64,000 nt of DNA, from positions 62,001-126,000 of the forward strand of contig NZ_JBGCCH010000022.1 of NCBI RefSeq assembly GCF_041261205.1, written 5' to 3'. The notes beneath the pieces were generated by a model that was not told the DNA's origin, made no database searches, and saw nothing but the letters and a program-made list of their open reading frames with translations. Shown piece after piece: positions 1-64,000 of the stretch. The number at the start of each line of letters is the position of its first letter. The stretch's first letter is position 1. The DNA is from Catenulispora sp. MAP5-51 (GTDB lineage Bacteria > Actinomycetota > Actinomycetes > Streptomycetales > Catenulisporaceae). Made by a program: the position numbers and the translations under genes.

Positions 1-2
1 CC

Positions 3-1289
3 CTGGCCACCGCCGCCGCCACCCCGGTCTGCGGCAAACTCGGCGACCTGTACGGCCGCAAGCACGTCTACCTGGTCTCGATCGTCCTGTTCCTGGCCGG
101 CTCCGCCTTGTCCGGCGCCGCGCAGTCGATGAGCTGGCTGATCGCGGCGCGCGCCTTCCAGGGCATCGGCGCCGGCGGAATCGGCGCGGGCGCCTTCGCC
201 CTCATCGCCGCCCTCGTCCCACCACGGGAGCGCGGCCGCTACCAGGGCATGACCGCCTCGGTCATGGCGATCGGCACCATCGGCGGGCCGCTGCTCGGCG
301 GGTTCGTCACCGGGCACTTCGGCTGGCGGTGGGCGTTCTACCTGAACCTGCCGCTGGGCCTGCTGGCACTGGTCTGGTGCCAGGTCATGCTCGATCTCCC
401 CCTGGTACGCCGACGGGCGCGGATCGACTGGGCCGGCATCAGCCTGCTGACCCTGGTGATCACCTCCGTCACGCTGGCCGCCAACTGGGCCGGCACCACG
501 TACTCGTGGGCGTCGTGGCAGGTGATCGGGCTGTTCGCGCTCGCGGTGGCCGGCATCGGCGCCTTCATCACGGTCGAGCGCCGCTGCACCGAGCCGGTCC
601 TGCCGCCGCGGGTGTTCACCGGCCAGCGGAACTTCCCGCTCGCGATCGCCCTGATCACCGCTTCGGGCGTGGTCATGTTCGGCGCCTCGCTCTACCTCCC
701 GCTGTTCCAACAGAGCGTGCAGCACGCCACGGCGACCAGCTCCGGGCTGCTCCTGCTGCCGATGATGATCCCGATCGTCATCGTGTCCCAGCTCGGCGGG
801 CGCTACGTGTCGGCGACCGGCCGCTACAAGATCTTCCCGGTCCTCGGCGCGGCCTTGATGGCCGTGGGGCTGATCCTGCTGTCGACCATGGACCCGACCA
901 CCTCCCGTACCACCACGAGTCTGTACATGGCGATCGTCGGGATCGGTCTCGGCGGGCAGATGCAGATGGTCACGACCATCGCGCAGAACAGCGTCGAGAT
1001 GCGCGACATGGGTGCCGCCTCGGCGAGCCTGAACCTGTTCCGCACGGTGGGAGGGTCGATCGGCGTGGCGGTGTTCGGCTCGCTGTACAACCGGCAAGTG
1101 AGCCATGAGGCCTCGGCCGCGCAGGGCGTCGCGAACGGCTCGCACCTGATCTTCCTGATCGCGGGCCTGGTCTGCGCGGTGGCGTTCGTGGCCGCGCTGG
1201 CGATCAAGGAAGTGCCGCTGCGCAAGGCGCCGAGTCCTGGCGCCGCACCGACCGCCTCGCCGGCCCTGGCCGACCAGGGCACCCGCTGA
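3..1289 (+). CDS. MFS drug exporter, DHA2 (EmrB/QacA) type, 5' end cut off
   Basis: The frame is open from the first bases of the window, so the start lies upstream; about 428 codons are visible. The MFS motif A sequence GKLGDLYGRK is encoded at 33-62, followed by repeated hydrophobic segments and a second-half MFS core. This fits the 14-helix DHA2 proton-drug antiporters, which sit in the cytoplasmic membrane and export toxic organics. An internal TTG at 108 is not a plausible start because conserved motif A lies upstream of it. The substrate cannot be told. The stop is followed 9 bp later by a 12-bp repeat array. Confidence 0.9.
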   Translation: MATAAATPVCGKLGDLYGRKHVYLVSIVLFLAGSALSGAAQSMSWLIAARAFQGIGAGGIGAGAFALIAALVPPRERGRYQGMTASVMAIGTIGGPLLGGFVTGHFGWRWAFYLNLPLGLLALVWCQVMLDLPLVRRRARIDWAGISLLTLVITSVTLAANWAGTTYSWASWQVIGLFALAVAGIGAFITVERRCTEPVLPPRVFTGQRNFPLAIALITASGVVMFGASLYLPLFQQSVQHATATSSGLLLLPMMIPIVIVSQLGGRYVSATGRYKIFPVLGAALMAVGLILLSTMDPTTSRTTTSLYMAIVGIGLGGQMQMVTTIAQNSVEMRDMGAASASLNLFRTVGGSIGVAVFGSLYNRQVSHEASAAQGVANGSHLIFLIAGLVCAVAFVAALAIKEVPLRKAPSPGAAPTASPALADQGTR

Positions 1290-1298
1290 CCGCACAGC

Positions 1299-1378
1299 CA
1301 CAGCTACGACCAGAGCTAGAACCAGGACTAGAGCCTGAACTACAACTAGAACTACATCCAGAGCTAGAACCAGAGCTA
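1299..1378. repeat. 12-bp degenerate tandem repeat array, left part (array R1)
   Basis: Seven units with period 12 and best copy CAGAGCTAGAAC, starting 9 bp after the MFS stop. The last unit is broken after CAGAGCTA by the IS630 element and resumes at 2644. The array is unusually rich in CTAG, a rare tetranucleotide in GC-rich actinomycetes. Related arrays lie at 5967, 22293, 35964, 42844 and 63980. Confidence 0.85.
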
Positions 1379-2641
1379 GTGCGGTGACCGGATTGGTTCG
1401 CCGGTTCATGTGTTGTCATGCGGCCAGGGCGAGGTCGCCTCGGGCGCGTCCTCCCCAGCGCAGTCCCTTCTCGCTGCGGACCCGGGCGCGTTCGCGGCGC
1501 TGGGCGGCGATCACGTCGGGGTGGCGGCTGTGGGCGTTGCGCCAGGTCAGGTAGGCGTGCAGGTCGCGGGTCTGCTCGGCGTGGTGGGAGCGGTGGGAGT
1601 GGGCCATGGTGAACTGCCGCAGCGGCCCGAACTGCGCCTCGATCGGGTTGGCCCAGGAGGCGTACGTCGGAGTGAACAACAGCGTGACCTGGTTCGCGGC
1701 GGCCCAGGTGCGGATGTCCTTGTTCTTATGCGCCGACAGGTTGTCCAAGATGATGAAGATCTGCTGGTCGGCCGGTCGCGTCCGCCGGATGCTCTTGAGC
1801 GCGAGCAGGGTGTTGACCGCGCCCTTGCGGCGCCGGTTGATCCCCCACAGCCGGTCGGCCCCGACGCTGTAGCAGCCGTGGAAGTAGGTCACCCCGTGCG
1901 TGCGGTGATAGGTGGCCGGCAACCGCCACGGATGCCCGGCCCGGGCCCAGCCGGCCCCGGCCACCGGGCGGATGCCCAGCGGCCCGAACTCGTCGAAGGC
2001 GAACGTCGCCTCGGCGTGGTGCTCCAGCGCGTCTTCGATCGCGGCAAGCTTGGCTTCCTTGTGCGGGTCCGGGGACTCCTTCCAGGTACGCGTGCGCTGG
2101 AAGGTGACCCCGCGCCGGGACAGCAGCGTGCGCAGCGTCTCACGCCCGATCCGGATCGGGCGGACCGGGTCAGCGGCGAGGTGCGCGGCCAGCTTGCGGA
2201 TCGACCAGCGGGTGAACGGCGCCCCGGACTTCCCGGGGTGCTTGCTCGCCACAGCTACGACGTAGTCCTCTTCGTCTTCACTGAGCAGGCGGGCGCGGTG
2301 GCCCGCCCACCGAGGGTCCAGGCATCGAAGACCGATCTCGTTGAACGCGTGGATCACATCGCGCACCGTGTCCTCGTCCGCCGCCACCAGCCGCGCGATC
2401 GCCGGCACCGTGTTCCCACTGGGCGAGGCCAACACGATCATCGCCCGCCGATACCGCACCGCACTGGCCGACCCGCGCCGCACAATCCGCAACAGCCGCT
2501 GACCTTCCTGATCGGTCAGCCGCCTGGCTTTCACTCGTTCCGCCATCAGTGCCTTTCCACTCGATGAGACGATCCATCCCACCAAAGCAGGCAACTGCGA
2601 CAGCTATTCCCGAAGCCGGTGGACCAATCCGGTCACCGCAC
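1379..2641 (-). mobile_element. IS630-family insertion sequence, complete
   Basis: A 1263-bp element bounded by 26-bp terminal inverted repeats (1379-1404 and 2616-2641). They share their outer 19 bases, GTGCGGTGACCGGATTGGT, and 24 of 26 positions overall. It is flanked on both sides by TA (1377-1378 and 2642-2643), the target duplication expected of the IS630/Tc1 superfamily. One intact transposase gene fills the element. Removing the element and one TA restores a continuous 12-bp repeat unit, so the insertion site can be read exactly. Intact ends and an intact gene suggest a recent and possibly active copy. Confidence 0.95.
1416..2546 (-). CDS. IS630-family DDE transposase
   Basis: A 376-residue transposase that cuts and joins element ends at TA targets. 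The N-terminal part is a winged-helix/helix-turn-helix region (RLTDQEGQRLLRIVRRG onward) for end binding. The C-terminal RNase H-like domain shows all three acidic residues in the motifs FDEFGP, ILDNLSAH and NPIEAQF. I take the ATG at 2546 (MAERVKARR) as the start because it opens the conserved part; an upstream in-frame ATG at 2594 lies close to the inverted repeat. No frameshift or internal stop is seen, so it should be functional. Confidence 0.93.
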   Translation of the reverse strand: MAERVKARRLTDQEGQRLLRIVRRGSASAVRYRRAMIVLASPSGNTVPAIARLVAADEDTVRDVIHAFNEIGLRCLDPRWAGHRARLLSEDEEDYVVAVASKHPGKSGAPFTRWSIRKLAAHLAADPVRPIRIGRETLRTLLSRRGVTFQRTRTWKESPDPHKEAKLAAIEDALEHHAEATFAFDEFGPLGIRPVAGAGWARAGHPWRLPATYHRTHGVTYFHGCYSVGADRLWGINRRRKGAVNTLLALKSIRRTRPADQQIFIILDNLSAHKNKDIRTWAAANQVTLLFTPTYASWANPIEAQFGPLRQFTMAHSHRSHHAEQTRDLHAYLTWRNAHSRHPDVIAAQRRERARVRSEKGLRWGGRARGDLALAA

Positions 2642-2659
2642 TAGAACCAGAACTACAAC
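2642..2659. repeat. 12-bp repeat array R1, right part beyond the IS
   Basis: TA target duplicate, then GAAC completing the interrupted unit, then one more unit (CAGAACTACAAC). The remaining bases to 2742 hold no gene that I can support. Confidence 0.8.
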
Positions 2660-2742
2660 GACAAACGCCAGGGCTCGGGCCCGATCTCGCCGGACCCGCA
2701 CCCTGGCGTTCCCCGTGCCGGCTGCTCGCCGGCCTCATCGCG

Positions 2743-3561
2743 TCACGCGGTCGTACCGGGCTCCCGGCCGTATGGCGTGTTCGCCTGCGTGGACCCCTGC
2801 GTGTCCGCGGGCTGCCCGGCGCGGGCGTCGGCGCGACCCTTCTGGTAGGCCAGCGCGTTCTGCTGCACCGAGGCCTGCACCCGGGTCGTCTCGGTCTCTG
2901 CCTTGGTCAGCATGCGCTCCCAGCGGGACCGCATGGGCTGGATCATGCCGCCGCCGATGCCGACGATCGCGATGCCGGCCATGGTGAACAGCACCGCGTT
3001 CAGGATCGGTCCCAGGACGAAGTTCGCGACGCCGATCTGCGACAGCGCGGCGATGGCACCGATGAACGCGATGAACGACCACGCCACCCAGGCCAGCACC
3101 TTGCCGTAGGAGGCCGCGGACAGGACGTTCGAGATGAACTCGCGGGCCACGTTCGCCAGCCACATGGCCACGATGACGATGACCAGTGCGACGATCGCCT
3201 TGGGGATCCAGGCCACCACACTGTGGATCATGGTGCTGATCGGGTTGGCTCCGAACACGCCTAGCGCCAACTGCAAGAACACCAGCAACAGACCGTAGTA
3301 GACGACCTTGACCAGGATCGTCGTGGTGTCCCACTTGGAGTTCGCCAGGACCCGGCCCGCGCCGGCCCTCTCGGCCATCCGCTCCACACCGATCCGGCGC
3401 AGCACGACGTCCAGCAGCTTGGCGATCGCCCGGCAGATCAGCCAGCCGATGAGCATGATCACGGCGAACGCGATCAGCTTCGGGATGATGCGCGTGACCG
3501 AGGTCCAGGCGTTCGTGATGCCCGAGCCCCAGTCGACCGATATTGCGAGTCTCGGTCCCAT
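2743..3561 (-). CDS. Multi-pass membrane protein with conserved TM-helix repeats, mechanosensitive-channel-like
   Basis: 272 residues with about five hydrophobic helices (roughly residues 28-47, 85-108, 118-145, 155-175, 182-205) and a polar, Q/A/T-rich tail. The repeated pattern of a helix followed by basic residues (LLDVVLRRIGVERM, VAREFISNVLSAASYGK) resembles the conserved TM-helix proteins found next to or within MscS-like channels. A small-conductance channel or scaffold role is inferred. The start is supported by GGAGGA just upstream (3568-3573). It is a single gene transcribed divergently from the amidohydrolase at 3853. Confidence 0.75.
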   Translation of the reverse strand: MGPRLAISVDWGSGITNAWTSVTRIIPKLIAFAVIMLIGWLICRAIAKLLDVVLRRIGVERMAERAGAGRVLANSKWDTTTILVKVVYYGLLLVFLQLALGVFGANPISTMIHSVVAWIPKAIVALVIVIVAMWLANVAREFISNVLSAASYGKVLAWVAWSFIAFIGAIAALSQIGVANFVLGPILNAVLFTMAGIAIVGIGGGMIQPMRSRWERMLTKAETETTRVQASVQQNALAYQKGRADARAGQPADTQGSTQANTPYGREPGTTA

Positions 3562-3852
3562 GTAGGTTCCTCCATCGATGCGGTGACGGGGCAGATCCCC
3601 ACAACGTTGGTAACACCCGTATTTCGACGCCGCACTTCAGAAGCGCTGTCACAGTACTCCGCTCAGGTGGCAGGAGTGACAGCGATCCGAGTGTGTGTTC
3701 GAACTCCTCGGCCGTCCGGCGGCACAGTGACGTGAATCGGCGGCAGCACCAGCCACGTTGCCAATGTCGCACCGCGCTGCCGGCGGCCCAGACTTGTCCG
3801 TACTTGTCCACGACTTCTGTCCGGCCGCGCCGTACGCACCCCTGGAGGACCG

Positions 3853-5517
3853 GTGACCCGATCGTCGTTCGCAGACCTCGTCTTCACCGGCGGCCCGTGC
3901 TGCACCGTCGATCCGGCACGCTCCTGGGCCGGTGCGGTGGCCGTCACCGACGGCCGGATCGCCGCAGTCGGCCGGCCCACCGTCGTCGAAGACCTGATCG
4001 GGCCGGACACCGAGGTCGTGGACCTGGCTGGCAAGCTCCTGCTGCCCGGCTTCCAGGACGCGCACGTCCACCCTGTCCTCGGCGGTACCACCCTGCGCCT
4101 GTGCGACCTGCACGAACTGCACACGGCCGAGGAGTACGTCGCCGCCGTGGCCGACTTCGCGCGCCGCAACCCGCGGGCGCCGTGGATCCGCGGCGGCGGA
4201 TGGAGCATGGGGGCCTTCCCCGGTGGCATGCCGACCAGGCAGCTGCTGGACGCGGTCGTCCCGGACCGGCCGGTCGCGCTGCCGAACCGCGATGCGCACG
4301 GCATGTGGGTCAACAGCAAGGCGCTGGAGGTCTGCGGGATCACCCGCGACACCCCGGACCCGTTCGACGGCCGGATCGAGCGCGACGCCGACGGCGAGCC
4401 CACCGGCTGCCTCCAGGAAGGCGCGATGGCCCTGGTCGACCGGCACCTGCCGGTCCCCACGCGGCAGGAACTGGCCGACGGCCTGCTGGCCGGCCAGGCG
4501 TACCTGCACTCGTTCGGGATCACCGCCTGGCAGGACGCGTGGGTCGGCACCGGCCTGGGCATCGGCGATGTCTTCGAGACCTACCTCGACGCCGAAGCCG
4601 GCGGCACCCTGACCGCGCGGGTCGCAGGGGCGCTGTGGTGGGAGCGCGATCGCGACTTGGAACAGCTGGAGCTGTTCCGGGAACGCCGTGCGGCGGCGGG
4701 CACGGGACGTTTCAGGGCCCGCACGGTGAAGATGATGCTCGACGGCGTCGCCGAGAACCACACCGCCGCGCTCCTGGACCCCTACCTGGATCGCTGCGGC
4801 TGCACCACCGACAACGCCGGCCTGGACTTCATCGACCCGGCCGAGCTCAACACCTACGTCACGGCCCTGGACGCCGCCGGCTTCCAAGTCCACTTCCACG
4901 CGCTCGGCGACCGCGCCGTCCGCAACGCGCTGGACGCGCTGGAGGCGGCGCGGGCCTCGAACGGCCCCGGCGGCCGCCATCATCTGGCGCACCTACAGGT
5001 CGTACATCCCGACGACATCGACCGGTTCCGCCGGCTCGGCGCGACGGCGAACATCCAGCCGCTGTGGGCGGCGCACGAGCAGGCGATGGACGAGCTGACC
5101 ATCCCGTTCCTGGGCGAGGAGCGTGCTGGGTGGCAGTACCCGTTCGGCTCGCTCAGCCGTGCGGGGGCGACGCTGGCGGCCGGCTCGGACTGGTCGGTGA
5201 GTTCGCCGAACCCCCTGTGGGGCATCCACACCGCAGTAAACCGAGTGGAGCCGGGCTTGTCGGCGCGGGAGTTCGCCGGGCGCAAGGTGTTCTATCCGGA
5301 TGAGCGGCTGGAGTTGGGTCAGGCGATCGCCGCGTACACCGCCGGCTCGGCGTACGTGAACCAGTTGGACGCACTGACCGGCTCGATCGAGGTCGGAAAG
5401 CTCGCCGACCTGGTGGTCCTGGACCGGGATCCGTTCGACGGGCCCGCGTGTGAGATCGGCGAGGCGCGGGTGCTGCGGACGTTCGTGGAGGGCACACAGG
5501 TGTTCGCATCCGAATAG
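3853..5517 (+). CDS. Amidohydrolase family 3 (YtcJ-like) metal-dependent hydrolase
   Basis: 554 residues. The metal-binding signature DAHVHP follows the usual PGFQ turn at about residue 70, and later motifs (HFHALGDRAVRNAL, HLQVVHPDD, GSDWSVSSPNPLWGI) match the C-terminal half of YtcJ/N-substituted formamide deformylase-like enzymes. These cytoplasmic enzymes hydrolyse amide or related C-N bonds; the substrate is unknown. The start is a GTG with GGAGGA (3848 region) at good spacing. The 291 bp upstream (3562-3852) hold only the divergent promoter region. Confidence 0.88.
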   Translation: MTRSSFADLVFTGGPCCTVDPARSWAGAVAVTDGRIAAVGRPTVVEDLIGPDTEVVDLAGKLLLPGFQDAHVHPVLGGTTLRLCDLHELHTAEEYVAAVADFARRNPRAPWIRGGGWSMGAFPGGMPTRQLLDAVVPDRPVALPNRDAHGMWVNSKALEVCGITRDTPDPFDGRIERDADGEPTGCLQEGAMALVDRHLPVPTRQELADGLLAGQAYLHSFGITAWQDAWVGTGLGIGDVFETYLDAEAGGTLTARVAGALWWERDRDLEQLELFRERRAAAGTGRFRARTVKMMLDGVAENHTAALLDPYLDRCGCTTDNAGLDFIDPAELNTYVTALDAAGFQVHFHALGDRAVRNALDALEAARASNGPGGRHHLAHLQVVHPDDIDRFRRLGATANIQPLWAAHEQAMDELTIPFLGEERAGWQYPFGSLSRAGATLAAGSDWSVSSPNPLWGIHTAVNRVEPGLSAREFAGRKVFYPDERLELGQAIAAYTAGSAYVNQLDALTGSIEVGKLADLVVLDRDPFDGPACEIGEARVLRTFVEGTQVFASE

Positions 5518-5556
5518 GGTGCAGGCACGTCGATCACTCAGTCGTATGCTCCGGAC

Positions 5557-5907
5557 ATGCACAGCACCTTGACCGAGCACGCCCGATGCCTCTACGGAGA
5601 CGAATACCGGCCGACCCCCGAGTGCAGCCAGCAGAACAAGCACTCGGACGCCTATTTCGTCGAGGAGCTGACCTTCGCCGGCGCCGACGCGATCCTGGCC
5701 ATGCTGCGTGAGCTGTCCCCGAGGTTGTCCGACGGCTACCTGCCGATCTGGATCCGGAACCTGTCATATCGGCTGTTGCTGCTTCAGCGGCCCGACGACC
5801 CGGCGTTGATGCGGGAAGCCGCCGTGAGTCTGCTGCTGCACGGTCCCGACTGGGACGACATCGCCACCGACCTTCAGCGGCGGGCCGACGCGCTGGAAAC
5901 CGGCTGA
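5557..5907 (+). CDS. Small hypothetical protein
   Basis: 116 residues, acidic and alpha-helical by composition (FAGADAILAMLRELSPRL, DDPALMREAAVSLLLHG), with no signal peptide or membrane helix. It lies 39 bp after the amidohydrolase and may be cotranscribed. I do not recognise the family. Its biased codon use argues that it is a real gene. Confidence 0.65.
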   Translation: MHSTLTEHARCLYGDEYRPTPECSQQNKHSDAYFVEELTFAGADAILAMLRELSPRLSDGYLPIWIRNLSYRLLLLQRPDDPALMREAAVSLLLHGPDWDDIATDLQRRADALETG

Positions 5908-5966
5908 CGCTCGGGGCAGTAGCCCCAGCGATTTCTCACCCCTGCAGCCGTTCCAGCCCTGCTCAG

Positions 5967-6038
5967 GTTCTAGCTCTGGTCGTAGCTCCGGTCGTAGCTC
6001 CGGTCATGGCTCCAGTTCTTGCTCCGGTCGTTGCTCGG
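5967..6038. repeat. 12-bp degenerate tandem repeat array R2 (six units)
   Basis: Six contiguous 12-mers of the type GTCGTAGCTCCG (two exact copies), the reverse complement of the R1/R5 consensus. The array overlaps the last codons of the minus-strand gene at 6004, so read with that gene it has the same polarity as the other arrays. The overlapping copies encode its QRPEQELEP tail. Confidence 0.88.
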
Positions 6039-6492
6039 AGCAGTCCGCCGGAACCCAGAGTGCCTCCAGGTCCTCACACACGATGGTCAGCGTGCCGGTG
6101 TGGCACGCGATCTCGTGGCTGCATCCGAGGTCGTGGGGCAGGATCTCGTCGAGGACGACGATCTGCCCGCCCCACTTGTCCTCGGGGTCGTTGACCATGT
6201 TCAGCGCGCTGAGGCCGCGGTAGGTGATCCGCAGGTCCTCCTCGTGCTTCCAGCAGTTGTGGCGCAGGAGGACCTCGAAGGTGGCGCCGTCGTCGTCGGC
6301 GCCGAAGCGAAGCGTGTCGATCGTCAGGTCCTTGACGCAACGCTCGCCGACGAAGTCGTAGTGGTCCGGGTCCGTGGCGAAGGCGCGGGCGCCGGGTGGG
6401 AGCCGCGGGGCGAGATCGGAGAGCTGGTCCAGGTAGGACAAGGGGTTGATCAGGTTCCCGGTGTCGGTGACCTGGATGTCGACGAATCTCAC
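6004..6492 (-). CDS. Conserved hypothetical protein with repeat-encoded C-terminus
   Basis: 162 residues, acidic and soluble (MRFVDIQVTDTGNLINPLSYL...). It resembles the small uncharacterised proteins often found in actinomycete immunity-protein-like families, but I cannot assign a domain. The last nine or so residues come from the R2 repeat array, so the original stop was probably displaced by repeat growth. It is transcribed toward the amidohydrolase pair, and the upstream neighbour at 6522 is in the same direction 29 bp away. Confidence 0.65.
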   Translation of the reverse strand: MRFVDIQVTDTGNLINPLSYLDQLSDLAPRLPPGARAFATDPDHYDFVGERCVKDLTIDTLRFGADDDGATFEVLLRHNCWKHEEDLRITYRGLSALNMVNDPEDKWGGQIVVLDEILPHDLGCSHEIACHTGTLTIVCEDLEALWVPADCSEQRPEQELEP

Positions 6493-6521
6493 TGGCTGCT
6501 CCCTGACGTCCTGCGAGCCGT

Positions 6522-7622
6522 TTAGAAGGCTTTCTGCAGGAACTTCTTCAAGTCGGGTCCAACCTGCGCCGCCAGGGGCAGCGAGGTGTTGACGTAGTCG
6601 GCCACCGGGTTCGGTGTTCCGTTGATCTGCTGGTAGAGGTGGTTGGCGTTCGGGACCTCGTCGTGGACGAGGGCGCTGTCCTCCTTCAGCGCGGTCAGCA
6701 GCGGGGCGGTGTCCACGTCGCTGACCTGCGAATCCTTGGTCCCGTGTAGGACCAACACCGGCAGGTGCGCGCCGAGGCTCCTGGCCAGCGCCGCCGGGTC
6801 CTGCTGGTCTTCCTGCTCCAGGATCGGGACGTTCGTCGGCGACAGCAGCGCCGCGATGCCCTTGTCGTCCAACGGCGTGGTCACTCCCTGGCCGGCGCGG
6901 ATGCTCGCGAAGGCGGTGTTCAGCTGCTGGATGAGCAGGTTCGCGGCGGCCGGGGTGATCGTCCCGGCCGCGGCTGCGGCCTGGTAGCCGGCGGTGTACT
7001 GCCGGTCCAGCAGGTCGATGAAGCGGATGCCGACCGTGGAGGCCAGGATCAGCGCGTGCGGCGCGTCGGGGGTGCCGGCCAGCTTGTGGGCGAGCCAGAG
7101 CGCGTACAGGCCGCCTTCGCTGTGGCCGAGGATGATCATCTTGTGCGGGTCCACACCGGGCTGCGCGGCCAGCGTGCGGTAGGCGTCCAGGGCCTCGTCC
7201 GCATAGAGGTCGAACGTGATGCCCTGGCCGTCGGTGTGGGTGGCCAGGCCCGTCTGGCCGCTGCCGAGCTTGTCGTACCGCAGGGAGCTGACGCCGTCGG
7301 AGGCCAGGCTCTGCGCGAAGCGCTGGTAAGTGTTGCCCTCGGCAAGCTGTGCGTCGTTGCCGTTGCGGTCGGTGGCGCCGCTACCAGCGATGATCAGGAC
7401 AGCTGCGCCCGCGTGCTGCTTGCTGGTGCCGGGTTGGAACGTGCCGTAGAGGGTGTCGCCGCTGCTGGTGAAGGTCACGTCGTGGGCTGTGGTGGCCGGG
7501 CGCTGCGTCACCGTCCCGGCGGAGCTGCACGCCGCGAGGACCAGCGCGGCCGCCGCGACGGCTGCCACGGCCTGGGTGGCTCGGGTAGCACGGATGACAC
7601 AGGTGGCACGGATGGTACGCAT
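6522..7622 (-). CDS. Secreted alpha/beta-hydrolase lipoprotein
   Basis: 366 residues from the ATG at 7622, which has AGGGGGA upstream. The N-terminus is a lipoprotein signal (basic start, Ala/Val core, LVLAAC lipobox), so the protein is probably anchored on the outer face of the membrane. The hydrolase fold is shown by the nucleophile elbow GHSEGG, an upstream oxyanion region (LIIAGSGATDRNG) and late Asp/His motifs (LHGTKDSQV, NANHLY). It resembles the dienelactone-hydrolase/acyl-aminopeptidase-like esterases. The longer frame to 7709 has no ribosome site. Confidence 0.85.
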   Translation of the reverse strand: MRTIRATCVIRATRATQAVAAVAAAALVLAACSSAGTVTQRPATTAHDVTFTSSGDTLYGTFQPGTSKQHAGAAVLIIAGSGATDRNGNDAQLAEGNTYQRFAQSLASDGVSSLRYDKLGSGQTGLATHTDGQGITFDLYADEALDAYRTLAAQPGVDPHKMIILGHSEGGLYALWLAHKLAGTPDAPHALILASTVGIRFIDLLDRQYTAGYQAAAAAGTITPAAANLLIQQLNTAFASIRAGQGVTTPLDDKGIAALLSPTNVPILEQEDQQDPAALARSLGAHLPVLVLHGTKDSQVSDVDTAPLLTALKEDSALVHDEVPNANHLYQQINGTPNPVADYVNTSLPLAAQVGPDLKKFLQKAF

Positions 7623-7719
7623 GGTGTCCCCCTGATCCCTGCGTGTTCGACATCGGATCCGTGAGACCAGCATGCGCCTGGAACATATGAACGCGGCCGG
7701 ATACCGCACAACAATTGAG

Positions 7720-8241
7720 CTACTGCACGACCGGGCTGCGCCGTTCCAACAGCAGCACGTCGCGCCACACGCCGGCGACCGTCTTACCGATGCGTTCCTG
7801 GCGTCCCAGCACGCGGAAGCCGTGGCGTTCGTGCAACGCCAGGCTCGCGGTGTTCTCGGGGAAGATCCCGGCGTTGATGGTCCAGACCCCCGCCTCCTCG
7901 GTCGAGGCGATGAGCGCGCTGACCAGACGGTTGCCGATGCCTCGACCGCGGGCGGCCGGGTCCACGTAGACGGAGAGTTCGACGACGCCGGCGTAGCAGG
8001 GGCGTTTCGAGATTCCGGAGACGACGACGTAGCCGAGGATCACCGGCTTCGCGGCGTCTCCGGCCTCGGTGTCCAGGGCGACGAACCGGTGCTCGGTCAG
8101 TTTCCCGGCGTCGAACACCTCCCAGCTCGGCGCCGCGGTCTCGAAGGTGGCGTTCCCCTCGTCGATGCCGTGCTGGTAGATGCGCAGGACGTCGTCGGCG
8201 TGGGCCGCCGTCATCGGGGCGATCACGATGGACTCGGTCAT
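7720..8241 (-). CDS. GNAT N-acetyltransferase, phosphinothricin acetyltransferase (PAT) type
   Basis: 173 residues with the PAT/bar signature: IYQHGIDEGNATFET near the N-terminus, ELSVYVDPAARGRGIGNRLV (acetyl-CoA pyrophosphate loop R-G-R-G-I-G) and GFRVLGRQERIGK near the end. PAT-family enzymes acetylate phosphinothricin, methionine sulfoximine or related amino groups. A self-protection or metabolic role is possible, but the substrate is not defined by sequence. Single gene. Confidence 0.87.
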   Translation of the reverse strand: MTESIVIAPMTAAHADDVLRIYQHGIDEGNATFETAAPSWEVFDAGKLTEHRFVALDTEAGDAAKPVILGYVVVSGISKRPCYAGVVELSVYVDPAARGRGIGNRLVSALIASTEEAGVWTINAGIFPENTASLALHERHGFRVLGRQERIGKTVAGVWRDVLLLERRSPVVQ

Positions 8242-8330
8242 GCCCGGAGCGTAGAACGGCGCGGTTTCCCGGGTGTTACGTCGGATAATCGACAGGCGGT
8301 CAAGGCCTGTGCGCCTCTACCCTGCCGACC

Positions 8331-8915
8331 GTGGAAACGTATGGACGCTATCTGAACGTGGTCGACGTCGAGGCCACCTGTTGGTCCGGCGAACAGCCGC
8401 CGGACCAGGTGTCCGAGATCATCGAAATCGGGCTGACGGTCGTGGACCTGCACGAGCGTGTGCGGGTCGGGAAACACCAGATCGTCGTACGGCCGCAGCG
8501 CTCGACCGTGAGCGGGTTCTGCACCGAGCTCACGGGATGGACGCAGGAACAGGTCGACACCGGTGTGACCTTCGAGCAGGCCTGCGACCAACTGCGGCGC
8601 GAGCACTACGCCGACTCACGCACATGGGCAAGCTGGGGCGACTACGACCGCAAGCAGTTCCAACGGCAGTGCGGCGCCGCCGACGTGCGGTATCCCTTCT
8701 CCTCGGCGCACACCAACACCAAGCAGCGGTTCGCCCTGGCCAACGGCTGGCCGAAGGGAGTCGGGATGCACCACGCACTGGAGGTGGCGAACCTGCCGTT
8801 GGAGGGCCGACACCACTGCGGCGCCGACGACGCCTGGAACATCGCAGCCCTGATATTGCAGCTGATCGCGCGCGGCGCCTGGACGGACACGGATGGGGAG
8901 ACGGAGAAACCATGA
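8331..8915 (+). CDS. 3'-5' exonuclease, DEDDh superfamily (ERI-1/KapD-like)
   Basis: 194 residues. The exonuclease I motif is VVDVEATCW, Exo II is around WGDYDRKQF and Exo III lies in HHCGADDAWNIAALI, which gives the D-E-D-D-H set of an RNase T/epsilon-type nuclease. It is likely to trim RNA or DNA 3' ends in the cytoplasm. The start is GTG. The stop overlaps the next gene as ATGA, implying translational coupling with the phosphotransferase. Confidence 0.85.
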   Translation: METYGRYLNVVDVEATCWSGEQPPDQVSEIIEIGLTVVDLHERVRVGKHQIVVRPQRSTVSGFCTELTGWTQEQVDTGVTFEQACDQLRREHYADSRTWASWGDYDRKQFQRQCGAADVRYPFSSAHTNTKQRFALANGWPKGVGMHHALEVANLPLEGRHHCGADDAWNIAALILQLIARGAWTDTDGETEKP

Positions 8916-9718
8916 GCGACGAGCAGATCCTGGGCGGCGGACTGGCGAACCACGGCCAGGTCGTCAAACGTGGCGACACCGTCGAGCGTCCCGCTCCCCC
9001 GCACGCCGCCGCGCTGCACACCTACCTGCGTGCGCTGCAAGAGGCCGGGTTCGACGGCGTCCCGGAGCCGAAGGAGCTCAGCGGGGAGCGCGAGGTACTG
9101 AGCTTCGTGCGCGGCGACGTCGCGATTCCGCCGTACCCCGAGTGGTCACGCGGTGAGGACGTGCTCACATCGGTAGGACAACTGCTGCGGCGGATGCACG
9201 ACGCGACCGCCGACGTACCGATCCCCGACGCGAAGTGGCCGACCGAGTTCGCCGACCCCGGAGCCGGCGAGGCCGAGCGGCTCGTGCTCTGCCACAACGA
9301 CGCCTGCCTGGAGAACATCGTCTTCCGCGACGGTCGGGCGGTGGCCTTGATCGACTTCGACTTCGCCGCACCGGGACGGCCGCTGTGGGATCTGGCGATG
9401 TGCGCGTGGTACTGGGTACCGATGGTTCCGCAGGCCATCGCGGCGGTCGAAGGTCTCGACGGCATGGACAGCGCGGCCCGGTTGCGGATCCTGGTCGACG
9501 CCTACGGGCTCGACGACGCGGACCGCCGAGCGCTGCTGGAGCTCTTCGCACCGGCTGTCACCGTGATGCAGACGTTCATGAAGGCGCGCGTGGCCGCCGG
9601 CGACCCGGTGTTCACCGAAGTCGACGCCGAGCGCGATCCGATGCGGTACGCGAAGATCCTGGCCTGGCTCGAGGACCAGCACGAGACATTCCTCGCCGCG
9701 CTCACCGCCGACCGCTAG
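8912..9718 (+). CDS. APH-type phosphotransferase
   Basis: 268 residues from the ATG that overlaps the exonuclease stop. The catalytic loop LCHNDACLENIVF and the metal site LIDFDFAAPGRPLWDLAM are the H-x-D...N and D-F-D motifs of aminoglycoside/choline-type kinases. It phosphorylates a small-molecule hydroxyl with ATP or GTP; antibiotic resistance cannot be assumed. The frame is open upstream to 8273, but this region overlaps the exonuclease and is not coding. Confidence 0.87.
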   Translation: MSDEQILGGGLANHGQVVKRGDTVERPAPPHAAALHTYLRALQEAGFDGVPEPKELSGEREVLSFVRGDVAIPPYPEWSRGEDVLTSVGQLLRRMHDATADVPIPDAKWPTEFADPGAGEAERLVLCHNDACLENIVFRDGRAVALIDFDFAAPGRPLWDLAMCAWYWVPMVPQAIAAVEGLDGMDSAARLRILVDAYGLDDADRRALLELFAPAVTVMQTFMKARVAAGDPVFTEVDAERDPMRYAKILAWLEDQHETFLAALTADR

Positions 9719-9765
9719 CGGCTGCGGCCCTCACCGGATCAGCCGTCGAAGGGGCAGCTGCCGCA

Positions 9766-9795
9766 GGGGCAGGCATCGAAGGGGCAGGCATCGAA
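9766..9795. repeat. 15-bp exact tandem duplication
   Basis: Two perfect adjacent copies of GGGGCAGGCATCGAA, with a decayed third upstream at about 9748. It lies in the convergent gap between the phosphotransferase and the gamma-lyase, 9719-9912, where I see no gene. Confidence 0.8.
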
Positions 9796-9912
9796 GACGA
9801 TCCAGCAGGTCGAGCCCCAGGTCACGGTGGTCCTTCCGTACTACCTCCCGTTGTAGCTCCTGCTCGAGCAGGGGCAGCACGGCCAGCCGCGCGCCCCTGC
9901 CATCCCACGCTT

Positions 9913-11085
9913 CTATGAGCGCAGCGCGCGCTCCAGGTCCGCGTACAGGTCCTCGGGGTCCTCCAGGCCCACCGAGATCCGCAGCACCGAGGCGTGCGGC
10001 TTGGCGTCGGCGGCGACCGGCCGGTGGGTCAGCGAGGCCGGGTGCTGGATCAGGGTGTCGACACCGCCGAGGGACACCGCGTGGGTGATCAGCCGGACCG
10101 AGTCCGCCGCGCGCGCCGCCGCGTCGTAGCCGCCGCGCACGGACATGGCGAACACCGCGCCGGGGCCGGTCATCTGGCGGCCGATGAGGTGCTGCGGGTC
10201 GCACTCGGTCAGGCCCGGGTAGTAGACGCGTTCCACCGCCGGGTTCGCCAGCAGGCGGTCGACCAGCTTCTCAGCGTTCTGGGACTGGTGCCGGATGCGC
10301 AGCGGCAGCGTCTGCAGGCCGCGGTGCAGGAGGTAGGACGACAGCGGGTGCAGCACCGAGCCGGTGATGGCGCGGACCGGGCGCAGGCGCTCGGCCCAGG
10401 CCTGGGTGGTGGCGACCGCGCCGGCCAGCACGTCGCCGTGGCCGCCGAGGTACTTCGTGGCGCTGTGCACGACCAGGGTGGCGCCGAAGTCGGCGGGCTT
10501 CTGCAGGATCGGCGTGGCGAAGGTGTTGTCGACCAGCAGCGGGACGTCGCCGCACTGCTCGGCGACGCGGGCCAGGTCGAGCAGTTCCAGCGTCGGGTTG
10601 GCCGGGGTCTCCAGGATCACCAGGCCGGTGTCCGGGCGGCGGGCGGCGGCGATGCCGTCGGTCGCCGCCCAGGTCACCTCGGTGCCGAGCAGGCCGCTGG
10701 CCAGCAGGTGGTCGCTGCCGCCGTACAACGGCCGGACGGCCACGACGTGCCGCTTACCCTCGGCGGCCGCGGCCAGCAGGCAGGCGGTGATCGCGGCCAT
10801 GCCGGAGGCGAACGCGACAGCGGCCTCGGTGTTCTCCATGCGCGCCAGGGCTTCCTCAAAGCGCGCGGTCGTCGGGTTCCACAGCCGCTGGTAGACGTGG
10901 CTGCCGCCGCTGATCGGCGTGCCGCCGCCGGCCAGGGCCTCGTAGCTGTCCCCGCCCAGGCCCACGTTCGGCAGCGGGTTGGTGGTCGACAGGTCGATCG
11001 GGGGGACGTGGACGCCGAGGGCGGCCAGGTCGTCGCGGCCGGCGTGGACGGCGATGGTGTCGGGCAGTGCGGAGGCGGGCAGCAT
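9913..11085 (-). CDS. PLP-dependent trans-sulfuration enzyme (methionine gamma-lyase/cystathionine gamma-synthase family)
   Basis: 390 residues from the ATG at 11085 (MLPASALPD). The PLP lysine lies in VVHSATKYLGGHGDVLAG. Other family marks are ENTEAAVAFASGMAAI, the YGGSDHL phosphate loop and LLVDNTFATPILQKP. Members cleave or build C-S bonds of homocysteine, cystathionine or methionine; residues that separate lyase from synthase cannot be judged here. The divergent Lrp/AsnC gene 110 bp away suggests an amino-acid-responsive switch, and a degradative gamma-lyase is the better guess. Confidence 0.88.
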   Translation of the reverse strand: MLPASALPDTIAVHAGRDDLAALGVHVPPIDLSTTNPLPNVGLGGDSYEALAGGGTPISGGSHVYQRLWNPTTARFEEALARMENTEAAVAFASGMAAITACLLAAAAEGKRHVVAVRPLYGGSDHLLASGLLGTEVTWAATDGIAAARRPDTGLVILETPANPTLELLDLARVAEQCGDVPLLVDNTFATPILQKPADFGATLVVHSATKYLGGHGDVLAGAVATTQAWAERLRPVRAITGSVLHPLSSYLLHRGLQTLPLRIRHQSQNAEKLVDRLLANPAVERVYYPGLTECDPQHLIGRQMTGPGAVFAMSVRGGYDAAARAADSVRLITHAVSLGGVDTLIQHPASLTHRPVAADAKPHASVLRISVGLEDPEDLYADLERALRS

Positions 11086-11195
11086 GCGGTCATTGTTGAA
11101 GATACGTCGGCAGGATGGGAAGTGTCGCGAACAAGATTCTGTGCAGGTCAGGGCATTCATTGAAAGATTCAGCAGCATCGGTGACACTGAGCGGT

Positions 11196-11741
11196 ATGCC
11201 GAACGATCTGCGAGCCGCCCGGCCGGTCCTGGACGACACCGACCGCGCGATCCTGGCGGTGCTGGCGGCCGACGCGCGCACCCCGAACAACGCGATCGCC
11301 GAGGCGGTGGGGATCGCGCCGTCGACCTGTCTGGCCCGGATCCGGACGCTGCGCGAGCGCGGCGTGATCCGCGGGTTCCACGCCGACATCGACCCGACGG
11401 CGCTCGGGCGCGGGCTTCAGGCGATGATCGCGGTGCGGCTGCGGGCCCATACGCGCGAGCGTGTGCAGGAGTTCATACGGGACGTGCCCGGTCTTCCGGA
11501 CGTCGTCGGGGTCTGGCACGTGGCCGGCGCCGACGACTATCTGCTGCACATCGCGGTCGCCGACTCCGACGCGCTGCGGGACTTCGTCCTGGAGCACCTG
11601 ACGACACACCCGGCCGTGGGTCACACCGAGACGAGTCTGATCTTCGGGCACCTGCGCGGCGCGGTCGGCGCCACGAGCCCGGCCGGCCGGGCACCGGTAA
11701 CCGATCAAACCGGTGTACGCCACCTACCTGCCGAGGGCTAG
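11196..11741 (+). CDS. Lrp/AsnC-family transcriptional regulator
   Basis: 181 residues from the ATG at 11196 (MPNDLRAARPVLDDTDRAIL). The N-terminal helix-turn-helix (NNAIAEAVGIAPSTCLARIRTLRERGVI) is followed by an alpha-beta RAM domain for amino-acid binding and oligomer formation. It is divergent from the gamma-lyase, and 11086-11195 must carry both promoters, the usual arrangement for a dedicated local regulator. The gene for the M3 peptidase starts 9 bp after its stop. Confidence 0.92.
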   Translation: MPNDLRAARPVLDDTDRAILAVLAADARTPNNAIAEAVGIAPSTCLARIRTLRERGVIRGFHADIDPTALGRGLQAMIAVRLRAHTRERVQEFIRDVPGLPDVVGVWHVAGADDYLLHIAVADSDALRDFVLEHLTTHPAVGHTETSLIFGHLRGAVGATSPAGRAPVTDQTGVRHLPAEG

Positions 11742-11750
11742 AGTCGGGAC

Positions 11751-13784
11751 GTGACCACAGAGAATCCGTTTTTCCGCCGCAGCACGCTGCCCTATGAGCT
11801 GCCGCCGTTCGCCGACATCCGCGAGGAGCACTACACCGCGGCCTTCGACGCCGGCTTCGCCGAGCACCTGGCCGAGATCGCAGCGATCGCCGGGAACCCC
11901 GAACCGGCGACGTTCGAGAACACGATCGTGGCCATGGAGCGCGCCGGCACCCTGCTGAACCGGGTCGCCTCGGTGTTCTTCCCGCAGACCTCCACCGACA
12001 CCAGCGACGCCCTGCAGGAGATCGAGCAGGAGATCAACCCGCGCTGGGCCGCGCACATGGACGCGATCAACCTGGACCCGGCGCTGTTCGCACGCATCGA
12101 CGACCTCTACGAGCGCCGTGCGGACCTGGGCCTGAGCGAGGTGGAGCTGCGGCTGCTGGAGAAGCACCGCCTGAACTTCGTACGGGGCGGCGCGAAGCTG
12201 TCGGCGGCCGACAAGGACCGCCTGAAGGCGCTCAACGAGCAGCTGGCCGCGCTGTCCACGGACTTCGACCGGAACCTGCTGGCCGCGAACAAGGCCGGGC
12301 AGCAGGTGTTCGACTCCGCCGAGCAGCTGGCGGGCCTGACCGCGGACGCGGTCGCGTCGGCGAAGGAGAACGGCGAGGCGGTCGGGCTGCCCGGCAAGTA
12401 CGTGATCTCGCTGAAGAACTTCTCGAACCAGACACAGCTGGCCTCGTTGGACGACCGGGACGCGCGCCGGGCACTGCTGACGGCGTCCCTGGAGCGGGCC
12501 TGGGACACCAACGGTCCGATCGCCGTCGAGATGGCGAAGCTGCGGGCCGAGCGTGCGGCGCTGCTGGGCTACGGCTCGTACGCCGAGTACGCGCTCCAGG
12601 ACCGGACGGCCCGCACCACCGAGGCGGTGGAGGACCTGATGGCGCGGCTGATCCCGGCCGCGGTGGCGAACGCCGGCAAGGAGGCCGAGGCGCTGCGTGC
12701 GCACCTGCCGGCCGGTCAGAGCCTGGAGGCCTGGGACTGGACGTACTACTCGGAGAAGGTGCGCCTGGCCGAGTACGACGTCGACTCCGAGGCGCTGCGG
12801 CCCTACCTGGAGCTGGACACCGTGCTGGTCGACGGTGTGTTCCACGCCGCGGAGCTGGTGTACGGGATCACCTTCAAGGCCCGTCCCGACCTGGTGGCCT
12901 ACCACCCGGATGTGCGGATCTGGGAGGTCTTCGACGCGGACGGCTCCGGCATCGGGTTGTTCCTCGGCGACTTCTACGCGCGCGGCTCCAAGCGCGGCGG
13001 GGCGTGGATGACGAACTACGTGGACCAGTCCCGGCTGCTCGGCCAGCCGCCGGTGATCGTGAACAACCTGAACGTGGCCAAGCCGCCGGCCGGCGAGCCG
13101 ACGCTGCTGATGTGGGACGAGGTCCGCACGTTGTTCCACGAGTTCGGACACGCGTTGCACGGCCTGTTCTCGGACGTGGAGCACCCGACCTTCTCCGGTA
13201 CGAGCACGCCGCGGGACTTCGTGGAGTACCCGTCCCAGGTGAACGAGATGTGGGCGCAGTGGCCGGAGGTCCTGGCGAACTACGCCAAGCACTACCTCAC
13301 CGGCGAGCCGGTTCCGGCGGACCTGCTGGAGCGGATGGCCGTGGCGGAGAAGTTCGGCCAGGGCTTCGCGACCGTGGAGATCCTCGGCGCGGTGATGCTG
13401 GACTGGGCGTGGCACACGATCGGGGCCGGCGAGGACCCGGTTGAGGCCAAGGAGTTCGAGGCGGCCGCGCTCAAGCGGTACGGGCTGGCGGTGCCGGAGA
13501 TCCCGTCGCGCTACCGCACCAGCTACTTCGCGCACATCTGGGGCAACGACTACTGCGCCGGCTACTACTCGTACTTGTGGAGCGAGGTCCTGGACAAGGA
13601 CACGGTCGACTGGTTCAAGGACGGTGTGGGGCAGGGGCGGTCGATCCGCGAGAGCGGCGAGGCGTTCCGGCGTGCGGTGCTCTCCCGGGGCGGGAGTGTG
13701 GACCTGATGGCGGCCTTCGCGCAGTTCCGGGGGCGCGCGCCGGAGGTAGAACCGATGTTGAGGGCCCGAGGGCTGGCAGCCTGA
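11751..13784 (+). CDS. dcp: M3-family metallopeptidase, peptidyl-dipeptidase Dcp type
   Basis: 677 residues, the normal length for Dcp/oligopeptidase A. The zinc site is HEFGHALHGLFS at residues 463-474, with the third ligand in the downstream VNEMWAQWPEVLANY region. The long helical N-terminal part matches the peptide-channel fold. It is a cytoplasmic enzyme that removes C-terminal dipeptides from short peptides. GTG start immediately after the Lrp gene, perhaps one transcript. A long open frame exists antisense but is a GC artefact. Confidence 0.93.
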   Translation: MTTENPFFRRSTLPYELPPFADIREEHYTAAFDAGFAEHLAEIAAIAGNPEPATFENTIVAMERAGTLLNRVASVFFPQTSTDTSDALQEIEQEINPRWAAHMDAINLDPALFARIDDLYERRADLGLSEVELRLLEKHRLNFVRGGAKLSAADKDRLKALNEQLAALSTDFDRNLLAANKAGQQVFDSAEQLAGLTADAVASAKENGEAVGLPGKYVISLKNFSNQTQLASLDDRDARRALLTASLERAWDTNGPIAVEMAKLRAERAALLGYGSYAEYALQDRTARTTEAVEDLMARLIPAAVANAGKEAEALRAHLPAGQSLEAWDWTYYSEKVRLAEYDVDSEALRPYLELDTVLVDGVFHAAELVYGITFKARPDLVAYHPDVRIWEVFDADGSGIGLFLGDFYARGSKRGGAWMTNYVDQSRLLGQPPVIVNNLNVAKPPAGEPTLLMWDEVRTLFHEFGHALHGLFSDVEHPTFSGTSTPRDFVEYPSQVNEMWAQWPEVLANYAKHYLTGEPVPADLLERMAVAEKFGQGFATVEILGAVMLDWAWHTIGAGEDPVEAKEFEAAALKRYGLAVPEIPSRYRTSYFAHIWGNDYCAGYYSYLWSEVLDKDTVDWFKDGVGQGRSIRESGEAFRRAVLSRGGSVDLMAAFAQFRGRAPEVEPMLRARGLAA

Positions 13785-13864
13785 GGTGGTTCGCTGGGTC
13801 GCGCGGGGCGGTGTTCGCCCGGCGCGGCCCATGGCTGGTGGCGGCTTGGAGCCCCAGATATGAA

Positions 13865-13898
13865 CTCGGGGCCTGAGCTATGAGCTCGGGGCCTGAGC
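13865..13898. repeat. Short direct repeat, 20-bp period
   Basis: CTCGGGGCCTGAGC occurs at 13865-13878 and 13885-13898, with a weaker copy before it. It lies in the convergent gap between dcp and the GNAT gene, and GAGCTATGAGCTC within it recalls the 12-bp family only loosely. Confidence 0.65.
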
Positions 13899-13914
13899 CC
13901 GCCGGGCCCGCGGG

Positions 13915-14373
13915 TCAGCCCAGCTTCAGCTTGAAACCCACGTGCGACGGCACGAATCCGAGCCGCTCGTAGAACCGGTGGGCGTCGGGGCGCTCGGCGT
14001 TGGAGGTCAGCTGCACCTGCTTGCACCCGGCGTTCTGCGACTGCTCGATGGCCCACTGCATCATCTGCGTGCCCAGGCCGCTGCCGCGCTCGCTGGAGGC
14101 GACGCGCACGCTCTCGATCAACGCCCGTTTGAGTCCCTGCTGAGCCACGCCGGGGATGAAGGTGAGTTGGAAGGTGCCGACGGCGACGCCGCCGCGTTCG
14201 GCGACGATCAGGCGCTGGTTGGGATCGGCTTCGAGTTCTGCGAAGGCCGCGAGGTAGGGCGTCATGTCCTGGGGGTCCTCGCGAGTGGAGCCGAGCTTGT
14301 CGTCGGCGAGCATGGCGACGATCGCGGGCAGGTCGGCGGTGGTGGCGTCACGGAGGATCAAGGACTCGGTCAT
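13915..14373 (-). CDS. GNAT N-acetyltransferase
   Basis: 152 residues from the ATG at 14373 (MTESLILRDATTADLPAI). The acetyl-CoA loop is SSERGSGLGTQMMQWAIE, followed by the usual RPDAHRFYERLGF motif. Family members acetylate small amines or protein N-termini; the substrate is unknown. The gene is divergent from the ADP-ribosylglycohydrolase, with 55 bp between the starts. Confidence 0.87.
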   Translation of the reverse strand: MTESLILRDATTADLPAIVAMLADDKLGSTREDPQDMTPYLAAFAELEADPNQRLIVAERGGVAVGTFQLTFIPGVAQQGLKRALIESVRVASSERGSGLGTQMMQWAIEQSQNAGCKQVQLTSNAERPDAHRFYERLGFVPSHVGFKLKLG

Positions 14374-14428
14374 AGACCGGCACTGTAGCTGGCACACTGA
14401 CGTGGTCGTATCAGCGGGAGGGGATCAC

Positions 14429-15436
14429 ATGACGGCGACCGGTTCGATGTTCGGGCTCGCGTTCGGGGACTGTATGGGCAAGCCCACGGAGTTCCAACGG
14501 TTCGAGGAGATCGTGCGGCTGTACGGCCCGCAGGGTCCTTCGGTTCTACCTCCGGGCGGCCTGGTCACCGATGACACGCAGATGGCGCTGGCCGTCGCCG
14601 ACGCGCTGCTGGAGCAGCCCGAGGGTGCCGAGCTGGCGGTGGAGCCGTTCACCGCCTCGTTGATCGAGCACTTCCTGGCGTGGGCGAAGTCGCCGGACAA
14701 CAACCGTGCGCCGGGGATGACCTGTCTGCGTGCCATCGGCAACCTGGGCAACGGTCTGAGCTGGCCGGAGGCGACGCAGCGCGGTTCGAAGGGGTGCGGT
14801 GCGAACATGCGCGTGACTCCGATCGGGCTGCTGCCGCAGGCCTCGGAGACGACGATCGCCGGCGCCGCGCAGTTGCAAGCGGCGCTGACTCACGGCCACG
14901 CGACCGGCCTGGCCGCCTCGGACCTGACGGCGTTCGCGACGCGCTGGCTGGCGCAGGGGATGGCGCCGTCGGACCTCGTACCGGCGCTGCGGGAGCGCTG
15001 CCAGGAGCAGCGCCGTATCTACCACGGTGACTGGCTCGGCGACGATCTGTGGCGGGTCCCGATGCGGAACTCGCCGGAGGAGTTCATCGAGGCCGGGTGG
15101 GTCGAGTGCGGGATGATCCTCGGCGTGCTGGCCAGGGCGGCCGAGAACCCGGATCCGGCGGTTGACCCCTGCGACTACACCGGCGAGGGGTGGATCGCCG
15201 AGGAAGCACTGGCGACCGCGCTGTTGTGCTTCCTGATGTACTCCGACGAGCCGGTGCGTGCGCTGGGCCGGGCTGCTGCCACCGGTGGTGACTCGGACTC
15301 GATCGCCGCGCTGGCCGGCGCTTTCCTGGGGGCGCGGCACGGGCTGGAGGCGTTCCCGGCGGATTGGCCGGAGCAGATCGAGTACCGCGAGCGTCTGGCC
15401 CGGGCTGGTGCCGCGTGGGATGCGGGACGTTCGTGA
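14429..15436 (+). CDS. ADP-ribosylglycohydrolase (DraG/ARH family)
   Basis: 335 residues from the ATG at 14429, with a strong GGGAGGGG site. Metal-site motifs are TDDTQMALAVADAL near residue 50 and GGDSDSIAALAGAFLGA near residue 290, the pair of di-magnesium sites that define the family. It removes ADP-ribose from proteins or small molecules. The C-terminus overlaps the start of a 58-residue protein (GTGA), so the two are translationally coupled. Confidence 0.92.
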   Translation: MTATGSMFGLAFGDCMGKPTEFQRFEEIVRLYGPQGPSVLPPGGLVTDDTQMALAVADALLEQPEGAELAVEPFTASLIEHFLAWAKSPDNNRAPGMTCLRAIGNLGNGLSWPEATQRGSKGCGANMRVTPIGLLPQASETTIAGAAQLQAALTHGHATGLAASDLTAFATRWLAQGMAPSDLVPALRERCQEQRRIYHGDWLGDDLWRVPMRNSPEEFIEAGWVECGMILGVLARAAENPDPAVDPCDYTGEGWIAEEALATALLCFLMYSDEPVRALGRAAATGGDSDSIAALAGAFLGARHGLEAFPADWPEQIEYRERLARAGAAWDAGRS

Positions 15437-15609
15437 ACGGCACCGTGTTCGAGGTCTGGCGTCAGGACGACAACGGGAACCGGTACCTGATGACCACCCA
15501 TCCGGATCGGGCATCGGCCGAGGCCGCCGTCGCCGAGATCGAGGCCGGAGTCCAGCACAAGCAGCTGTACTACGTCGTGGAACGTCCGGTGCTGCAACGG
15601 GAAGGCTGA
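15433..15609 (+). CDS. Small hypothetical protein coupled to the ADP-ribosylglycohydrolase
   Basis: 58 residues from the GTG that overlaps the preceding stop. The pattern VFEVWRQDDNGNRYLMTTHPDRASAEAAVAEIEAG resembles the small beta-alpha-beta proteins of actinomycetes that keep a conserved Y/F-VVE end (LYYVVERPV). No function is known to me. Coupling suggests expression at the same level as the hydrolase. Confidence 0.7.
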   Translation: MNGTVFEVWRQDDNGNRYLMTTHPDRASAEAAVAEIEAGVQHKQLYYVVERPVLQREG

Positions 15610-15670
15610 TCGAGACCTGGTCGAGGTCCGATCAGCCGATGCGATCGGTCGAGGGCGGCGGCGCGCTCAG

Positions 15671-16537
15671 TCAGTCGCCCTTGCGCGCGTTGGCGACGAT
15701 CGCCTGGACGTAGGTCGGCCACAGCTCCTCGGGCAGGTCGTGGCCGGCGCCGGGGATGATCAGCGGTTCGACCCCGAGCGCGGCGGCGGTCGCACGGCCG
15801 CCGCTGACGTCGACGAGCTTGTCGGAGTCGCCGTGGATGACGGCGCTGGGCACGCTGACGGCGGCCAGCCCCGGGGTGCGGTCGGGCGAGGTGACGATGC
15901 AGGCGAGCTGGCGTGCGGAGCCGGCGGGCGTGAAGGAGCGGTCGAACGCCTCCCCGATGCGGGCCCGCAGCTCGGCGGTCGGCGTCGGGTAAGCCGGGGA
16001 GCCGACGGTCTCGAACATCTTCTGCCCGCGGTCGATCGCTTCCTCGCGGTTGGTCGCGGCGGGGCTCAGCAGCAGCGTGATCACCTCGGCCGCCGGCTGC
16101 CCGACGTCGTGGGCCCCGGTGGTGGACATGATCGAGCACAGGGTGCGCAGCCGCGCCGGGTGGTCGATGGCGAACTGCTGGGCGATCATGCCGCCCATCG
16201 ACAGCCCGACGATGTGGGCCGAGTCGACCCCGAGCGCGTCGAGCAGTCCGGCGACGTCGTCGGACAGGTCGGGCATCAGGTAGGGGACGCCGGAGGTGTC
16301 GCCGGCGAGCAGGTCGCCGAAGCCGGGCGGGGGCGCGTCCACGATCGTGGACAGTCCGCAGTCGCGGTTGTCGAAGCGGACGACGTGGAAGCCCTCGTCG
16401 GCGATCGCCTGGCAGAACGGGACCGGCCACGCGATCATCTGCGTGCCCAGCCCCATGATCAGCACCAGCGGCGGAGCGCTCGGGTCGCCGAACGTGTCGT
16501 ACTCGAGCTCGACGCCGTTCGCGGGGGCCTTGGGCAT
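15671..16537 (-). CDS. Alpha/beta-fold hydrolase
   Basis: 288 residues. Nucleophile elbow GLSMGGM, oxyanion region LVLIMGLGTQM, catalytic Asp in IHGDSDKLVD and His in IPGAGHDLPEE, all in the standard order. It resembles the aclacinomycin methylesterase/haloalkane-like esterases common in actinomycetes (FDNRDCGLST after strand 3). The substrate is unknown. The start has AGGAGG upstream. It is divergent from ogt. Confidence 0.88.
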   Translation of the reverse strand: MPKAPANGVELEYDTFGDPSAPPLVLIMGLGTQMIAWPVPFCQAIADEGFHVVRFDNRDCGLSTIVDAPPPGFGDLLAGDTSGVPYLMPDLSDDVAGLLDALGVDSAHIVGLSMGGMIAQQFAIDHPARLRTLCSIMSTTGAHDVGQPAAEVITLLLSPAATNREEAIDRGQKMFETVGSPAYPTPTAELRARIGEAFDRSFTPAGSARQLACIVTSPDRTPGLAAVSVPSAVIHGDSDKLVDVSGGRATAAALGVEPLIIPGAGHDLPEELWPTYVQAIVANARKGD

Positions 16538-16652
16538 GCCGTCCTCCTGGGATCTCGCCGCCGGATCCTCAGGTGGTGGAAGACGGATCCGGCTGATGCC
16601 GCAACCCTAGCTCGCGCAGCGGGCTGTCGGCCCCGCTTGGCACAATGGACAC

Positions 16653-17171
16653 ATGCAGACCGCCTTGCTGGACACCCCGATCGGTACGCTCAACATCGGG
16701 GCCACGGCCCGCGGCCTGCGCCTGGTGCAGTTCCCGCGCGACCGCGAGCAGGACCAGCCCTTCGTCACCAGCGAGCCGACCGCCAAGCCCGACCACATCG
16801 CCCAGGCCCAACTCGACGAGGCGGTCCTACAGCTGACGGAGTACTTCGACGGCAGCCGCACCAGCTTCGACATCGCCCTGGACTGGTACGGCGTGAACGG
16901 GCTGCGCCTGACGGTGCTCAAGCTGCTGGCCGAGGTTCCGTTCGGCGAGACGGTGACCTACGGCGACCTGGCGAGGGGTTCCGGCGCCGGCGTGACAGCG
17001 TCGCAGGCGGTCGGCGGGATCATGGGCAGCAATCCGCTGCCGATCGTCGTGCCCTGCCACCGCGTGCTGGCCGCGGACGGGCTCGGCGGCTTCGGGGGCG
17101 GGCTGCGGACGAAGGAGTGGCTGCTGGCGTGGGAGGGCGTGATGCCGCCGGCGCTGGACTGGGAGGTCTAG
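16653..17171 (+). CDS. ogt: Methylated-DNA--protein-cysteine methyltransferase
   Basis: 172 residues. The suicide cysteine lies in NPLPIVVPCHRVLAADG, the DNA-binding helix in VPFGETVTYGDLA and the helix end in GGFGGGLRTKEWLL. It transfers O6-alkyl groups from guanine to its own cysteine in a single-turnover repair. The length is that of the Ogt/AGT class without an Ada regulatory domain. Confidence 0.93.
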   Translation: MQTALLDTPIGTLNIGATARGLRLVQFPRDREQDQPFVTSEPTAKPDHIAQAQLDEAVLQLTEYFDGSRTSFDIALDWYGVNGLRLTVLKLLAEVPFGETVTYGDLARGSGAGVTASQAVGGIMGSNPLPIVVPCHRVLAADGLGGFGGGLRTKEWLLAWEGVMPPALDWEV

Positions 17172-17210
17172 CCTCTGGGGTCAGCGTCCCGCCTCTGGGG
17201 TCAGCGTCCC
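17171..17210. repeat. 20-bp perfect tandem duplication
   Basis: GCCTCTGGGGTCAGCGTCCC occurs at 17171-17190 and 17191-17210. The second copy contains the stop codon of the minus-strand GNAT gene, so the duplication copied a gene end into the intergenic space. Confidence 0.85.
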
Positions 17211-17770
17211 GGCGCCGGGTCTCCGACGAGCCGTCCGTGGATGTGCTCGTCGTGCAGCTTGTTGTCCCCGTACCGGTACGAGCTCCGGGTCGTGCCCTCG
17301 TGCAGGAAGCCGCACTTGTCCGCGACGCGGCACGAGGCCGTGTTCTCCACCGCGTGGATCAGCTGCACCCGTGTGAGCTCCAGGGCCCCGAAGGCCCACT
17401 CCGTAACGGTTCTGACCGCCGTCGTCGCGACACCGCGGCCGCGGGCCCACGGCGCGACGCGGTAGCCGAGTTCGGCCGAGGACAGCAGCAGGTCGATCTT
17501 GTGCAGCGACACCAGTCCGAGCAGTCGTCCCTCGACGGCCTCGTACACCCCGAACTGCGCTGACTGGCCGCCGTCCCAGTCCGCCCAGCGCTCGGCCCAG
17601 GCGCGCGCCGTCTCCTCGTCGGCGCCGCTGGCCAGCGGGTTCCACAGGACGACTTCCGGGTCGCGGGACAGCTCCATCATGTCGGGGACGTCGCGCAGCG
17701 ACGGCGGGCGCAGCTGGTACCGGCCGGCGACGATCTCGGTCGGTTCCACGACACGATCAAGTGTTTCCAT
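17201..17770 (-). CDS. GNAT N-acetyltransferase, RimJ/RimL type
   Basis: 189 residues with the RimJ-like layout: YQLRPPSLRDVPDMMELSRDPEV at the N-terminus, GYRVAPWARGRGVATTAVR as the acetyl-CoA loop and ENTASCRVADKCGFLHEGTTRSSY near the end. These enzymes acetylate ribosomal-protein N-termini or small amines. The gene is convergent with ogt and divergent from the YbaK-like gene. Confidence 0.88.
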   Translation of the reverse strand: METLDRVVEPTEIVAGRYQLRPPSLRDVPDMMELSRDPEVVLWNPLASGADEETARAWAERWADWDGGQSAQFGVYEAVEGRLLGLVSLHKIDLLLSSAELGYRVAPWARGRGVATTAVRTVTEWAFGALELTRVQLIHAVENTASCRVADKCGFLHEGTTRSSYRYGDNKLHDEHIHGRLVGDPAPGR

Positions 17771-17820
17771 GCCGCGTATTGTGCCGGACTTCCGGCGGGG
17801 GCCCGGATTAATATCCCGTC

Positions 17821-18300
17821 ATGGAACGGATCGCTGAGCATCCGGCCGTGCAGGCCGTCGAGAAGGAACTCCGGGCGAAGGGCTTCGAGCCGAAGGTCGT
17901 CGTGCTGCCGGAGTCGGCACCGAACGCCCAGGCCGCCGCGGATCAGGTCGGGTGTGAGGTCGGCGCGATCGCCAACAGCCTGGTGTTCGAGGCCGACGGC
18001 GCTCCGCTGCTGGTGCTGACCAGCGGTGCGCACCGTGTGGACACGGTGAAGGTGGCGGCGGACCTGGGGGTGGCGAAGGTGGGCCGGGCCTCGAAGGAGT
18101 TCGTGTACGAGCACACCGGCCAGCGCATCGGCGGGGTCGCCCCGCTCGGGCATCCCGCGCCGGTCCGGACGTTGATCGACCAGGCGCTGGCGGCCTACCC
18201 GGAGGTCTGGGCCGCCGCGGGCCACGCGCACACGGTGTTCGCGATCACGTTCGCGGACTTGGTGCGGGTGACCGGCGGCGACGTCGTCGAGGTGAACTGA
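17821..18300 (+). CDS. YbaK/EbsC-family aminoacyl-tRNA deacylase
   Basis: 159 residues. The conserved Lys lies in the strand ANSLVFEADG...LVLTSGAHRVDTVKVAADLG, and the GGVAPLGHP motif is typical of the YbaK/ProX editing fold. Members hydrolyse mischarged tRNAs such as Cys-tRNA(Pro) in trans. Actinomycete homologues of this length are stand-alone enzymes. It is a single gene, facing the serine hydrolase. Confidence 0.9.
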   Translation: MERIAEHPAVQAVEKELRAKGFEPKVVVLPESAPNAQAAADQVGCEVGAIANSLVFEADGAPLLVLTSGAHRVDTVKVAADLGVAKVGRASKEFVYEHTGQRIGGVAPLGHPAPVRTLIDQALAAYPEVWAAAGHAHTVFAITFADLVRVTGGDVVEVN

Positions 18301-18344
18301 GGACGGCGGGTAAGTACTGCGGGGACTGTAGACCGGGGCGGCCC

Positions 18345-19439
18345 TCAGCGCAGCCCTTCGTAGGCGGCCGCGGCGATCGACAAGCCGCGGCTGTCCTGCT
18401 GTCCGCGGGGATCGAACATCTGGTTCATGGCGTAGGCGACGGTCATCCGCGACTTGGGGTCGTTCATCACCAGTGAGCCGCCCCAGCCGCCCCACCCGAA
18501 CGTGCCGCCCCAGACCCCGAAGCCCATCCCGTAGGTGGTCTGCTGTCCCAGCACGCGGTCCTGGCCGGAGTACTCCACGTGCCACGCCGGCTCGCACCCC
18601 TTCTCGGACAGCAGCCGCACTCCCCCGGCCATGCCTCCGTTGGTCAACGCGGACTGGATGAGGGCGATGCCGCGTGCGGTTCCGAAGCCGTTCGCCGCCG
18701 GGATCTCGGCACGCCGCCACGCCTCGGTGTTGGCGTCCTTGACCCGGATGCCGCCGTTCGAGGCGTAGTCGGGGCCGGCGGAGCTGAAGTCGTCCCCGTG
18801 TGAGGACGGTGGGTACAACCGCGCGACCCGGTGGTCGTCCTGGGCGGCCAGGCCGATGTGGAAGTCGGCGCCGAGCGGCCCGGCCACCTCCTCGGCGAGG
18901 AACCGGCCGAGGCTGCGCCCGCTGACCCGTCGTACTACCTCGCCGACGAGGAACCCGAACGTGATCGAGTGGTACCCCGCCGCCGTCCCGGGTTCCCACT
19001 GCGTCGGCATCGCGGCGAGCAACTCGGTGACCGCGCTCCAGTCGTACAAGTCCTCGGCGACTATCCGGCCCGGCCAGTCGGGGAGTCCGGCGGTGTGGGA
19101 GAGCAGATGCCGGACCAGGACGCTCTGCTTGCCGGCCGCTGCGAACTCCGGCCAGTAGGTAGACACGGGAGCGGAAAGGTCGAGCAGGCCTCGATCTGCG
19201 AGGATCAGCGCGCACAACGCCGTGATCGGTTTGGTCGTGGACATGACGTTCACGATCGTGTCGTGCTCCCACGGGACGGAGCGCTCGGTGTCGACGTAGC
19301 CGCCCCAGATGTCGGCCACCTGCTCGCCGTCGACGAACACCGCCGCCGAGGCGCCGAGGTCCTGTGTGTCGAGCAGTTTGGACAATGCTTCGGCGACCGC
19401 GGAGAACTCTTTCGTATACGTGCCCTGTACGTCAGCCAT
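18345..19439 (-). CDS. Serine hydrolase, class C beta-lactamase/EstB family
   Basis: 364 residues. The nucleophile motif is STTK at residues 67-70, preceded by the usual DTIVNVMS, with the tyrosine in the AGYHSITFGFLVGEVV segment and a late GWGGWGGS-type turn. There is no signal peptide, so it is probably a cytoplasmic esterase or peptidase rather than a beta-lactamase. The stop of the upstream MFS gene is 9 bp away in the same direction, so they may form an operon. Confidence 0.88.
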   Translation of the reverse strand: MADVQGTYTKEFSAVAEALSKLLDTQDLGASAAVFVDGEQVADIWGGYVDTERSVPWEHDTIVNVMSTTKPITALCALILADRGLLDLSAPVSTYWPEFAAAGKQSVLVRHLLSHTAGLPDWPGRIVAEDLYDWSAVTELLAAMPTQWEPGTAAGYHSITFGFLVGEVVRRVSGRSLGRFLAEEVAGPLGADFHIGLAAQDDHRVARLYPPSSHGDDFSSAGPDYASNGGIRVKDANTEAWRRAEIPAANGFGTARGIALIQSALTNGGMAGGVRLLSEKGCEPAWHVEYSGQDRVLGQQTTYGMGFGVWGGTFGWGGWGGSLVMNDPKSRMTVAYAMNQMFDPRGQQDSRGLSIAAAAYEGLR

Positions 19440-19448
19440 AGCCGGACG

Positions 19449-20714
19449 CTACCGCCCGAGGTGCTCCGAGTCGTTCTGATTTTCAACGGCCCGCGCGCCG
19501 AGGTGCCGGATGGCCGGCACGCACAGCATCGTGATCAGTACTCCGACCAGGATCGCGGCGGAGGCGTAGAGCGCGTGGCTGGTCCCGACCGCGTCGCTGA
19601 CCGGACCGGCCAGGGCCTGACCGATCGGGAAGGCGATCAGCGAGCCGGCGATCTCGTAGGCGGAGATGCGGTTCAGGACGGCGGCCGGGACGTGGGTCTG
19701 CACGCTGGTGGACCACATCACACCCCAGAACGCGCTGGTCGCGCCGCCAAGAGCAGCGCCGACGCAGACCTGCGGCAGCGGAAGTCCGGCAGCCAGTACC
19801 AGCGGCCACGCCGACCAGGCGAGCAGTCCGGCGGCGCCGGCACGCAGCGGATGCCGGGGCCGGAAGCGCACGCCGGCCAGTCCGCCGAGTACTCCACCGG
19901 CGCCGAAGGCCGTCCACATCAGGCCCAGCCCCGAGGCACCGTGGCGGTCGGTGACCAGGATGGTGGCCAGCGGCCGGATCGGACCCCACACGGTGATGCC
20001 CAGGACGATCCACGCCAGGATGACCGAGGGCATCCAGGTGCGGATGCGGAACTCGTGCCAGCCTTCGACGAGGTTGCGCCACGTGGACTCCTGGGTGGCC
20101 GTCCGGACCATCGGGGCCAGGCGCAGCATCAGCAGGCAGACACCGCTGACGGCGAACGTCGCGGAGTCGGCGGCCAGCACCACCGGCACGCCGGAGACCG
20201 CGATCAGCAGGCCGGCGATCGCCGGTCCGCCGAGCGTGGCCATGGCTTCGGCGACGCGGGTGACGGCGTTGGCACGTTGCAGGTCGTCGGACACCTGCGT
20301 GATGACGCTGGCCAGTCCCGGCTGGAACGCCGCGGTCGCCACCCCGGACAAGCCCGACAGGCCCATCAGCAGCCACAGCGCCGGGTGGCCGGTGGCGAAG
20401 GCGGTCGCGGCGATCGCCTGGAGGACGAACCGGGCGGCGTCGGCGCCGACCATCATGCGCTGCGGCGTGAACCGGTCGGCGAGCACTCCCCCGAACAGGA
20501 CGAACGCCGCGAACGGCAGCACCTGCGCGGCAAGCACCAACCCGACGCCGGTGGTGCCGTAGCCGAGGCTCACGACGCCGTAGAGCAGTGCGACCGGGAG
20601 CATGGAGTCGCCCAGGAGCGAGACCAGGCGCGCGGTGAAGTACAGCCGGAAGTCCCGGTTCCACAAGCGGGGCCGCGCGGGCGGCAGCCGGACGTCACAG
20701 GTCGCCGTCGTCAA
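19449..20714 (-). CDS. MFS transporter, MFS_3/EntS-like
   Basis: 421 residues, 12 predicted helices. RDFRLYFTARLVSLLGDSM at the start and GGVLADRFTPQRMMVGAD (motif A) fit the EntS/MefA-like branch of small exporters. The substrate is unknown. A GGTCTAGACC palindrome lies 18-27 bp before the start codon, suggesting control by a GntR-type regulator. It is probably cotranscribed with the serine hydrolase. Confidence 0.88.
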   Translation of the reverse strand: MTTATCDVRLPPARPRLWNRDFRLYFTARLVSLLGDSMLPVALLYGVVSLGYGTTGVGLVLAAQVLPFAAFVLFGGVLADRFTPQRMMVGADAARFVLQAIAATAFATGHPALWLLMGLSGLSGVATAAFQPGLASVITQVSDDLQRANAVTRVAEAMATLGGPAIAGLLIAVSGVPVVLAADSATFAVSGVCLLMLRLAPMVRTATQESTWRNLVEGWHEFRIRTWMPSVILAWIVLGITVWGPIRPLATILVTDRHGASGLGLMWTAFGAGGVLGGLAGVRFRPRHPLRAGAAGLLAWSAWPLVLAAGLPLPQVCVGAALGGATSAFWGVMWSTSVQTHVPAAVLNRISAYEIAGSLIAFPIGQALAGPVSDAVGTSHALYASAAILVGVLITMLCVPAIRHLGARAVENQNDSEHLGR

Positions 20715-20730
20715 GGCGCCCCACCCCTTT

Positions 20731-20742
20731 AGGTCTAGACCA
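20731..20742. promoter_or_regulatory. GntR (HutC/DasR)-type operator candidate
   Basis: AGGTCTAGACCA contains a perfect 10-bp palindrome GGTCTAGACC and differs by one base from TGGTCTAGACCA, the core bound by DasR-like GntR regulators. It sits 17 bp upstream of the MFS start codon on the minus strand. No GntR gene lies in the window. Confidence 0.6.
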
Positions 20743-20940
20743 ATGGCGCAAACGTAGGGAGAACGCGATCAGCCGCGCAAGATATTTCGGGGAATGGCCG
20801 CGAACTGCGGTGATCAGTGGGAATCCGATGATCGTCTCTTAGACGTCGGCGGCGGGTGACAATGGGCTGCCGCGCGCCGCCCCCGACACTCGCTCCCCCT
20901 CGCCCCCGCTCCGTACGACCTCCGCCCGGAAGGCCATCGC

Positions 20941-22089
20941 ATGCCAGTGCCCTTGCCCGACGCCGCCTCCGTCCTGCTGCTGCCGCCGGACGCCGCCGAG
21001 GTCGCCTGCGTGGCGCGCGGTGTCATCTCCGCCGTGGCTCCGGAGGGCGGGCTGACCGGGCTGCAGCAGACGTTGCTGGCCGCCATGTTCCATTCGCTGA
21101 CCGGGTTCGACATCGATCCGCTGGCGGTGCAGGCCGAGCTGGCCGGCAAGCCGTACAGCGCGACGGAGTTCGCCGAGGACCTCCACCGGCGCAACGCGGC
21201 GTTCCGGGGGCGGATCGTGCAGACGATGGTCACCGCCGAGCTGGTGCTCTTCCCGTTGCCGGCTCAGGTGGCCAGCCGGGTAGCAAAGTTCGCCGCGGAG
21301 CTGTCCGTCCACGACGACCTGGAGGACGTGCTGCACGGCCATGCCGACTCCGGACGCCGCCTGGCCTCGATCGACTTCGACCGCAACGGGTACCTGCACG
21401 ACTTCGACGTCCAGCACACCACGCAACTGCACGTCGGCGACGGCGCGCTGACCGGGCCCTGGACGCCGGTGGAGAACGATCCGGCGCTGGCCGCGCGCTG
21501 GGCCTCGCTCGGCGACCTGCCGGCCGGGACGCTGGGCCGGGGCGTGTACGACTTCTACCGCACCCGCGGCTTCTCCTTCCCCGGCTCCCCCGGCTCGGCC
21601 CCGCCGCTGCTGGCCCAGCACGACTGGGTGCACATCCTGGCCGACTACGGCACCCGGGTCGAATCAGAGATCGAGGTCTTCGCCTTCATCGCCCGCGCCA
21701 ACGACGACCTGCACGCGTTCTCGCTGCTGGCCATGGTGGTGAGCCTGTTCGAGACCGGCGCGCTGGCCTCGGGGGCCGGGTTGTTCGAGGCCGACCGGGG
21801 GCACCTGTCGCAGCCGGGGATGGCGGCGCGCTTCGGCGACGCGCTTCGGCGCGCGGCGCTGTGCACCGGGAGCAACGACTTCATGGCCACCGACTGGTTC
21901 GCGGTCGCCGACAAGCCGGTGGACGTGCTGCGCAAGGAGTTGCTGCTGGCGCCCAAGAGCCCTGAGGCGGTCGGGGCCGGCAGCGTCGGGCCGTGGGATG
22001 CTGCAGGCATCAGCCCGTTCCAGCTCAACGCCGGGCGCAAGCTGGCCGAGGCCGAAGGGCGGGAGTACACGGGGCCCACCTTAGGCTGA
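20941..22089 (+). CDS. Uncharacterised protein with COQ4-type metal-binding motif
   Basis: 382 residues, soluble. HDWVH at residues 227-231 is followed by exactly 11 residues and then Glu243, which is the HDxxH-x11-E pattern that binds the metal in COQ4 proteins. The region after it (IEVFAFIARANDDLHAFSLLAMVVSLFETG) is also COQ4-like helical. The N-terminal 160 residues resemble a helical TerB-like bundle. Actinomycetes use menaquinone, so a ubiquinone role is unlikely; a lipid- or quinone-binding role is inferred. Confidence 0.7.
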   Translation: MPVPLPDAASVLLLPPDAAEVACVARGVISAVAPEGGLTGLQQTLLAAMFHSLTGFDIDPLAVQAELAGKPYSATEFAEDLHRRNAAFRGRIVQTMVTAELVLFPLPAQVASRVAKFAAELSVHDDLEDVLHGHADSGRRLASIDFDRNGYLHDFDVQHTTQLHVGDGALTGPWTPVENDPALAARWASLGDLPAGTLGRGVYDFYRTRGFSFPGSPGSAPPLLAQHDWVHILADYGTRVESEIEVFAFIARANDDLHAFSLLAMVVSLFETGALASGAGLFEADRGHLSQPGMAARFGDALRRAALCTGSNDFMATDWFAVADKPVDVLRKELLLAPKSPEAVGAGSVGPWDAAGISPFQLNAGRKLAEAEGREYTGPTLG

Positions 22090-22099
22090 GGGGTTTGTG

Positions 22100-22256
22100 A
22101 TGGCCGAGGAGTTCGACCACACCGACGAGCGTCTTCGCACCTTCATCGCCGCGCAGCCGATGTACTTCGTGGCGTCGGCGCCGGTGGACGGCGGGCATGG
22201 ACAGGCTGCCGGGGCTGGAGGCGGATCATCCGCTGCCGATTGCGGTCATGCGGTAG
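22100..22256 (+). pseudogene. Remnant of a pyridoxamine 5'-phosphate oxidase-family gene, middle deleted
   Basis: The first 30 or so codons (MAEEFDHTDERLRTFIAAQP then MYFVASAPV) match the conserved start of PPOX-fold flavoproteins. After 22190 the frame shifts and a second frame reads MDRLPGLEADHPLPIAVMR to a TAG at 22254, which matches the usual C-terminal end of the same family. The roughly 130-160 codons between are gone, so this is an internal deletion that joined both ends out of frame. Confidence 0.7.
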
Positions 22257-22292
22257 GCGGGCCGGTCCGCTTGGGTACACGCCGGCCGTAGG

Positions 22293-22376
22293 GCTGGAGG
22301 TAGTGCTGGAGGTAGCGCCGGAGGTCGTACCAGAGGTAGAACGGGAGACCGTCTCTGAGCTGGCCTTGGAGGCCGT
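22293..22376. repeat. 12-bp degenerate tandem repeat array R3 (seven units)
   Basis: Period-12 units of the type GCTGGAGGTAGC, decaying toward the right, beginning 36 bp after the PPOX remnant and ending 4 bp before the stop of the minus-strand gene at 22381. The polarity is sense with respect to the remnant. Confidence 0.75.
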
Positions 22377-22380
22377 CCGG

Positions 22381-22590
22381 TCAAGCCCGTCCGAACCCTT
22401 CGACCCACTCGTCCTGATCGACCGTGTACTCGTCGATCGTGAAGCATTCCGGTTCGTCGGCGAAGCCCGGCAGAAGGCGTGCCGAGGTGATACGGGCCTC
22501 GGCCTTGGCCCTGGAGGAGTAGACGCCGAGCAGCTTCGCGTCGTCACGGGCGTTCTGATGCGCGACGTGCCACAGAAGGAAGACCGCCAC
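22381..22590 (-). CDS. Small conserved hypothetical protein
   Basis: 69 residues. The layout VFLLWHVAH...DDAKLLGVYSSRAKAEARIT...FTIDEYTVDQDEWVEGF is a recurrent small actinomycete domain that looks like a beta-alpha-beta module with a conserved DEYTVDQDEW end. It is related in pattern to the 58-residue protein at 15433. No function is known to me. Confidence 0.75.
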   Translation of the reverse strand: MAVFLLWHVAHQNARDDAKLLGVYSSRAKAEARITSARLLPGFADEPECFTIDEYTVDQDEWVEGFGRA

Positions 22591-22622
22591 CGTCGCATCC
22601 TACGAGGGCCCGGGAAAGGGGC

Positions 22623-22655
22623 GAGGCCCAGGGTTTTGCCCGCCCTGGGCCCCTC
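22623..22655 (-). terminator. Strong hairpin after the tRNA-like RNAs
   Basis: GAGGCCCAGGG and CCCTGGGCCCCTC form an 11-bp stem with one bulge and a 9-nt loop. A second small hairpin (CCACAC/GTGTGG) lies at 22655-22671. It is placed to end minus-strand transcription through the two RNAs, or to act in both directions between these and the small gene. Confidence 0.65.
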
Positions 22656-22688
22656 CACACGGTGAGTGTGGTGCCGTCGTGGTGCGCA

Positions 22689-22824
22689 CGCCGATGGCGT
22701 TTAAGAAAGCAGGTAAGGCTGAGGCACCGCGCTCTTCCTATTGAGCTATCCCCGCATGAGAGAGCAGGGAACGGGGCTCGAACCCGCAACCTCGGTGTGT
22801 AACCCGCTTCCGGTCGATCCGGCG
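22689..22824 (-). ncRNA. Permuted tRNA-like RNA II (candidate Y RNA of the YrlA type)
   Basis: Read on the minus strand, the 3' tRNA half comes first: stem strand CACCG (22797-22793), 5-nt variable loop, T-arm GCGGGTTCGAGCCCCGT (22787-22771) and acceptor strand TCCCTGC (22770-22764). An 8-nt spacer follows, then the 5' half: GCGGGGA (22755-22749), a D-arm with GCTC/GAGC, and CGGTG (22729-22725). Acceptor strands pair 7 of 7 (one wobble) and the anticodon-type stem 5 of 5, but only in this permuted order. Outer sequences pair as a terminal helix with one bulged G (22817-22824 with 22689-22695). The exact ends are inferred. Confidence 0.72.
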
Positions 22825-22829
22825 ATGGA

Positions 22830-22988
22830 CGGCGAGGACTGAGCTTGGAGCGAGAGTCTGAAACTGCTCACTGCTGCCTCTACCTACTTGGGCTACCTCC
22901 GCACGCTTATGCAGAGGGAGGGATTCGAACCCCCACTGTCACAGTGTTCGTAAAATTCAGGCGTCACATTAAGCTTGGTCGCTCGCCG
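22830..22988 (-). ncRNA. Permuted tRNA-like RNA I (candidate Y RNA of the YrlA type)
   Basis: Minus-strand order: stem strand CACTGT (22946-22941), variable region, T-arm GGGGGTTCGAATCCCTC (22934-22918), acceptor strand CCTCTGC (22917-22911), an 8-nt spacer, acceptor strand GCGGAGG (22902-22896), D-arm (22895-22876) and GCAGTG (22874-22869). The acceptor pairs 7 of 7 and the lower stem 6 of 6 with one wobble. Further outer pairing (CTGAA/TTCAG, then GAGCGA/TCGCTC or CGGCGAG/CTCGCCG) closes the 5' and 3' ends into one long stem, as in Y RNAs. It begins about 18 nt after the stop of the gene at 23006. Confidence 0.72.
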
Positions 22989-23005
22989 CCGATCCTAGCG
23001 AAACC

Positions 23006-23740
23006 TCAGGCGAAGAGGTAACCGAATACGGCCTCGCCGACGCGCTGGTCGGTGACCTCGAAGGTGTTGGCCTCCTCGCGGGCGAACTTCACCGCCTGGC
23101 TCAGCTTCTCGACCCGCTCCACGAGCTCGTTGACGCGCTGCGCCGGCAGGGCGCCGGAGAACTTGGTCTGCGTCCAGTAGCCGATGGCGACGTCCTCGTA
23201 GTAGACCTCGACCTGGGCCGGGTGCTTCTCGGTGGCCTCGGCCTTGACGTGGTTGCGCGGCACCTTCTTGGTGCGCAGCGTGCGCACCGACTCGGTGCGG
23301 TACCAGTCCGTGGACGGGTCGGCAGACCAGGACTCGGCGGCGTCGAGCACGGGCAGCTTCTTGACGAAGGTGTTCAGGTCGGCGAGCTGCTTCTCCAGGA
23401 AGAGCAGGTAGGACACCGGCACGTCGCGCAGCAGCGTGGTGCCCTCCACGACGACGTCGGCGTGCGCCACGCAGTTGGCCCAGTCCTTGGTGGCGGTGAC
23501 GTCGAACAGGCGGGTCAGGCCCGTGGCGATCTGGCGCAGCACGTCCTCGGCCTTGACCTGCACGCGGGTGGACTCCGGGGGCAGCTGCTCGCCGTCCTCG
23601 TCCTTGGGCTGGTAGGTCCGGCTCAGTCCGGTGAGCAGGGGCTGCTTCTGGACGTCGTGGTGGGCCTGGGTGAGTTCGGCGTAGGACTTGCTCTTGACAC
23701 CTTTTTCGATCGCGATGATCTGGCTGAGTTTCGTGGCCAT
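23006..23740 (-). CDS. Conserved protein of unknown function upstream of the tRNA-like RNAs
   Basis: 244 residues from the ATG at 23740 (MATKLSQIIAIEKGVKSKSY), with GGGGGGAA upstream. It is soluble and charged, with clear conserved-looking stretches (FDVTATKDWANCVAHADVVV, VPRNHVKAEATEKHPAQVEV, IGYWTQTKFSGALPAQRVNE) and a helical C-terminus. I recognise it as a widespread actinomycete protein type without a known role. The two permuted tRNA-like RNAs start directly after its stop on the same strand, so cotranscription and a functional link (RNA binding or processing) are reasonable but untested. Confidence 0.75.
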   Translation of the reverse strand: MATKLSQIIAIEKGVKSKSYAELTQAHHDVQKQPLLTGLSRTYQPKDEDGEQLPPESTRVQVKAEDVLRQIATGLTRLFDVTATKDWANCVAHADVVVEGTTLLRDVPVSYLLFLEKQLADLNTFVKKLPVLDAAESWSADPSTDWYRTESVRTLRTKKVPRNHVKAEATEKHPAQVEVYYEDVAIGYWTQTKFSGALPAQRVNELVERVEKLSQAVKFAREEANTFEVTDQRVGEAVFGYLFA

Positions 23741-23958
23741 GATGGTTCCCCCCATGCGCTAGGGCATGTCGTGAGTCTGATGTGTTGCTGAGGCAGAGCC
23801 TATGGACGGGTGCCGACAGTCCGTACGTCGGGTCGGCCGGTCCATGGCGTGGACATGATGATGACAGACCGGGCGGGAACGGATGTAGGCAATTTCGCCG
23901 TCGCGGTAACGGTTTCCGGATCTTCCGCGGCGGGTGCCGGTGCGTCGTCGAGTTTTGA

Positions 23959-23987
23959 TTGACTGACTGGATCAGTCATCTTATGCT
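23959..23987 (+). promoter_or_regulatory. Promoter with palindromic operator in its spacer
   Basis: TTGACT (23959-23964), a 17-bp spacer and TATGCT (23982-23987) form a near-consensus sigma-70-type promoter. TGACTGGATCAGTCA (23964-23978) is a perfect palindrome inside the spacer, the classic position for a TetR-type repressor. It serves the membrane transferase that starts at 24009. Confidence 0.75.
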
Positions 23988-24008
23988 GCCAGGCGATGGG
24001 GGTGTTCG

Positions 24009-25595
24009 ATGACGACGGGGGGATCGGTCGCTGTGGGTGTTGATACGGAAGAGATTCAGGAGCCTGTGAGGGCCGCGATCGACGGCGGTGGCATCGCCTG
24101 GCGTCCGATCGCGCTGATGGCGGCCGTCGCCGGAGCGTTCCACCTGATGGTGGCGACGCGGTACGGCTGGCACCACGATGAGTTCTACTACGTCATCTGC
24201 GGTCGGCATCCGGCGTTCGGTTACGTCGACCAGCCGCCGGCGGCGCCCTTGCTGGCCCGGTTCGCGGACGCGGCCGGCGGCTTGTTCGGCGTGCGGCTGC
24301 TGGCGATCGTCGCGCAGCTTGTCTGCATCGTGTTGACCGGCGTGCTGGCGTCGCAGTTCGGGGCACGGCGTGCGGCCCAGACGTTGGCGGCCGCGGCGGT
24401 GGCGGCGTGTCCGGTATTCGTGGCCGCGTCGATGTTGTTCGGGACGACGGTGCTGGACCAGGCGGCGTGGGCGGCGGTGTTCGTACTGGTGACGTGTGCG
24501 CTGCGGGAGAACCGGGTGCGCTGGTGGGCGGCCTCCGGCGCGGTGGCGGGGCTCGGGTTCGAGGGGAAGAACACGATCGCGGTGCTGGTGCTCGGTATCG
24601 CGGTGGGCGTCGTTGTCCATCGGCGGGAGGTGGTGCGTACGCCGGGGCCGTGGGTCGCGTGGGCGGTGGCGGGGGTGCTGGCGGCGCCGAACGTCGTGTG
24701 GGACGCGCTGCACGGCTGGCCGAACCTGACGATGGACCACACGCTGTCGCAGCAGCAGGGCGGGCCGCTGGGTTCGCTGGCCAGGATGCCGGAGCTGCCG
24801 CTGTTGCTCGCCGGGCCGCCGCTGATCGGCCTGTGGTGGCTGGGTCTGCGCTGGCTGCGCTCGCCGGAGGGCCGGGCGCACCGGTGGCTGGTTCCGACGG
24901 CGGCGGTGGTGACGGCGGTGTTCGTGTGCGGCGGCGGCAAGGTCTACTACCCGGCGCCGCTGTTGATGCCGCTGTTCGCGGCCGGGGCTGTCGCTGCTCC
25001 GATCCAGTGGTATCCGCGGCGGGGCCTTCGTTCGGCGGTTGACGGTGCGGGACAATCGACGCGAGGGTGGTTGTCCCCCGGATTGGGGCGGGGTGGGAGG
25101 GGGGTCGCGATATCAGCCCTCGTCGCCGCCGTCATCGGCCTGCCGATCCTGCCCCCGGCCGCGTCCACGGCGCTGCGCTTCGTCAATCCCGAGCTGATGC
25201 AGACCTACGGCTGGCCGCGGTTCACGCACGAGGTCGCCGTCGCGGCGGCGGCGCAGCCGGCGAGTGTGCCGATCTTCACCAGCGACTTCGGGGAGGCCGG
25301 CGCGCTGACCATCCTGGGCCCCGGTGCGGGCCTGCGGCGCCCCGTCTACAGCGGCCACGACAACTACGTGTACTGGGGTCCGCCGGCCGGCACGCCGGAC
25401 ACGGTGCTGTGCGTCGGCAAGTTCCCGGCGGGGTATCTGAGCCGCTTTTGGGGACAGGTCACCGAGGTGGCACCGATCACCCTTCCCGCCGGCCTGAAGA
25501 ACGCCGAGACCGACCGGCACGCCGCGATCTACCTGTGCCGTCAGCCGCGCGGGACGTGGGCGCAGTTGTGGCCCCAGTTGCACCACGTGGACTAG
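24009..25595 (+). CDS. GT39/ArnT-like membrane glycosyltransferase
   Basis: 528 residues with about ten membrane helices. The first external loop carries HHDEFYY (Asp57, Glu58), the acidic pair that marks dolichyl-phosphate-mannose and ArnT-type transferases, followed by GYVDQPPAAPLLARF. Such enzymes use polyprenyl-phosphate sugars to glycosylate proteins or envelope lipids outside the membrane. The C-terminal 170 residues form an extracytoplasmic domain. Expression is probably repressed through the operator at 23964. Confidence 0.85.
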   Translation: MTTGGSVAVGVDTEEIQEPVRAAIDGGGIAWRPIALMAAVAGAFHLMVATRYGWHHDEFYYVICGRHPAFGYVDQPPAAPLLARFADAAGGLFGVRLLAIVAQLVCIVLTGVLASQFGARRAAQTLAAAAVAACPVFVAASMLFGTTVLDQAAWAAVFVLVTCALRENRVRWWAASGAVAGLGFEGKNTIAVLVLGIAVGVVVHRREVVRTPGPWVAWAVAGVLAAPNVVWDALHGWPNLTMDHTLSQQQGGPLGSLARMPELPLLLAGPPLIGLWWLGLRWLRSPEGRAHRWLVPTAAVVTAVFVCGGGKVYYPAPLLMPLFAAGAVAAPIQWYPRRGLRSAVDGAGQSTRGWLSPGLGRGGRGVAISALVAAVIGLPILPPAASTALRFVNPELMQTYGWPRFTHEVAVAAAAQPASVPIFTSDFGEAGALTILGPGAGLRRPVYSGHDNYVYWGPPAGTPDTVLCVGKFPAGYLSRFWGQVTEVAPITLPAGLKNAETDRHAAIYLCRQPRGTWAQLWPQLHHVD

Positions 25596-25692
25596 CGGGG
25601 CTGTGCCAAGCGGAAGCGGCATGCAACCTCGGTCCCGCGGCCGGCGTCGTGGTGGGTTGATGAGCAGGTGACGGCGGCAGTGAGGGGAACCG

Positions 25693-26244
25693 GTGGGAGC
25701 GGAGAGGGATTTCGACGACTTCTATCTCGGCACGGTGCGCAAGGTGACGGCGCAGATCGTCGCGTTGCTGGGGGACGCCTCGGAGGCCGAGGACGCAGTC
25801 CAGGAGGCCTACGCACGGGCCTGGCAGCGCTGGGACACCGTGTCGAAGATGGACGACCCGGTCGCCTGGGTACGGGTCGTCGCGTATCGGATCAAGGTGT
25901 CGGCGTGGCGGTCGGCCGTCCGGCGGGTCGCCGCGCACCGGCGGCACGGGCCACCCGGGAACGTGCCCGACCACAGCCCTGACGCGGTAGCGCTGATCGC
26001 GGCGTTGCGGCAGATCCCTGAGGCACAGCGGCGGGCAATCGTGTTGTTCCACATCGCGGGGCTGACGATCGAGCAGGTCGCCGCCGAGGTCGGCGCGCCG
26101 ACCGGGACGATCAAGGCACGGCTTTCCCGGGGGCGCGCCGCGCTGGCGGCGCTGTTGGCCGAACCGGATTCCGACGGCCCGGAGGCGGCCTCGCACCTCA
26201 AGGCAGTACTCGACAACGGAAGCGGGGAGCGCAGCTATGCGTGA
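25693..26244 (+). CDS. RNA polymerase sigma factor, SigE family (ECF)
   Basis: 183 residues, GTG start. Region 2 (FDDFYLGTVRKVTAQIVALLG...EDAVQEAYARAWQRWD) and region 4 (LRQIPEAQRRAIVLFHIAGLTIEQVAAEVGAPTGTIKARLSRGR) are intact. The 8-bp overlap with the next gene, a membrane protein, is the usual sigma factor/anti-sigma layout. Confidence 0.92.
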   Translation: MGAERDFDDFYLGTVRKVTAQIVALLGDASEAEDAVQEAYARAWQRWDTVSKMDDPVAWVRVVAYRIKVSAWRSAVRRVAAHRRHGPPGNVPDHSPDAVALIAALRQIPEAQRRAIVLFHIAGLTIEQVAAEVGAPTGTIKARLSRGRAALAALLAEPDSDGPEAASHLKAVLDNGSGERSYA

Positions 26245-26968
26245 CTACCTCGACGAGCGCCTGACCGCCGGCGCGGCGCGTCTGGAGCAGGAAGCCACGG
26301 TCCACTCGCCGGCCGGGGTGCGGGCCCGGGGTGACCAGCGGCGCAGGCGGCACACCGCGACGATGGCGGTGGTGCCGGTGGCCGTCCTGGCGATCGCCGG
26401 GAGCGTGGGGCTGACGTTGCGGCCCTCCGGCGGGCCGTCGCGGCCGAACCTGGGGAGTTCGCCGTCGGTGTCCGACACCCGGACCTCGGCCGCGGGCACG
26501 ACGCCGACGACCAAGCCGGCCAGGCCGACCACGCCGACCGGGCCGGCCACACCAACCACGCCGACCGGGCCGGCCAGGTCCGCCACGCTGGTCGCCACGG
26601 TGGACCTGGCCCGTCACACGCTGATCGTCCTCGACCCACAGGGCAAGTTGGTCAAGACCCTGCCGATCACAGCCGGTTCGTCTGCGCATCCGACCCCGAC
26701 GGGGACCTTCACCGTCGCGGACAAGGAGCCGTCGAAGGAGCTCAGTTCTCCGATGGGTCCGAACACCTACAGCCTGACCGTCACTTCCTTCATCGACCTC
26801 GGTCCGAACGCACCGACGATCTACGCCATGCCCTGGTGGCAGGGCAGCCTGGGCGTGAGGAACACCACCACCGGTGAGATCGGGCTCAGCACCGACGACG
26901 CAGCCTGGCTCTACATGCAGCTGGCCGTCGGTGACACGATCCGGATCGCGAGCGGCGCCGCGGGCTAA
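26237..26968 (+). CDS. Membrane-anchored protein with degenerate L,D-transpeptidase-like domain, putative sigma partner
   Basis: 243 residues: a 40-residue cytoplasmic segment, one helix (about 43-62), a Pro/Thr-rich linker (TTKPARPTTPTGPATPTTPT) and an extracytoplasmic domain. The domain follows the YkuD plan (DLARHTLIVLDPQGKLVKTLP, GSSAHPTPTGTFTV, final VGDTIRIA). However, the expected catalytic HG and SHGC motifs are replaced by AMPWWQGS and TTGEIGLS, and the protein contains no cysteine at all. It therefore cannot be a classic cysteine transpeptidase. Overlap with the sigma gene suggests an anti-sigma or sensor role. Confidence 0.75.
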   Translation: MRDYLDERLTAGAARLEQEATVHSPAGVRARGDQRRRRHTATMAVVPVAVLAIAGSVGLTLRPSGGPSRPNLGSSPSVSDTRTSAAGTTPTTKPARPTTPTGPATPTTPTGPARSATLVATVDLARHTLIVLDPQGKLVKTLPITAGSSAHPTPTGTFTVADKEPSKELSSPMGPNTYSLTVTSFIDLGPNAPTIYAMPWWQGSLGVRNTTTGEIGLSTDDAAWLYMQLAVGDTIRIASGAAG

Positions 26969-27744
26969 GCCCGCCGGGCCGTGTAGACGACCGTCAGCCG
27001 TGGATCCTCGACGCTCCCGCCGAGGTCGTCGATGATCCCGGCGAGCCGGTCCAGGAACTCCGTATGAGCCGCCGGTGCCAGTTCGGCGATGTTCGGGAAC
27101 GTCGACCACTGGTCGCGCGCGGTCTGCGGAGTCAGGGTCTGCTGCCATTCGATCATGTCGACCTGGACGTCCTCGAAGTAGCCCCCGGCAGTCAGCTGCG
27201 CGCGCCACCGGTCGGTGTCCAGGACGTGGGAGCGGCTGGCGCGGTAGCCGGTTTCGGAAGGCAGCAGGTCGTGGTAGACGTCGTCGAGGCGGTCGCGGAA
27301 CAGGGTGGGGCGGTTGGCGTCGCCGAACTCGGTCCACCAGGCCGCCAGCCAGCCTCCGGGCCGGACCTGGCGGCCGATCTGCGCGGTGGAGGTGTCGGGG
27401 TCGAGCCAGTGCAGGGCGGTGGCGGCGGCGGCGAGGTCGAAGCCGCCGGGCAGGTCGGCGGTCTCGAAGTCGGAGACGACGACGTCCAGCCGGTCGCCCG
27501 CGTGTTCGGCGGACAGGATCGCGGCCAGGCTCTCGCCGGGTTCGACGGCGACGACGTGGGCGCCGGCCGCCAGGAGGGGTCCGGTGGCCAGGCCGCTGCC
27601 GGCACCGATCTCCAGGACTCGGGCGCCTGGGCGGAGTCCGCAGCGGTCGGCCAGGAGGTCGAAGACGGCGTCGGGGTAGGGCGGGCGGCCGCGGCGGTAG
27701 GTGGGCGCGTCGGTGTTGAAGGACATCCGGCGGCTGTTGCGCAT
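26965..27744 (-). CDS. Class I SAM-dependent methyltransferase
   Basis: 259 residues from the ATG at 27744; an alternative is 27726. SAM-binding motif I is VLEIGAGSGLATGPL, the acidic end of strand 2 is VAVEPG, and FDLAAAATALHWLDPD is motif III with the common ALHW signature of this group. The substrate is unknown. The frame stays open upstream through an S/T/E/P-rich low-complexity stretch with no good ribosome site. It ends 4 bp inside the converging gene at 26237. Confidence 0.85.
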   Translation of the reverse strand: MRNSRRMSFNTDAPTYRRGRPPYPDAVFDLLADRCGLRPGARVLEIGAGSGLATGPLLAAGAHVVAVEPGESLAAILSAEHAGDRLDVVVSDFETADLPGGFDLAAAATALHWLDPDTSTAQIGRQVRPGGWLAAWWTEFGDANRPTLFRDRLDDVYHDLLPSETGYRASRSHVLDTDRWRAQLTAGGYFEDVQVDMIEWQQTLTPQTARDQWSTFPNIAELAPAAHTEFLDRLAGIIDDLGGSVEDPRLTVVYTARRA

Positions 27745-27884
27745 CTGTGTCGGGTCAGTGCTCGGCGCGGGCTCGGTACTCTGCGCGGGCTCGGTGGCTG
27801 GTGATGATTCAGGGCTCGATGATCGTTCCGCGTGATCGTTCACCACGGCACTGTGCCAGTCCGAGCCCGCCGACCAGAAATGGT

Positions 27885-27914
27885 TTTGGCGGATGCCGCG
27901 GGGCATCCGCCAAA
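27885..27914 (-). terminator. Perfect 13-bp hairpin
   Basis: TTTGGCGGATGCC and GGCATCCGCCAAA are exact inverted repeats around a 4-nt loop. It lies 14 bp after the stop of the SPFH gene on the minus strand and before the methyltransferase, so it most likely ends SPFH transcription. The run of three T/A pairs at the base gives a weak U-tract only. Confidence 0.75.
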
Positions 27915-27928
27915 GGCGAGCCGAGGCC

Positions 27929-29470
27929 CTACTCCCCCGTCTTCATCGCGCTGAGCACCGCCGATATCTGCGCGACGATGCCGGCGAGCGTGCCGGGGTC
28001 GGATCCGCCGACCGTCACAGCCTTGTACTCCGAGGGCGCGGGCAGGTGCTCCACGATCTCGGGCAGCCGTCCGATCAGCTCCGCCTGCAACGCCGCCGCC
28101 GAACGTGCGTTCGCGATCTCCGCCCGGACTCGTTCCCGTTCCAGTTCCATCAGCTGCCGGTCGTGGTCGGCGGCGTGCCGGGCGCGGGCGGCGGCGAGTT
28201 CGGCTTCCAGCCGCATGCGGCTCAGCTCCTGCTCCTCCTCCAGCCGCAAGCGTGCCATGACGGTTTCCTGTTCGTGCCGTTCGCGTTCCAGGGCCAGCGT
28301 GTGCAGGCGGGTGTGGTGTGCCTCGTCTGCGGCTTTGCGGGCGTTGGCCTGGGAGTGCTCGTCGCGGCGTGCCTGTTCCCCGGCGTCGCGGTCGAACTCG
28401 CGGGCGGCGTTCAGGGCCCGCAGTTCGGACAGCTCGCGCTCGTCGGACAGGCGGCGGGTCTCCTGCTTGCGGTTCTCGGCCATCCGGCTGTCGGTGATCA
28501 CGCTGTCGGCGGCCAGTTCGGCCAGCGCGGCCAGGCGGCCCTGCTCGGAGCGGAACGGCTTTTGCAGGTTCTCCCACAGCGTCTTGGAGCTGACCACCGC
28601 CTCCTTGATCTGGACGGTGACGATCCGCAGGCCCAGGCCGTCCTCGGCCTGCCCCGCGCCCTCGGCGACGCCGCGCAGCCGGGCCGTGAGCTCCTCGATG
28701 ATGGGCTGCCGGTCGGAGAGCACCTCGTGCACGCTCATGGTGGCGACCTTGTCCTTGATCGCCGCCTCGGCCTGCTCGCGCAGCTGCAGGTTCACCAGCC
28801 GCATCGGGTCCTCCGGGTCGGAGAAGTCCAGTTTGCGGTAGGCGGTGCCGAAGTCCTCGATGATCCACTGTACGTAGGCCTGGACCAGGATGCCCTGCAA
28901 CTCGCTGCATATGCAGAACGCGTTCATCAAGATCGTCTGCATCGCGCCGGGCACGACCAGGAAGGAGTCGGTGGCCGGCCGGTAGCGGAAGGAGACGCCG
29001 AGGCCGATGTGCCGGGGCTTGCTCTCGCCGCGGCGGGTGTGGACCACGAACGCGTTCGGCGGGACCAGCACCGTCTTGAAGCGTCCGACACCGGTGACGC
29101 GCACCTCGACGCTGTTGGCCGGTGTCGATCCGACGCCGCGTCCGGCGTCGGCCTCGGCGGAGAAGCGTTCCAGGCGTGCGGCGCGGCCGCGGCTCGGGGC
29201 ACCCGGACCGCCGCCGCCCGGGGCCGGGGCGGGCTTTGAAAGGGACGGAGGCATCGGTTCGGGCATCCCTCCAGGAGCCGAAGGCATCGGCGGGTAAGGC
29301 ACTGACAGTTGCTGCGGCGGGGCGATCGAGCGTTCCCGCTTCTCCGCCTTCTCTCCGCGCTGACCGCCCGTGGTAGAACCGGCGTAACCCTTGGAGCGCA
29401 GATCGGACTCCAGACGTTCTTGGTTGGCCAAGACATCGTCGAGATACGTGTTGCGGCCTTGGTCCGCCAC
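27929..29470 (-). CDS. SPFH/band-7 domain protein
   Basis: 513 residues from the GTG at 29470, with AGGGGGTGA upstream. A disordered Pro/Gly-rich N-terminus (to about 130) precedes an SPFH domain (VEVRVTGVGRFKTVLVPPNA, LGLRIVTVQIKEAVVSSKTLW) and a long Glu/Arg-rich coiled coil (about 330-460) built of ERERHEQE-like heptads. No clear membrane helix is present. Such proteins form oligomeric scaffolds at membranes; the partner is unknown. The longer frame to 29740 runs through a tandem repeat and is not likely to be translated. Confidence 0.83.
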   Translation of the reverse strand: MADQGRNTYLDDVLANQERLESDLRSKGYAGSTTGGQRGEKAEKRERSIAPPQQLSVPYPPMPSAPGGMPEPMPPSLSKPAPAPGGGGPGAPSRGRAARLERFSAEADAGRGVGSTPANSVEVRVTGVGRFKTVLVPPNAFVVHTRRGESKPRHIGLGVSFRYRPATDSFLVVPGAMQTILMNAFCICSELQGILVQAYVQWIIEDFGTAYRKLDFSDPEDPMRLVNLQLREQAEAAIKDKVATMSVHEVLSDRQPIIEELTARLRGVAEGAGQAEDGLGLRIVTVQIKEAVVSSKTLWENLQKPFRSEQGRLAALAELAADSVITDSRMAENRKQETRRLSDERELSELRALNAAREFDRDAGEQARRDEHSQANARKAADEAHHTRLHTLALERERHEQETVMARLRLEEEQELSRMRLEAELAAARARHAADHDRQLMELERERVRAEIANARSAAALQAELIGRLPEIVEHLPAPSEYKAVTVGGSDPGTLAGIVAQISAVLSAMKTGE

Positions 29471-29533
29471 GATGTCACCCCCTGGATAGTCGCAATGGTG
29501 ACGGAACCGTAGCAGGGCTCGACGACAGGTGGA

Positions 29534-29621
29534 GGCCGAATCCGGCAGGGTCCGAGGCTGAATCCGGCAGGGTCCGGGGCCGAATCGGGCCGGGCCGCAG
29601 GCGCAGTCGGGCAGGGCCAAA
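29534..29621. repeat. Four 22-bp tandem repeats
   Basis: Units start at 29534, 29556, 29578 and 29600. The first two share GAATCCGGCAGGGTCCG exactly; the third and fourth have decayed. It lies in the divergent gap between the SPFH gene and the aminotransferase gene, where a promoter for either gene would have to sit. Confidence 0.85.
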
Positions 29622-29675
29622 GCGCCGGAAGTGGCCCTTGGGCCCGGCCGCCGGCGGCAATTACGATCATCAGGC

Positions 29676-30842
29676 ATGGAAACCCTCGACAACCCTCTGT
29701 GGGGCGACGACTGGACCGAGGTCCGTGCCCTGTTCGACACCCTCCAGGTCGGCCACGCCTATCTGAACCACGGCGGCTTCGGCAACTCCCCGCGCACCGT
29801 GATGCTCGCCCAGCGGCAATGGCGGGCGCGGATGAACGCCAACGCCACCCGGTTCTTCCGCCGGGAGGTGGCACCGGGGATGGCCACGGCGAGCCGTGCC
29901 GTCGCGGAATTCCTGGGTGCCCCGGCCGGCGACTCCGTGGCGCTGGTCACGAACGTCACCGCGGCCACCACCATCGCGGTGGACTCGGTCCCGCTGGCCG
30001 CCGGGGACGAGTTCCTGGTCACCGACCACGGCTACCTGACCGCCACCTCGGCCGCGCAGCGCCGGGCCCGGGAGGTCGGGGCGAGCGTGGTGACCGCGCG
30101 GATACCGCTGACCGCCGACGCCGCCGAGATCGCGCGGATCGTGCTGGCCGCGGTGACACCGCGCACGAAGGTGGCCCTGATCGATCACATCACCTCCTCG
30201 ACCGCACGCCGGTTCCCCATCGAGGAGCTGGTACCGGCGCTGCAGGAACGCGGCGTGATCGTCATCGTCGACGCCGCGCACGCCCCCGGCATGGTGCCGA
30301 TCGACCTGGCGGCGCTGAACCCGGACTTCTGGGGCGGGAACCTGCACAAGTGGGGGTACGCGCCGCGTTCGGCCGGGGCGTTCTGGGCCACGCCGAAGTG
30401 GCGTCCGGCGCTGCGCAACCCGATCGTGTCGTGGGGCCAGGACGAGGAGTTCCCGCTGAACCTGCAGGAGATCGGCACCCACGACCCCACGTCGCGGCTG
30501 TGCGCGCCGAACGGCATCGCGTTCCTGCGGGCGCTGGGCCCGCAGCGCGTACGGGAGCACAACGTGAAGCTCGCCGAGTACGGGCAGGCGGCGCTGGCCT
30601 CGGCGCTGGACGTCGATCCGGCGACGCTGCCGGGCGATGCGGGGGTGTCGATGCGGCTGGTGCCGCTGCCGGTCCCGTACGACGACCCGCGCGACCTGCA
30701 GGCCGAGATCTCCGACCGGCTCGGCGTCGAGGTGTCGGTGCCGAAGTGGAACGGGATGACGCTGCTGCGGGTGAGCGCGAACGTGTACAACGCCCCGTCG
30801 GAGTACGACAGGCTGGCCGCGGGGATCAGGTCCGTTCTGTAG
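29676..30842 (+). CDS. Class V aminotransferase-fold PLP enzyme, isopenicillin-N-epimerase-like
   Basis: 388 residues from the ATG at 29676. The PLP lysine lies in GGNLHKWGYAPRSAGAFWA, the cofactor Asp in VIVDAAHAPGMVPIDLAAL, and the N-terminus (AYLNHGGFGNSPRTVM) is typical of the CefD/EgtE-like branch. Reactions in this group include amino-acid epimerisation and C-S lyase cleavage. The 3' end overlaps the opposing racemase gene by 17 bp. Confidence 0.87.
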   Translation: METLDNPLWGDDWTEVRALFDTLQVGHAYLNHGGFGNSPRTVMLAQRQWRARMNANATRFFRREVAPGMATASRAVAEFLGAPAGDSVALVTNVTAATTIAVDSVPLAAGDEFLVTDHGYLTATSAAQRRAREVGASVVTARIPLTADAAEIARIVLAAVTPRTKVALIDHITSSTARRFPIEELVPALQERGVIVIVDAAHAPGMVPIDLAALNPDFWGGNLHKWGYAPRSAGAFWATPKWRPALRNPIVSWGQDEEFPLNLQEIGTHDPTSRLCAPNGIAFLRALGPQRVREHNVKLAEYGQAALASALDVDPATLPGDAGVSMRLVPLPVPYDDPRDLQAEISDRLGVEVSVPKWNGMTLLRVSANVYNAPSEYDRLAAGIRSVL

Positions 30843-31596
30843 CGATCGGCGAGGGTGCGGGAGCGACCGGACCGCCGTACCACGTCGGCAGGGCGCGCGC
30901 GCCGGTCGCCACGTCCAAGGCGGCGCGCGCCTGCAGCCGGGTGGAGTCCAGGGTCGGCAGCGGCGAGGTCTCGGGGGTGATCAGCAGGGGGATCTCGGTG
31001 CAGACCAGGGCGACGGCGTCGCAGCCTTGGTCGGCGAGGTGTTCGATGACGTGCTGGTAGGCGGTGCGGGCGGTGTCGGTGAAGACGCCGTTGACGAGTT
31101 CGTCGAAGATGATGGTGTCGACCGTCGTGCGGTCGGCGGGGTCCGGTGCGGCCGCTTCGATGCCGCGGGCGGCGAGGGCGCGGGGGTATACGGGCCCTTC
31201 CATGGTGAACCGGGTGCCCAGGATGCCGACTTTGCGGTGGCCGCGGGCGGCTGCTTCGTCGGCGACTACTTCGGCGATGTGCAGGCCGGGGATCGGGTAG
31301 GGGTCGCCGTCGAGTTCGAAGGCCAGGTGGGCGGTGTTGTCGGGGCAGATGAAGAAGTCGGCGCCGGCGGCGGCGAGGCGTTCGGCGCTTTCGCGCAGGA
31401 TGGCGCGTACCGCGTGGTAGTCCCCGGATTCCCAGTACGGCATGGAGCGGGACAGCGGGATCAGGTCGAGGGTGACGTCGGGGTGTGCGTGGGGGCCGAG
31501 GCGGGCGAAGCCTTCGCGGCAGAAGGTCTGGAAGGACAGGGCGGCGCCTTCGGCGGAGTGCGCGAGGATGCCTAGGTGGCGGTGGTTCTTCTGCAT
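30826..31596 (-). CDS. Aspartate/glutamate racemase-family protein with one catalytic Cys replaced
   Basis: 256 residues from the ATG at 31596 (MQKNHRHLGILAHSAEG). The second catalytic motif ALVCTEIPLL keeps its cysteine, but the first motif reads ICPDNTAH, with Asp where two-cysteine racemases have Cys before the conserved NT; a cysteine lies two residues earlier. It may be a one-base or lyase-type variant such as those seen in the YgeA branch. It converges on the PLP enzyme, and both may act on the same amino acid. Confidence 0.82.
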   Translation of the reverse strand: MQKNHRHLGILAHSAEGAALSFQTFCREGFARLGPHAHPDVTLDLIPLSRSMPYWESGDYHAVRAILRESAERLAAAGADFFICPDNTAHLAFELDGDPYPIPGLHIAEVVADEAAARGHRKVGILGTRFTMEGPVYPRALAARGIEAAAPDPADRTTVDTIIFDELVNGVFTDTARTAYQHVIEHLADQGCDAVALVCTEIPLLITPETSPLPTLDSTRLQARAALDVATGARALPTWYGGPVAPAPSPIATERT

Positions 31597-31657
31597 CGAC
31601 GTATTGTCCCGTGCCTCAAGCGTTCCGCTCTGGTGCGTCGTCGGCGATGCTAGAAGG

Positions 31658-32266
31658 ATGCGGCTGCGACGGGAGAGGGGCGCCGGCTGGCGGATCGCTG
31701 TGGGCGACCGGCAGACGATGACGATGGCTTTGTGGCTGCGGGACGCCTCGGGTATGAGGCCGGATCTGGACCCGGCGATCCCGCCGCTGGATCCGCCGGT
31801 GGAGGTGGACAAGAGGCTGGCGGCGCTGGCCGGGCCGCGGGCCACCGCGCAGTGGACCGGGTTGTGGCTGGGGCTGTGGGAGGGCCGGCTGGAGGACTGG
31901 TTCACCTTGCAGACGCTCGGTCCTCCGGGCTTTGAGTTGCTCGTCCGTTCCCCGGAGCTGAAGAAGCTGGTCGAGGCGGGCTTCCTGGAGGCTGCACGAT
32001 GGTCGGCCGAGTTCCGCCTGATGGCCTCGCGCGGCAGCGGGGCGCCGACGTCGGTGGCGCGCGAGCCGGCCGCGGTGGTGCGGCAGTTGGAGAACGAGTT
32101 GGGGCGTCAGGCACAAGAGTTCGAACTCGATATCACGGTGCTGCCGGTGGCCGGGCGGGTGTTCTGGCCGTTGGCGGACGGCGGGCTGGTCGTGAGCGGG
32201 AACCTGCTGCGGGACGCGTCGGCGTTCCGGGCGCTGCTTTATGACGTGCTGGCGGCAATGGTGTAG
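31658..32266 (+). CDS. Hypothetical protein
   Basis: 202 residues from the ATG at 31658, with AGAAGG upstream. It has the WRIAVGDRQTMTMALWLRDASGMRP start and a hydrophobic end (LVVSGNLLRDASAFRALLYDVL). No membrane helix or known motif is seen. It lies in tandem with the hypothetical gene at 32299, so the two may be linked. Confidence 0.65.
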   Translation: MRLRRERGAGWRIAVGDRQTMTMALWLRDASGMRPDLDPAIPPLDPPVEVDKRLAALAGPRATAQWTGLWLGLWEGRLEDWFTLQTLGPPGFELLVRSPELKKLVEAGFLEAARWSAEFRLMASRGSGAPTSVAREPAAVVRQLENELGRQAQEFELDITVLPVAGRVFWPLADGGLVVSGNLLRDASAFRALLYDVLAAMV

Positions 32267-32298
32267 GGCTGGCGCTGGTGTAGGGCTACGGTCTGGGC

Positions 32299-32829
32299 GT
32301 GGCTGAGATCGAGTGGGAGACGCTTGCGGAGGTAGTACGGGCGCGGGTGGACGAGCTGGTGCTGGCGGACCAGCGGTTCCGTGCCGTACACGAACTAGTC
32401 CGGAACGACGGTGGGGAACGGGTCCAGGTGGGGACCGCTCAACGGCTCGTCTGGGCTCGACAGAAGGTGCTCGCGGATCGGATTCAACGCCGGCCCGCGC
32501 CGCCGCGCGACCTGGCGACGTTGACCGCCGCGATCTCGGCGCTGCCGAGGACTCCGGATGCGATCGAAGCGCTCTGGGACGGGGACAGTACCGGATGGAT
32601 GGTGCGCCTGGAGGCCGTGACGGCTGATCCGCGCACCGAGAAGTGTCTGACGATCATCCGGCACGGTGGTGACATCCGGCTGTTCAACGGCCGGGTGCCG
32701 CCGTGGCCGGAGGCTCACGAGGCCGCCGAGCTGGGAACGGCGCTGGCGAAGACTTTCGGCGTACCGTTCTACTTCCCGTACCCCGATGCCCCTGAGCTGC
32801 CCGACATCCGCTGGTGGGACACGGTGTGA
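32299..32829 (+). CDS. Hypothetical protein
   Basis: 176 residues, GTG start, soluble. The end, FGVPFYFPYPDAPELPDIRWWD, is aromatic and may form a distinct fold edge. No family is recognised. It begins 32 bp after the previous gene's stop, between short GTAGGGCT repeats, and ends 35 bp before a TetR gene in the same direction. Confidence 0.65.
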   Translation: MAEIEWETLAEVVRARVDELVLADQRFRAVHELVRNDGGERVQVGTAQRLVWARQKVLADRIQRRPAPPRDLATLTAAISALPRTPDAIEALWDGDSTGWMVRLEAVTADPRTEKCLTIIRHGGDIRLFNGRVPPWPEAHEAAELGTALAKTFGVPFYFPYPDAPELPDIRWWDTV

Positions 32830-32864
32830 CCGTCGGCCGGCGATCGGCGGCTACTGTGAGAATC

Positions 32865-33452
32865 ATGACCGCCCCCGCCGCCAAACGCCCCGGTCGCCGG
32901 CCCGGGTCGGCCGACACCCGCGGGCAGATCCTGGACGCGGCGCGCGCCGAGTTCGCTTCGCGGGGCTATGAGAAGGCGACGGTGCGGGGTATCGCGCGGG
33001 CCGCGGGGGTGGATGCGGCGCTGGTGCACCACTACTTCGGGTCGAAGGAGCAGGTGTTCGTCGCGGCGTTGGAGTTCCCGGTGGATCCGGCGGTGGTGCT
33101 GGAGCAGGTGGCCGGGGATTCGGCGGGGATCGGGGAGCGGCTGGCGCGGTATGTGGTGGGGCTGTGGGAGGTGCCGCAGGCGCGGGAGCGGTTGTTGGCG
33201 GTGCTGCGGACGATCGCTTCGAACGGGGATATGGCGGCCCTGGTGCGCGGGTTCGCCCGGCCGCGGCTGGTGGTGCCGTTGGCGGCGCGGGTCGGGGGTC
33301 CGGATGCCGAGGCGCGGGTGGAGATGGCGCTGGCGCAGATCATCGGGTTGGCGATGGCGCGGTATGTGATCGGGGTGGAGCCGGTGGCTTCGCTGGGTTC
33401 GGAGGAGTTGGTGGGGTTGTTGGCGCCGGCTTTGCAGCGGTTCTTGGGCTGA
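32865..33452 (+). CDS. TetR-family transcriptional regulator
   Basis: 195 residues from the ATG at 32865. The DNA-binding helix-turn-helix is QILDAARAEFASRGYEKATVRGIARAAGVDAALVHHYFGSK (in segments), with the usual ligand domain after it (TetR_C type with FPVDPAVVLEQV). Its partner gene is not clear; the EmrB gene at 33667 is convergent and has its own TetR on the other side. Confidence 0.9.
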   Translation: MTAPAAKRPGRRPGSADTRGQILDAARAEFASRGYEKATVRGIARAAGVDAALVHHYFGSKEQVFVAALEFPVDPAVVLEQVAGDSAGIGERLARYVVGLWEVPQARERLLAVLRTIASNGDMAALVRGFARPRLVVPLAARVGGPDAEARVEMALAQIIGLAMARYVIGVEPVASLGSEELVGLLAPALQRFLG

Positions 33453-33666
33453 GGTTTGCGCGGTGGGGGCGGTGGGCCTACGGTCTGGCGGGTCCGGCTG
33501 GTCGGGCCATCGGTCGTGCCCATGCGGCCCTGGCTGCTCGGGCCTTTGGCAGTGCCCGGTTCTCCGAGCTGAGCTAACACCGTGACCTGAAACCGTTGTG
33601 GCGCAATGCGAACCGGTTTTTCCGGTCCGCACCGCGCCGCCTTCGGGGTCGGGTGGCAGTGTCCGC

Positions 33667-35145
33667 TTACGCCTTGGCCGGCGCGCTCCCCCGCCGCGGC
33701 AGGAGCGCGGCCACCGCACCGGCGGCGGCCAGCAGGATCGCCGCACCGATCATCGCAGCGCCGAAGCCCGCGGCCGTCGCGGCCTTGAGGCTGCCGCCGT
33801 GGCTGGCAGCGACGTGCGCGGAGATCGTGGACAGAGCGGCCAAGCCGATGGCGCCGCCGACCTGGCGGGAGGTGTTGATCAGGCCGGAGGCCAGGCCGGC
33901 CTCGTGCCGGGGCATGCCCGCGGTGCCGGCCACGGCCAGCGGGGTCATGGCCAGTCCCATGCCGAAGGTGAGCACCATCAGCGGGCCGAGGACGTCGGCG
34001 GTGTAGGAGCCGTCGGCCGGGAAGCGCGAGAGCCAGGCCAGGCCGATCGCGGCGACCAGCGGGCCGACCAGCAGCAGCGGGCGTGTGCCGATCCTGGGCA
34101 GGGCGCGGGTGGCCAGCATGGTGCCCAGCACGATCATCGCCGAGCCCGGCACGAAGGCGAAGCCGGCCTGCAGGGCGTCGAAGCCGAGCACCTGCTGCAG
34201 GTAGAGGCTGACGTAGAACCACATGGCGAACATGCCGGCGCCGATCAGCAGCGCGGCGACGTCGGCCACGGCCAGGGAGCGGTTGCGGAACACGCGCAGC
34301 GGCACGAGGGCGTGCTTGCTGCGTGCCTCCAGCAGGACGAACAGCGCCAGCAGCACCGCGCCGCCGATCATCGGGACGAGCACCGAGCCCGAGCCCCAGC
34401 TGTGGGTGTCGGTGGTGACGACGCCGTAGACGATGCCGGTCAGGCCGAGGGTGACGGTGATCGCGCCGGGCAGGTCCAGGGTGCGCAGTGTGGCGCCGCG
34501 GCCGCGGGTCCTGGCGATCAGCGGCACGGCCGCCAGGATCAGGACCACGCCGATCGGCACGTTGACGAACAGCACCCAGCGCCAGCTCACCCACTGTGTG
34601 AGCATCCCGCCGACGACGGCGCCCATCGCGCCGCCGGCCGCCATGGTCGCGCTCCACGCGCCCAGGGCCTTGGTGCGCTCGCGCGGGTCGGTGAAGGTGG
34701 TCATGATCAGCGTCATGGTCGCCGGGGCGAGCACCGCGCCGGCCAGGCCCTGCACCGAGCGGGCCGCGATGAGCAGGCCGCCGGTGTCGGCCATGCCGCC
34801 GGCCAGGCTCGCGGCGGTGAAGCCGACCAGGCCGGTGAGGAACACCGGCTTGGCGCCGAACAGGTCGGCGGCGCGTCCGCCGAACAGCAGCAGGCCGGCG
34901 AAGCCGAGCGCGTAGGCGTTGACGACCCACTGCACGCCGGTGGGCGAAAGGTCCAAGGCGCCGCGCATGGCCGGCAGCGCGACGTTCACGATGCTGACGT
35001 CCAGCACCACCATGAACTGCGCGATACAAGCGATGACCAGCAGCGCCGTCTTGTTGCCCGCGCGCAGGCCGCCGACGCGAGGCCCGGGCACGACGTCGGC
35101 CGCCGAGGACGGCGGCGCGCCGGCTATCTGATCGGTCGAAGACAA
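33667..35145 (-). CDS. MFS drug exporter, DHA2 (EmrB/QacA) type
   Basis: 492 residues, about 14 helices. IACIAQFMVVLDVSIVNVAL is the signature first helix of this group, with GGRAADLFGAKPVF as motif A and GAVVGGMLTQWVSWRWVLFVNVPIG as motif C and the following loop. It exports drugs with proton antiport. A TetR gene is divergent and a perfect palindrome lies between them, so the exporter is probably repressed by that TetR. Confidence 0.92.
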   Translation of the reverse strand: MSSTDQIAGAPPSSAADVVPGPRVGGLRAGNKTALLVIACIAQFMVVLDVSIVNVALPAMRGALDLSPTGVQWVVNAYALGFAGLLLFGGRAADLFGAKPVFLTGLVGFTAASLAGGMADTGGLLIAARSVQGLAGAVLAPATMTLIMTTFTDPRERTKALGAWSATMAAGGAMGAVVGGMLTQWVSWRWVLFVNVPIGVVLILAAVPLIARTRGRGATLRTLDLPGAITVTLGLTGIVYGVVTTDTHSWGSGSVLVPMIGGAVLLALFVLLEARSKHALVPLRVFRNRSLAVADVAALLIGAGMFAMWFYVSLYLQQVLGFDALQAGFAFVPGSAMIVLGTMLATRALPRIGTRPLLLVGPLVAAIGLAWLSRFPADGSYTADVLGPLMVLTFGMGLAMTPLAVAGTAGMPRHEAGLASGLINTSRQVGGAIGLAALSTISAHVAASHGGSLKAATAAGFGAAMIGAAILLAAAGAVAALLPRRGSAPAKA

Positions 35146-35171
35146 GAGACCCTCCCCGGAGTGTGTTTAAT

Positions 35172-35186
35172 CTTAGAGTGACTCTA
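35172..35186. promoter_or_regulatory. TetR operator between exporter and regulator
   Basis: TTAGAGTGACTCTAA is a perfect 15-bp palindrome, centred 34 bp from the exporter start and 39 bp from the TetR start. The site would let one repressor shut off both genes. Confidence 0.8.
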
Positions 35187-35217
35187 ATGATAGACGAAGT
35201 CCAGCTATTATTGCCCC

Positions 35218-35946
35218 ATGGAGACCGGACCAGGAGCACCAGAGGACGGCGCGCTCGACCCCCAGGCAGACCGCCGGAGCGAGCCCCGGAGTGACCACCG
35301 GAGCGAGCCCCAGAGCGACCCCCCGCAGCTGGGCCTGCGCGAGCGCAAGAAGCAGCGCACCCGCATGGCGATCCACGAGGCGGCGATGGCCCTGTTCGCC
35401 GAGCGCGGCTACGACCACGTGACGATGGCCGAGATCGCCCGCGCCGCCGACGTCGCCCCGGCCACGGTGTTCACGCACTACGCCTCGAAGGAGGACCTGG
35501 TCTACGAGCTGCGGCACGTGGCCAACGACCGGCTGCGCACCGCGCTGCGCACGCGGGCCGCGGAGATCGGCGTGCTGGCCGCGGTCAAGGAGTGGCAGCA
35601 GGAGATGTACGAGTACTACGTCCAGTCGCCCAAGCACGTGGAGCGGTCCCGGACCTTCTCACGGCTGTTGCGCGAGGCCCCGACGCTGTGGACGCGCTCG
35701 GTGGGGTTCATGTACGAGCGGCAGAACCTGCTCACCGAGCTGATGGTCGAGAACCACCCGCAGATCGACCCGTTCGTGCTGGAGGTCGCGGCGGCGCAGA
35801 TCGCCGGCGCCGTGCAGGCCGCGCAGGTGCGGTACCAGGGGGATCTGGCGGCCGGGATGGGCAAGGACGAGCTGCTGGCGCGCGCCACGGCCCGCTCGGA
35901 GCAGGTGTACGAGCAGTTGGCTCGGGGCCTGGCGGACGTGTTGTAA
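35218..35946 (+). CDS. TetR-family regulator of the EmrB-type exporter, with repeat-encoded N-terminus
   Basis: 242 residues. The helix-turn-helix begins only at about residue 45 (RMAIHEAAMALFAERGYDHV, then TMAEIARAADVAPATVFTHY). Residues 18-36 (RRSEPRSDHRSEPQSDPP) are encoded by four 12-bp tandem repeats at 35274-35321 of the form CCGGAGCGAGCC, which resemble the intergenic 12-bp family but lack the TAG. The N-terminal arm of TetR proteins can contact DNA, so the extension may matter. Confidence 0.9.
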   Translation: METGPGAPEDGALDPQADRRSEPRSDHRSEPQSDPPQLGLRERKKQRTRMAIHEAAMALFAERGYDHVTMAEIARAADVAPATVFTHYASKEDLVYELRHVANDRLRTALRTRAAEIGVLAAVKEWQQEMYEYYVQSPKHVERSRTFSRLLREAPTLWTRSVGFMYERQNLLTELMVENHPQIDPFVLEVAAAQIAGAVQAAQVRYQGDLAAGMGKDELLARATARSEQVYEQLARGLADVL

Positions 35947-35963
35947 GGATGTTCGCAGGGCTG

Positions 35964-36059
35964 GTCGTCGCTCCGGTCGTAGCTCTCGTTGTCGCTCTAG
36001 TCGTAGCTCCGGTTGTAGCTCTGGTCGTAGCTCCGGTCATAGCTCTAGTCGTAGCTCGG
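35964..36059. repeat. 12-bp degenerate tandem repeat array R4 (eight units)
   Basis: Eight contiguous 12-mers; GTCGTAGCTCCG occurs three times within one or two changes of the rest. It ends 8 bp from the stop of the minus-strand gene at 36068, so in that gene's sense it reads CGGAGCTACGAC. This is the best preserved array in the window. Confidence 0.92.
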
Positions 36060-36067
36060 TGACGGGG

Positions 36068-36640
36068 TCAGCGTGCTCGCCGGTATCGCAGCTCGATGAT
36101 CCCGCCGGCGGAGGCCGTGTGGGAGACCAGCTCCAGCTGGTAGGACTTCGGGACCCCGTCGAAGATCCGGGTGCCTTCGCCGGCGATGTAGGGGAACATG
36201 CTCACCCGCAGCTCGTCGACCAGGTCGAGCTGCATGAGCGACCGGAACAGGCCGACGCCGCCCCAGACGAGGATGTAGCCGTCGCCGCCGGTCCGGAGTC
36301 TGTCGATCTCCTCGGTGGTGTCGCCGGCGGCGATGGTGGTGTTGGCCCAGTCGGCGTCGGCCTTCTTCAGGGTGCGGCTGAAGACGACCTTGTGCCCGTC
36401 GGTCAGCAGGCCGGCGAAGGGGTGGTCGGTGGCCGGCGACGTCATGGCCTCGGCGATGGCCTCGTAGGAGGCACGGCCCATGACGTGCGCGTGGGCGCCG
36501 CGCAGGAAGTCCAGGTGCGCGGGGTCCTCGGGGTGAGCGATCTCGGGGTGGGAGAAGCAGAAGTCCCAGAACTCGGTGTGCTCGTCGGCCAGCAGGCCGT
36601 CCAGGGAGTAGTTGAAGACGGTCGCGATCACCTTTCGCAT
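36068..36640 (-). CDS. Dihydrofolate reductase-fold protein (RibD C-terminal domain family)
   Basis: 190 residues from the ATG at 36640 (MRKVIATVFNYSLDGLLAD). NADPH-fold marks are HVMGRASYEAIAEAM, KVVFSRTLKK and ILVWGGVGLFRSLMQLDLVDELRV. Stand-alone members of this family are of unknown substrate; they reduce small heterocycles or carbonyls. Single gene. Confidence 0.88.
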   Translation of the reverse strand: MRKVIATVFNYSLDGLLADEHTEFWDFCFSHPEIAHPEDPAHLDFLRGAHAHVMGRASYEAIAEAMTSPATDHPFAGLLTDGHKVVFSRTLKKADADWANTTIAAGDTTEEIDRLRTGGDGYILVWGGVGLFRSLMQLDLVDELRVSMFPYIAGEGTRIFDGVPKSYQLELVSHTASAGGIIELRYRRAR

Positions 36641-36768
36641 GCCGTCAGTATCGCGGGTGCGGCACGGTTTTCCGGGAAATCCGGCGGCAGACAGAACGTT
36701 GTACGCCTGAGTTGTGTCACCCATACGTGAGCACCCCCATCATCGGCTCAGCCGGCAGGAAGGCCCAC

Positions 36769-37278
36769 GTGGATCGGTCGGACGCAGGCTTCACCGAGTT
36801 CGTGGCGGGCAGCGTCAACCGTCTGACACGCTTCGCCGAGCTCCTCACCGGCGACCCGCACCGGGCCGCGGACCTGGTGCAGGAGTCTTTGGAGCGCGCC
36901 TATATCCGCTGGCCCAAGACGCAGGTCGAGGATCCGCATGCCTACGTCCGGCAGATCATCGTCAACCAGTACCGGAACTGGTGGCGGCGGCGCCGCGACC
37001 GGGAGGTGCTGCTCGAGCGGCCGCCGGACACCGGGGTCAGCGACGACCACGCCGTGGCACTGGCGCAGAGCGACCTGCTGCGCCGGGCGCTGGCGACGTT
37101 GACGCCGCGGGAGCGCGCCGTGGTGGTTCTGCGCTTCTACTCCGACCTGGACGTCGCCGCGATAGCGGCCGAGACCGGCATCGCGCCGGGCACCGTGAAG
37201 AGCACCCTGTCCCGGGCGATGACGCGGCTGCGCTCGTTCCCGGGCCTTGATGAGTCCCTCACCGGGCGGGAAAGGTAG
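36769..37278 (+). CDS. RNA polymerase sigma factor, SigE family (ECF)
   Basis: 169 residues from the GTG at 36769, with AGGAAGG 5 bp upstream; an earlier GTG at 36727 lacks a site. Regions 2 (FTEFVAGSVNRLTRFAELLTG, DLVQESLERAYIRWP) and 4 (LATLTPRERAVVVLRFYSDL then DVAAIAAETGIAPGTVKSTL) are complete. The membrane protein that follows 7 bp later is its likely partner. Confidence 0.9.
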   Translation: MDRSDAGFTEFVAGSVNRLTRFAELLTGDPHRAADLVQESLERAYIRWPKTQVEDPHAYVRQIIVNQYRNWWRRRRDREVLLERPPDTGVSDDHAVALAQSDLLRRALATLTPRERAVVVLRFYSDLDVAAIAAETGIAPGTVKSTLSRAMTRLRSFPGLDESLTGRER

Positions 37279-37285
37279 GCCGGCT

Positions 37286-38287
37286 GTGAACTTCGACGAT
37301 TCGCTGCGCGAAGCCATGCACGGCTACGCCTTCACGCCGTCCGGGATCAGCACCGACCAGGTCGTCTCCGGCGCGCGGCGGCGCAGGACCCGGAGCCGGG
37401 CCCGGACCGCGGTCGGTGGGCTCGGCGTCGCGGCACTCGTGGGGGCCTCGGTGTTCGTGCTGGTGAGCGCGCCGTCGGGCTCGGGCGGTGACACCGTGGT
37501 CAACCCGGGGGTCTCCCCCAGTACAACGGGCAGTGCGCCGGACCCGATCGCGCCCGGTACGCACTCCCCGGTCAAGCAGGTGCCGGCGCATCAGGCCATC
37601 ACTGTCCCCGGCGACCTCGACGGGGCGTTCTATTGGATGACCACTGACTCGGTGTGCCGGTACGCGCCGCACAGCATCACGTCTTATGGCAAGCCGGACA
37701 TGTCGACGTCGGCGTTCGTCGAGTGCGACTCCCCGCTGGGCAAGGACGACAAGGGCGGCAAGGCCGTGATCTGCCGGATGGTGGTCACTGCGCCGCCGGC
37801 GACGACCGGCGACGCGCCGCCATGTGCCGGCCATGTCCCGACGGACAAGTACTTCAGGTCCATGTTCGCGGTGCAGACCATCGGCGGCGGCAATCTCATG
37901 GTGCCGACGGCCGGTGTGATGGCGAGCTCGGACCTGCCGGTGCGGGTCGAAGACCGGGTGACCGACATATATGTCGGCCCTGACTTGTCCAAGGGCGGGA
38001 GCGAGGTCGTCCGCGAGACCAGGCTCGAGACCTTCTACACGGTGCCCGGTATGAAGCCCGGCTGGGTGTTCTGGCTGCCGAGCGCGTCCTTGGTCTATCC
38101 GAGCTCGAATACGCCGCCCGCTGCGCCGACTTATCCCGGCGCCCCTAAGCAGACCAAGGCGGTTCTCACCAATAGCTACGACGAGATCTGGCTCTACGAC
38201 GGGGCCGACCTGCGGATGACGGCGAACCCGGGGAACCGGCCCGCTCCCAGTGCCACGGGTTCGATTCCGACCGACGCCTCCCGGTGA
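37286..38287 (+). CDS. Membrane-anchored protein paired with the sigma factor
   Basis: 333 residues from the GTG at 37286. The cytoplasmic N-terminal part (FDDSLREAMHGYAFTPSGIS then RRRRTRSRAR) precedes one helix (about 45-65) and a Ser/Thr/Pro linker, then an extracytoplasmic domain with four cysteines. The N-terminal DSLREAMH-type segment is what SigE-linked membrane proteins of actinomycetes usually carry. An anti-sigma role is inferred from position. Confidence 0.75.
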   Translation: MNFDDSLREAMHGYAFTPSGISTDQVVSGARRRRTRSRARTAVGGLGVAALVGASVFVLVSAPSGSGGDTVVNPGVSPSTTGSAPDPIAPGTHSPVKQVPAHQAITVPGDLDGAFYWMTTDSVCRYAPHSITSYGKPDMSTSAFVECDSPLGKDDKGGKAVICRMVVTAPPATTGDAPPCAGHVPTDKYFRSMFAVQTIGGGNLMVPTAGVMASSDLPVRVEDRVTDIYVGPDLSKGGSEVVRETRLETFYTVPGMKPGWVFWLPSASLVYPSSNTPPAAPTYPGAPKQTKAVLTNSYDEIWLYDGADLRMTANPGNRPAPSATGSIPTDASR

Positions 38288-38330
38288 ACAGTCCGATGAA
38301 CGGTTCAGTAGACGGCCCTATGGTGGTCCC

Positions 38331-39029
38331 ATGCGGTGGCGGAGACCCAAGGAAGACAGCACGGGGACCAGCTTCTTCGGCGAAGTGCTGACCGACGCGG
38401 CTAAGCACTCTCCCCATCCGGTGGACAGGTTGCAGGCGGAGCGGGACGCCTGCTCCCCGCCGTTCGCTTACGTCCAATACGAGTACGACGGCGGCAGCGC
38501 GACCACCAGGACCGCCTTCGTTCCGGCGGTCACCCCCGATCGCCGCCCCGACGATGGCCGGGGCCCGAACCGCAGGGGCATCGGCTGGAACGGCGAGCTG
38601 CTGACCGTCATGTCGTCGACCGGCGACGTGGATTCGTGGACACCTCGAGCCGGCGGTGTTCTGCCGGAGTTCCGCGGCGACCCGGAGCGCACTCCGATCT
38701 ACATACGCCCTCGCGGCCGGGGCGGATCCGGCCGGGTCGCGGAGATCGCGGCGGTGACGAGTCCGTTCTTCGTGTTCTGGCTTCTGCTCCTGAACGAGCG
38801 GGCCGAGCAGGCCGCCGACATCCCGGTGGACGGGTTCGACGAGCCGCGCCTGATCCGGCTCGCCGACGCGGCCGGGCTCCACTACCGGCGCTACCTCCTC
38901 GAGGTCGACGTCACCACCATCAACCTTTTGCTGAGCTCGGAGTACTTCCCGGGGTTGCGGGCCCCGATCTACGGATCGCGGACACCGATCGAACTGCGAC
39001 AGTGGCTCGGCGGTCAGACAAAGGTCTGA
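38331..39029 (+). CDS. Hypothetical protein
   Basis: 232 residues from the ATG at 38331. One hydrophobic stretch (SPFFVFWLLLLNER, about 148-161) could be a buried helix or a membrane contact. The rest is soluble, with many Arg-Gly-rich turns. No family is recognised. It is convergent with the GH16 gene across a strong terminator. Confidence 0.6.
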   Translation: MRWRRPKEDSTGTSFFGEVLTDAAKHSPHPVDRLQAERDACSPPFAYVQYEYDGGSATTRTAFVPAVTPDRRPDDGRGPNRRGIGWNGELLTVMSSTGDVDSWTPRAGGVLPEFRGDPERTPIYIRPRGRGGSGRVAEIAAVTSPFFVFWLLLLNERAEQAADIPVDGFDEPRLIRLADAAGLHYRRYLLEVDVTTINLLLSSEYFPGLRAPIYGSRTPIELRQWLGGQTKV

Positions 39030-39047
39030 TCGGCGGTGGGAAGGGTT

Positions 39048-39098
39048 GTGCCGGCCGCCCTAGCGCGACCGGCACGTGGCAGCGCCGCCTAGCGGCGC
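39048..39098. terminator. Two adjacent hairpins, bidirectional terminator
   Basis: GTGCCGG/CCGGCAC (39048-39054, 39069-39075) and GCGCCGC/GCGGCGC (39082-39088, 39092-39098) lie between the converging genes at 38331 and 39118. Confidence 0.7.
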
Positions 39099-39117
39099 CT
39101 CCCCTCAGGGGCTGCTG

Positions 39118-40095
39118 TCAGTGCTGCCACACCTTGACGTAGTCGACCTTCATCGTCGACGGGGCCAGGGTGGTCCCGCCGTAGCCGCCGACCGCGTTGT
39201 TGAGGATCAGGTACTGCGGCACGGAGGTGATACCGGTGGTGATCTGGCCGACCTTCACGCCGTCGTAGTAGTACGTGACCGAACCCGGCTCCCAGTCGGC
39301 GCCGTAGGTGTGCCACCCGGTGTAGTTGCCGCTGGCGCAGCCGCCGGGGCCGCCGGCGGTGGAGTGGAAGTGGTAGCAGGCATCGCCCGTCAGGCCCTCC
39401 ATGACGTCCGTCTCGCCGTCGGTCGGCCAGTTCTGGCCGTCGGCCCAGAACGCCGGCCAGTTCGCGATCTTGCCGTCGGAGCCGGCCGGGAGGTAGATCC
39501 GGGCCTCCATGGCGCCGTAGGTGAAGTTGAACTTGCCGTTGGTGTTGACCAGGCCCGATGTGTAGTCCTTGGCCTCGCCGCAGTTCACGGCCTTCTGGAT
39601 GGCGGTGAGGTTGAGCGTGCCGCCGGTCACCGAGACCTGCGCCGGGTCGTAGCAGTCGTTCTCGGACCAGTTCGGCGGGCGGGTGATGCCGGAGGCGTTC
39701 CAGCCGGTGGACCACTTGGTGGTGTCCAGGGCGGAATCGTTGGCGAAGGAGTCGCTGAAGACGTTGCGCCAGCTGCCGGCGATGCCCTGGGGCCCGGCGG
39801 AGGACGGGGCGCTGGTCGAGCTCGAGGAGCTGGGGGCCGGAGCGGAGGCGCTGGTCGGCGGGGCCGCGGGCGTCGACGGCGAGGAGGTGGCCGAGGGCGT
39901 CGAGGTGGGCACGGAGGGGGCGGACGACGTGGGCTGCGTCGGCTGCGTGGTGCTCGCCGACGACGAAGGCGCAGGCGCAGGCCGGTGGTACCGCGAGTGG
40001 TGCCACGGCGAAGCCGAGGCGGAGGTGGCGGCCAGGCCCACGAGGGCCACGGCGGTGGTGGTCACGAGTATCGGATGTCGGCGGACAGCCCGCAT
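39118..40095 (-). CDS. Secreted glycoside hydrolase family 16 (beta-glucanase type)
   Basis: 325 residues. A signal peptide (MRAVRRHPILVTTTAVALVG, cleavage after SASA) is followed by a Ser/Thr/Pro linker (about 33-103) and a GH16 domain. The catalytic motif is GETDVMEG (ExDxxE), with the substrate-groove residues in WPAFWADGQNWPTDGE and the late WHTYGADWEPG. It hydrolyses beta-1,3/1,4-glucans or similar outside the cell. A structured leader with a terminator precedes it, so expression is likely to be controlled after initiation. Confidence 0.93.
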   Translation of the reverse strand: MRAVRRHPILVTTTAVALVGLAATSASASPWHHSRYHRPAPAPSSSASTTQPTQPTSSAPSVPTSTPSATSSPSTPAAPPTSASAPAPSSSSSTSAPSSAGPQGIAGSWRNVFSDSFANDSALDTTKWSTGWNASGITRPPNWSENDCYDPAQVSVTGGTLNLTAIQKAVNCGEAKDYTSGLVNTNGKFNFTYGAMEARIYLPAGSDGKIANWPAFWADGQNWPTDGETDVMEGLTGDACYHFHSTAGGPGGCASGNYTGWHTYGADWEPGSVTYYYDGVKVGQITTGITSVPQYLILNNAVGGYGGTTLAPSTMKVDYVKVWQH

Positions 40096-40293
40096 GGACT
40101 AGCCCCTCTCGGGCGAATCATCATTCTTATACAAAAAGGACGCTCGACCGCTGCGGTCGGCGTCCCCGGAAAGCCGTGTCGCCATGGGGCGACGGGCCCT
40201 GCCTCGGTGATGCGGCGACGAAAAGTCGCCGAGCTGAAGGGCCGCCGATCGCGATCGACGGCCCGATTTTCCCAGGACATTCCCGGGAGAGGC
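40096..40293 (-). promoter_or_regulatory. Structured 5' leader of the GH16 gene (riboswitch or attenuator candidate)
   Basis: About 198 nt from the predicted start of transcription to the ATG. The 5' end GCCTC (40293-40289) pairs with GAGGC (40205-40201) to close a multi-hairpin unit, within which GGGCCG..CGGCCC and CGGCGAC..GTCGCCG hairpins are clear. A further hairpin (GTCGCC/GGCGAC) follows, and then the intrinsic terminator at 40133-40165. I do not recognise a known riboswitch class; the ydaO, GEMM and cobalamin core sequences are absent. Confidence 0.6.
40133..40165 (-). terminator. Intrinsic terminator inside the GH16 leader
   Basis: On the minus strand GGACGC-CGACCG-loop-CGGTC-GCGTCC is followed directly by TTTTT. 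U-tract terminators are rare in this GC-rich sequence, and this one lies 37 nt before the start codon, so it must be conditional for the gene to be expressed. Confidence 0.75.
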
Positions 40294-40299
40294 ACCGAA

Positions 40300-40327
40300 A
40301 CCATAACATGGTTGATATTGCTGTCAA
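40300..40327 (-). promoter_or_regulatory. Promoter of the GH16 gene
   Basis: TTGACA (40327-40322 on the minus strand), a 16-bp spacer and TATGGT (40305-40300). The -35 is a consensus match and the region is AT-rich relative to its surroundings. It is over 200 bp from the start codon, which defines the long leader. Confidence 0.7.
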
Positions 40328-40517
40328 GGCGGTGCTCAGGCGGGTGATGACGATGCCTTACTCGCGCGACGGGACGCCTACGGACAGCGACGGCCGGCTT
40401 CGCGGAAGGCGCAAAACGGATGATTCGCAATATTCGGCGCAACACGCCTTGAGCGGAAGCATCAGCACCTGACGCCCCTCCTTGACACCCTCGGGTGCCC
40501 AGGCAGAAACTCAACAC

Positions 40518-41237
40518 ATGATGAATTACGCCGTCGACGTCCGCGACCTGCGCGTCGTCCGAGGCGGACAGGTGGTGCTCCACGACGTGAGCGCCCAGGT
40601 GGAGGTCGGGTCGGTCACCGGACTGCTGGGGCCGTCGGGGTGCGGCAAGACGACGCTGCTGCGATCGGTGGTCGGGGTGCAGACGGTGGCCGGTGGCGAA
40701 GTACGGGTGCTGGGTTCCCCTGCCGGCAGCCCCGCGCTGCGCGACCGCATCGGCTACGTGACTCAGGCCCCTTCCGTCTACGGCGACCTGTCGGTGATGG
40801 AGAACCTGCGGTACTTCGCGGCCGTGCTCGGGGCGCCGCGGGGGGATCCCGAACGGGTGATCGCGGCGGTGGGGCTGGCGGGCAAGGAGAAGGCGCGCGC
40901 CGATCGTCTGTCCGGTGGGCAGCGGGCGCGGGTGTCGCTGGCGGCGGCTTTGTTGGGGGCGCCGAGGGTGCTGGTGCTCGACGAGCCGACGGTGGGGTTG
41001 GATCCGGTGTTGCGGGCCGAATTGTGGGGGCTGTTCCATCGGTTGGCGGCCGGTGAGGATCCGGTGACGTTTCTGATCTCCAGTCATGTCATGGATGAGG
41101 CGTCGCGGTGTACTCGGTTGTTGCTCATGCGTGAGGGGTGCATTCTGGCTTCCGACACGCCGGAGGGGTTGCTGGCGCGGACCGGGGCGCGGGATGTCGA
41201 GGGTGCGTTCCTGCGGTTGGTGGGGGCGGAGTCATGA
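40518..41237 (+). CDS. ABC transporter ATP-binding protein, ABC-2 export type
   Basis: 239 residues from the ATG at 40518; the adjacent ATG at 40521 is an alternative. Walker A GPSGCGKTT, Q-loop VTQAPS, signature LSGGQRARVSLA, Walker B VLVLDEPTVGLDP and the H-loop in ISSHVMDEAS are all intact. The permease gene overlaps as ATGA. The pair resembles drug or lipid exporters such as NodI/DrrA-like systems. The 424-bp gap upstream (40096-40517) holds the GH16 leader and promoter and no gene. Confidence 0.9.
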   Translation: MMNYAVDVRDLRVVRGGQVVLHDVSAQVEVGSVTGLLGPSGCGKTTLLRSVVGVQTVAGGEVRVLGSPAGSPALRDRIGYVTQAPSVYGDLSVMENLRYFAAVLGAPRGDPERVIAAVGLAGKEKARADRLSGGQRARVSLAAALLGAPRVLVLDEPTVGLDPVLRAELWGLFHRLAAGEDPVTFLISSHVMDEASRCTRLLLMREGCILASDTPEGLLARTGARDVEGAFLRLVGAES

Positions 41238-41971
41238 GCCTGCGACGTACGGCGGCGACGGCGCGCCGGGTGCTGGAGCAGTTGCGTCACGATCCTCGGA
41301 CGATCGCGCTGATGCTGGTCGTGCCGTGTGTGCTGATCACGCTGCTGAAGTGGGTGTTCGATTCCTCGCCGCACGTGTTCCAGTCGATCGGCGCGGCGTT
41401 GCTGGGCATCTTCCCGTTCATCGTCATGTTCCTGGTGACGTCGGTGGGCATGCTGCGGGAGCGGACCGGCGGGACGTTGGAGCGGCTGTTGACGATGCCG
41501 CTGGGCAAGGGCGACCTGCTCGGCGGTTATGCGGTGGCATTCGGTGCGGTGGCGCTGGTGCAGGCGTCGTTGGTGTCGGCGCTGGCCCTCGGGCCGCTGG
41601 GGTTGTCGGTGGCGGGGCCGGCGTGGGCGCTGGTGGTGGTCGCGGTGCTCGATGCGCTGTTGGGGACGGCGTTGGGGCTGTTCACGAGCGCGTTCGCGCG
41701 GACGGAGTTCCAGGCGGTGCAGTTCCTTCCGGCGTTCGTGCTGCCGCAGTTCCTGTTGTGCGGGCTGTTCACGCCGCGCGATCGGATGCAGCCGGTGTTG
41801 CGGTGGCTGTCGGATGTGATGCCGTTGTCGTATGCGGTGGACGCCATGGACAAGATCACGGCGCGGTCGGCGGTGTCCGGCGCGCTGATCGCCGACATGG
41901 CTATCATCGCCGGTGCCGGGGTGCTCGCGCTGGCGCTGGGTGCTGTGACGCTGCGCCGCCGGACGGGGTGA
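41234..41971 (+). CDS. ABC-2 type transporter permease
   Basis: 245 residues from the ATG overlapping the ATPase stop. Six helices are visible, with the ABC-2 hallmarks RTGGTLERLLTMPLGKGDLL and LPQFLLCGLFTPRDRMQPVL between helices. It forms the membrane channel for the ATPase at 40518; substrate unknown, export expected. Confidence 0.88.
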   Translation: MSLRRTAATARRVLEQLRHDPRTIALMLVVPCVLITLLKWVFDSSPHVFQSIGAALLGIFPFIVMFLVTSVGMLRERTGGTLERLLTMPLGKGDLLGGYAVAFGAVALVQASLVSALALGPLGLSVAGPAWALVVVAVLDALLGTALGLFTSAFARTEFQAVQFLPAFVLPQFLLCGLFTPRDRMQPVLRWLSDVMPLSYAVDAMDKITARSAVSGALIADMAIIAGAGVLALALGAVTLRRRTG

Positions 41972-41994
41972 GCCGGGCAGGTAGCCGGGGCACA

Positions 41995-42035
41995 GTGAGC
42001 AGGGCCGGGTGAGCAGGGCCGGGTGAGCGGGGCGG
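41995..42035. repeat. 14-bp tandem repeat
   Basis: GTGAGCAGGGCCGG occurs at 41995-42008 and 42009-42022, with a decayed third copy. Short CACCGGTG-type repeats follow to 42090. The 147-bp gap between the permease and the HAD gene has no other feature. Confidence 0.75.
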
Positions 42036-42118
42036 AAGGCTCCGCGAGCGGCATCGCGTGCAACACCGGTGCGACACCGGTGCAACACCGTAACGGACAC
42101 GATGCGAGGGAGCCGGGC

Positions 42119-42841
42119 GTGGGCGGCGCACTGCTGGTGCTGTGGGACATCGACCAGACGCTGATCAAGACCACCGGCGTGGCCACCGAGGCGTACACCG
42201 AGGCGGTGCTGGAGACCATCGGCAGCCCGTGGCGCGGGGACATGACGTTCAACGGGCTGACCGAGCGCGCCATGGCCGTGCGGATCCTGCGCATGCACGA
42301 CGTCGAGCCCGACCCGGCGTTGCTCACGCTGTTCCTGGCGAACCTGGAACGCTCGCTGCTCGCCCGCGCCGAGGCCATCAGGGCCCGCGGCCATGCCCTG
42401 GCCGGTGCCCGCGCGGCGCTGGAGGCGCTGGCCGCCGCGCCGCAGGCCCGGCAGTCGGTGCTGACCGGGAACATCCGGACGGTCGCGGAGATGAAGCTGC
42501 AGGCCTTCGAGCTGCATTCCTGGATCGACTTCGCGATCGGCGCCTACGGCGACGACGAGGTCGAACGCAACGACCTGATCCCGCACGCCTGGCGCCGTGC
42601 CGAGTCCCGGTACGGACACAGGTACGGCCCGGCGCACACGGTCATCCTCGGCGATACCGTCCGCGACGTGGAGGCGGCGCTGGCGCACGGCGCCGCCGTG
42701 GTCGCCGTCGCCAGTGGGACCACGGCGGTCGCGGATCTGCGTGACGCCGGCGCGCAGGTGGTGATCGCCGACCTGGCCGACACCGGGGTTGTGCTGGCGG
42801 CGATCGAGCAGGCTACTGCGGTGGTGTCCCGCGGCCGGTGA
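42119..42841 (+). CDS. HAD-superfamily hydrolase, phosphoglycolate-phosphatase-like
   Basis: 240 residues from the GTG at 42119, with AGGGAG upstream. Motif I is WDIDQTLI, motif II lies in SVLTGNIRTVAEMKL, and motif III/IV is VILGDTVRDVEAALAHGA. A helical cap lies between residues 15 and 80. It dephosphorylates a small metabolite. The 12-bp repeat array R5 begins 2 bp after its stop. Confidence 0.88.
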   Translation: MGGALLVLWDIDQTLIKTTGVATEAYTEAVLETIGSPWRGDMTFNGLTERAMAVRILRMHDVEPDPALLTLFLANLERSLLARAEAIRARGHALAGARAALEALAAAPQARQSVLTGNIRTVAEMKLQAFELHSWIDFAIGAYGDDEVERNDLIPHAWRRAESRYGHRYGPAHTVILGDTVRDVEAALAHGAAVVAVASGTTAVADLRDAGAQVVIADLADTGVVLAAIEQATAVVSRGR

Positions 42842-42843
42842 CG

Positions 42844-42963
42844 CCGGAGGTAGAACCGGAGCTAACACGGGAGGTAGCACGGGAGCTGGCTCCGGAGCTC
42901 ACACGGGAGCTAGAACGGGAGGTGGCTCCGGAACTCACACGGGAGGTAGCACCGGAACCACCA
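42844..42963. repeat. 12-bp degenerate tandem repeat array R5 (ten units)
   Basis: Ten contiguous 12-mers; the type unit is CCGGAGCTAGAA or CCGGAGGTAGCA. It begins 2 bp after the HAD stop and ends 24 bp before the ATG of the DUF3224 gene. The frame of that gene is open through the whole array (repeating P/R-E-L/V-x peptides) from a GTG at 42838 that overlaps the HAD stop. Confidence 0.9.
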
Positions 42964-42987
42964 CCGGCGGCCGCTACGGTCGTCGTC

Positions 42988-43422
42988 ATGAGAACCGAGG
43001 GAACCTTCAGCGTGACGTCGTTCGCGCCGGCCGCCGTCGAGCCGTCGCTGGAGGTCGTCACGGCCACTGCGACGGGGGTGGCGACCATGGAGAAGGCGTT
43101 CGAGGGCGGGATCGCGGGGCGTTCGGCCACGCTGTTCACCTCGGCGTACGACCAGGAGCGGGGCGCGGGTACCTATCTGGCGCTGGAGTCGTTCGAGGGG
43201 ACGTTGGACGGGCGCGCCGGCACCTTCAACTTCGTGCACTCCGCGACAACGGCCGGGGCGGACCGGTCCGATGAGTACTTCCTGATCGTGCCCGGCAGCG
43301 GTACCGGTGAGCTGGCGGGCATCACCGGTACCGGCAGCATCGAGGTCGACGCGGACGGCACGCACCGCATCCGGTTCGACTACGCCATCAGCCCCGGGCA
43401 GGTCGGCGCCGTCGAAGGCTGA
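42988..43422 (+). CDS. DUF3224-type small beta-barrel protein
   Basis: 144 residues from the ATG at 42988 (MRTEGTFSVTSFAP). The pattern of beta strands with FEGGIAGRSATLFTSAYDQE, FEGTLDGRAGTFNFVHSAT and GTGELAGITGTGSIEVDADG is that of the allene-oxide-cyclase-like DUF3224 fold. Function unknown. The reading frame could extend 50 codons upstream through the R5 array if the GTG at 42838 is used. Confidence 0.85.
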   Translation: MRTEGTFSVTSFAPAAVEPSLEVVTATATGVATMEKAFEGGIAGRSATLFTSAYDQERGAGTYLALESFEGTLDGRAGTFNFVHSATTAGADRSDEYFLIVPGSGTGELAGITGTGSIEVDADGTHRIRFDYAISPGQVGAVEG

Positions 43423-43432
43423 TGAGCACCGC

Positions 43433-45256
43433 TCACAGCTGTTCCGGCGCGCTGATCCCCAGCAGCGCCAGCCCCAGCTTCAGCGTCTCCCCGGTCAGGC
43501 GCACCAGCGCGGCGCGGTTCTCCCGCACCGCGTCGGTCGGTGCCTTGACGACCGGGCAGTTCTCGTAGAAGTCCGAGAAGGTCTGCGCCAGCGCGTAGAG
43601 GTAGGACGCCAGCCGGTGCGGCTCGAAGTTCTCCGTGACCGTGGCCAGTGTCGCCCCGAGGTCGTCCAGGTGCAGGGCCAGCCTGCGCTCGGCCGGCTCC
43701 AGCTCCAGCTCCGGGTGCACCTGGGAGGCGGTGCCCTCGGGGAGCTTGCGCAGGATCGAGTGGATCCGGGCGTGCGCGTACTGCAGGTAGACGCTGGTAT
43801 TCCCGTGCAGGGAGACCATGCGGTCCAGGTCGAAGATGTAGTCCTTGGTTCGCGAGGTCGACAGGTCGGCGTACTTCACCGCGCCGATGCCGACGATCTT
43901 GGCCTCGGTGCGCGTGCCGTCGGCGTCCAGGTCCGGGTTCTTCTCCTCGACCGTGGCCACGGCGTGCTCGACGGCGCTGTCCAGCAGTTCGATCAGGCGG
44001 ATGGTCTTGCCGGCGCGGGTCTTGAACGGCTTGCCGTCGGTGCCCAGGACCGAACCGAACTGCACGTGCACCGCCTCGACGCCTTCGGGCAGGTAGCCGG
44101 CGCGGCGTGCGGTCTCGAACACCATGCGGAAGTGCAGCGCCTGGCGGCTGTCGACGACGTAGAGGATCTGGCCGGCCTTGAGGGTGTCGACGCGGTAGCG
44201 GATCGCGGCCAGGTCGGTGGCGGCGTAGCCGAAGCCGCCGTCGCTCTTGCGCACGATCAGCGGGACCGGCTCGCCGTCGGGGCCCTTGACGTCTTCGAAG
44301 AACACGCACAGCGCGCCCTCGCTCCACACCGCGACGCCCCGCTCCTCCAAGTCGGCGGCGACCTCGGCGAGGTAGGGGTTGTAGAAGCTCTCGCCGACCG
44401 CGTCGGCGTCGACCAGGCGCACGTCCAGGCGGGCGTAGACGTCCTCGAAATAGCGCTTGGACTCCGCGACCATCTCGCGCCAGACCGCCAGCGAGTCTGC
44501 GTCCCCGCCCTGCAGCGTCACCACGCGCTTGCGGGCCCGGTCGGCGAACTCGGCGTCGGACTCGAAGTGGGCGCGGGCGTCGCGGTACAGGGCGGTCAGC
44601 CAGGAGATGGCGACCTCGCCGGAGTGCTCGGCCTCGGCCGGGCGGGCCTCGGGGTGCTCGACCAGGTATTGGATGAGCATGCCGAACTGGGTGCCCCAGT
44701 CGCCGAGGTGGTTCTGGCGCACCACGGTGCGGCCGTCGAACTCCAGCAGCCGGACCAGCGCGTCGCCGATGACGGTCGAGCGCAGGTGGCCGACGTGCAT
44801 CTCCTTGGCGATGTTCGGCTGGGAGTAGTCGATGACGGTGGTCTGGCCGACCGCGGTGGGCGCAACGCCCAGGCGCGGGTCGCCGAGGCGCTCGGCGGCC
44901 TGGCCGGCCAGGGCGGCGTCGGTGAGGGTGAGGTTGAGGAAGCCGGGGCCGGCCACCTCGACGGCGGCGATCACGCCGGAGGTGGCGACGGGCTCGGAGC
45001 CGGCGGCGCTTGTCGCGCTGGCCGCACTGGACGCGCCCTCGGCGCCGGCCGGGGCCAGTGCAGCGGCGACCTTCGTGGCCAGCTCGCGCGGGTTGCCCTT
45101 CACCGCCTTGGCCAGCGGCAGCACGCCGTTGGCCTGGAAGTCGGCGTGGTCGGAGGGGCGGATCAGCGGGTCGGCGTCGCGCGCCGCGTCCCCGAGCACC
45201 GCGGTCAGCGCGGCGCGGACGTCGTCCGCCAGGATCTCCGACAGTGCCTTGGCCAT
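43433..45256 (-). CDS. argS: Arginyl-tRNA synthetase
   Basis: 607 residues from the ATG at 45256, with GAGGAAA upstream. The class I signature is [20 protein letters not shown] (HVGH for HIGH), with the ArgRS-specific N-terminal Add1 domain and a DALR C-terminal anticodon-binding domain ([18 protein letters not shown]). The KMSKS region is the usual degenerate ArgRS form (TRAGKTIRL). It charges tRNA(Arg) in the cytoplasm. A short Ala/Ser/Gly insert (about 72-92) is lineage-specific. The frame continues to 45349, but without a ribosome site. Confidence 0.95.
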
Positions 45257-45431
45257 GGGTTTCCTCGCTGCTCGGACCGGTTCTCCGGCCGTTTTGGTGG
45301 GGTCTGTCAAGCCTAGCGCCCGGGCCGAATCGATTAATAACTCAGACACGAGCGTTTAACTTAGTGAGGGGCGGCGGGTCATCGTGGAAGTCGAACAGCA
45401 TTGTTTGATTTCCACGACGGAGGGGATTCCG

Positions 45432-46901
45432 ATGGACGACAGCCCCGGCCACGGCGAAAGCCGCGACCACTCCCGATGGGCCGCCCTGGCCCTGCTGTGC
45501 CTGGCCCAGTTCATGCTGATCGTCGACATCACGGGGGTGAACCTGGCCCTGCCCACGATGGCCCACGACCTTTCCCTCAGCCGCCAGGCGCTGACCTGGG
45601 TGCCTGCGGCCTACACGCTGTGCTTCGGCGGTCTGCTGCTGCTTGGCGGCCGGCTCGCCGACGGCCTGGGACGCCGGCGCGCGTTCCTGCTCGGCCTGGC
45701 CGCGTTCACCGCCGCCTCGTTGATGTCCGGGCTCGCGCACTCCTCCGGGGAGCTGATCGCCGGGCGCGCCGCGCAGGGTGTCGCCGCCGCGCTGCTGTCT
45801 CCGGCGGCGCTGTCGATCGTCACTACGACGTTCCACGGTCCGGAGCGCACCAAGGCGCTCGGCGTCTGGGGCGCGATCGGCGGGGCCGGCGCGGCGGTCG
45901 GGGTGCTGGTCGGGGGCGCGCTGACCTCGGGGCCGGGGTGGCGCTGGGTGTTCTTCGTGAACCTGCCGATCGGCCTGGCGGTGCTGGTGCTGCTCCCCCG
46001 GCTGGTGCCAGCCTCGGCGCCGGCGCGGTCGCTGCGCGGGCTGGACGTGCCCGGCGCGCTGGCCGCGACGGCCACCGCCGCGTTGCTGATATACGGCCTG
46101 ATCCACGCCGGCGGTTCGGGCTGGGGCACCGCGGCCACGCTGCTGCCGTTGGCTGGTGCGGTGCTGGCGGCTGTCGTACTGGTTCTGGTGGAACGTTCGG
46201 CGGCGCATCCGTTGCTACGACGGGAGCTCATACGAGACCGCGCGGTGGTTGCCGGGGCCGGGGTGATGTTCGCGGCGACGATTTTGTTGATCACCGGGTT
46301 CTTCCTCCTGTCGTGGTACCTCCAGCACCGCGCGGGCTACTCGGCGCTCAAAACCGGCGTGGTCTACCTGCCGGTGGCGGTGGCGACGGGCCTGGGCGCG
46401 CATCTGGCCTCGCACGGCGTCGGGCACCTCGGCTTCCGGCGGACCGCCGTCTCCGGCTTCGTCGTGGCCGCCGCCGGCGCGCTGCTGCTGACCCGGCTCC
46501 CGGCCAGCGGGAACGCGGCGCTGGCGGTGCTGCCCGGGTTCATGCTGCTCAGCGTGGGCGTCGGCATGGCGCTGGTGACGGCCACGACCGCCGCGCTGCA
46601 CCAGGCCGACCACAGTGAGGCCGGATTGATCTCGGGCCTGGTCAACACCGGGCACGAACTCGGGTCGGCGCTCGGTGTGGCGCTGGCCTCGGTTCTGGCC
46701 GGCGGGAGCCTGGGGGCTACGACGGCGGCGACCGCGACGGCGTCGGCATCGGCATCAACGGCTGCGGCGACCGGCGTCGGCGGGTTCCACACCGCGTTCG
46801 CGGCCGCCGCCGGCATCGCGGCGGTGGCGGCGCTCGCGGCGCTGCGGGCGCTGCCGGCGGGGCGTCCGGATCCGTCGGCGCGGCCGGTGTTCGGGCACTG
46901 A
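45432..46901 (+). CDS. MFS drug exporter, DHA2 (EmrB/QacA) type
   Basis: 489 residues from the ATG at 45432, with GGAGGGG upstream. LLCLAQFMLIVDITGVNLAL is the group signature, GGRLADGLGRRRAFLLG is motif A and VLVGGALTSGPGWRWVFFVNLPIG is motif C. A TetR gene follows 56 bp downstream in the same direction. The 175 bp upstream to argS are AT-richer (TTAATAACTCAG) and should carry its promoter. Confidence 0.92.
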   Translation: MDDSPGHGESRDHSRWAALALLCLAQFMLIVDITGVNLALPTMAHDLSLSRQALTWVPAAYTLCFGGLLLLGGRLADGLGRRRAFLLGLAAFTAASLMSGLAHSSGELIAGRAAQGVAAALLSPAALSIVTTTFHGPERTKALGVWGAIGGAGAAVGVLVGGALTSGPGWRWVFFVNLPIGLAVLVLLPRLVPASAPARSLRGLDVPGALAATATAALLIYGLIHAGGSGWGTAATLLPLAGAVLAAVVLVLVERSAAHPLLRRELIRDRAVVAGAGVMFAATILLITGFFLLSWYLQHRAGYSALKTGVVYLPVAVATGLGAHLASHGVGHLGFRRTAVSGFVVAAAGALLLTRLPASGNAALAVLPGFMLLSVGVGMALVTATTAALHQADHSEAGLISGLVNTGHELGSALGVALASVLAGGSLGATTAATATASASASTAAATGVGGFHTAFAAAAGIAAVAALAALRALPAGRPDPSARPVFGH

Positions 46902-46957
46902 GGCGGCACGCGCCCGTCCCGACATAGCCGCCCCACCGCACCCCATACGCTGTGACC

Positions 46958-47545
46958 ATGGCCGACAAGACCGACAAGCCCAAGCGCGCCGACGCCGAGC
47001 GGACCATCACCGCCGTCCTCGACGCGGCCCTGCGGTGCTTCGCCGTCGGCCCCGACGCGACGGTCACCGAGATCGCCAAGGCGGCGGGCGTCGGCCGGGT
47101 CACGGTGTACGGGCACTTCGACTCCCTGGAGTCGATCGTCGACGCGCTGCTGGTCCGCTCCCTGTCCGAGGCCGACGAGACGTTCGCGGCCCTGGACCTG
47201 GAATCGGGCACCGCCGCCGAGGCCGTCGACCGGCTCCTGCACGCACCCTGGCTCCTGGGCCGCTACCAGGGCCTGCTGGCCGCCGCCACCCGGCACCTGG
47301 GCCCGGAGAAGGTACGGCAGCTGCACGAGAAAGTCTTCGCCCGCATCGAGGCGGTGATCGTGCGAGGCCGCGAATCCGGCGAGTTCCGCACCGACCTGCC
47401 GCTGCCGTGGACGATGGCGTCGGCGTACGCGCTCGCGCACGCCGCCGCCGGCGAGGCCGACGCCGGGCGGCTGGGACGGGAAGAAGCCGCGGATCTGCTG
47501 AGCACGACGGTGCTCTGGCTGCTGCGGGGGCCGGGCGGGAACTAG
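46958..47545 (+). CDS. TetR-family transcriptional regulator
   Basis: 195 residues from the ATG at 46958. The helix-turn-helix is TITAVLDAALRCFAVGPDAT then VTEIAKAAGVGRVTVYGHFD, followed by an all-helical ligand domain. It is placed to regulate the MFS exporter before it. The 187 bp to the next gene hold a doubled GGCTACATCGGGA at 47718-47743 and no gene. Confidence 0.9.
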   Translation: MADKTDKPKRADAERTITAVLDAALRCFAVGPDATVTEIAKAAGVGRVTVYGHFDSLESIVDALLVRSLSEADETFAALDLESGTAAEAVDRLLHAPWLLGRYQGLLAAATRHLGPEKVRQLHEKVFARIEAVIVRGRESGEFRTDLPLPWTMASAYALAHAAAGEADAGRLGREEAADLLSTTVLWLLRGPGGN

Positions 47546-47732
47546 ACGTGCCGCACCTTGTCGCAGGCCCCTGGAACGGAACCGGGCCACGTCCCCCCGG
47601 ACCTGCGAAGCAAATCAGGGCGCTGGACGCCGATGGGCAGCCGGTGATGCATCCGAGGCATCCGAGAGGTCCGGTCCATCAACTTGGCGAACCTGCACGA
47701 GTGAAGGCTATCTCGCGGCTACATCGGGACGG

Positions 47733-49037
47733 CTACATCGGGAACTGCGGAAGCGATGCCCGCGTGAACACTTCGATCTCCTCTTGGAGGTCCCGCGCAC
47801 GCTGGTCCGTGGCGAACTGGTTGAGCGACCGGTGTACCAGGCCGACCGTCGAGACGATGTCCGCGACCCGCTGTTCCGGTGCCAGCTGGAAGACCGGGCG
47901 CAGCGGTTCGGCGGCACCGTCGAGTTCGCCCAGGGACAGTCGCGCCAAAGCCAGGCTGACCTGGGAGTCGGCCAGGCAGTTGTAGTCCCAGTCCGCGTCG
48001 TTCTCGTCCCCATAGGCATCGACCGCCAGGCTCGCGGTGTCTCGTGCGGCTTCCGCGAGGTCGGGCAGCGTCGCCATGGCCCGCGCGGAGTAGTACAGAT
48101 GCTTGGGCCGGCCGAACGTGCAGGGGCCGCCGAATTCGTCCAGGTCGCTCGGCGTCGTGCTCTCATACACGTCGTCGGCCGTGCGGATCAGGGAGCGGAC
48201 TTGTTCGGTGTTGCCCAGCGCCGCCCAGGCTCGGGCCTGGCTCGCGTGGAGCCAGGAGACGGTTGATCCGATGCCGTCCTGCGCGAAGGCGGCTCCGGAC
48301 TGCGCATAGCTCAGGGATTGGCGCGGCCGTCCCGCCCAGAAGGAGAGGTATGACTGAATGCCTCTGATCCAGGCACGCAGTCCGTTGTGGTCGGCGTACT
48401 CGGCCCAGACGAAACCGCTGCGGGAGTGGTCCATCGCGATCGTCGGCTTGCCGAGATCGTTGCCGACGTGGGCGAGTATCCCCGAGACCACCGCGGCCAG
48501 GAAGTACAGCTGTCTGGCATTGGACGGCTTCTGCCGCAGCTCCAGGGACGCCAGGATGGTGTCCTGAACGCCGACGAGCCGGCCGAGGATCATCGGGACC
48601 GGGGTGCGCTGGAACACCGCGGCCAGCTCGCGCACCTCGTCTTCGAGCCGGTCGATGACCTCGGGGCTGGTGACCAGCTGCTTGGTGAGGCTGAAGTCCC
48701 GCGATCGCTCCGCTGCCATGGTCAGCAACTCCACATCGGATTGGGGGGCTGTCACCGCGGCCGACGCGGCATCGTCCTCGGGGTTCCATGGTTGCAGGAG
48801 TTCGCCGACCGGCCTGCCGAACATCGCCTGAAGGATGCGACGAGTCGCCGGCGTCGTGCCGAGCCGCTCCCCCGACGCCAGACGCCGCAAATGCCGGGCC
48901 GTGATGGACACGCCCCGCTCATCGAGCTGCCGCGCCTTCCTTTCGAAATCGGCGGCGATCTCTTCATAGGTCCGGTCTTGTGCGCGAAGCAGATGCTCCA
49001 GGACTGTACGGGGATCTTGCGAGTCGCGCCCGGCCAT
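47733..49037 (-). CDS. XRE-type helix-turn-helix regulator with TPR-like C-terminus
   Basis: 434 residues from the ATG at 49037, which has GGAGG 6 bp upstream. The N-terminus (LEHLLRAQDRTYEEIAADFE, ISITARHLRRLASGERLGTT, PATRRILQAMFGRPVGELLQ) is an XRE-like DNA-binding unit, and the remaining 330 residues are TPR-like helical repeats ending in SLGELDGAAEPLRPVFQLAP. Regulators with this layout often sit beside actinomycete biosynthetic loci. It is 1.3 kb from the hydrazine-type operon and divergent from the membrane gene at 49230. Confidence 0.85.
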   Translation of the reverse strand: MAGRDSQDPRTVLEHLLRAQDRTYEEIAADFERKARQLDERGVSITARHLRRLASGERLGTTPATRRILQAMFGRPVGELLQPWNPEDDAASAAVTAPQSDVELLTMAAERSRDFSLTKQLVTSPEVIDRLEDEVRELAAVFQRTPVPMILGRLVGVQDTILASLELRQKPSNARQLYFLAAVVSGILAHVGNDLGKPTIAMDHSRSGFVWAEYADHNGLRAWIRGIQSYLSFWAGRPRQSLSYAQSGAAFAQDGIGSTVSWLHASQARAWAALGNTEQVRSLIRTADDVYESTTPSDLDEFGGPCTFGRPKHLYYSARAMATLPDLAEAARDTASLAVDAYGDENDADWDYNCLADSQVSLALARLSLGELDGAAEPLRPVFQLAPEQRVADIVSTVGLVHRSLNQFATDQRARDLQEEIEVFTRASLPQFPM

Positions 49038-49229
49038 GGCGACCTCCATCCGTCCATCAAAGGCTACTCCGACAATTGCCGCAAGGCGACGTTCCACCGC
49101 ATGGTCCTGTTGTGGTCCACAAAAGTCCTGCTCAGGTCCATTCCCGTCCCTGGATGGGTCACGCCGCTCATTACCACCATCGAGGTGGGTGCTTCCACCA
49201 GGAGGCACCGACACCGATAGGGGTGGAAT

Positions 49230-49769
49230 ATGAGCCACCATGACAAAGAACGAGGATACAATTCGCCTGCCCCGGAACGGGATATGGCGATCTTCGTTGC
49301 CGTCACGAAGGCCGTGGCTTCGGTGGTCCTGACGTTGGGCGCGATCATCGTCGGTCCCGTCTTCAGCGCGAACTGGAACATCGCGATGCGGTTCGGAACG
49401 ATCGCGATCCAGCTCGCCGCCGGCATTTGGCGCGCGGGCGCCGGCGACCCGGACAGCCGCCGGGAAAGGCCCCGGAGGCACGATTCCCGGCCAACCGAGG
49501 AAATGCCCTGCGAATCCCCGAATGATCAGACGCAGACCGAAGGGGATTCCCGGGTCACCGATTCCGGATGCCGCGGGCAGCTGCTGATCTCGGCGGCAAG
49601 CACGCTTCGGGCAGCCATCGCCGGCAAGGGACGGGCAGCGATGGCGAGCGCCTCCGCGGCAATGGATCACGGGCGGAGTATTCGGCGCCGGCACCGGCTC
49701 CGAGGCCGAACGCCTGCCGCACCGAAGCAGTTCACCTGGCCCGGAGCCAGGCACGGCAACCGCACGTGA
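49230..49769 (+). CDS. Hypothetical membrane protein
   Basis: 179 residues from the ATG at 49230. Two hydrophobic segments (AIFVAVTKAVASVVLTLGAI and WNIAMRFGTIAIQLAAGIW, about 20-62) precede a long basic, disordered tail. No family is recognised, and the tail codon use is less regular than in its neighbours, so the real end may be earlier. A strong terminator follows at 49801. Confidence 0.5.
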   Translation: MSHHDKERGYNSPAPERDMAIFVAVTKAVASVVLTLGAIIVGPVFSANWNIAMRFGTIAIQLAAGIWRAGAGDPDSRRERPRRHDSRPTEEMPCESPNDQTQTEGDSRVTDSGCRGQLLISAASTLRAAIAGKGRAAMASASAAMDHGRSIRRRHRLRGRTPAAPKQFTWPGARHGNRT

Positions 49770-49800
49770 TCAAGCGCAAGACTCCGTCGCTCCTTTGAAC

Positions 49801-49836
49801 AGGTCTGATCTGACGCGTCGGCGTCGGATCAGACCT
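49801..49836. terminator. 16-bp hairpin terminator
   Basis: AGGTCTGATC-TGACGC-GTCG-GCGTCG-GATCAGACCT forms an almost perfect 16-bp stem with a 4-nt loop, followed by TTCTT on the plus strand. It ends transcription of the gene at 49230 and isolates the operon that starts at 50384. Confidence 0.85.
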
Positions 49837-50383
49837 TCTTCACGCGTCGGAAAAACTCCGAGCCGACCCGGCATGGCGCCACGGCCGCCCCGACTGGCGC
49901 AGACGGGCCAACAGACACCCTGACGGCAACGCCTGATCAGTATGCCGGAAAAGACCTGGGCGAGAACTTCATGCCAGTAGTTCGGACAACGCATGTTTGA
50001 CCCCTTGGATGCCCAACAATGAATTAAGCACCCTGCGCCACAAGTCGTTTAGAATGATATTCATTCATCCTGTGTACGAATGCCGAAGATCTCACCTGCA
50101 CCGACGCGCCATGACGAGGCCGCGGCGCCAGATGGAGTGGCGCGAGGATGTCGCAGGGCTTCGCAAGTCAGCGGGCGAAATCAGCATCACCACAGGACCT
50201 ACCCGCCCCTTCAGCAACAGCCGTTCGACGGGACGGAGCAGTCCACAAGATTCGCCGCTCGGCATCCGAGACAGATGCGCGATTCACCATCGAGGCAGCG
50301 CAAATCGCTGGTACCTTTCCACGAACGCCTTTTACACAGCAGCTTGACATCAGGCAATGATCATACTTTCGTGGAGTTGTTAC
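49837..50383. other. Intergenic region, 547 bp, upstream of the biosynthetic operon
   Basis: Less GC-rich than its surroundings. It carries TTGACC (about 49995) with a weak TGAATT 17 bp later, and a Fur-like palindrome at 50052-50066. Open frames here have atypical composition and no convincing ribosome site, so I call no gene. Confidence 0.6.
50052..50066. promoter_or_regulatory. Fur/Zur-like palindrome
   Basis: GAATGATATTCATTC is a perfect 6-3-6 palindrome (GAATGA-TAT-TCATTC) that resembles the AATGAT...ATCATT core of Fur-family boxes. It lies 317 bp before the first gene of the operon. Metal control of the operon is a hypothesis only. Confidence 0.45.
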
Positions 50384-50758
50384 ATGACTAGCGCCCCTGA
50401 GACTTTCGTCGCGGCCCCCATCAAGCCGACGATCTCCTACGAAGACCTCGCGAAGGTCGACGTCCGGGTCGGAGCGATCGAACATGTCGAGGACATGCCC
50501 AAGTCCGACAAGCTGGTGCGGCTGACCGTCAACTTCGGCGATCACAAACGGACCATCATCGTCGGGCTGAAGCAGGAGCGGGAGAATCCAGCCGAGGTCG
50601 TCGGGAAGCAGGCGCTGTTCGTCGTCAACCTCGAGCCACGCAAGATGATGGGCGAGATGTCCGAGGGGATGATGTTCGACATCGGCTACCCGGACAAGGT
50701 CACACCGGCGCTGGCGCTGCCGGAACGCGCCGTGCCGAACGGCACGCGCGCCGGCTGA
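50384..50758 (+). CDS. tRNA-binding-domain protein (Trbp111/CsaA/MetRS C-terminal type)
   Basis: 124 residues from the ATG at 50384, with GGAG upstream. The OB-fold pattern is clear: KVDVRVGAIEHVEDMPKSDK, LTVNFGDHKRTIIVGLKQER, VVNLEPRKMMGEMSEGMMF. This is the stand-alone form of the C-terminal tRNA-binding domain of methionyl-tRNA synthetase. It precedes a gene with a MetRS-like domain that lacks this module, so it may act with it, although hydrazine synthetases are not known to need tRNA. Confidence 0.88.
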   Translation: MTSAPETFVAAPIKPTISYEDLAKVDVRVGAIEHVEDMPKSDKLVRLTVNFGDHKRTIIVGLKQERENPAEVVGKQALFVVNLEPRKMMGEMSEGMMFDIGYPDKVTPALALPERAVPNGTRAG

Positions 50759-50826
50759 GGCAACCATGGGCGCTCGATGGCTGCCACAGCGGTCGAGCGA
50801 TCGGTCCCGGACAACAGACTGAGCGG

Positions 50827-50860
50827 CACGTCCTCCCAGCGATTCCGCTTGGAGGACGTG
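50827..50860. terminator. 10-bp hairpin
   Basis: CACGTCCTCC (50827-50836) pairs with GGAGGACGTG (50851-50860). It lies 68 bp after the tRNA-binding-protein gene and suggests that this gene can end as a separate transcript. Confidence 0.65.
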
Positions 50861-50882
50861 GCCGTGATCGACTTATCACCCG

Positions 50883-50903
50883 ATGTCTCACCCTTTGAGA
50901 CAT
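50883..50903. repeat. Palindromic hairpin of IS-end appearance
   Basis: ATGTCTCA-ccctt-TGAGACAT followed by TTTCACC recalls the TGTCTCA...TGAGACA ends of several actinomycete insertion sequences. No transposase remains, so it could be a relic or a simple terminator. Confidence 0.4.
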
Positions 50904-51042
50904 TTCACCCCTCCCGCTAGACCTGGGGTGCCCCTTGCACTAGACCGGCAGTAGCGGGGCCCCGACTTTGAGTAGCGCACGAGCGTCTGCCAGAGCCATC
51001 GGCCCACGGTCGACAGTCATCGACGAAGGCTCCTGATGCTCA

Positions 51043-53373
51043 ATGATTCACAGGTCATTTGATCGGGCAGCAGTCGGCACGGGGGGACATGATCAGGTCC
51101 TGTCGTCAGCGGACATCGAAGGACTCCCGTTCCAGCTCATCTACGGGAGCCTGGCTTCAGGGGCGGAAGCAGAACTCTGTGACACCTCCAGCGACGAGGT
51201 CCTCTTCGTCCTGTCCGGCACGGGGAACCTGACCGAATCATCTGGCCGCTTTCACCCGCTCTCACCCGGCGACGCCGTTCACGTCGCGCGCGAGTCAGGG
51301 TGCGTACTTCGCGCAGAAGACACCGATGCAGTGGACTTCGTGCGCGCGACATGGGACAGATCGGCCACCACGCAGGCGGCATGCGGGGTGCGTACGTTTG
51401 ATCGCGCCGCGATGGACTGGGCGTACGAGATGCGTATCCAGCATCTCTTTGACGAGGCGGACATCCCCGGCCTGCCGTTCGGCAGTGTCTTCGGCTCGGT
51501 GGACCCTCACACGACGTCGAAGTACCACCGCCAGCAGGATGGCGAGATCTTCCTGGCCCTCGGCGGCCGCGCCGAGATCCGGTCGGGCGCGGCATCGATC
51601 GAGATCGGGGCCGGCGACCTGGTGTACTTGACGCCCTTCGACGTCCACGGAATTCGCAATACGGCCGACGAGCCTTTCAACCTGGTGTCGATCTACTGGG
51701 ACGACAGCGACACCGCCGCCGCACGACTGGCCGCTCATCCCCCTCGGCTCGACGTCCCCCACCGGGTCGTGGTCAGCTGCCCGCCTCCGACGCCTAACGG
51801 AGACCTGCATCTCGGACATTTGGCCGGTCCCTACCTGCGCGCTGACATGTTCGCGCGCGCCCTGCGCACCATGGGCACAGACGTCGCGCTGGTGACGGGT
51901 ACCGATGACCACCAGTCTTACGTCGCCACCGAGGCACTGCGCGGCGGGGTCGATACCACGGACCTGGCCGTCGAGGCCGGAGACCGTGTTCTCGCCACTT
52001 TGACCCGGGCCGGCTACACCGCCACGTCCGTCTACCGCCCACTCACGGACGAAGGCTTGCAGGAGCGGATACGAACCCGTTTCGCAGCCCTCGCCGCGTC
52101 CCCTGCGACAAGCTTCAGGTCGGTTCGGACGCCTTGGTGCGCGTCGTGCGGTTGTTCCCTCTATCAATCCTTCGCGGCCGGAAACTGCCCGCACTGTGGC
52201 CAACGATGCGTCGGCGAGATCTGCGAAGCCTGTGGCATGCCCAACGACGCGCGCGATCTCCTCGATCTCGCCTGCGCTCTGTGCGGAGCCGCCCCGATGT
52301 TCCGTGAGGAACCGGCGTTGCTGCTCGACCTGAACGTCTTCGCCGAGGATCTGCGCGATCACCTCGCCGGCCTGGAAGGTGGGAGCGGCCTGAGACTGCT
52401 GGCCAGGCAGCTCGTCGACGCGGGGCTCGGACCGTACCGGATCAGCCGCTCATCGACGTGGGGCATCGCCCTCGATGGCGATCTGTCGGGCCAGGTCGTC
52501 GATCCCTGGGCGGAGTTGGCACTCACCCACCTCGACCAGGCGGCGAGCGTCGACCGTGCCGGGGCCTGGGCCGAGTCCGAGTCCGGGTCCGGGTCCGGAC
52601 CCGGATCAGTGACTTTCCTGGGCTACGACAACAGCTTCTATTACGGCGTCCTCATGCCCGCGTTGGCCTTGGCGACAGGGGCCGAGGACGCGTTGCCGCA
52701 CGGCTACGTGGTCAACCGTTTTCTTCACCTCGACGGTGAGAAATTCTCGACCAGCCAAGGCCACGCCGTGTGGGCCGACGACGCGCTGGCGAAGGTTCCG
52801 GCCGACGCCGTCCGCTTGGCGCTCCTGCGCGAGGCGCCCGAGGAAGCCGTGGTCGACATCACCGTGGCGCGAGCGAACGCCCTGCACGATCCGCTGTTGG
52901 ACGAGATCCGGGAGTGGATCGACGGGTTCGCCGAGCTTCCCGGCGCCGGCGCGATCCCCAGTACCGGCGCGTGGTCTGTGGCCCATCGTGAGTTCTATCG
53001 CGGTGTCTGCCTTCTCACGACGCGTCTGGATGGCTTTCTGGCGGTTGACGCGTTCAGCAGCACCGCCTATGTCGAGACGTTGGAATCGTTCGTACGCGGT
53101 GCGAAACGGTTCCGGAATGCTGAACGGACGCGGCGTCTGCTGGTCGACAAACAGGAGGAGGCGCGTACCAGCGTGGCGTTGGAGTATCTCGCCGCGAAGG
53201 CCTTCGCAGCTCTTTGCTATCCCGTCATGCCGTCGTTCGGGGAGCGGGCATGGCAGGGCCTGGGTCTGCCAGGCGTGCCTGTCCGCCAACAGGCGTGGTC
53301 GTTCATCCCAGCCGGAACACATGCCGACCTGGCCTCGGCACGAGAGCTCGCCGCGCAGTGGCCGAAGTCTTGA
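51043..53373 (+). CDS. Bicupin-methionyl-tRNA-synthetase-like fusion (hydrazine synthetase type)
   Basis: 776 residues. Two cupin domains (about 15-105 and 125-225) precede a class I synthetase domain (240-776). The second cupin keeps likely metal ligands His156/His162, Glu168 and His202; the first has lost them. The synthetase shows HLGH (256-259), a cysteine-rich zinc region (Cys366-Cys414) and KFSTS (567-571), but lacks a tRNA-binding C-terminal module. This is the architecture of Spb40-type enzymes, which join N-hydroxylysine and an amino acid through an ester and rearrange it to an N-N bond. The flanking N-hydroxylase supports this. Confidence 0.87.
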   Translation: MIHRSFDRAAVGTGGHDQVLSSADIEGLPFQLIYGSLASGAEAELCDTSSDEVLFVLSGTGNLTESSGRFHPLSPGDAVHVARESGCVLRAEDTDAVDFVRATWDRSATTQAACGVRTFDRAAMDWAYEMRIQHLFDEADIPGLPFGSVFGSVDPHTTSKYHRQQDGEIFLALGGRAEIRSGAASIEIGAGDLVYLTPFDVHGIRNTADEPFNLVSIYWDDSDTAAARLAAHPPRLDVPHRVVVSCPPPTPNGDLHLGHLAGPYLRADMFARALRTMGTDVALVTGTDDHQSYVATEALRGGVDTTDLAVEAGDRVLATLTRAGYTATSVYRPLTDEGLQERIRTRFAALAASPATSFRSVRTPWCASCGCSLYQSFAAGNCPHCGQRCVGEICEACGMPNDARDLLDLACALCGAAPMFREEPALLLDLNVFAEDLRDHLAGLEGGSGLRLLARQLVDAGLGPYRISRSSTWGIALDGDLSGQVVDPWAELALTHLDQAASVDRAGAWAESESGSGSGPGSVTFLGYDNSFYYGVLMPALALATGAEDALPHGYVVNRFLHLDGEKFSTSQGHAVWADDALAKVPADAVRLALLREAPEEAVVDITVARANALHDPLLDEIREWIDGFAELPGAGAIPSTGAWSVAHREFYRGVCLLTTRLDGFLAVDAFSSTAYVETLESFVRGAKRFRNAERTRRLLVDKQEEARTSVALEYLAAKAFAALCYPVMPSFGERAWQGLGLPGVPVRQQAWSFIPAGTHADLASARELAAQWPKS

Positions 53374-53389
53374 TGAGAAGGCGGGGACC

Positions 53390-54484
53390 ATGAAGTCGGG
53401 GGGCGGGAGCGGCCGGACCGATGTGACGGCTGAGTACGTGGTCGTGGGGGCGGGGATCACCGGGGCGTCCATCGCGGCGCATCTCGCCGGCCGCGGCGCC
53501 CCGCCGCTCATTCTGGAAGCGGGGCAGCCGGGTTGTGGTGCTACCCGTGTTTCGGGCGGAATGGTGCGTGGATACGATCCCGATCCCACCACCGCCGAGC
53601 TGGCGAGCAGCAGCATCGCACGTTACGCGGAACCCTCCGGATGGAACACCGGTGTCGCGCCGCTGCATCGGGTCGGCGCTGTGACTCTGGCCTGGCTCGA
53701 CCAGTCCGAGGATCTGCGCCGGGCGCAGGGCGAACTGCGCGCGGCTTCCGGCCTGGACGCGCATGTCGTCAGTGACGCCGGCGGGTCGGAGGTGGCCGGG
53801 GTGCGGCTGGCGGGGGCCGTCGCGCTCGTCGAACCGACGGCCGGCTATGTCGATCCGGTGTCAGTGACGCGGCTGTTCGTGCGGCAGGCGGTTCGAGACG
53901 GATCCAGGCTGATGACGGGCACCCGGCTCGAAGCGGTTTCCGGGACGGGCGGCAGGATTCTGCTTCGCTGCGCCGGGCTCACCGTCCGTGCGCGCATCGT
54001 CGTCCTGGCGCTCGGTGGTTGGACCAGTCGGCCACCGAGCGGTGTCCACGTGGTCGGAGCGCTGATCGGCACACGATCGATTCAGGCCTGTGTGATACGC
54101 CGCCCGATCGGCGTTCCGCCGCACACCACGTTCGTGGATCTGCGTACCGGGTGCTATGGGAGGCCGATGACGGGACGCCGGTCTCTGATCGGTTTCCCGC
54201 TCACGGTCTGGGGTGTGGATCCCGATTCGGACCCGGCGGCCGACATCGGCCACCATCGACGCACTTTGGAGGAGGTTCGGCGCTTTCTGCCCTGGGTCCC
54301 CCGAGGGCAGACCGTTCGGCTGGTCCGTTCGTTCGACGGCTACTGCGACAAGGCCGATCTGTTGCTGCGCACCCGGTCTCCCGGCGTGTGGTCCGTCAGG
54401 GTCGGCAACGGAGGCGGCGTACGTGTCGCGCCGGAGTTGGGCAGGAGGGTTGCCGAGCAACTGCTGGCGCGCCCTGACGCTTGA
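53390..54484 (+). CDS. FAD-dependent D-amino-acid-oxidase-like oxidoreductase
   Basis: 364 residues from the ATG at 53390, 16 bp after the synthetase stop. The dinucleotide motif is VVVGAGITGASIAAHLAGRG (residues 17-36), and the C-terminal FAD segment is VRVGNGGGVRVAPELGRRVA. It is of the DAO/GlyOx type. In known N-N pathways an enzyme of this class oxidises the lysine-hydrazine intermediate and releases hydrazinoacetate. The same role is inferred here from gene order. Confidence 0.87.
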   Translation: MKSGGGSGRTDVTAEYVVVGAGITGASIAAHLAGRGAPPLILEAGQPGCGATRVSGGMVRGYDPDPTTAELASSSIARYAEPSGWNTGVAPLHRVGAVTLAWLDQSEDLRRAQGELRAASGLDAHVVSDAGGSEVAGVRLAGAVALVEPTAGYVDPVSVTRLFVRQAVRDGSRLMTGTRLEAVSGTGGRILLRCAGLTVRARIVVLALGGWTSRPPSGVHVVGALIGTRSIQACVIRRPIGVPPHTTFVDLRTGCYGRPMTGRRSLIGFPLTVWGVDPDSDPAADIGHHRRTLEEVRRFLPWVPRGQTVRLVRSFDGYCDKADLLLRTRSPGVWSVRVGNGGGVRVAPELGRRVAEQLLARPDA

Positions 54485-54515
54485 GAACGCAGAATCGCAC
54501 GAGGGAGGGTGATGT

Positions 54516-55829
54516 ATGCGTGCGAAATGCTACGACCTGGTGGGGATCGGATTCGGTCCAGCGAATATCGCACTCGCGATCGCTCTGGAGGAAGCCCTCG
54601 AGACCGACCCCGCCCTGACGGCGGTATCGGCACGGTTCGTCGAAGCCGACGAGGATCCCGTGTGGCAGGGCGGCATGCTGCTCGACGGCTCCAACATCCA
54701 GAACAATCCCATCCGGGACCTGGTCACCTTGCGCAATCCTCGGAGCCGCTACAGCTTCATCAACTACCTGCACAAGTGCGGGCGCCTGCTGGAGCACCTC
54801 AACCTGCCTGGGGAGTTCCCCCTGCGCAAGGAGTACGCGCAGTACATCGCCTGGGTTCGACACCACTTCGACGACCTCGTCGACTACGGCCACCGTGTGG
54901 TGAGCATCGAGGTCGTCGAGCACGAGGACGCTCCGGCCTACCAGGTCCTGACCGAACGCGGGCTGCGGCTTCTGGGCCGAACGCTGGTCATCGGCACCGG
55001 TCGGGCACCCCATATCCCCGTCCCCTTCGACGAGCTGAGGGACGACCGCGTGTTCCATGCCGGGGACTACCTCTACCGACTCGCGGATCGAGCCGCGGAG
55101 CCCGGGACGGTTGTCGTCGTCGGCGGAAGCCAGAGTGCCGTGGAGATCACCCTGGACCTCACCCGGCGCTTTCCGGCCGCCCGGATCCACAACTACACGC
55201 GGTCTTTCGGTTTGAAGCTCAAGGACACCAGCCCGTTCAGTGAGGAGGCGTTCTTCCCGAGCTTCACCGACTACTACTTCCGTGCTTCGCGGGTCAGCAA
55301 GACGAACCTGGACGCCTACCTGCGGCCGACGAACTACTCGTCCATCGACGCCGACGTCCTGCACGAGCTCTACCTCCAGTGTTATGAGCAGCAACTGGAC
55401 GGCCGGCAGCGGGTGTTCGTCCACACCAACCGCCAGGTGATCGATGTCGCCGCCACCCCGGGCTCGGTCTGCCTGACAGTCGCGGAAGTCCACACCGGCG
55501 AACGGGAGGAGTTGGAGACAGACCTGGTCGTCCTGGCAACCGGGTTCCTGGACATCGGTCCGGGGCCCGGCCGGGAACCGGTTCCGGCTTTGATGTCCGG
55601 ACTGGCCGGGCGCCTTCAGTTCGACGACGCCGGCTACCTGGCGATCGACGAGGGATACCGGGTCCTTCCGGCAGACGACGGCCTGCCTCCCCTGTTCCTC
55701 AACGGATTGTGCGAGACCACGCATGGAATCGGCGACGCGGGTTCCTTCAGCCTGCTGTCGCTGCGCGCCGCCGTACTGGGCGAGCGGGTTCGGATGCTCG
55801 CCGCCCAGCCGCAGCACAGCTCGACATGA
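54516..55829 (+). CDS. L-lysine/L-ornithine N-monooxygenase
   Basis: 437 residues, with GAGGGAGGG before the ATG. FAD motif GIGFGPANIALAIA (10-23), substrate/FAD contact QNNPIRDLVTLRNPRSRYSF, NADPH motif VVVGGSQSAVE and the ATGF end (LVVLATGFLDIG) identify the SidA/IucD family. It hydroxylates the side-chain amine of lysine or ornithine. Neighbouring enzymes argue for a hydrazine pathway, where lysine is the usual substrate; no siderophore synthetase is present. The stop overlaps a small ORF as ATGA. Confidence 0.92.
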   Translation: MRAKCYDLVGIGFGPANIALAIALEEALETDPALTAVSARFVEADEDPVWQGGMLLDGSNIQNNPIRDLVTLRNPRSRYSFINYLHKCGRLLEHLNLPGEFPLRKEYAQYIAWVRHHFDDLVDYGHRVVSIEVVEHEDAPAYQVLTERGLRLLGRTLVIGTGRAPHIPVPFDELRDDRVFHAGDYLYRLADRAAEPGTVVVVGGSQSAVEITLDLTRRFPAARIHNYTRSFGLKLKDTSPFSEEAFFPSFTDYYFRASRVSKTNLDAYLRPTNYSSIDADVLHELYLQCYEQQLDGRQRVFVHTNRQVIDVAATPGSVCLTVAEVHTGEREELETDLVVLATGFLDIGPGPGREPVPALMSGLAGRLQFDDAGYLAIDEGYRVLPADDGLPPLFLNGLCETTHGIGDAGSFSLLSLRAAVLGERVRMLAAQPQHSST

Positions 55830-55966
55830 TCACGTGCAGTGGGTCGACACCGATGACCGCACTGACGAAGCCACCGGCACTACGACGCCACCGCGTCGAA
55901 GTCATCAATCCGACCGGGGATCCACTCCGGTCCGCGTTCGTCGGCTCGGATCCGACCATCCCGTGA
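55826..55966 (+). CDS. Small ORF between the N-hydroxylase and the amidinotransferase
   Basis: 46 codons from an ATG that overlaps the preceding stop (ATGA); a second in-frame ATG at 55853 would give 37. The product is basic in the middle (PPALRRHRVEVINPTGDPLR) and ends SAFVGSDPTIP. Its stop is 10 bp from the next ATG, and that gene's GAGGAG site overlaps the stop. It could be a real coupled peptide or only a spacer that keeps ribosomes moving. Confidence 0.45.
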   Translation: MITCSGSTPMTALTKPPALRRHRVEVINPTGDPLRSAFVGSDPTIP

Positions 55967-55976
55967 GGAGCGAACC

Positions 55977-58295
55977 ATGTCAGCTGTGAGTTCCCATACC
56001 GAGTGGCAGCCGCTGGAGGAAGTCGTCGTCGGCGATCCCGCGGGGGCGATGATCCCGTCGTGGACCACCATCGAGCGCACCACCGTTCCCCCCGGTTCGG
56101 AGTCGCTCGACGCCACCATCGGCCGGCCCGGCACCCCGTACCGTGCCGAGCTGGTCGAGGCGGCGCAGCGCTGTGTGGAGGAGTTCACCGGCATCCTGAA
56201 GGACGCCGGCGTAGCCGTTCGCCGACCCCGACCGACGGACTTCGCCGCGGGGTTCTCGACTCCCGGGTGGTCCGCGGCGCACGGCTGGTCGTGCGCCAAT
56301 CCGCGGGACGTCTTCCTCGTGATCGGCGAGGAGATCATCGAGGCGCCGATGCCGGACCGGGCACGGCACTACGAGACGTGGGCCTACCGTTCTCTGCTCA
56401 AGGAGTACTTCAACGACGGCGCCCGATGGGTCGCCGCTCCGCGCCCACAGTTGCTCGACGACCTGTACCGCCCAGGCTACGAGGTGCCCGCCGAGGGCGA
56501 ACCGCACCAGTGGGGCCTGACCGACTTCGAGCCCGTGTTCGATGCCGCCGACGTCGTACGCTGCGGCCGGGACATCTTCATCGAGGCCAGCCAGGTGACC
56601 AACGCCCCGGGAATCGCCTGGCTCCGCCGCCATCTCGGGGACGCCTACCGCGTCCACGAGGTGCGTCCGCGCTACCGGCGGCAGATGCACATCGACACGT
56701 CCCTGGTCCCGCTGGCACCGGGCAAAGTCATGGTCAACCCCGAGTTCCTCGATCCCGACGATCTTCCCGAGGTGTTCAGCACATGGGACGTCCTGATCGC
56801 GCCGGAGCCGGTCGTGACGCCAAAGACCGCGCAGGGTGTCATGAGCCGGTGGAGCGCCATCAACGTTCTGTCTTTGGACGAGCGGCGAGTGGTCGTCGAG
56901 CGGAACCAGATCGGTCTGGCCAAGGCCCTCGAGGAATGGGGGTTCGAGCCGATCCTGTGCTCGTTCGAGGACTACACGCTTTTCGGCGGATCGTTCCACT
57001 GCGCCACGCTGGACGTTCGCAGGAGCGGGACGTGCGAGTCGTACTTCGACGAACCCAGACGTGGATCCGCACGCGCGGTGAGCGCTCCCGGCTCGGCGGA
57101 CACCGAGCGCCTGATCGGCCTGACCGAGGAGCACAGCGCCCACAACTACCACCCGCTGCCGGTGGTGATCGCCGAGGCCGAGGGCGCCTGGGTGACCGAC
57201 GTCGACGGCAACCGCTACCTGGACATGCTCGCCGGATACTCGTCGCTGAACTTCGGGCACCGCAACCCCGCGGTGCTCGCCGCGGCCCGCGAGCAGTTGT
57301 CCCGGCTGACGCTGACCTCCCGGGCGTTCCACCACGAGGTGTTCGGGCCCTTCGTCCAGGAGCTGTCACAGCTGTGCGGAAAGGACGCGGCGCTGCCGAT
57401 GAACTCCGGCACCGAGGCGGTCGAGACCGCGTTGAAGGCCGCGCGCAAGTGGGGGTACCAGGTCAAGGGCGTCCCGCAGGACCGCGCGCAGATCATCACC
57501 TGCGAGGGGAACTTCCACGGCCGGACGCTCTCGGTCGTGTCGTTCTCCACCGATCCGGAGGCACGCGAGGAGTTCGGGCCGTTCACGCCCGGCTTCGTGT
57601 CGGTACCCTACGGCGACGCCTCCGCGATCGAGTCGGCGATCACCGATGACACCGTCGCGGTGCTGCTCGAGCCGATCCAGGGCGAGGCGGGCGTGCTGGT
57701 ACCGCCGGCCGGCTACCTGAGTGCGGTCCGCGCGATCTGCACACGCCGCGGCATTCTGTTCATCGCCGACGAGATCCAGTCAGGCCTCGGTCGCACCGGC
57801 GAGACGTTCGCGTGCGACGTCGAGTCGGTCGTGCCGGACATCTACCTGCTGGGCAAAGCACTCGGCGGCGGCGTCCTGCCGGTGTCGGCGGTGGTGGCGG
57901 ACCGCGACGTCCTCGGGGTGTTCAAGCCCGGCGAGCACGGGTCGACGTTCGGCGGCAATCCGCTGGCGTGTGCGGTCGGACGCGCGGTCATCGGGCTGGT
58001 GCGGACCGGCGAATACCAGGAGCCCTCCCGCACGCTGGGAATTCGGATGCACTCGCTGCTGAACGAGCTGCCGTCGTCCGCCATCCGGGAGGTCCGCGGC
58101 CGCGGCCTGTGGGCCGGGGTCGAGATCGACCCGTCATGCGGTACCGGTCGGCAGGTGTCCGAACGGCTGATGGCCCGGGGTGTGCTGGCGAAGGACACGC
58201 AAGGCGTGGCGATCCGCATGTCACCGCCGCTGGTCGTGACGTCCGAGGAGATCGACTGGGCGGTGACGCAGTTGCGGGAGGCGTTGCGCATTTAG
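55977..58295 (+). CDS. Fusion of glycine-type amidinotransferase and ornithine-type aminotransferase
   Basis: 772 residues. Residues 1-350 form an arginine:amine amidinotransferase with the full catalytic set: Asp199 (RCGRDIFIE), His238 (RRQMHID) and the nucleophile Cys342 (GGSFHCATLDVRR). After a 30-residue linker, residues 385-772 form a class III aminotransferase with FNSGTE-like phosphate contacts (MNSGTEAVETALKAA), Asp598 (IADEIQSGLGRTG) and PLP Lys627 (YLLGKALGGG), closest to RocD. The first half moves the guanidine carbon from arginine to an amine and releases ornithine; the second half can oxidise ornithine to the semialdehyde. Confidence 0.9.
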   Translation: MSAVSSHTEWQPLEEVVVGDPAGAMIPSWTTIERTTVPPGSESLDATIGRPGTPYRAELVEAAQRCVEEFTGILKDAGVAVRRPRPTDFAAGFSTPGWSAAHGWSCANPRDVFLVIGEEIIEAPMPDRARHYETWAYRSLLKEYFNDGARWVAAPRPQLLDDLYRPGYEVPAEGEPHQWGLTDFEPVFDAADVVRCGRDIFIEASQVTNAPGIAWLRRHLGDAYRVHEVRPRYRRQMHIDTSLVPLAPGKVMVNPEFLDPDDLPEVFSTWDVLIAPEPVVTPKTAQGVMSRWSAINVLSLDERRVVVERNQIGLAKALEEWGFEPILCSFEDYTLFGGSFHCATLDVRRSGTCESYFDEPRRGSARAVSAPGSADTERLIGLTEEHSAHNYHPLPVVIAEAEGAWVTDVDGNRYLDMLAGYSSLNFGHRNPAVLAAAREQLSRLTLTSRAFHHEVFGPFVQELSQLCGKDAALPMNSGTEAVETALKAARKWGYQVKGVPQDRAQIITCEGNFHGRTLSVVSFSTDPEAREEFGPFTPGFVSVPYGDASAIESAITDDTVAVLLEPIQGEAGVLVPPAGYLSAVRAICTRRGILFIADEIQSGLGRTGETFACDVESVVPDIYLLGKALGGGVLPVSAVVADRDVLGVFKPGEHGSTFGGNPLACAVGRAVIGLVRTGEYQEPSRTLGIRMHSLLNELPSSAIREVRGRGLWAGVEIDPSCGTGRQVSERLMARGVLAKDTQGVAIRMSPPLVVTSEEIDWAVTQLREALRI

Positions 58296-58350
58296 GCCCG
58301 ACTACCAGCCCCCGTGCGGGCTGTCTGACCGAACCTGTACAAATGACGCC

Positions 58351-60507
58351 ATGAGCAACGCCAGCGCACCGACCGCCAGTCCCTCCCCCGCCCTGCGTGA
58401 GGAGGCCGAGTCGCTGCTGCGGCGGCTGGCCGGGGAGTCGGCGCGGTTGCGGGAGGACCAGTGGACGGCGATTCATGCGCTGGTCGAGGAGCATCGGCGG
58501 GCGTTGGTGGTGCAGCGGACCGGGTGGGGCAAGTCGGCGGTGTACTTCGTCGCCACCGCCTTGCTGCGGGCTCGGGGGGCCGGGCCGACGGTGATTGTTT
58601 CGCCGCTGCTGGCGTTGATGCGCAACCAGATCGAGGCTGCGGAGCGGGCCGGGATTCGGGCTCGGACGATCAACTCGGCGAACCTGCACGAGTGGGAGGA
58701 CATTCAGGCCGAGGTCGCGGCTGGGGAGGTGGATGTGCTGCTGATCTCGCCGGAGCGGCTGAACAATCCCGACTTCCGGGATGAGGTGCTGCCCAAGCTG
58801 GCCTCCGAGGTGGGGCTGCTGGTCGTGGACGAGGCGCACACGGTCAGTGACTGGGGGCACGATTTCCGGCCGGATTATCGGCGGATTCGGACCTTCCTGG
58901 CCGACCTGCCGCCGGGCGTTCCGGTGCTGGCCACGACCGCGACGGCGAACGCCCGGGTGGTGGCCGACGTCGCCGAGCAGCTCGGGACGCACGGCGAGGG
59001 TGACACCGCCGACACGCTGGTGCTGCGCGGGACGCTGGACCGGGAGAGCCTGGCGCTGCACGTGGTGCGGTTGGGCAGTCCCGAGGAGCGGTTCGCGTTC
59101 CTGGCCGAGCAGTTGCCGAAGCTGCCGGGCTCGGGGATCATCTACACCCTGACGGTCGCGGCCACCGATGAAGTCGCGGCGTTCCTGCGCTCGCGCGGGT
59201 TCGAGGTGGCCTCGTACTCGGGGCGGACCGAGGACGCCGAGCGGCGGCAGGCCGAGGCTGATCTGCTGGGGAACCGGATCAAGGCGCTGGTCGCGACGTC
59301 GGCGCTGGGGATGGGGTTCGACAAGCCGGACCTGGGGTTCGTGGTCCATCTCGGTGCGCCGAACTCGCCGATCGCCTACTACCAACAGGTCGGGCGTGCC
59401 GGGCGCGGCGTGGACCACGCCGAGGTGCTGCTGTTGCCCGGCGCCGAGGACCGCGCGATCTGGCAGTACTTCGCCTCGCTGGCCTTCCCGCCCGAGCAGC
59501 AGGTCCGCCAGACGCTGGACGCCCTGGACGCCGCCGGCCGGCCGCTGTCCACGGCGGCGCTGGAGCCGCGGGTGGACCTGCGGCGCTCGCGGTTGGAGAC
59601 GATGCTGAAGGTGCTCGATGTCGACGGGGCCGTGCGCCGCGTGAAGGGCGGCTGGGAGTCGACCGGCCGGAGCTGGCACTACGACGGCGAGCGCTACGCC
59701 CGCGTGGCCGCCGCTCGCGAGGCCGAGCAGCGCTCGATGATCGAATACGAGAGCACCGGCGAGTGCCGCATGACCTTCCTGCGCCGCCAGCTCGACGACC
59801 CGGCCATCGAAGGACCCTGCGGACGCTGCGACAACTGCGCCGGGGCGAAGTACACCGCGAGCGTCAGCGGCGAGGGCGCCGAGGCCGCGCGCGCCGCCCT
59901 GGCCAAGCCCGGTGTGCAGATCGCGGCACGCAAGCTGTGGCCCACGGGGATGTCGGCGCTCGGTGTCGCGCTGACGGGCAAGATCCCGGCGGGCGAGGCC
60001 GCAGAGACCGGCCGTGCGCTGGGGCGGCTGACCGATCTGGGCTGGGGTGCGCGCCTGCGCGACCTGCTCGCCGACGGCACCGCCGACCAGCCGCTGCCAG
60101 CGCCGATGGTGGACGGGATCGTGAAGGTGCTGGCGGCCTGGGATTGGAAGCAGCGTCCGACGGCGGTGGTGTCGATCGGTTCGCACACCCGCCCTGGTCT
60201 GATCGCGGACACGGCGCGCCGGATCGCCGCGATCGGGCGGCTGGAGTATCTGGGTGCGGTGGACCCGGTTGTGACGGCGGCGGCGGGGCAGGCGCGGCGC
60301 GGCAACAGTGCGCAGCGGCTGATGCAGGTGCATGACGCGTTCGCGCTGAGCCCGGCGCTGGCCGAGGCGGTGGCGGCGCATCAGGGTCCGGTCCTGGTGG
60401 TGGACGACCGGGTCGACACCGGTTGGACGATGACGGTCGCGGCGCGGATGCTGCGGCAGGCGGGCGCCGACGAGGTGTTGCCGTTCGCGTTGGCGCTGGA
60501 GGCTTAG
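58351..60507 (+). CDS. recQ: RecQ-family DNA helicase with C-terminal phosphoribosyltransferase-like domain
   Basis: 718 residues. Walker A is QRTGWGKSAVYF, motif II is VVDEAHTVSDWGHDFRPDYR (DEAH) and motif VI is QQVGRAGRG. The RecQ zinc region is CRMTFLRRQ...GPCGRCDNC. The last 180 residues, ending VLVVDDRVDTGWTMTVAA, follow the PRPP-binding pattern of ComF-like phosphoribosyltransferases, a combination known in actinomycete RecQ proteins. It unwinds DNA in repair. It is 55 bp after the biosynthetic operon but is probably not part of it. Confidence 0.88.
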   Translation: MSNASAPTASPSPALREEAESLLRRLAGESARLREDQWTAIHALVEEHRRALVVQRTGWGKSAVYFVATALLRARGAGPTVIVSPLLALMRNQIEAAERAGIRARTINSANLHEWEDIQAEVAAGEVDVLLISPERLNNPDFRDEVLPKLASEVGLLVVDEAHTVSDWGHDFRPDYRRIRTFLADLPPGVPVLATTATANARVVADVAEQLGTHGEGDTADTLVLRGTLDRESLALHVVRLGSPEERFAFLAEQLPKLPGSGIIYTLTVAATDEVAAFLRSRGFEVASYSGRTEDAERRQAEADLLGNRIKALVATSALGMGFDKPDLGFVVHLGAPNSPIAYYQQVGRAGRGVDHAEVLLLPGAEDRAIWQYFASLAFPPEQQVRQTLDALDAAGRPLSTAALEPRVDLRRSRLETMLKVLDVDGAVRRVKGGWESTGRSWHYDGERYARVAAAREAEQRSMIEYESTGECRMTFLRRQLDDPAIEGPCGRCDNCAGAKYTASVSGEGAEAARAALAKPGVQIAARKLWPTGMSALGVALTGKIPAGEAAETGRALGRLTDLGWGARLRDLLADGTADQPLPAPMVDGIVKVLAAWDWKQRPTAVVSIGSHTRPGLIADTARRIAAIGRLEYLGAVDPVVTAAAGQARRGNSAQRLMQVHDAFALSPALAEAVAAHQGPVLVVDDRVDTGWTMTVAARMLRQAGADEVLPFALALEA

Positions 60508-60527
60508 CGCCGACGATTCAACCGTCC

Positions 60528-60559
60528 AGAGCCACCCGCACCATGTGCGAGGTGGCTCT
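60528..60559 (+). terminator. Hairpin terminator after recQ
   Basis: AGAGCCACC-CGCAC-cat-GTGCG-a-GGTGGCTCT: 14 paired bases with one bulge, 21 bp after the recQ stop. Confidence 0.8.
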
Positions 60560-60617
60560 GTTGCGTTGCCGGAAAGTTTTGCCGGACAACGGATTCACGA
60601 CACGGTAAAGCAGAATG

Positions 60618-60646
60618 TTGACGGGTCTTCGAGCCCTGACTAGTCT
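60618..60646 (+). promoter_or_regulatory. Promoter of the secreted glycosidase gene
   Basis: TTGACG (60618-60623), a 17-bp spacer and TAGTCT (60641-60646), leaving a leader of about 60 nt before the ATG at 60716. Confidence 0.65.
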
Positions 60647-60715
60647 CCGAGCGACCGAGACGAATGAATCGTTTCAACAGCGGCGCCAGACGCCCTCCCA
60701 GAGCCCGGAGTCCCT

Positions 60716-63700
60716 ATGCGCATACGTTCCGGCACGCCCTTACGCCTCCTGATGAGCCTCGCGCTGACGACCCTGTCGGTCAGCGTGCTGGCCGAACCCG
60801 ACGCGACGGCCGCCGCCACCAGTGCCGCCACCGCCGCCGGTCCCGCCGTCTGGATCCTTGACGCGACCGACCGGCCCTTCACCTCCACCACCGAGCCCAG
60901 TAGCGCGCCGACATCGATTCAGTTGTACGCGGCCGGCGATGACACCGAGGCCGCGCAGATTCTCGTCCGTTCCACCTCGGCGCAGACCGGGGTGTCGGTC
61001 ACCGCCGGGGCGCTGAGCGGTCCGGGTGGCGCGACCATACCGGCCTCGGACATCAGCGCTCGGTATGAGTACGACCACCCGGCCATCTCCAAGGTCGGCA
61101 ACATCCAGAATCCGCCGGATGGCGGCAGTGCCTACTACGACGCGCTGATCGATGACAGTGCGCGGTCCGTGGCCGCTGACACGACCTTCGCGAGCTACTA
61201 CGAGGTGAGCGTGCCGGCCGGGCAGGCGCCGGGGGTCTACAGCGGTACGGCGACGGTGAACAGCAGCCTGGGCGCCGTGGCGGTGCCGGTGTCGGTGACC
61301 GTGTATCCGGTGACGATTCCGCCGACGAGTCAGTCCACGTTCAAGATGAACAACTGGTTCACCTCGGCGGGCTGGGACTACACCGGGACGGTCACGTCCA
61401 TCCCCGGCGAGTACGGGGTCCAGATGTTCGATCCGAACTGGTGGACCGTCGAGACCAACATCGCCGCGGACATGGCCAAGCACCGCAACAACGTGATCTA
61501 CGCCGATGCCGAGGCGCTGGCGATCCCGGACACCACGGTGGACGCCTCCGGGAACTTCACGTTCGGCTGGGGCACGTTCGACCGGTTCGTGAACCTGTTC
61601 GTGAGTTCCGGCGCGATGCAGTACATCTACACCCCGACGCTGCTGGAACCGAGCCCGACCGGCGGCGGTGCCGACCCGCAGGTGGACACGCTGGTCGCGG
61701 CCAACGGGGTGAGCGGCGCGGTCAAGCATGTGCTGTGCCCGGTCGACGCCGGACCCGCGAACGGCTGTCCGAACACCACGGCCTGGCTCAACCAGTTCTT
61801 CCCGGCGCTCAAGGCGCACCTGGACGCCATGGGCTGGACGAACCGCTTCTACATGAGCGCTCTGGACGAGCCGACGACCTCGCAGCAGTCCGCGGCCGCC
61901 AATTGGTTCTACGCGGTCTACGACAAGTACTTCCCGAACCCGATGACCAACGAAGCGCAGGACAACGCGTTCACCGGCGACGCCTCGTACCTGACGACCT
62001 CGACCCCGCAGAGCATCGTCTACGACCAGAACACGGCGCTGTACCAGAACTACCGGATCAGCGGGAAGGACCTGTGGCTCTACACCTGCATATCGCCGCA
62101 GGGCAAGTACATGAACAGGTTCACCAGCAACTACCTGGACGAGACGCGGCTGATCCCGTGGCTGGACTGGAAGATCGGCGGCGACGGCTACCTGCACTGG
62201 GGCTGGAACTACTGGATCGACACCGCCAAGGCGCAGTGGACGCCCGCCGACACGTTCAACGGCCCGCAGACCGGCGACCAGTGGCTGGTCTACCCGGACA
62301 AGTCCGCTTACGCGATCTACGACAGCCTGCGCAGCGAGGCGCAGACCGCCGGGTTGCAGGACTACGAACTGCTGCACCAGCTCGCGGCGACCAAGCCGGA
62401 CGCGGCGCGCACCCTGAGCGAGACGCTGGTGACCAACCCGACCTCGTACGACACCTCCGGCTGGGATGTCGAGGCCGTGCACAAGCAGCTGCTGGACGAG
62501 CTCGCCGGAACCACCGGCACCACCGGCGACCTGGCGCTGCCGTTCACCGACGACTTCAGCGGCGGCGACCACTTCTGGACTCACGCCTTGGGGACCTGGT
62601 CCACGAACGGCGCGGAGTACACGCAGTCTGACTCCTCGGCGAACTGGGGCTACGTCTCCTACATCCGCGGCCGCGGCTACCAGGACGTCTCGGCCAGCGT
62701 GGACCTGCAGATCACCGGGGTGAACGCCAGCGGCGGCAGCCAGAACTGGGCCGGGCTGATGGTGCGCTCGGCGAACGGCACCGACATGGACTCCGGCTAT
62801 CTCATAGCCCAGCGGAACGACGGCGAGGTGTTCGTCTACCGCAGCGGTACCACGCTCGCGCACGCGACCGTCCCGGGCTACGTCTCCGGGCAGCGCACCC
62901 ACCTGCGGGTCGTCGCCCAGGGCAGCACCCTGACGGTGTACTCCGGGACCGGCCAGGCGCCGGTGCTGACCGTCACCGACTCAGCGTTCAGCGCCGGCGA
63001 CGTAGGGGTGGTCACCGGCGGCGCGAGCGCGAACTTCTGGAACGCCCGGGTGATGCCGACGTCCGTGGATCCGGTCGAGGGCGCGGCCATCACGGCCTCC
63101 AGCTCGTACGAGGGCGACGGCTGGGGCATCCGCTCGGCGGCCGACGGCCAGCGCTCCTCGGTGGCCGACTCCATGGGCTGGAGCAGCCTGGGCACGTACA
63201 CCGTCAACCACACCGAGTGGGTGCAGCTGGACCTGGGCTCGGCCCGCTCGCTGGACCGCATCGACCTCTACCCGCGTGACGACGGAGCCAACACCGGCAT
63301 GGGGTTCCCGGTCGACTTCACGATCCAGGTCTCGGCCGACGGCACGAACTGGACCACCGTGAGCACGCAGACCGGCTACCCGAAGCCCGGCGCCGGGGCC
63401 CAGACGTTCCCCTTCGCCGCGACCACGGCCCGGTATGTGAAGGTCACCGGCACCAACCTGGGCACCGACCCGCTGGGCCACTTCCACATGCAGTTCGCCG
63501 AGATCGAGGCGCACGGCGGCGACCTGGCGCTGGGCCGGCCGGTCAGCGCGTCGAGCTCGGCCGACCTGCCGAACGAGGGCTGGCTCACCGCCAACCTCAC
63601 CGACGGCGCGCACCACACCGACCTGTGGAGCTCCTCGGGCTGGAGCAGCGCCGGGACCAGTTCGCCGAACACCACGCAGTGGGCCCAGGTGGACCTCGGC

Positions 63701-63979
63701 GGACCCTCGCTGATCAGCCAGGTCACGCTCTACCCCCGGGACGACGCACCGAACACCGGTCTGGGCTTCCCGACCGCGTTCACGATCCAGATCTCCCCCG
63801 ACGGCACGACCTGGACCACCATCGCCTCGCAGAGCTCGTACCCGCGGCCCGGCGCCGGCGGACAGTCCTTCGGCTTCACCGCCTCCACAGCCCGCTATGT
63901 CCGAGTGACCGGCACCCAGCTGACCGCTGACCCGTTCGGCACGTACTACATGCAGCTGGCCGGGATCTCGGTCACGTAG
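60716..63979 (+). CDS. Secreted glycosidase, DUF4091/GH123-like, with two discoidin (F5/8C) domains
   Basis: 1087 residues, complete. Signal peptide (1-35), a beta-sandwich domain (about 45-200), a barrel domain with the acidic pair Asp384-Glu385 in SALDEPTT (the GH123-like D-E pair for substrate-assisted catalysis), a LamG/DUF1080-like sandwich (about 610-780), and two F5/8C carbohydrate-binding domains (about 785-930 and 935-1087). The two are similar to each other (WVQLDLGSARSLDRIDLYPR, WAQVDLGGPSLISQVTLYPR). It likely cleaves N-acetylhexosamine-type glycans outside the cell. Confidence 0.88.
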   Translation: MRIRSGTPLRLLMSLALTTLSVSVLAEPDATAAATSAATAAGPAVWILDATDRPFTSTTEPSSAPTSIQLYAAGDDTEAAQILVRSTSAQTGVSVTAGALSGPGGATIPASDISARYEYDHPAISKVGNIQNPPDGGSAYYDALIDDSARSVAADTTFASYYEVSVPAGQAPGVYSGTATVNSSLGAVAVPVSVTVYPVTIPPTSQSTFKMNNWFTSAGWDYTGTVTSIPGEYGVQMFDPNWWTVETNIAADMAKHRNNVIYADAEALAIPDTTVDASGNFTFGWGTFDRFVNLFVSSGAMQYIYTPTLLEPSPTGGGADPQVDTLVAANGVSGAVKHVLCPVDAGPANGCPNTTAWLNQFFPALKAHLDAMGWTNRFYMSALDEPTTSQQSAAANWFYAVYDKYFPNPMTNEAQDNAFTGDASYLTTSTPQSIVYDQNTALYQNYRISGKDLWLYTCISPQGKYMNRFTSNYLDETRLIPWLDWKIGGDGYLHWGWNYWIDTAKAQWTPADTFNGPQTGDQWLVYPDKSAYAIYDSLRSEAQTAGLQDYELLHQLAATKPDAARTLSETLVTNPTSYDTSGWDVEAVHKQLLDELAGTTGTTGDLALPFTDDFSGGDHFWTHALGTWSTNGAEYTQSDSSANWGYVSYIRGRGYQDVSASVDLQITGVNASGGSQNWAGLMVRSANGTDMDSGYLIAQRNDGEVFVYRSGTTLAHATVPGYVSGQRTHLRVVAQGSTLTVYSGTGQAPVLTVTDSAFSAGDVGVVTGGASANFWNARVMPTSVDPVEGAAITASSSYEGDGWGIRSAADGQRSSVADSMGWSSLGTYTVNHTEWVQLDLGSARSLDRIDLYPRDDGANTGMGFPVDFTIQVSADGTNWTTVSTQTGYPKPGAGAQTFPFAATTARYVKVTGTNLGTDPLGHFHMQFAEIEAHGGDLALGRPVSASSSADLPNEGWLTANLTDGAHHTDLWSSSGWSSAGTSSPNTTQWAQVDLGGPSLISQVTLYPRDDAPNTGLGFPTAFTIQISPDGTTWTTIASQSSYPRPGAGGQSFGFTASTARYVRVTGTQLTADPFGTYYMQLAGISVT

Positions 63980-64000
63980 GAGGTCCGGAGGTAGAACGGC
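63980..64000. repeat. Start of a 12-bp repeat array (R6), cut by the window end
   Basis: CCGGAGGTAGAAC at about 63987-63999, preceded by AGGAGGT, directly after the glycosidase stop and in the same polarity as the other arrays. Only one clear unit is visible. Confidence 0.5.

Follow-up and report, generated by a model that had tools for sequence, protein, structure and literature searches.

A predicted structured RNA with permuted tRNA-like domains accompanies DUF7873 genes in actinobacteria and phages

Organization of the locus

The locus described here lies in a 64-kb window of the Catenulispora genome (the window being the whole stretch of DNA that was analysed), and all features are on the minus strand. 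It contains a gene at 23006-23755 whose product belongs to the DUF7873 family (PF25283), with a Pfam match of 395.8 bits over residues 3-243 against a gathering cut-off of 27; the start of this gene is uncertain, with a second Met near 23740. The AlphaFold2 model of the protein has a mean pLDDT of 92.8. Pfam scans of the protein returned neither a TROVE match nor a nuclease family, and a profile comparison with one TROVE-type protein gave a probability of 0.1%. About 4 kb from this gene the window also encodes a Band_7/SPFH protein (27932-29644), and in Rhodococcus phage NiceHouse a band-7-like gene likewise lies close to the DUF7873 locus.

Just past the DUF7873 stop codon is the hexamer TAGGAT (22992-22997), which resembles a -10 box and is a candidate promoter for an RNA of approximate extent 22618-22990 with putative ends. 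This RNA, which is kept downstream of DUF7873 in relatives, is predicted to comprise two permuted tRNA-like domains, a core and a 3' hairpin. The cloverleaf parts fall within 22689-22988, where, in two copies, the T-arm and acceptor 3' strand come first and, past 8 nt, the acceptor 5' strand and then the D-arm. The initial annotation had reported this order as occurring twice and as a pair, with acceptor-like stems paired at 7 of 7 positions, lower stems at 5 of 5 or better and spacers of exactly 8 nt; the coordinates of both copies bear out each of these statements, as relatives do for the order, and each acceptor-like stem includes one G-U pair.

Domain 1 is closed by a lower, anticodon-like stem formed by CACTG (22942-22946) and CAGTG (22869-22873). 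Within it are the T-arm (22918-22934), the 3' strand of the acceptor-like stem, CCTCTGC (22911-22917), the spacer or acceptor loop (22903-22910), the acceptor-like 5' strand GCGGAGG (22896-22902), and a D-arm with GG in its loop (22876-22893). A conserved core between the domains (22836-22863) has a consensus, drawn by eye, near UCAGRYUMUYGCUCYA. It is followed by the helix P3, formed by CGCCGG (22819-22824) and TCGGCG (22689-22694), and by the helix P4 (22802-22811 with 22705-22714), between which the conserved strand AUCGACC (22812-22818) faces UUAAACG (22698-22704) in an internal loop. Domain 2 has a lower stem of CACCG (22793-22797) and CGGTG (22725-22729), a T-arm (22771-22787), an acceptor-like stem with the 3' strand TCCCTGC (22764-22770) and the 5' strand GCGGGGA (22749-22755), a spacer (22756-22763) and a D-arm (22731-22746). 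Past the RNA is a strong, terminator-like GC hairpin (22618-22653), and by eye hairpins also follow in relatives.

Two earlier statements on pairing stand only in part. Pairing in the normal order (22902 with 22764) had been described as mismatched, which is true, but it reaches 6/7 with a single mismatch in the window, and relatives were therefore needed to settle the permuted order. The long stem proposed for the outer ends is found for copy 2, as P3 and P4, and is less sure for copy 1. Rfam searches over all 64 kb returned nothing at gathering scores, including tmRNA (RF00023).

Recurrence downstream of DUF7873

Relatives were taken as the closest 80 of 559 confirmed actinobacterial loci from public genomes and the closest 80 of 457 viral loci from IMG/VR. 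The permuted scan demands a T-stem of at least 4/5, an acceptor stem of at least 6/7, U8, a TTCRA T-loop and a D-stem; pairing of the T-stem, acceptor and D-stem in scanned relatives is thus partly by construction, and TTCRA and U8 are scan requirements rather than independent marks of tRNA tertiary structure, while P3, P4 and the lower stems were free of any pairing requirement. Among DUF7873 loci with at least 600 nt downstream, at least one permuted domain was found in 78/78 actinobacterial and 66/74 viral loci, and two or more in 53/78 and 43/74, respectively. The same scan found domains up to 900 nt upstream in 0/78 and 5/74, on the reverse strand in 1/78 and 1/74, and in shuffled sequence in 0/78 and 2/74. 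The number of domains found downstream of DUF7873 exceeds chance. The loci L003-L032, from a search of 60 genomes, all carry at least one permuted domain (30/30); by eye, domain 1 is absent and replaced by a shorter stretch in L012, L015, L016, L020 and L032.

The order of the parts is clearer in relatives than in the window. Normal-order pairing is complete (7/7) in only 2 of 66 distinct stem combinations, and permuted-order pairing is complete in 62 for domain 1 and 64 for domain 2, these combinations having been preselected at 6/7 or better. A normal-order tRNA match of 28.0 bits, just below the gathering score of 29, occurs in the relative L065. GG, a mark of tRNA tertiary structure, is present in the D-loop of domain 1 in 42/42 viral and 53/53 actinobacterial members, and in that of domain 2 in 41/42 and 53/53. 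Taken together, these comparisons identify a conserved, predicted structured RNA of about 0.3 kb downstream of DUF7873 that carries two permuted tRNA-like domains, or one in some lineages.

Geometry and covariation

With the distance between T-loops limited to 130-190 nt, both domains were found in 102 loci, giving 98 distinct pairs. Across these 98, subtracting the first spacer from that distance leaves 134-152 nt, with a mode of 138. The acceptor-like stems vary, with 35 distinct stems in domain 1 and 55 in domain 2, yet remain paired, which is partly the result of selection by the scan.

Alignment A3 contains 40 domain-2 halves from 43 sequences (L054, L135 and L167 were omitted), drawn from a set with domain-2 spacers of at most 10 nt, a required AUCG and UUAAA-like motif, and at most 93% similarity. 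The structure counted on A3 was drawn from those same sequences, and the AUCG of the internal loop is invariant in it, but this motif also chose the rows. P3 is paired in 98.8% of cells, with changes on both sides in 5/6 pairs; P4 is paired in 92.2%, with such changes in 9/9 pairs; and the domain-2 lower stem is paired in 71.4%, again with changes on both sides. Over the whole structure 91.3% of cells pair, compared with 71.0% (sd 0.7) after shuffling and at most 46.8% when the structure is slid, and 302 cells have changes on both sides compared with 80.1 (sd 8.7) in shuffles.

Partner shuffles over 60 non-redundant loci agree for both lower stems. In domain 1 the mean helix is 5.32 bp with a locus's own partner and 3.86 bp with re-dealt partners, a difference reached in 0/200 shuffles, and in domain 2 the own value is likewise reached in 0/200. 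The outer stem is weaker, its value being reached in 3/200 shuffles of the same 60 loci. Covariation in homologues, whose absence would have refuted the initial annotation by its own statement, is seen in A3 and in the partner shuffles. The two copies are best read as two tRNA-like domains within a single conserved RNA some 300 nt long. Two free RNAs of 130-160 nt, the sizes first envisaged, are less likely because of the near-constant geometry, the further conserved helices and the conserved core. In the predicted fold, each domain sits on an anticodon-like stem that leads into the core helices and not into an anticodon loop.

Association with DUF7873 in genomes and phages

Homologues of DUF7873 occur in 34 of the 60 genomes searched, that of the window included; in a sample of 396 genomes from the phylum, 7 had the gene. 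The covariance model R1, which represents the domain-2 half, was trained with RNAs linked to DUF7873, and the 60 genomes were searched with it under stricter filters. In the window it gives a full-length match of 115.9 bits (22686-22830), the window itself being outside the training alignment and a close relative, L129, inside. Matches of at least 56 bits lie beside the DUF7873 gene in 34/34 genomes that have it, with partial coverage of the model in G003 and two matches in a genome with two DUF7873 genes, and are found in 0/26 genomes that lack it, where the best match has 51.3 bits and covers the model in part. Two causes of weaker matches were identified: tandem tRNA-Asn genes (two places inspected), and elements resembling Y RNAs that lie some 1 kb from TROVE; of 8 genomes tested, 7 were TROVE-positive and 6 of these had such elements. 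Across the genomes searched, the predicted RNA goes with DUF7873 and not with TROVE.

The association extends to viruses, in which 68/80 loci (hand count) have R1 matches of at least 55 bits, 14 of these 68 being training sequences. A scan of IMG/VR with the core motif returned 8 stretches, of which 6 have both DUF7873 and R1 matches and 2 have neither; 5 of the 6 DUF7873 contigs were already in the viral set. By tblastn, the window protein as query found DUF7873 in 73 phage records and a Vibrio phage protein found it in 88, many of them near-identical; 4 plasmid records also have it. The phages with DUF7873 include those of Vibrio, Gordonia, Rhizobium, Klebsiella, Serratia, Arthrobacter, Pseudanabaena, Rhodococcus, Microcoleus and Prevotella, and the gene together with the RNA is present in phages of Arthrobacter, Gordonia, Rhodococcus and Pseudanabaena and in metagenomic viruses. 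Of 11 loci read individually (10 phage loci and one Nonomuraea record), 9 have domains downstream; the permuted scan found none in L045 and L048. In one viral contig, L100, the DUF7873 frame (2001-2732) includes a single in-frame stop codon.

Genes for tRNA lie within about 2 kb in 45/80 viral loci, 178 of the 186 genes being on the DUF7873 strand, and annotated tRNAs are close by in 6 of 9 annotated phage loci. Two arrangements hint that the RNA acts in trans. In L104 it is on the strand opposite to DUF7873. In the Microcoleus phage locus L045, a HEARO RNA and a 425-aa reading frame (3441-4952) stand between DUF7873 and two weak R1 matches (28.8 and 25.0 bits), at which no tRNA was found; the 425-aa product is probably IscB-like.

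A proposed DUF7873-RNA particle

The recurring pair of gene and RNA points to an undescribed RNA-protein machine that resembles the bacterial Ro60/Y RNAs and differs from them. We consider it probable, at somewhat better than even chances, that DUF7873 and the RNA form a particle that works in the manner of a Y RNA, with a mimic of the tRNA elbow held on a protein-bound stem, and that is distinct from Ro60 Y RNAs. The RNA would be transcribed alone or together with DUF7873, which would bind the core or the P3/P4 internal loop (AUCGACC/UUAAACG) in a stable particle. The tRNA-like elbows could then dock a tRNA-binding client, such as a nuclease (e.g., PNPase) or a tRNA-modifying or tRNA-cleaving enzyme, so that the particle would serve as an adaptor or decoy, much as YrlA serves Ro60 and PNPase.

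In Ro60 Y RNAs, a permuted tRNA mimic forms the effector end. The RNA described here is larger, usually has two domains of that kind, and is linked to another protein family, found in phages and actinobacteria. If the proposed particle exists, DUF7873 gains a testable role, tRNA mimicry reaches beyond Ro60, and there is a new angle on how tRNA-gene-bearing phages take part in the fight over tRNAs; since Gordonia and Arthrobacter phages carry the pair, direct testing is feasible. Phage copies, which are often near tRNA genes, might help keep or defend the tRNA pool during infection, and actinobacterial copies may be domesticated phage modules. A part for the phage copies in handling the tRNA pool is a reasonable suggestion, because the Ro60 system of some bacteria belongs to an RNA-repair operon that tRNA fragments activate (PMC7790460), the tRNAs and RNA repair genes of jumbo phages have been interpreted as responses to tRNA cleavage (PMC7824862), and it has been proposed that phage tRNAs resist host anticodon nucleases (PMC10264068).

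Acceptor loops and possible processing

The acceptor loops bear on a further reading, in which RNase P and a 3' nuclease excise the spacers as in a tmRNA; the product would be nicked, in two or three pieces, and have open NCCA ends that might be charged. A C occupies position 74 in 40 (domain 1) and 41 (domain 2) of 42 viral members and in 45 and 53 of 53 actinobacterial members; at position -3 the corresponding counts of C are 39 and 34 for the viral and 53 and 53 for the actinobacterial members. NCCA directly follows the acceptor 3' strand in 24/42 (domain 1) and 20/42 (domain 2) viral members, where 2-3% is expected, and U is at -1 in 23/42 and 34/42 distinct viral pairs. The RNA further resembles tmRNA in joining a tRNA-like acceptor and T-arm to a larger RNA, and two-piece permuted tmRNAs offer a precedent for a nicked product. 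Against such processing, NCCA is found in only 18/53 and 2/53 actinobacterial members, G3-U70 in only 2/35 and 4/55 distinct stems, and L084 and L119 have, by eye, very long acceptor-loop insertions in the tRNA-like domains downstream of DUF7873. Unlike tmRNA, the RNA has a full D-arm, and tmRNA has no gathering-score match in the window or at the RNA of L038-L045. We regard tmRNA-like processing as possible but do not favour it, and its probability is low. A bolder form of the particle, to which we give a similarly small chance, would make it a new, Ro60-independent and phage-carried class of RNA-protein machine: the two enzymes would open both acceptor loops, and the nicked RNA would present a pair of tRNA-like ends, open to being charged or held together, allowing the particle to engage two tRNA sites at once, for example two enzyme subunits or two ribosomal sites.

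Comparison with Ro60 Y RNAs

The initial annotation had proposed Yrl-like RNAs, and the RNA of the window does have a YrlA-type permuted domain (a T-arm, a closed acceptor-like stem and a D-arm, all carried by a long stem), as YrlA has with Ro60/Rsr (TROVE). What the tests at hand (YrlA score, stem strand and neighbour gene) do not bear out is the Ro60 type, that is, a pair of YrlA-family RNAs that both bind a TROVE protein encoded elsewhere and tether it to PNPase, in keeping with the published role of YrlA in linking Rsr to PNPase (PMC8394870). Unlike YrlA, the RNA of the window type usually has two domains in an architecture of about 300 nt with a conserved core and the P3/P4 loop, and its partner gene is DUF7873 and not TROVE.

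With the Rfam YrlA model (RF02553), run at a relaxed threshold on 601 bases, copy 2 scores 35.4 bits (E 5e-6) and copy 1 scores 19.8 bits (E 0.16), both short of the gathering score of 69. Sub-threshold matches of 28.1-36.1 bits are also present in the relatives L013, L024, L038 and L049, and would suit a Y RNA pair. The gathering score is a weak test, because TROVE-linked RNAs fall below it too: the elements of L241 (from G014) score 41.2 and 31.5 bits, which indicates that the model may be too narrow for actinobacteria, and Rfam lists nothing at E <= 0.1 for the Y RNA of L002.

The genome does offer a possible partner, since the search for a TROVE gene suggested earlier yielded two matches that pass the cut-off, located on contigs C2 and C7 (the window is on C22); an RtcB match is present as well. 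The genome also has its own Y RNA beside TROVE, however, a permuted tRNA-like RNA at about 2480-2640 (minus) of L002, which lies just upstream of a gene of TROVE type. Another Y RNA-like element, L210 (C8:52559-52678, at 1492-1640 of the locus), has the same stem strand and lies on a contig lacking a TROVE match; R1 matches of similar score to L210 occur elsewhere in other genomes of the genus. The 5' strand GGTGCGCAGGCANCGGNTACTTC, a motif defined from L002, L210 and L241, is common to L002, L210 and the Streptomyces TROVE loci, and we infer that it contacts Ro60. It has no match in the window at up to 3 mismatches, and among 250 loci exact copies are confined to L002, L210, L234, L235, L236 and L241, none of which is a DUF7873 locus. 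The TROVE loci of Streptomyces relatives (G014, G018, G037, G044, G052 and G059) each contain a Y RNA-like element roughly 1 kb from TROVE, or two of them, as in 5 of the 6 compared. Among phage and viral records with DUF7873, TROVE matches were found in only 2 of 20, these records possibly being fragments. A Ro60-binding pair is accordingly quite unlikely in our view.

Other explanations

We attach equally little probability to the idea that the RNA restrains DUF7873, the two forming a defence pair or a type III-like toxin-antitoxin system. A small protein with an adjoining structured RNA, found in phages, plasmids and chromosomes and patchy among relatives, would fit such a pair, but the RNA is complex and is not a short repeat, and the protein matches no nuclease family by Pfam. 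Slightly less probable again is a cis element: the RNA would be a structure in the 3' UTR of the DUF7873 mRNA, where it would sense tRNA-binding enzymes and regulate the gene. The usual position directly downstream on the same strand suits this, whereas the opposite orientation in L104, the separation of about 0.8 kb from DUF7873 in L059, and the -10-like box and terminator-like hairpin that flank the RNA in the window speak against it.

True permuted tRNA genes yielding functional tRNAs, the other proposal of the initial annotation, are very unlikely. Such genes are known from algae and archaea (PMC3978253, PMC3218864), and the RNA shares with them complete acceptor, T and D arms and a 3' half that precedes the 5' half. 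Unlike them, it has no anticodon loop: its outer ends continue into the covarying P3 and P4, so that joining the halves gives no cloverleaf with an anticodon loop, the domain-2 lower stem running into P4 and then P3. ARAGORN, a tool not made for permuted genes, found no tRNA genes in the window. An artefact of tandem tRNA genes or tRNA remnants, which is conceivable in that tandem tRNA-Asn genes do yield partial R1 matches, is already contradicted by the covarying helices, the near-constant geometry and the lack of a tRNA in the locus, and can be set aside.

GOLLD RNA is a structured RNA found in tRNA arrays. The DUF7873-linked RNA is similar in being structured and near tRNA arrays, but its partner differs, and the window has no Rfam match at gathering scores. 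In the tRNA cluster of Gordonia phage Phendrix (L039), an Rfam tmRNA match of 89 bits and 529 nt is located at 575-1103.
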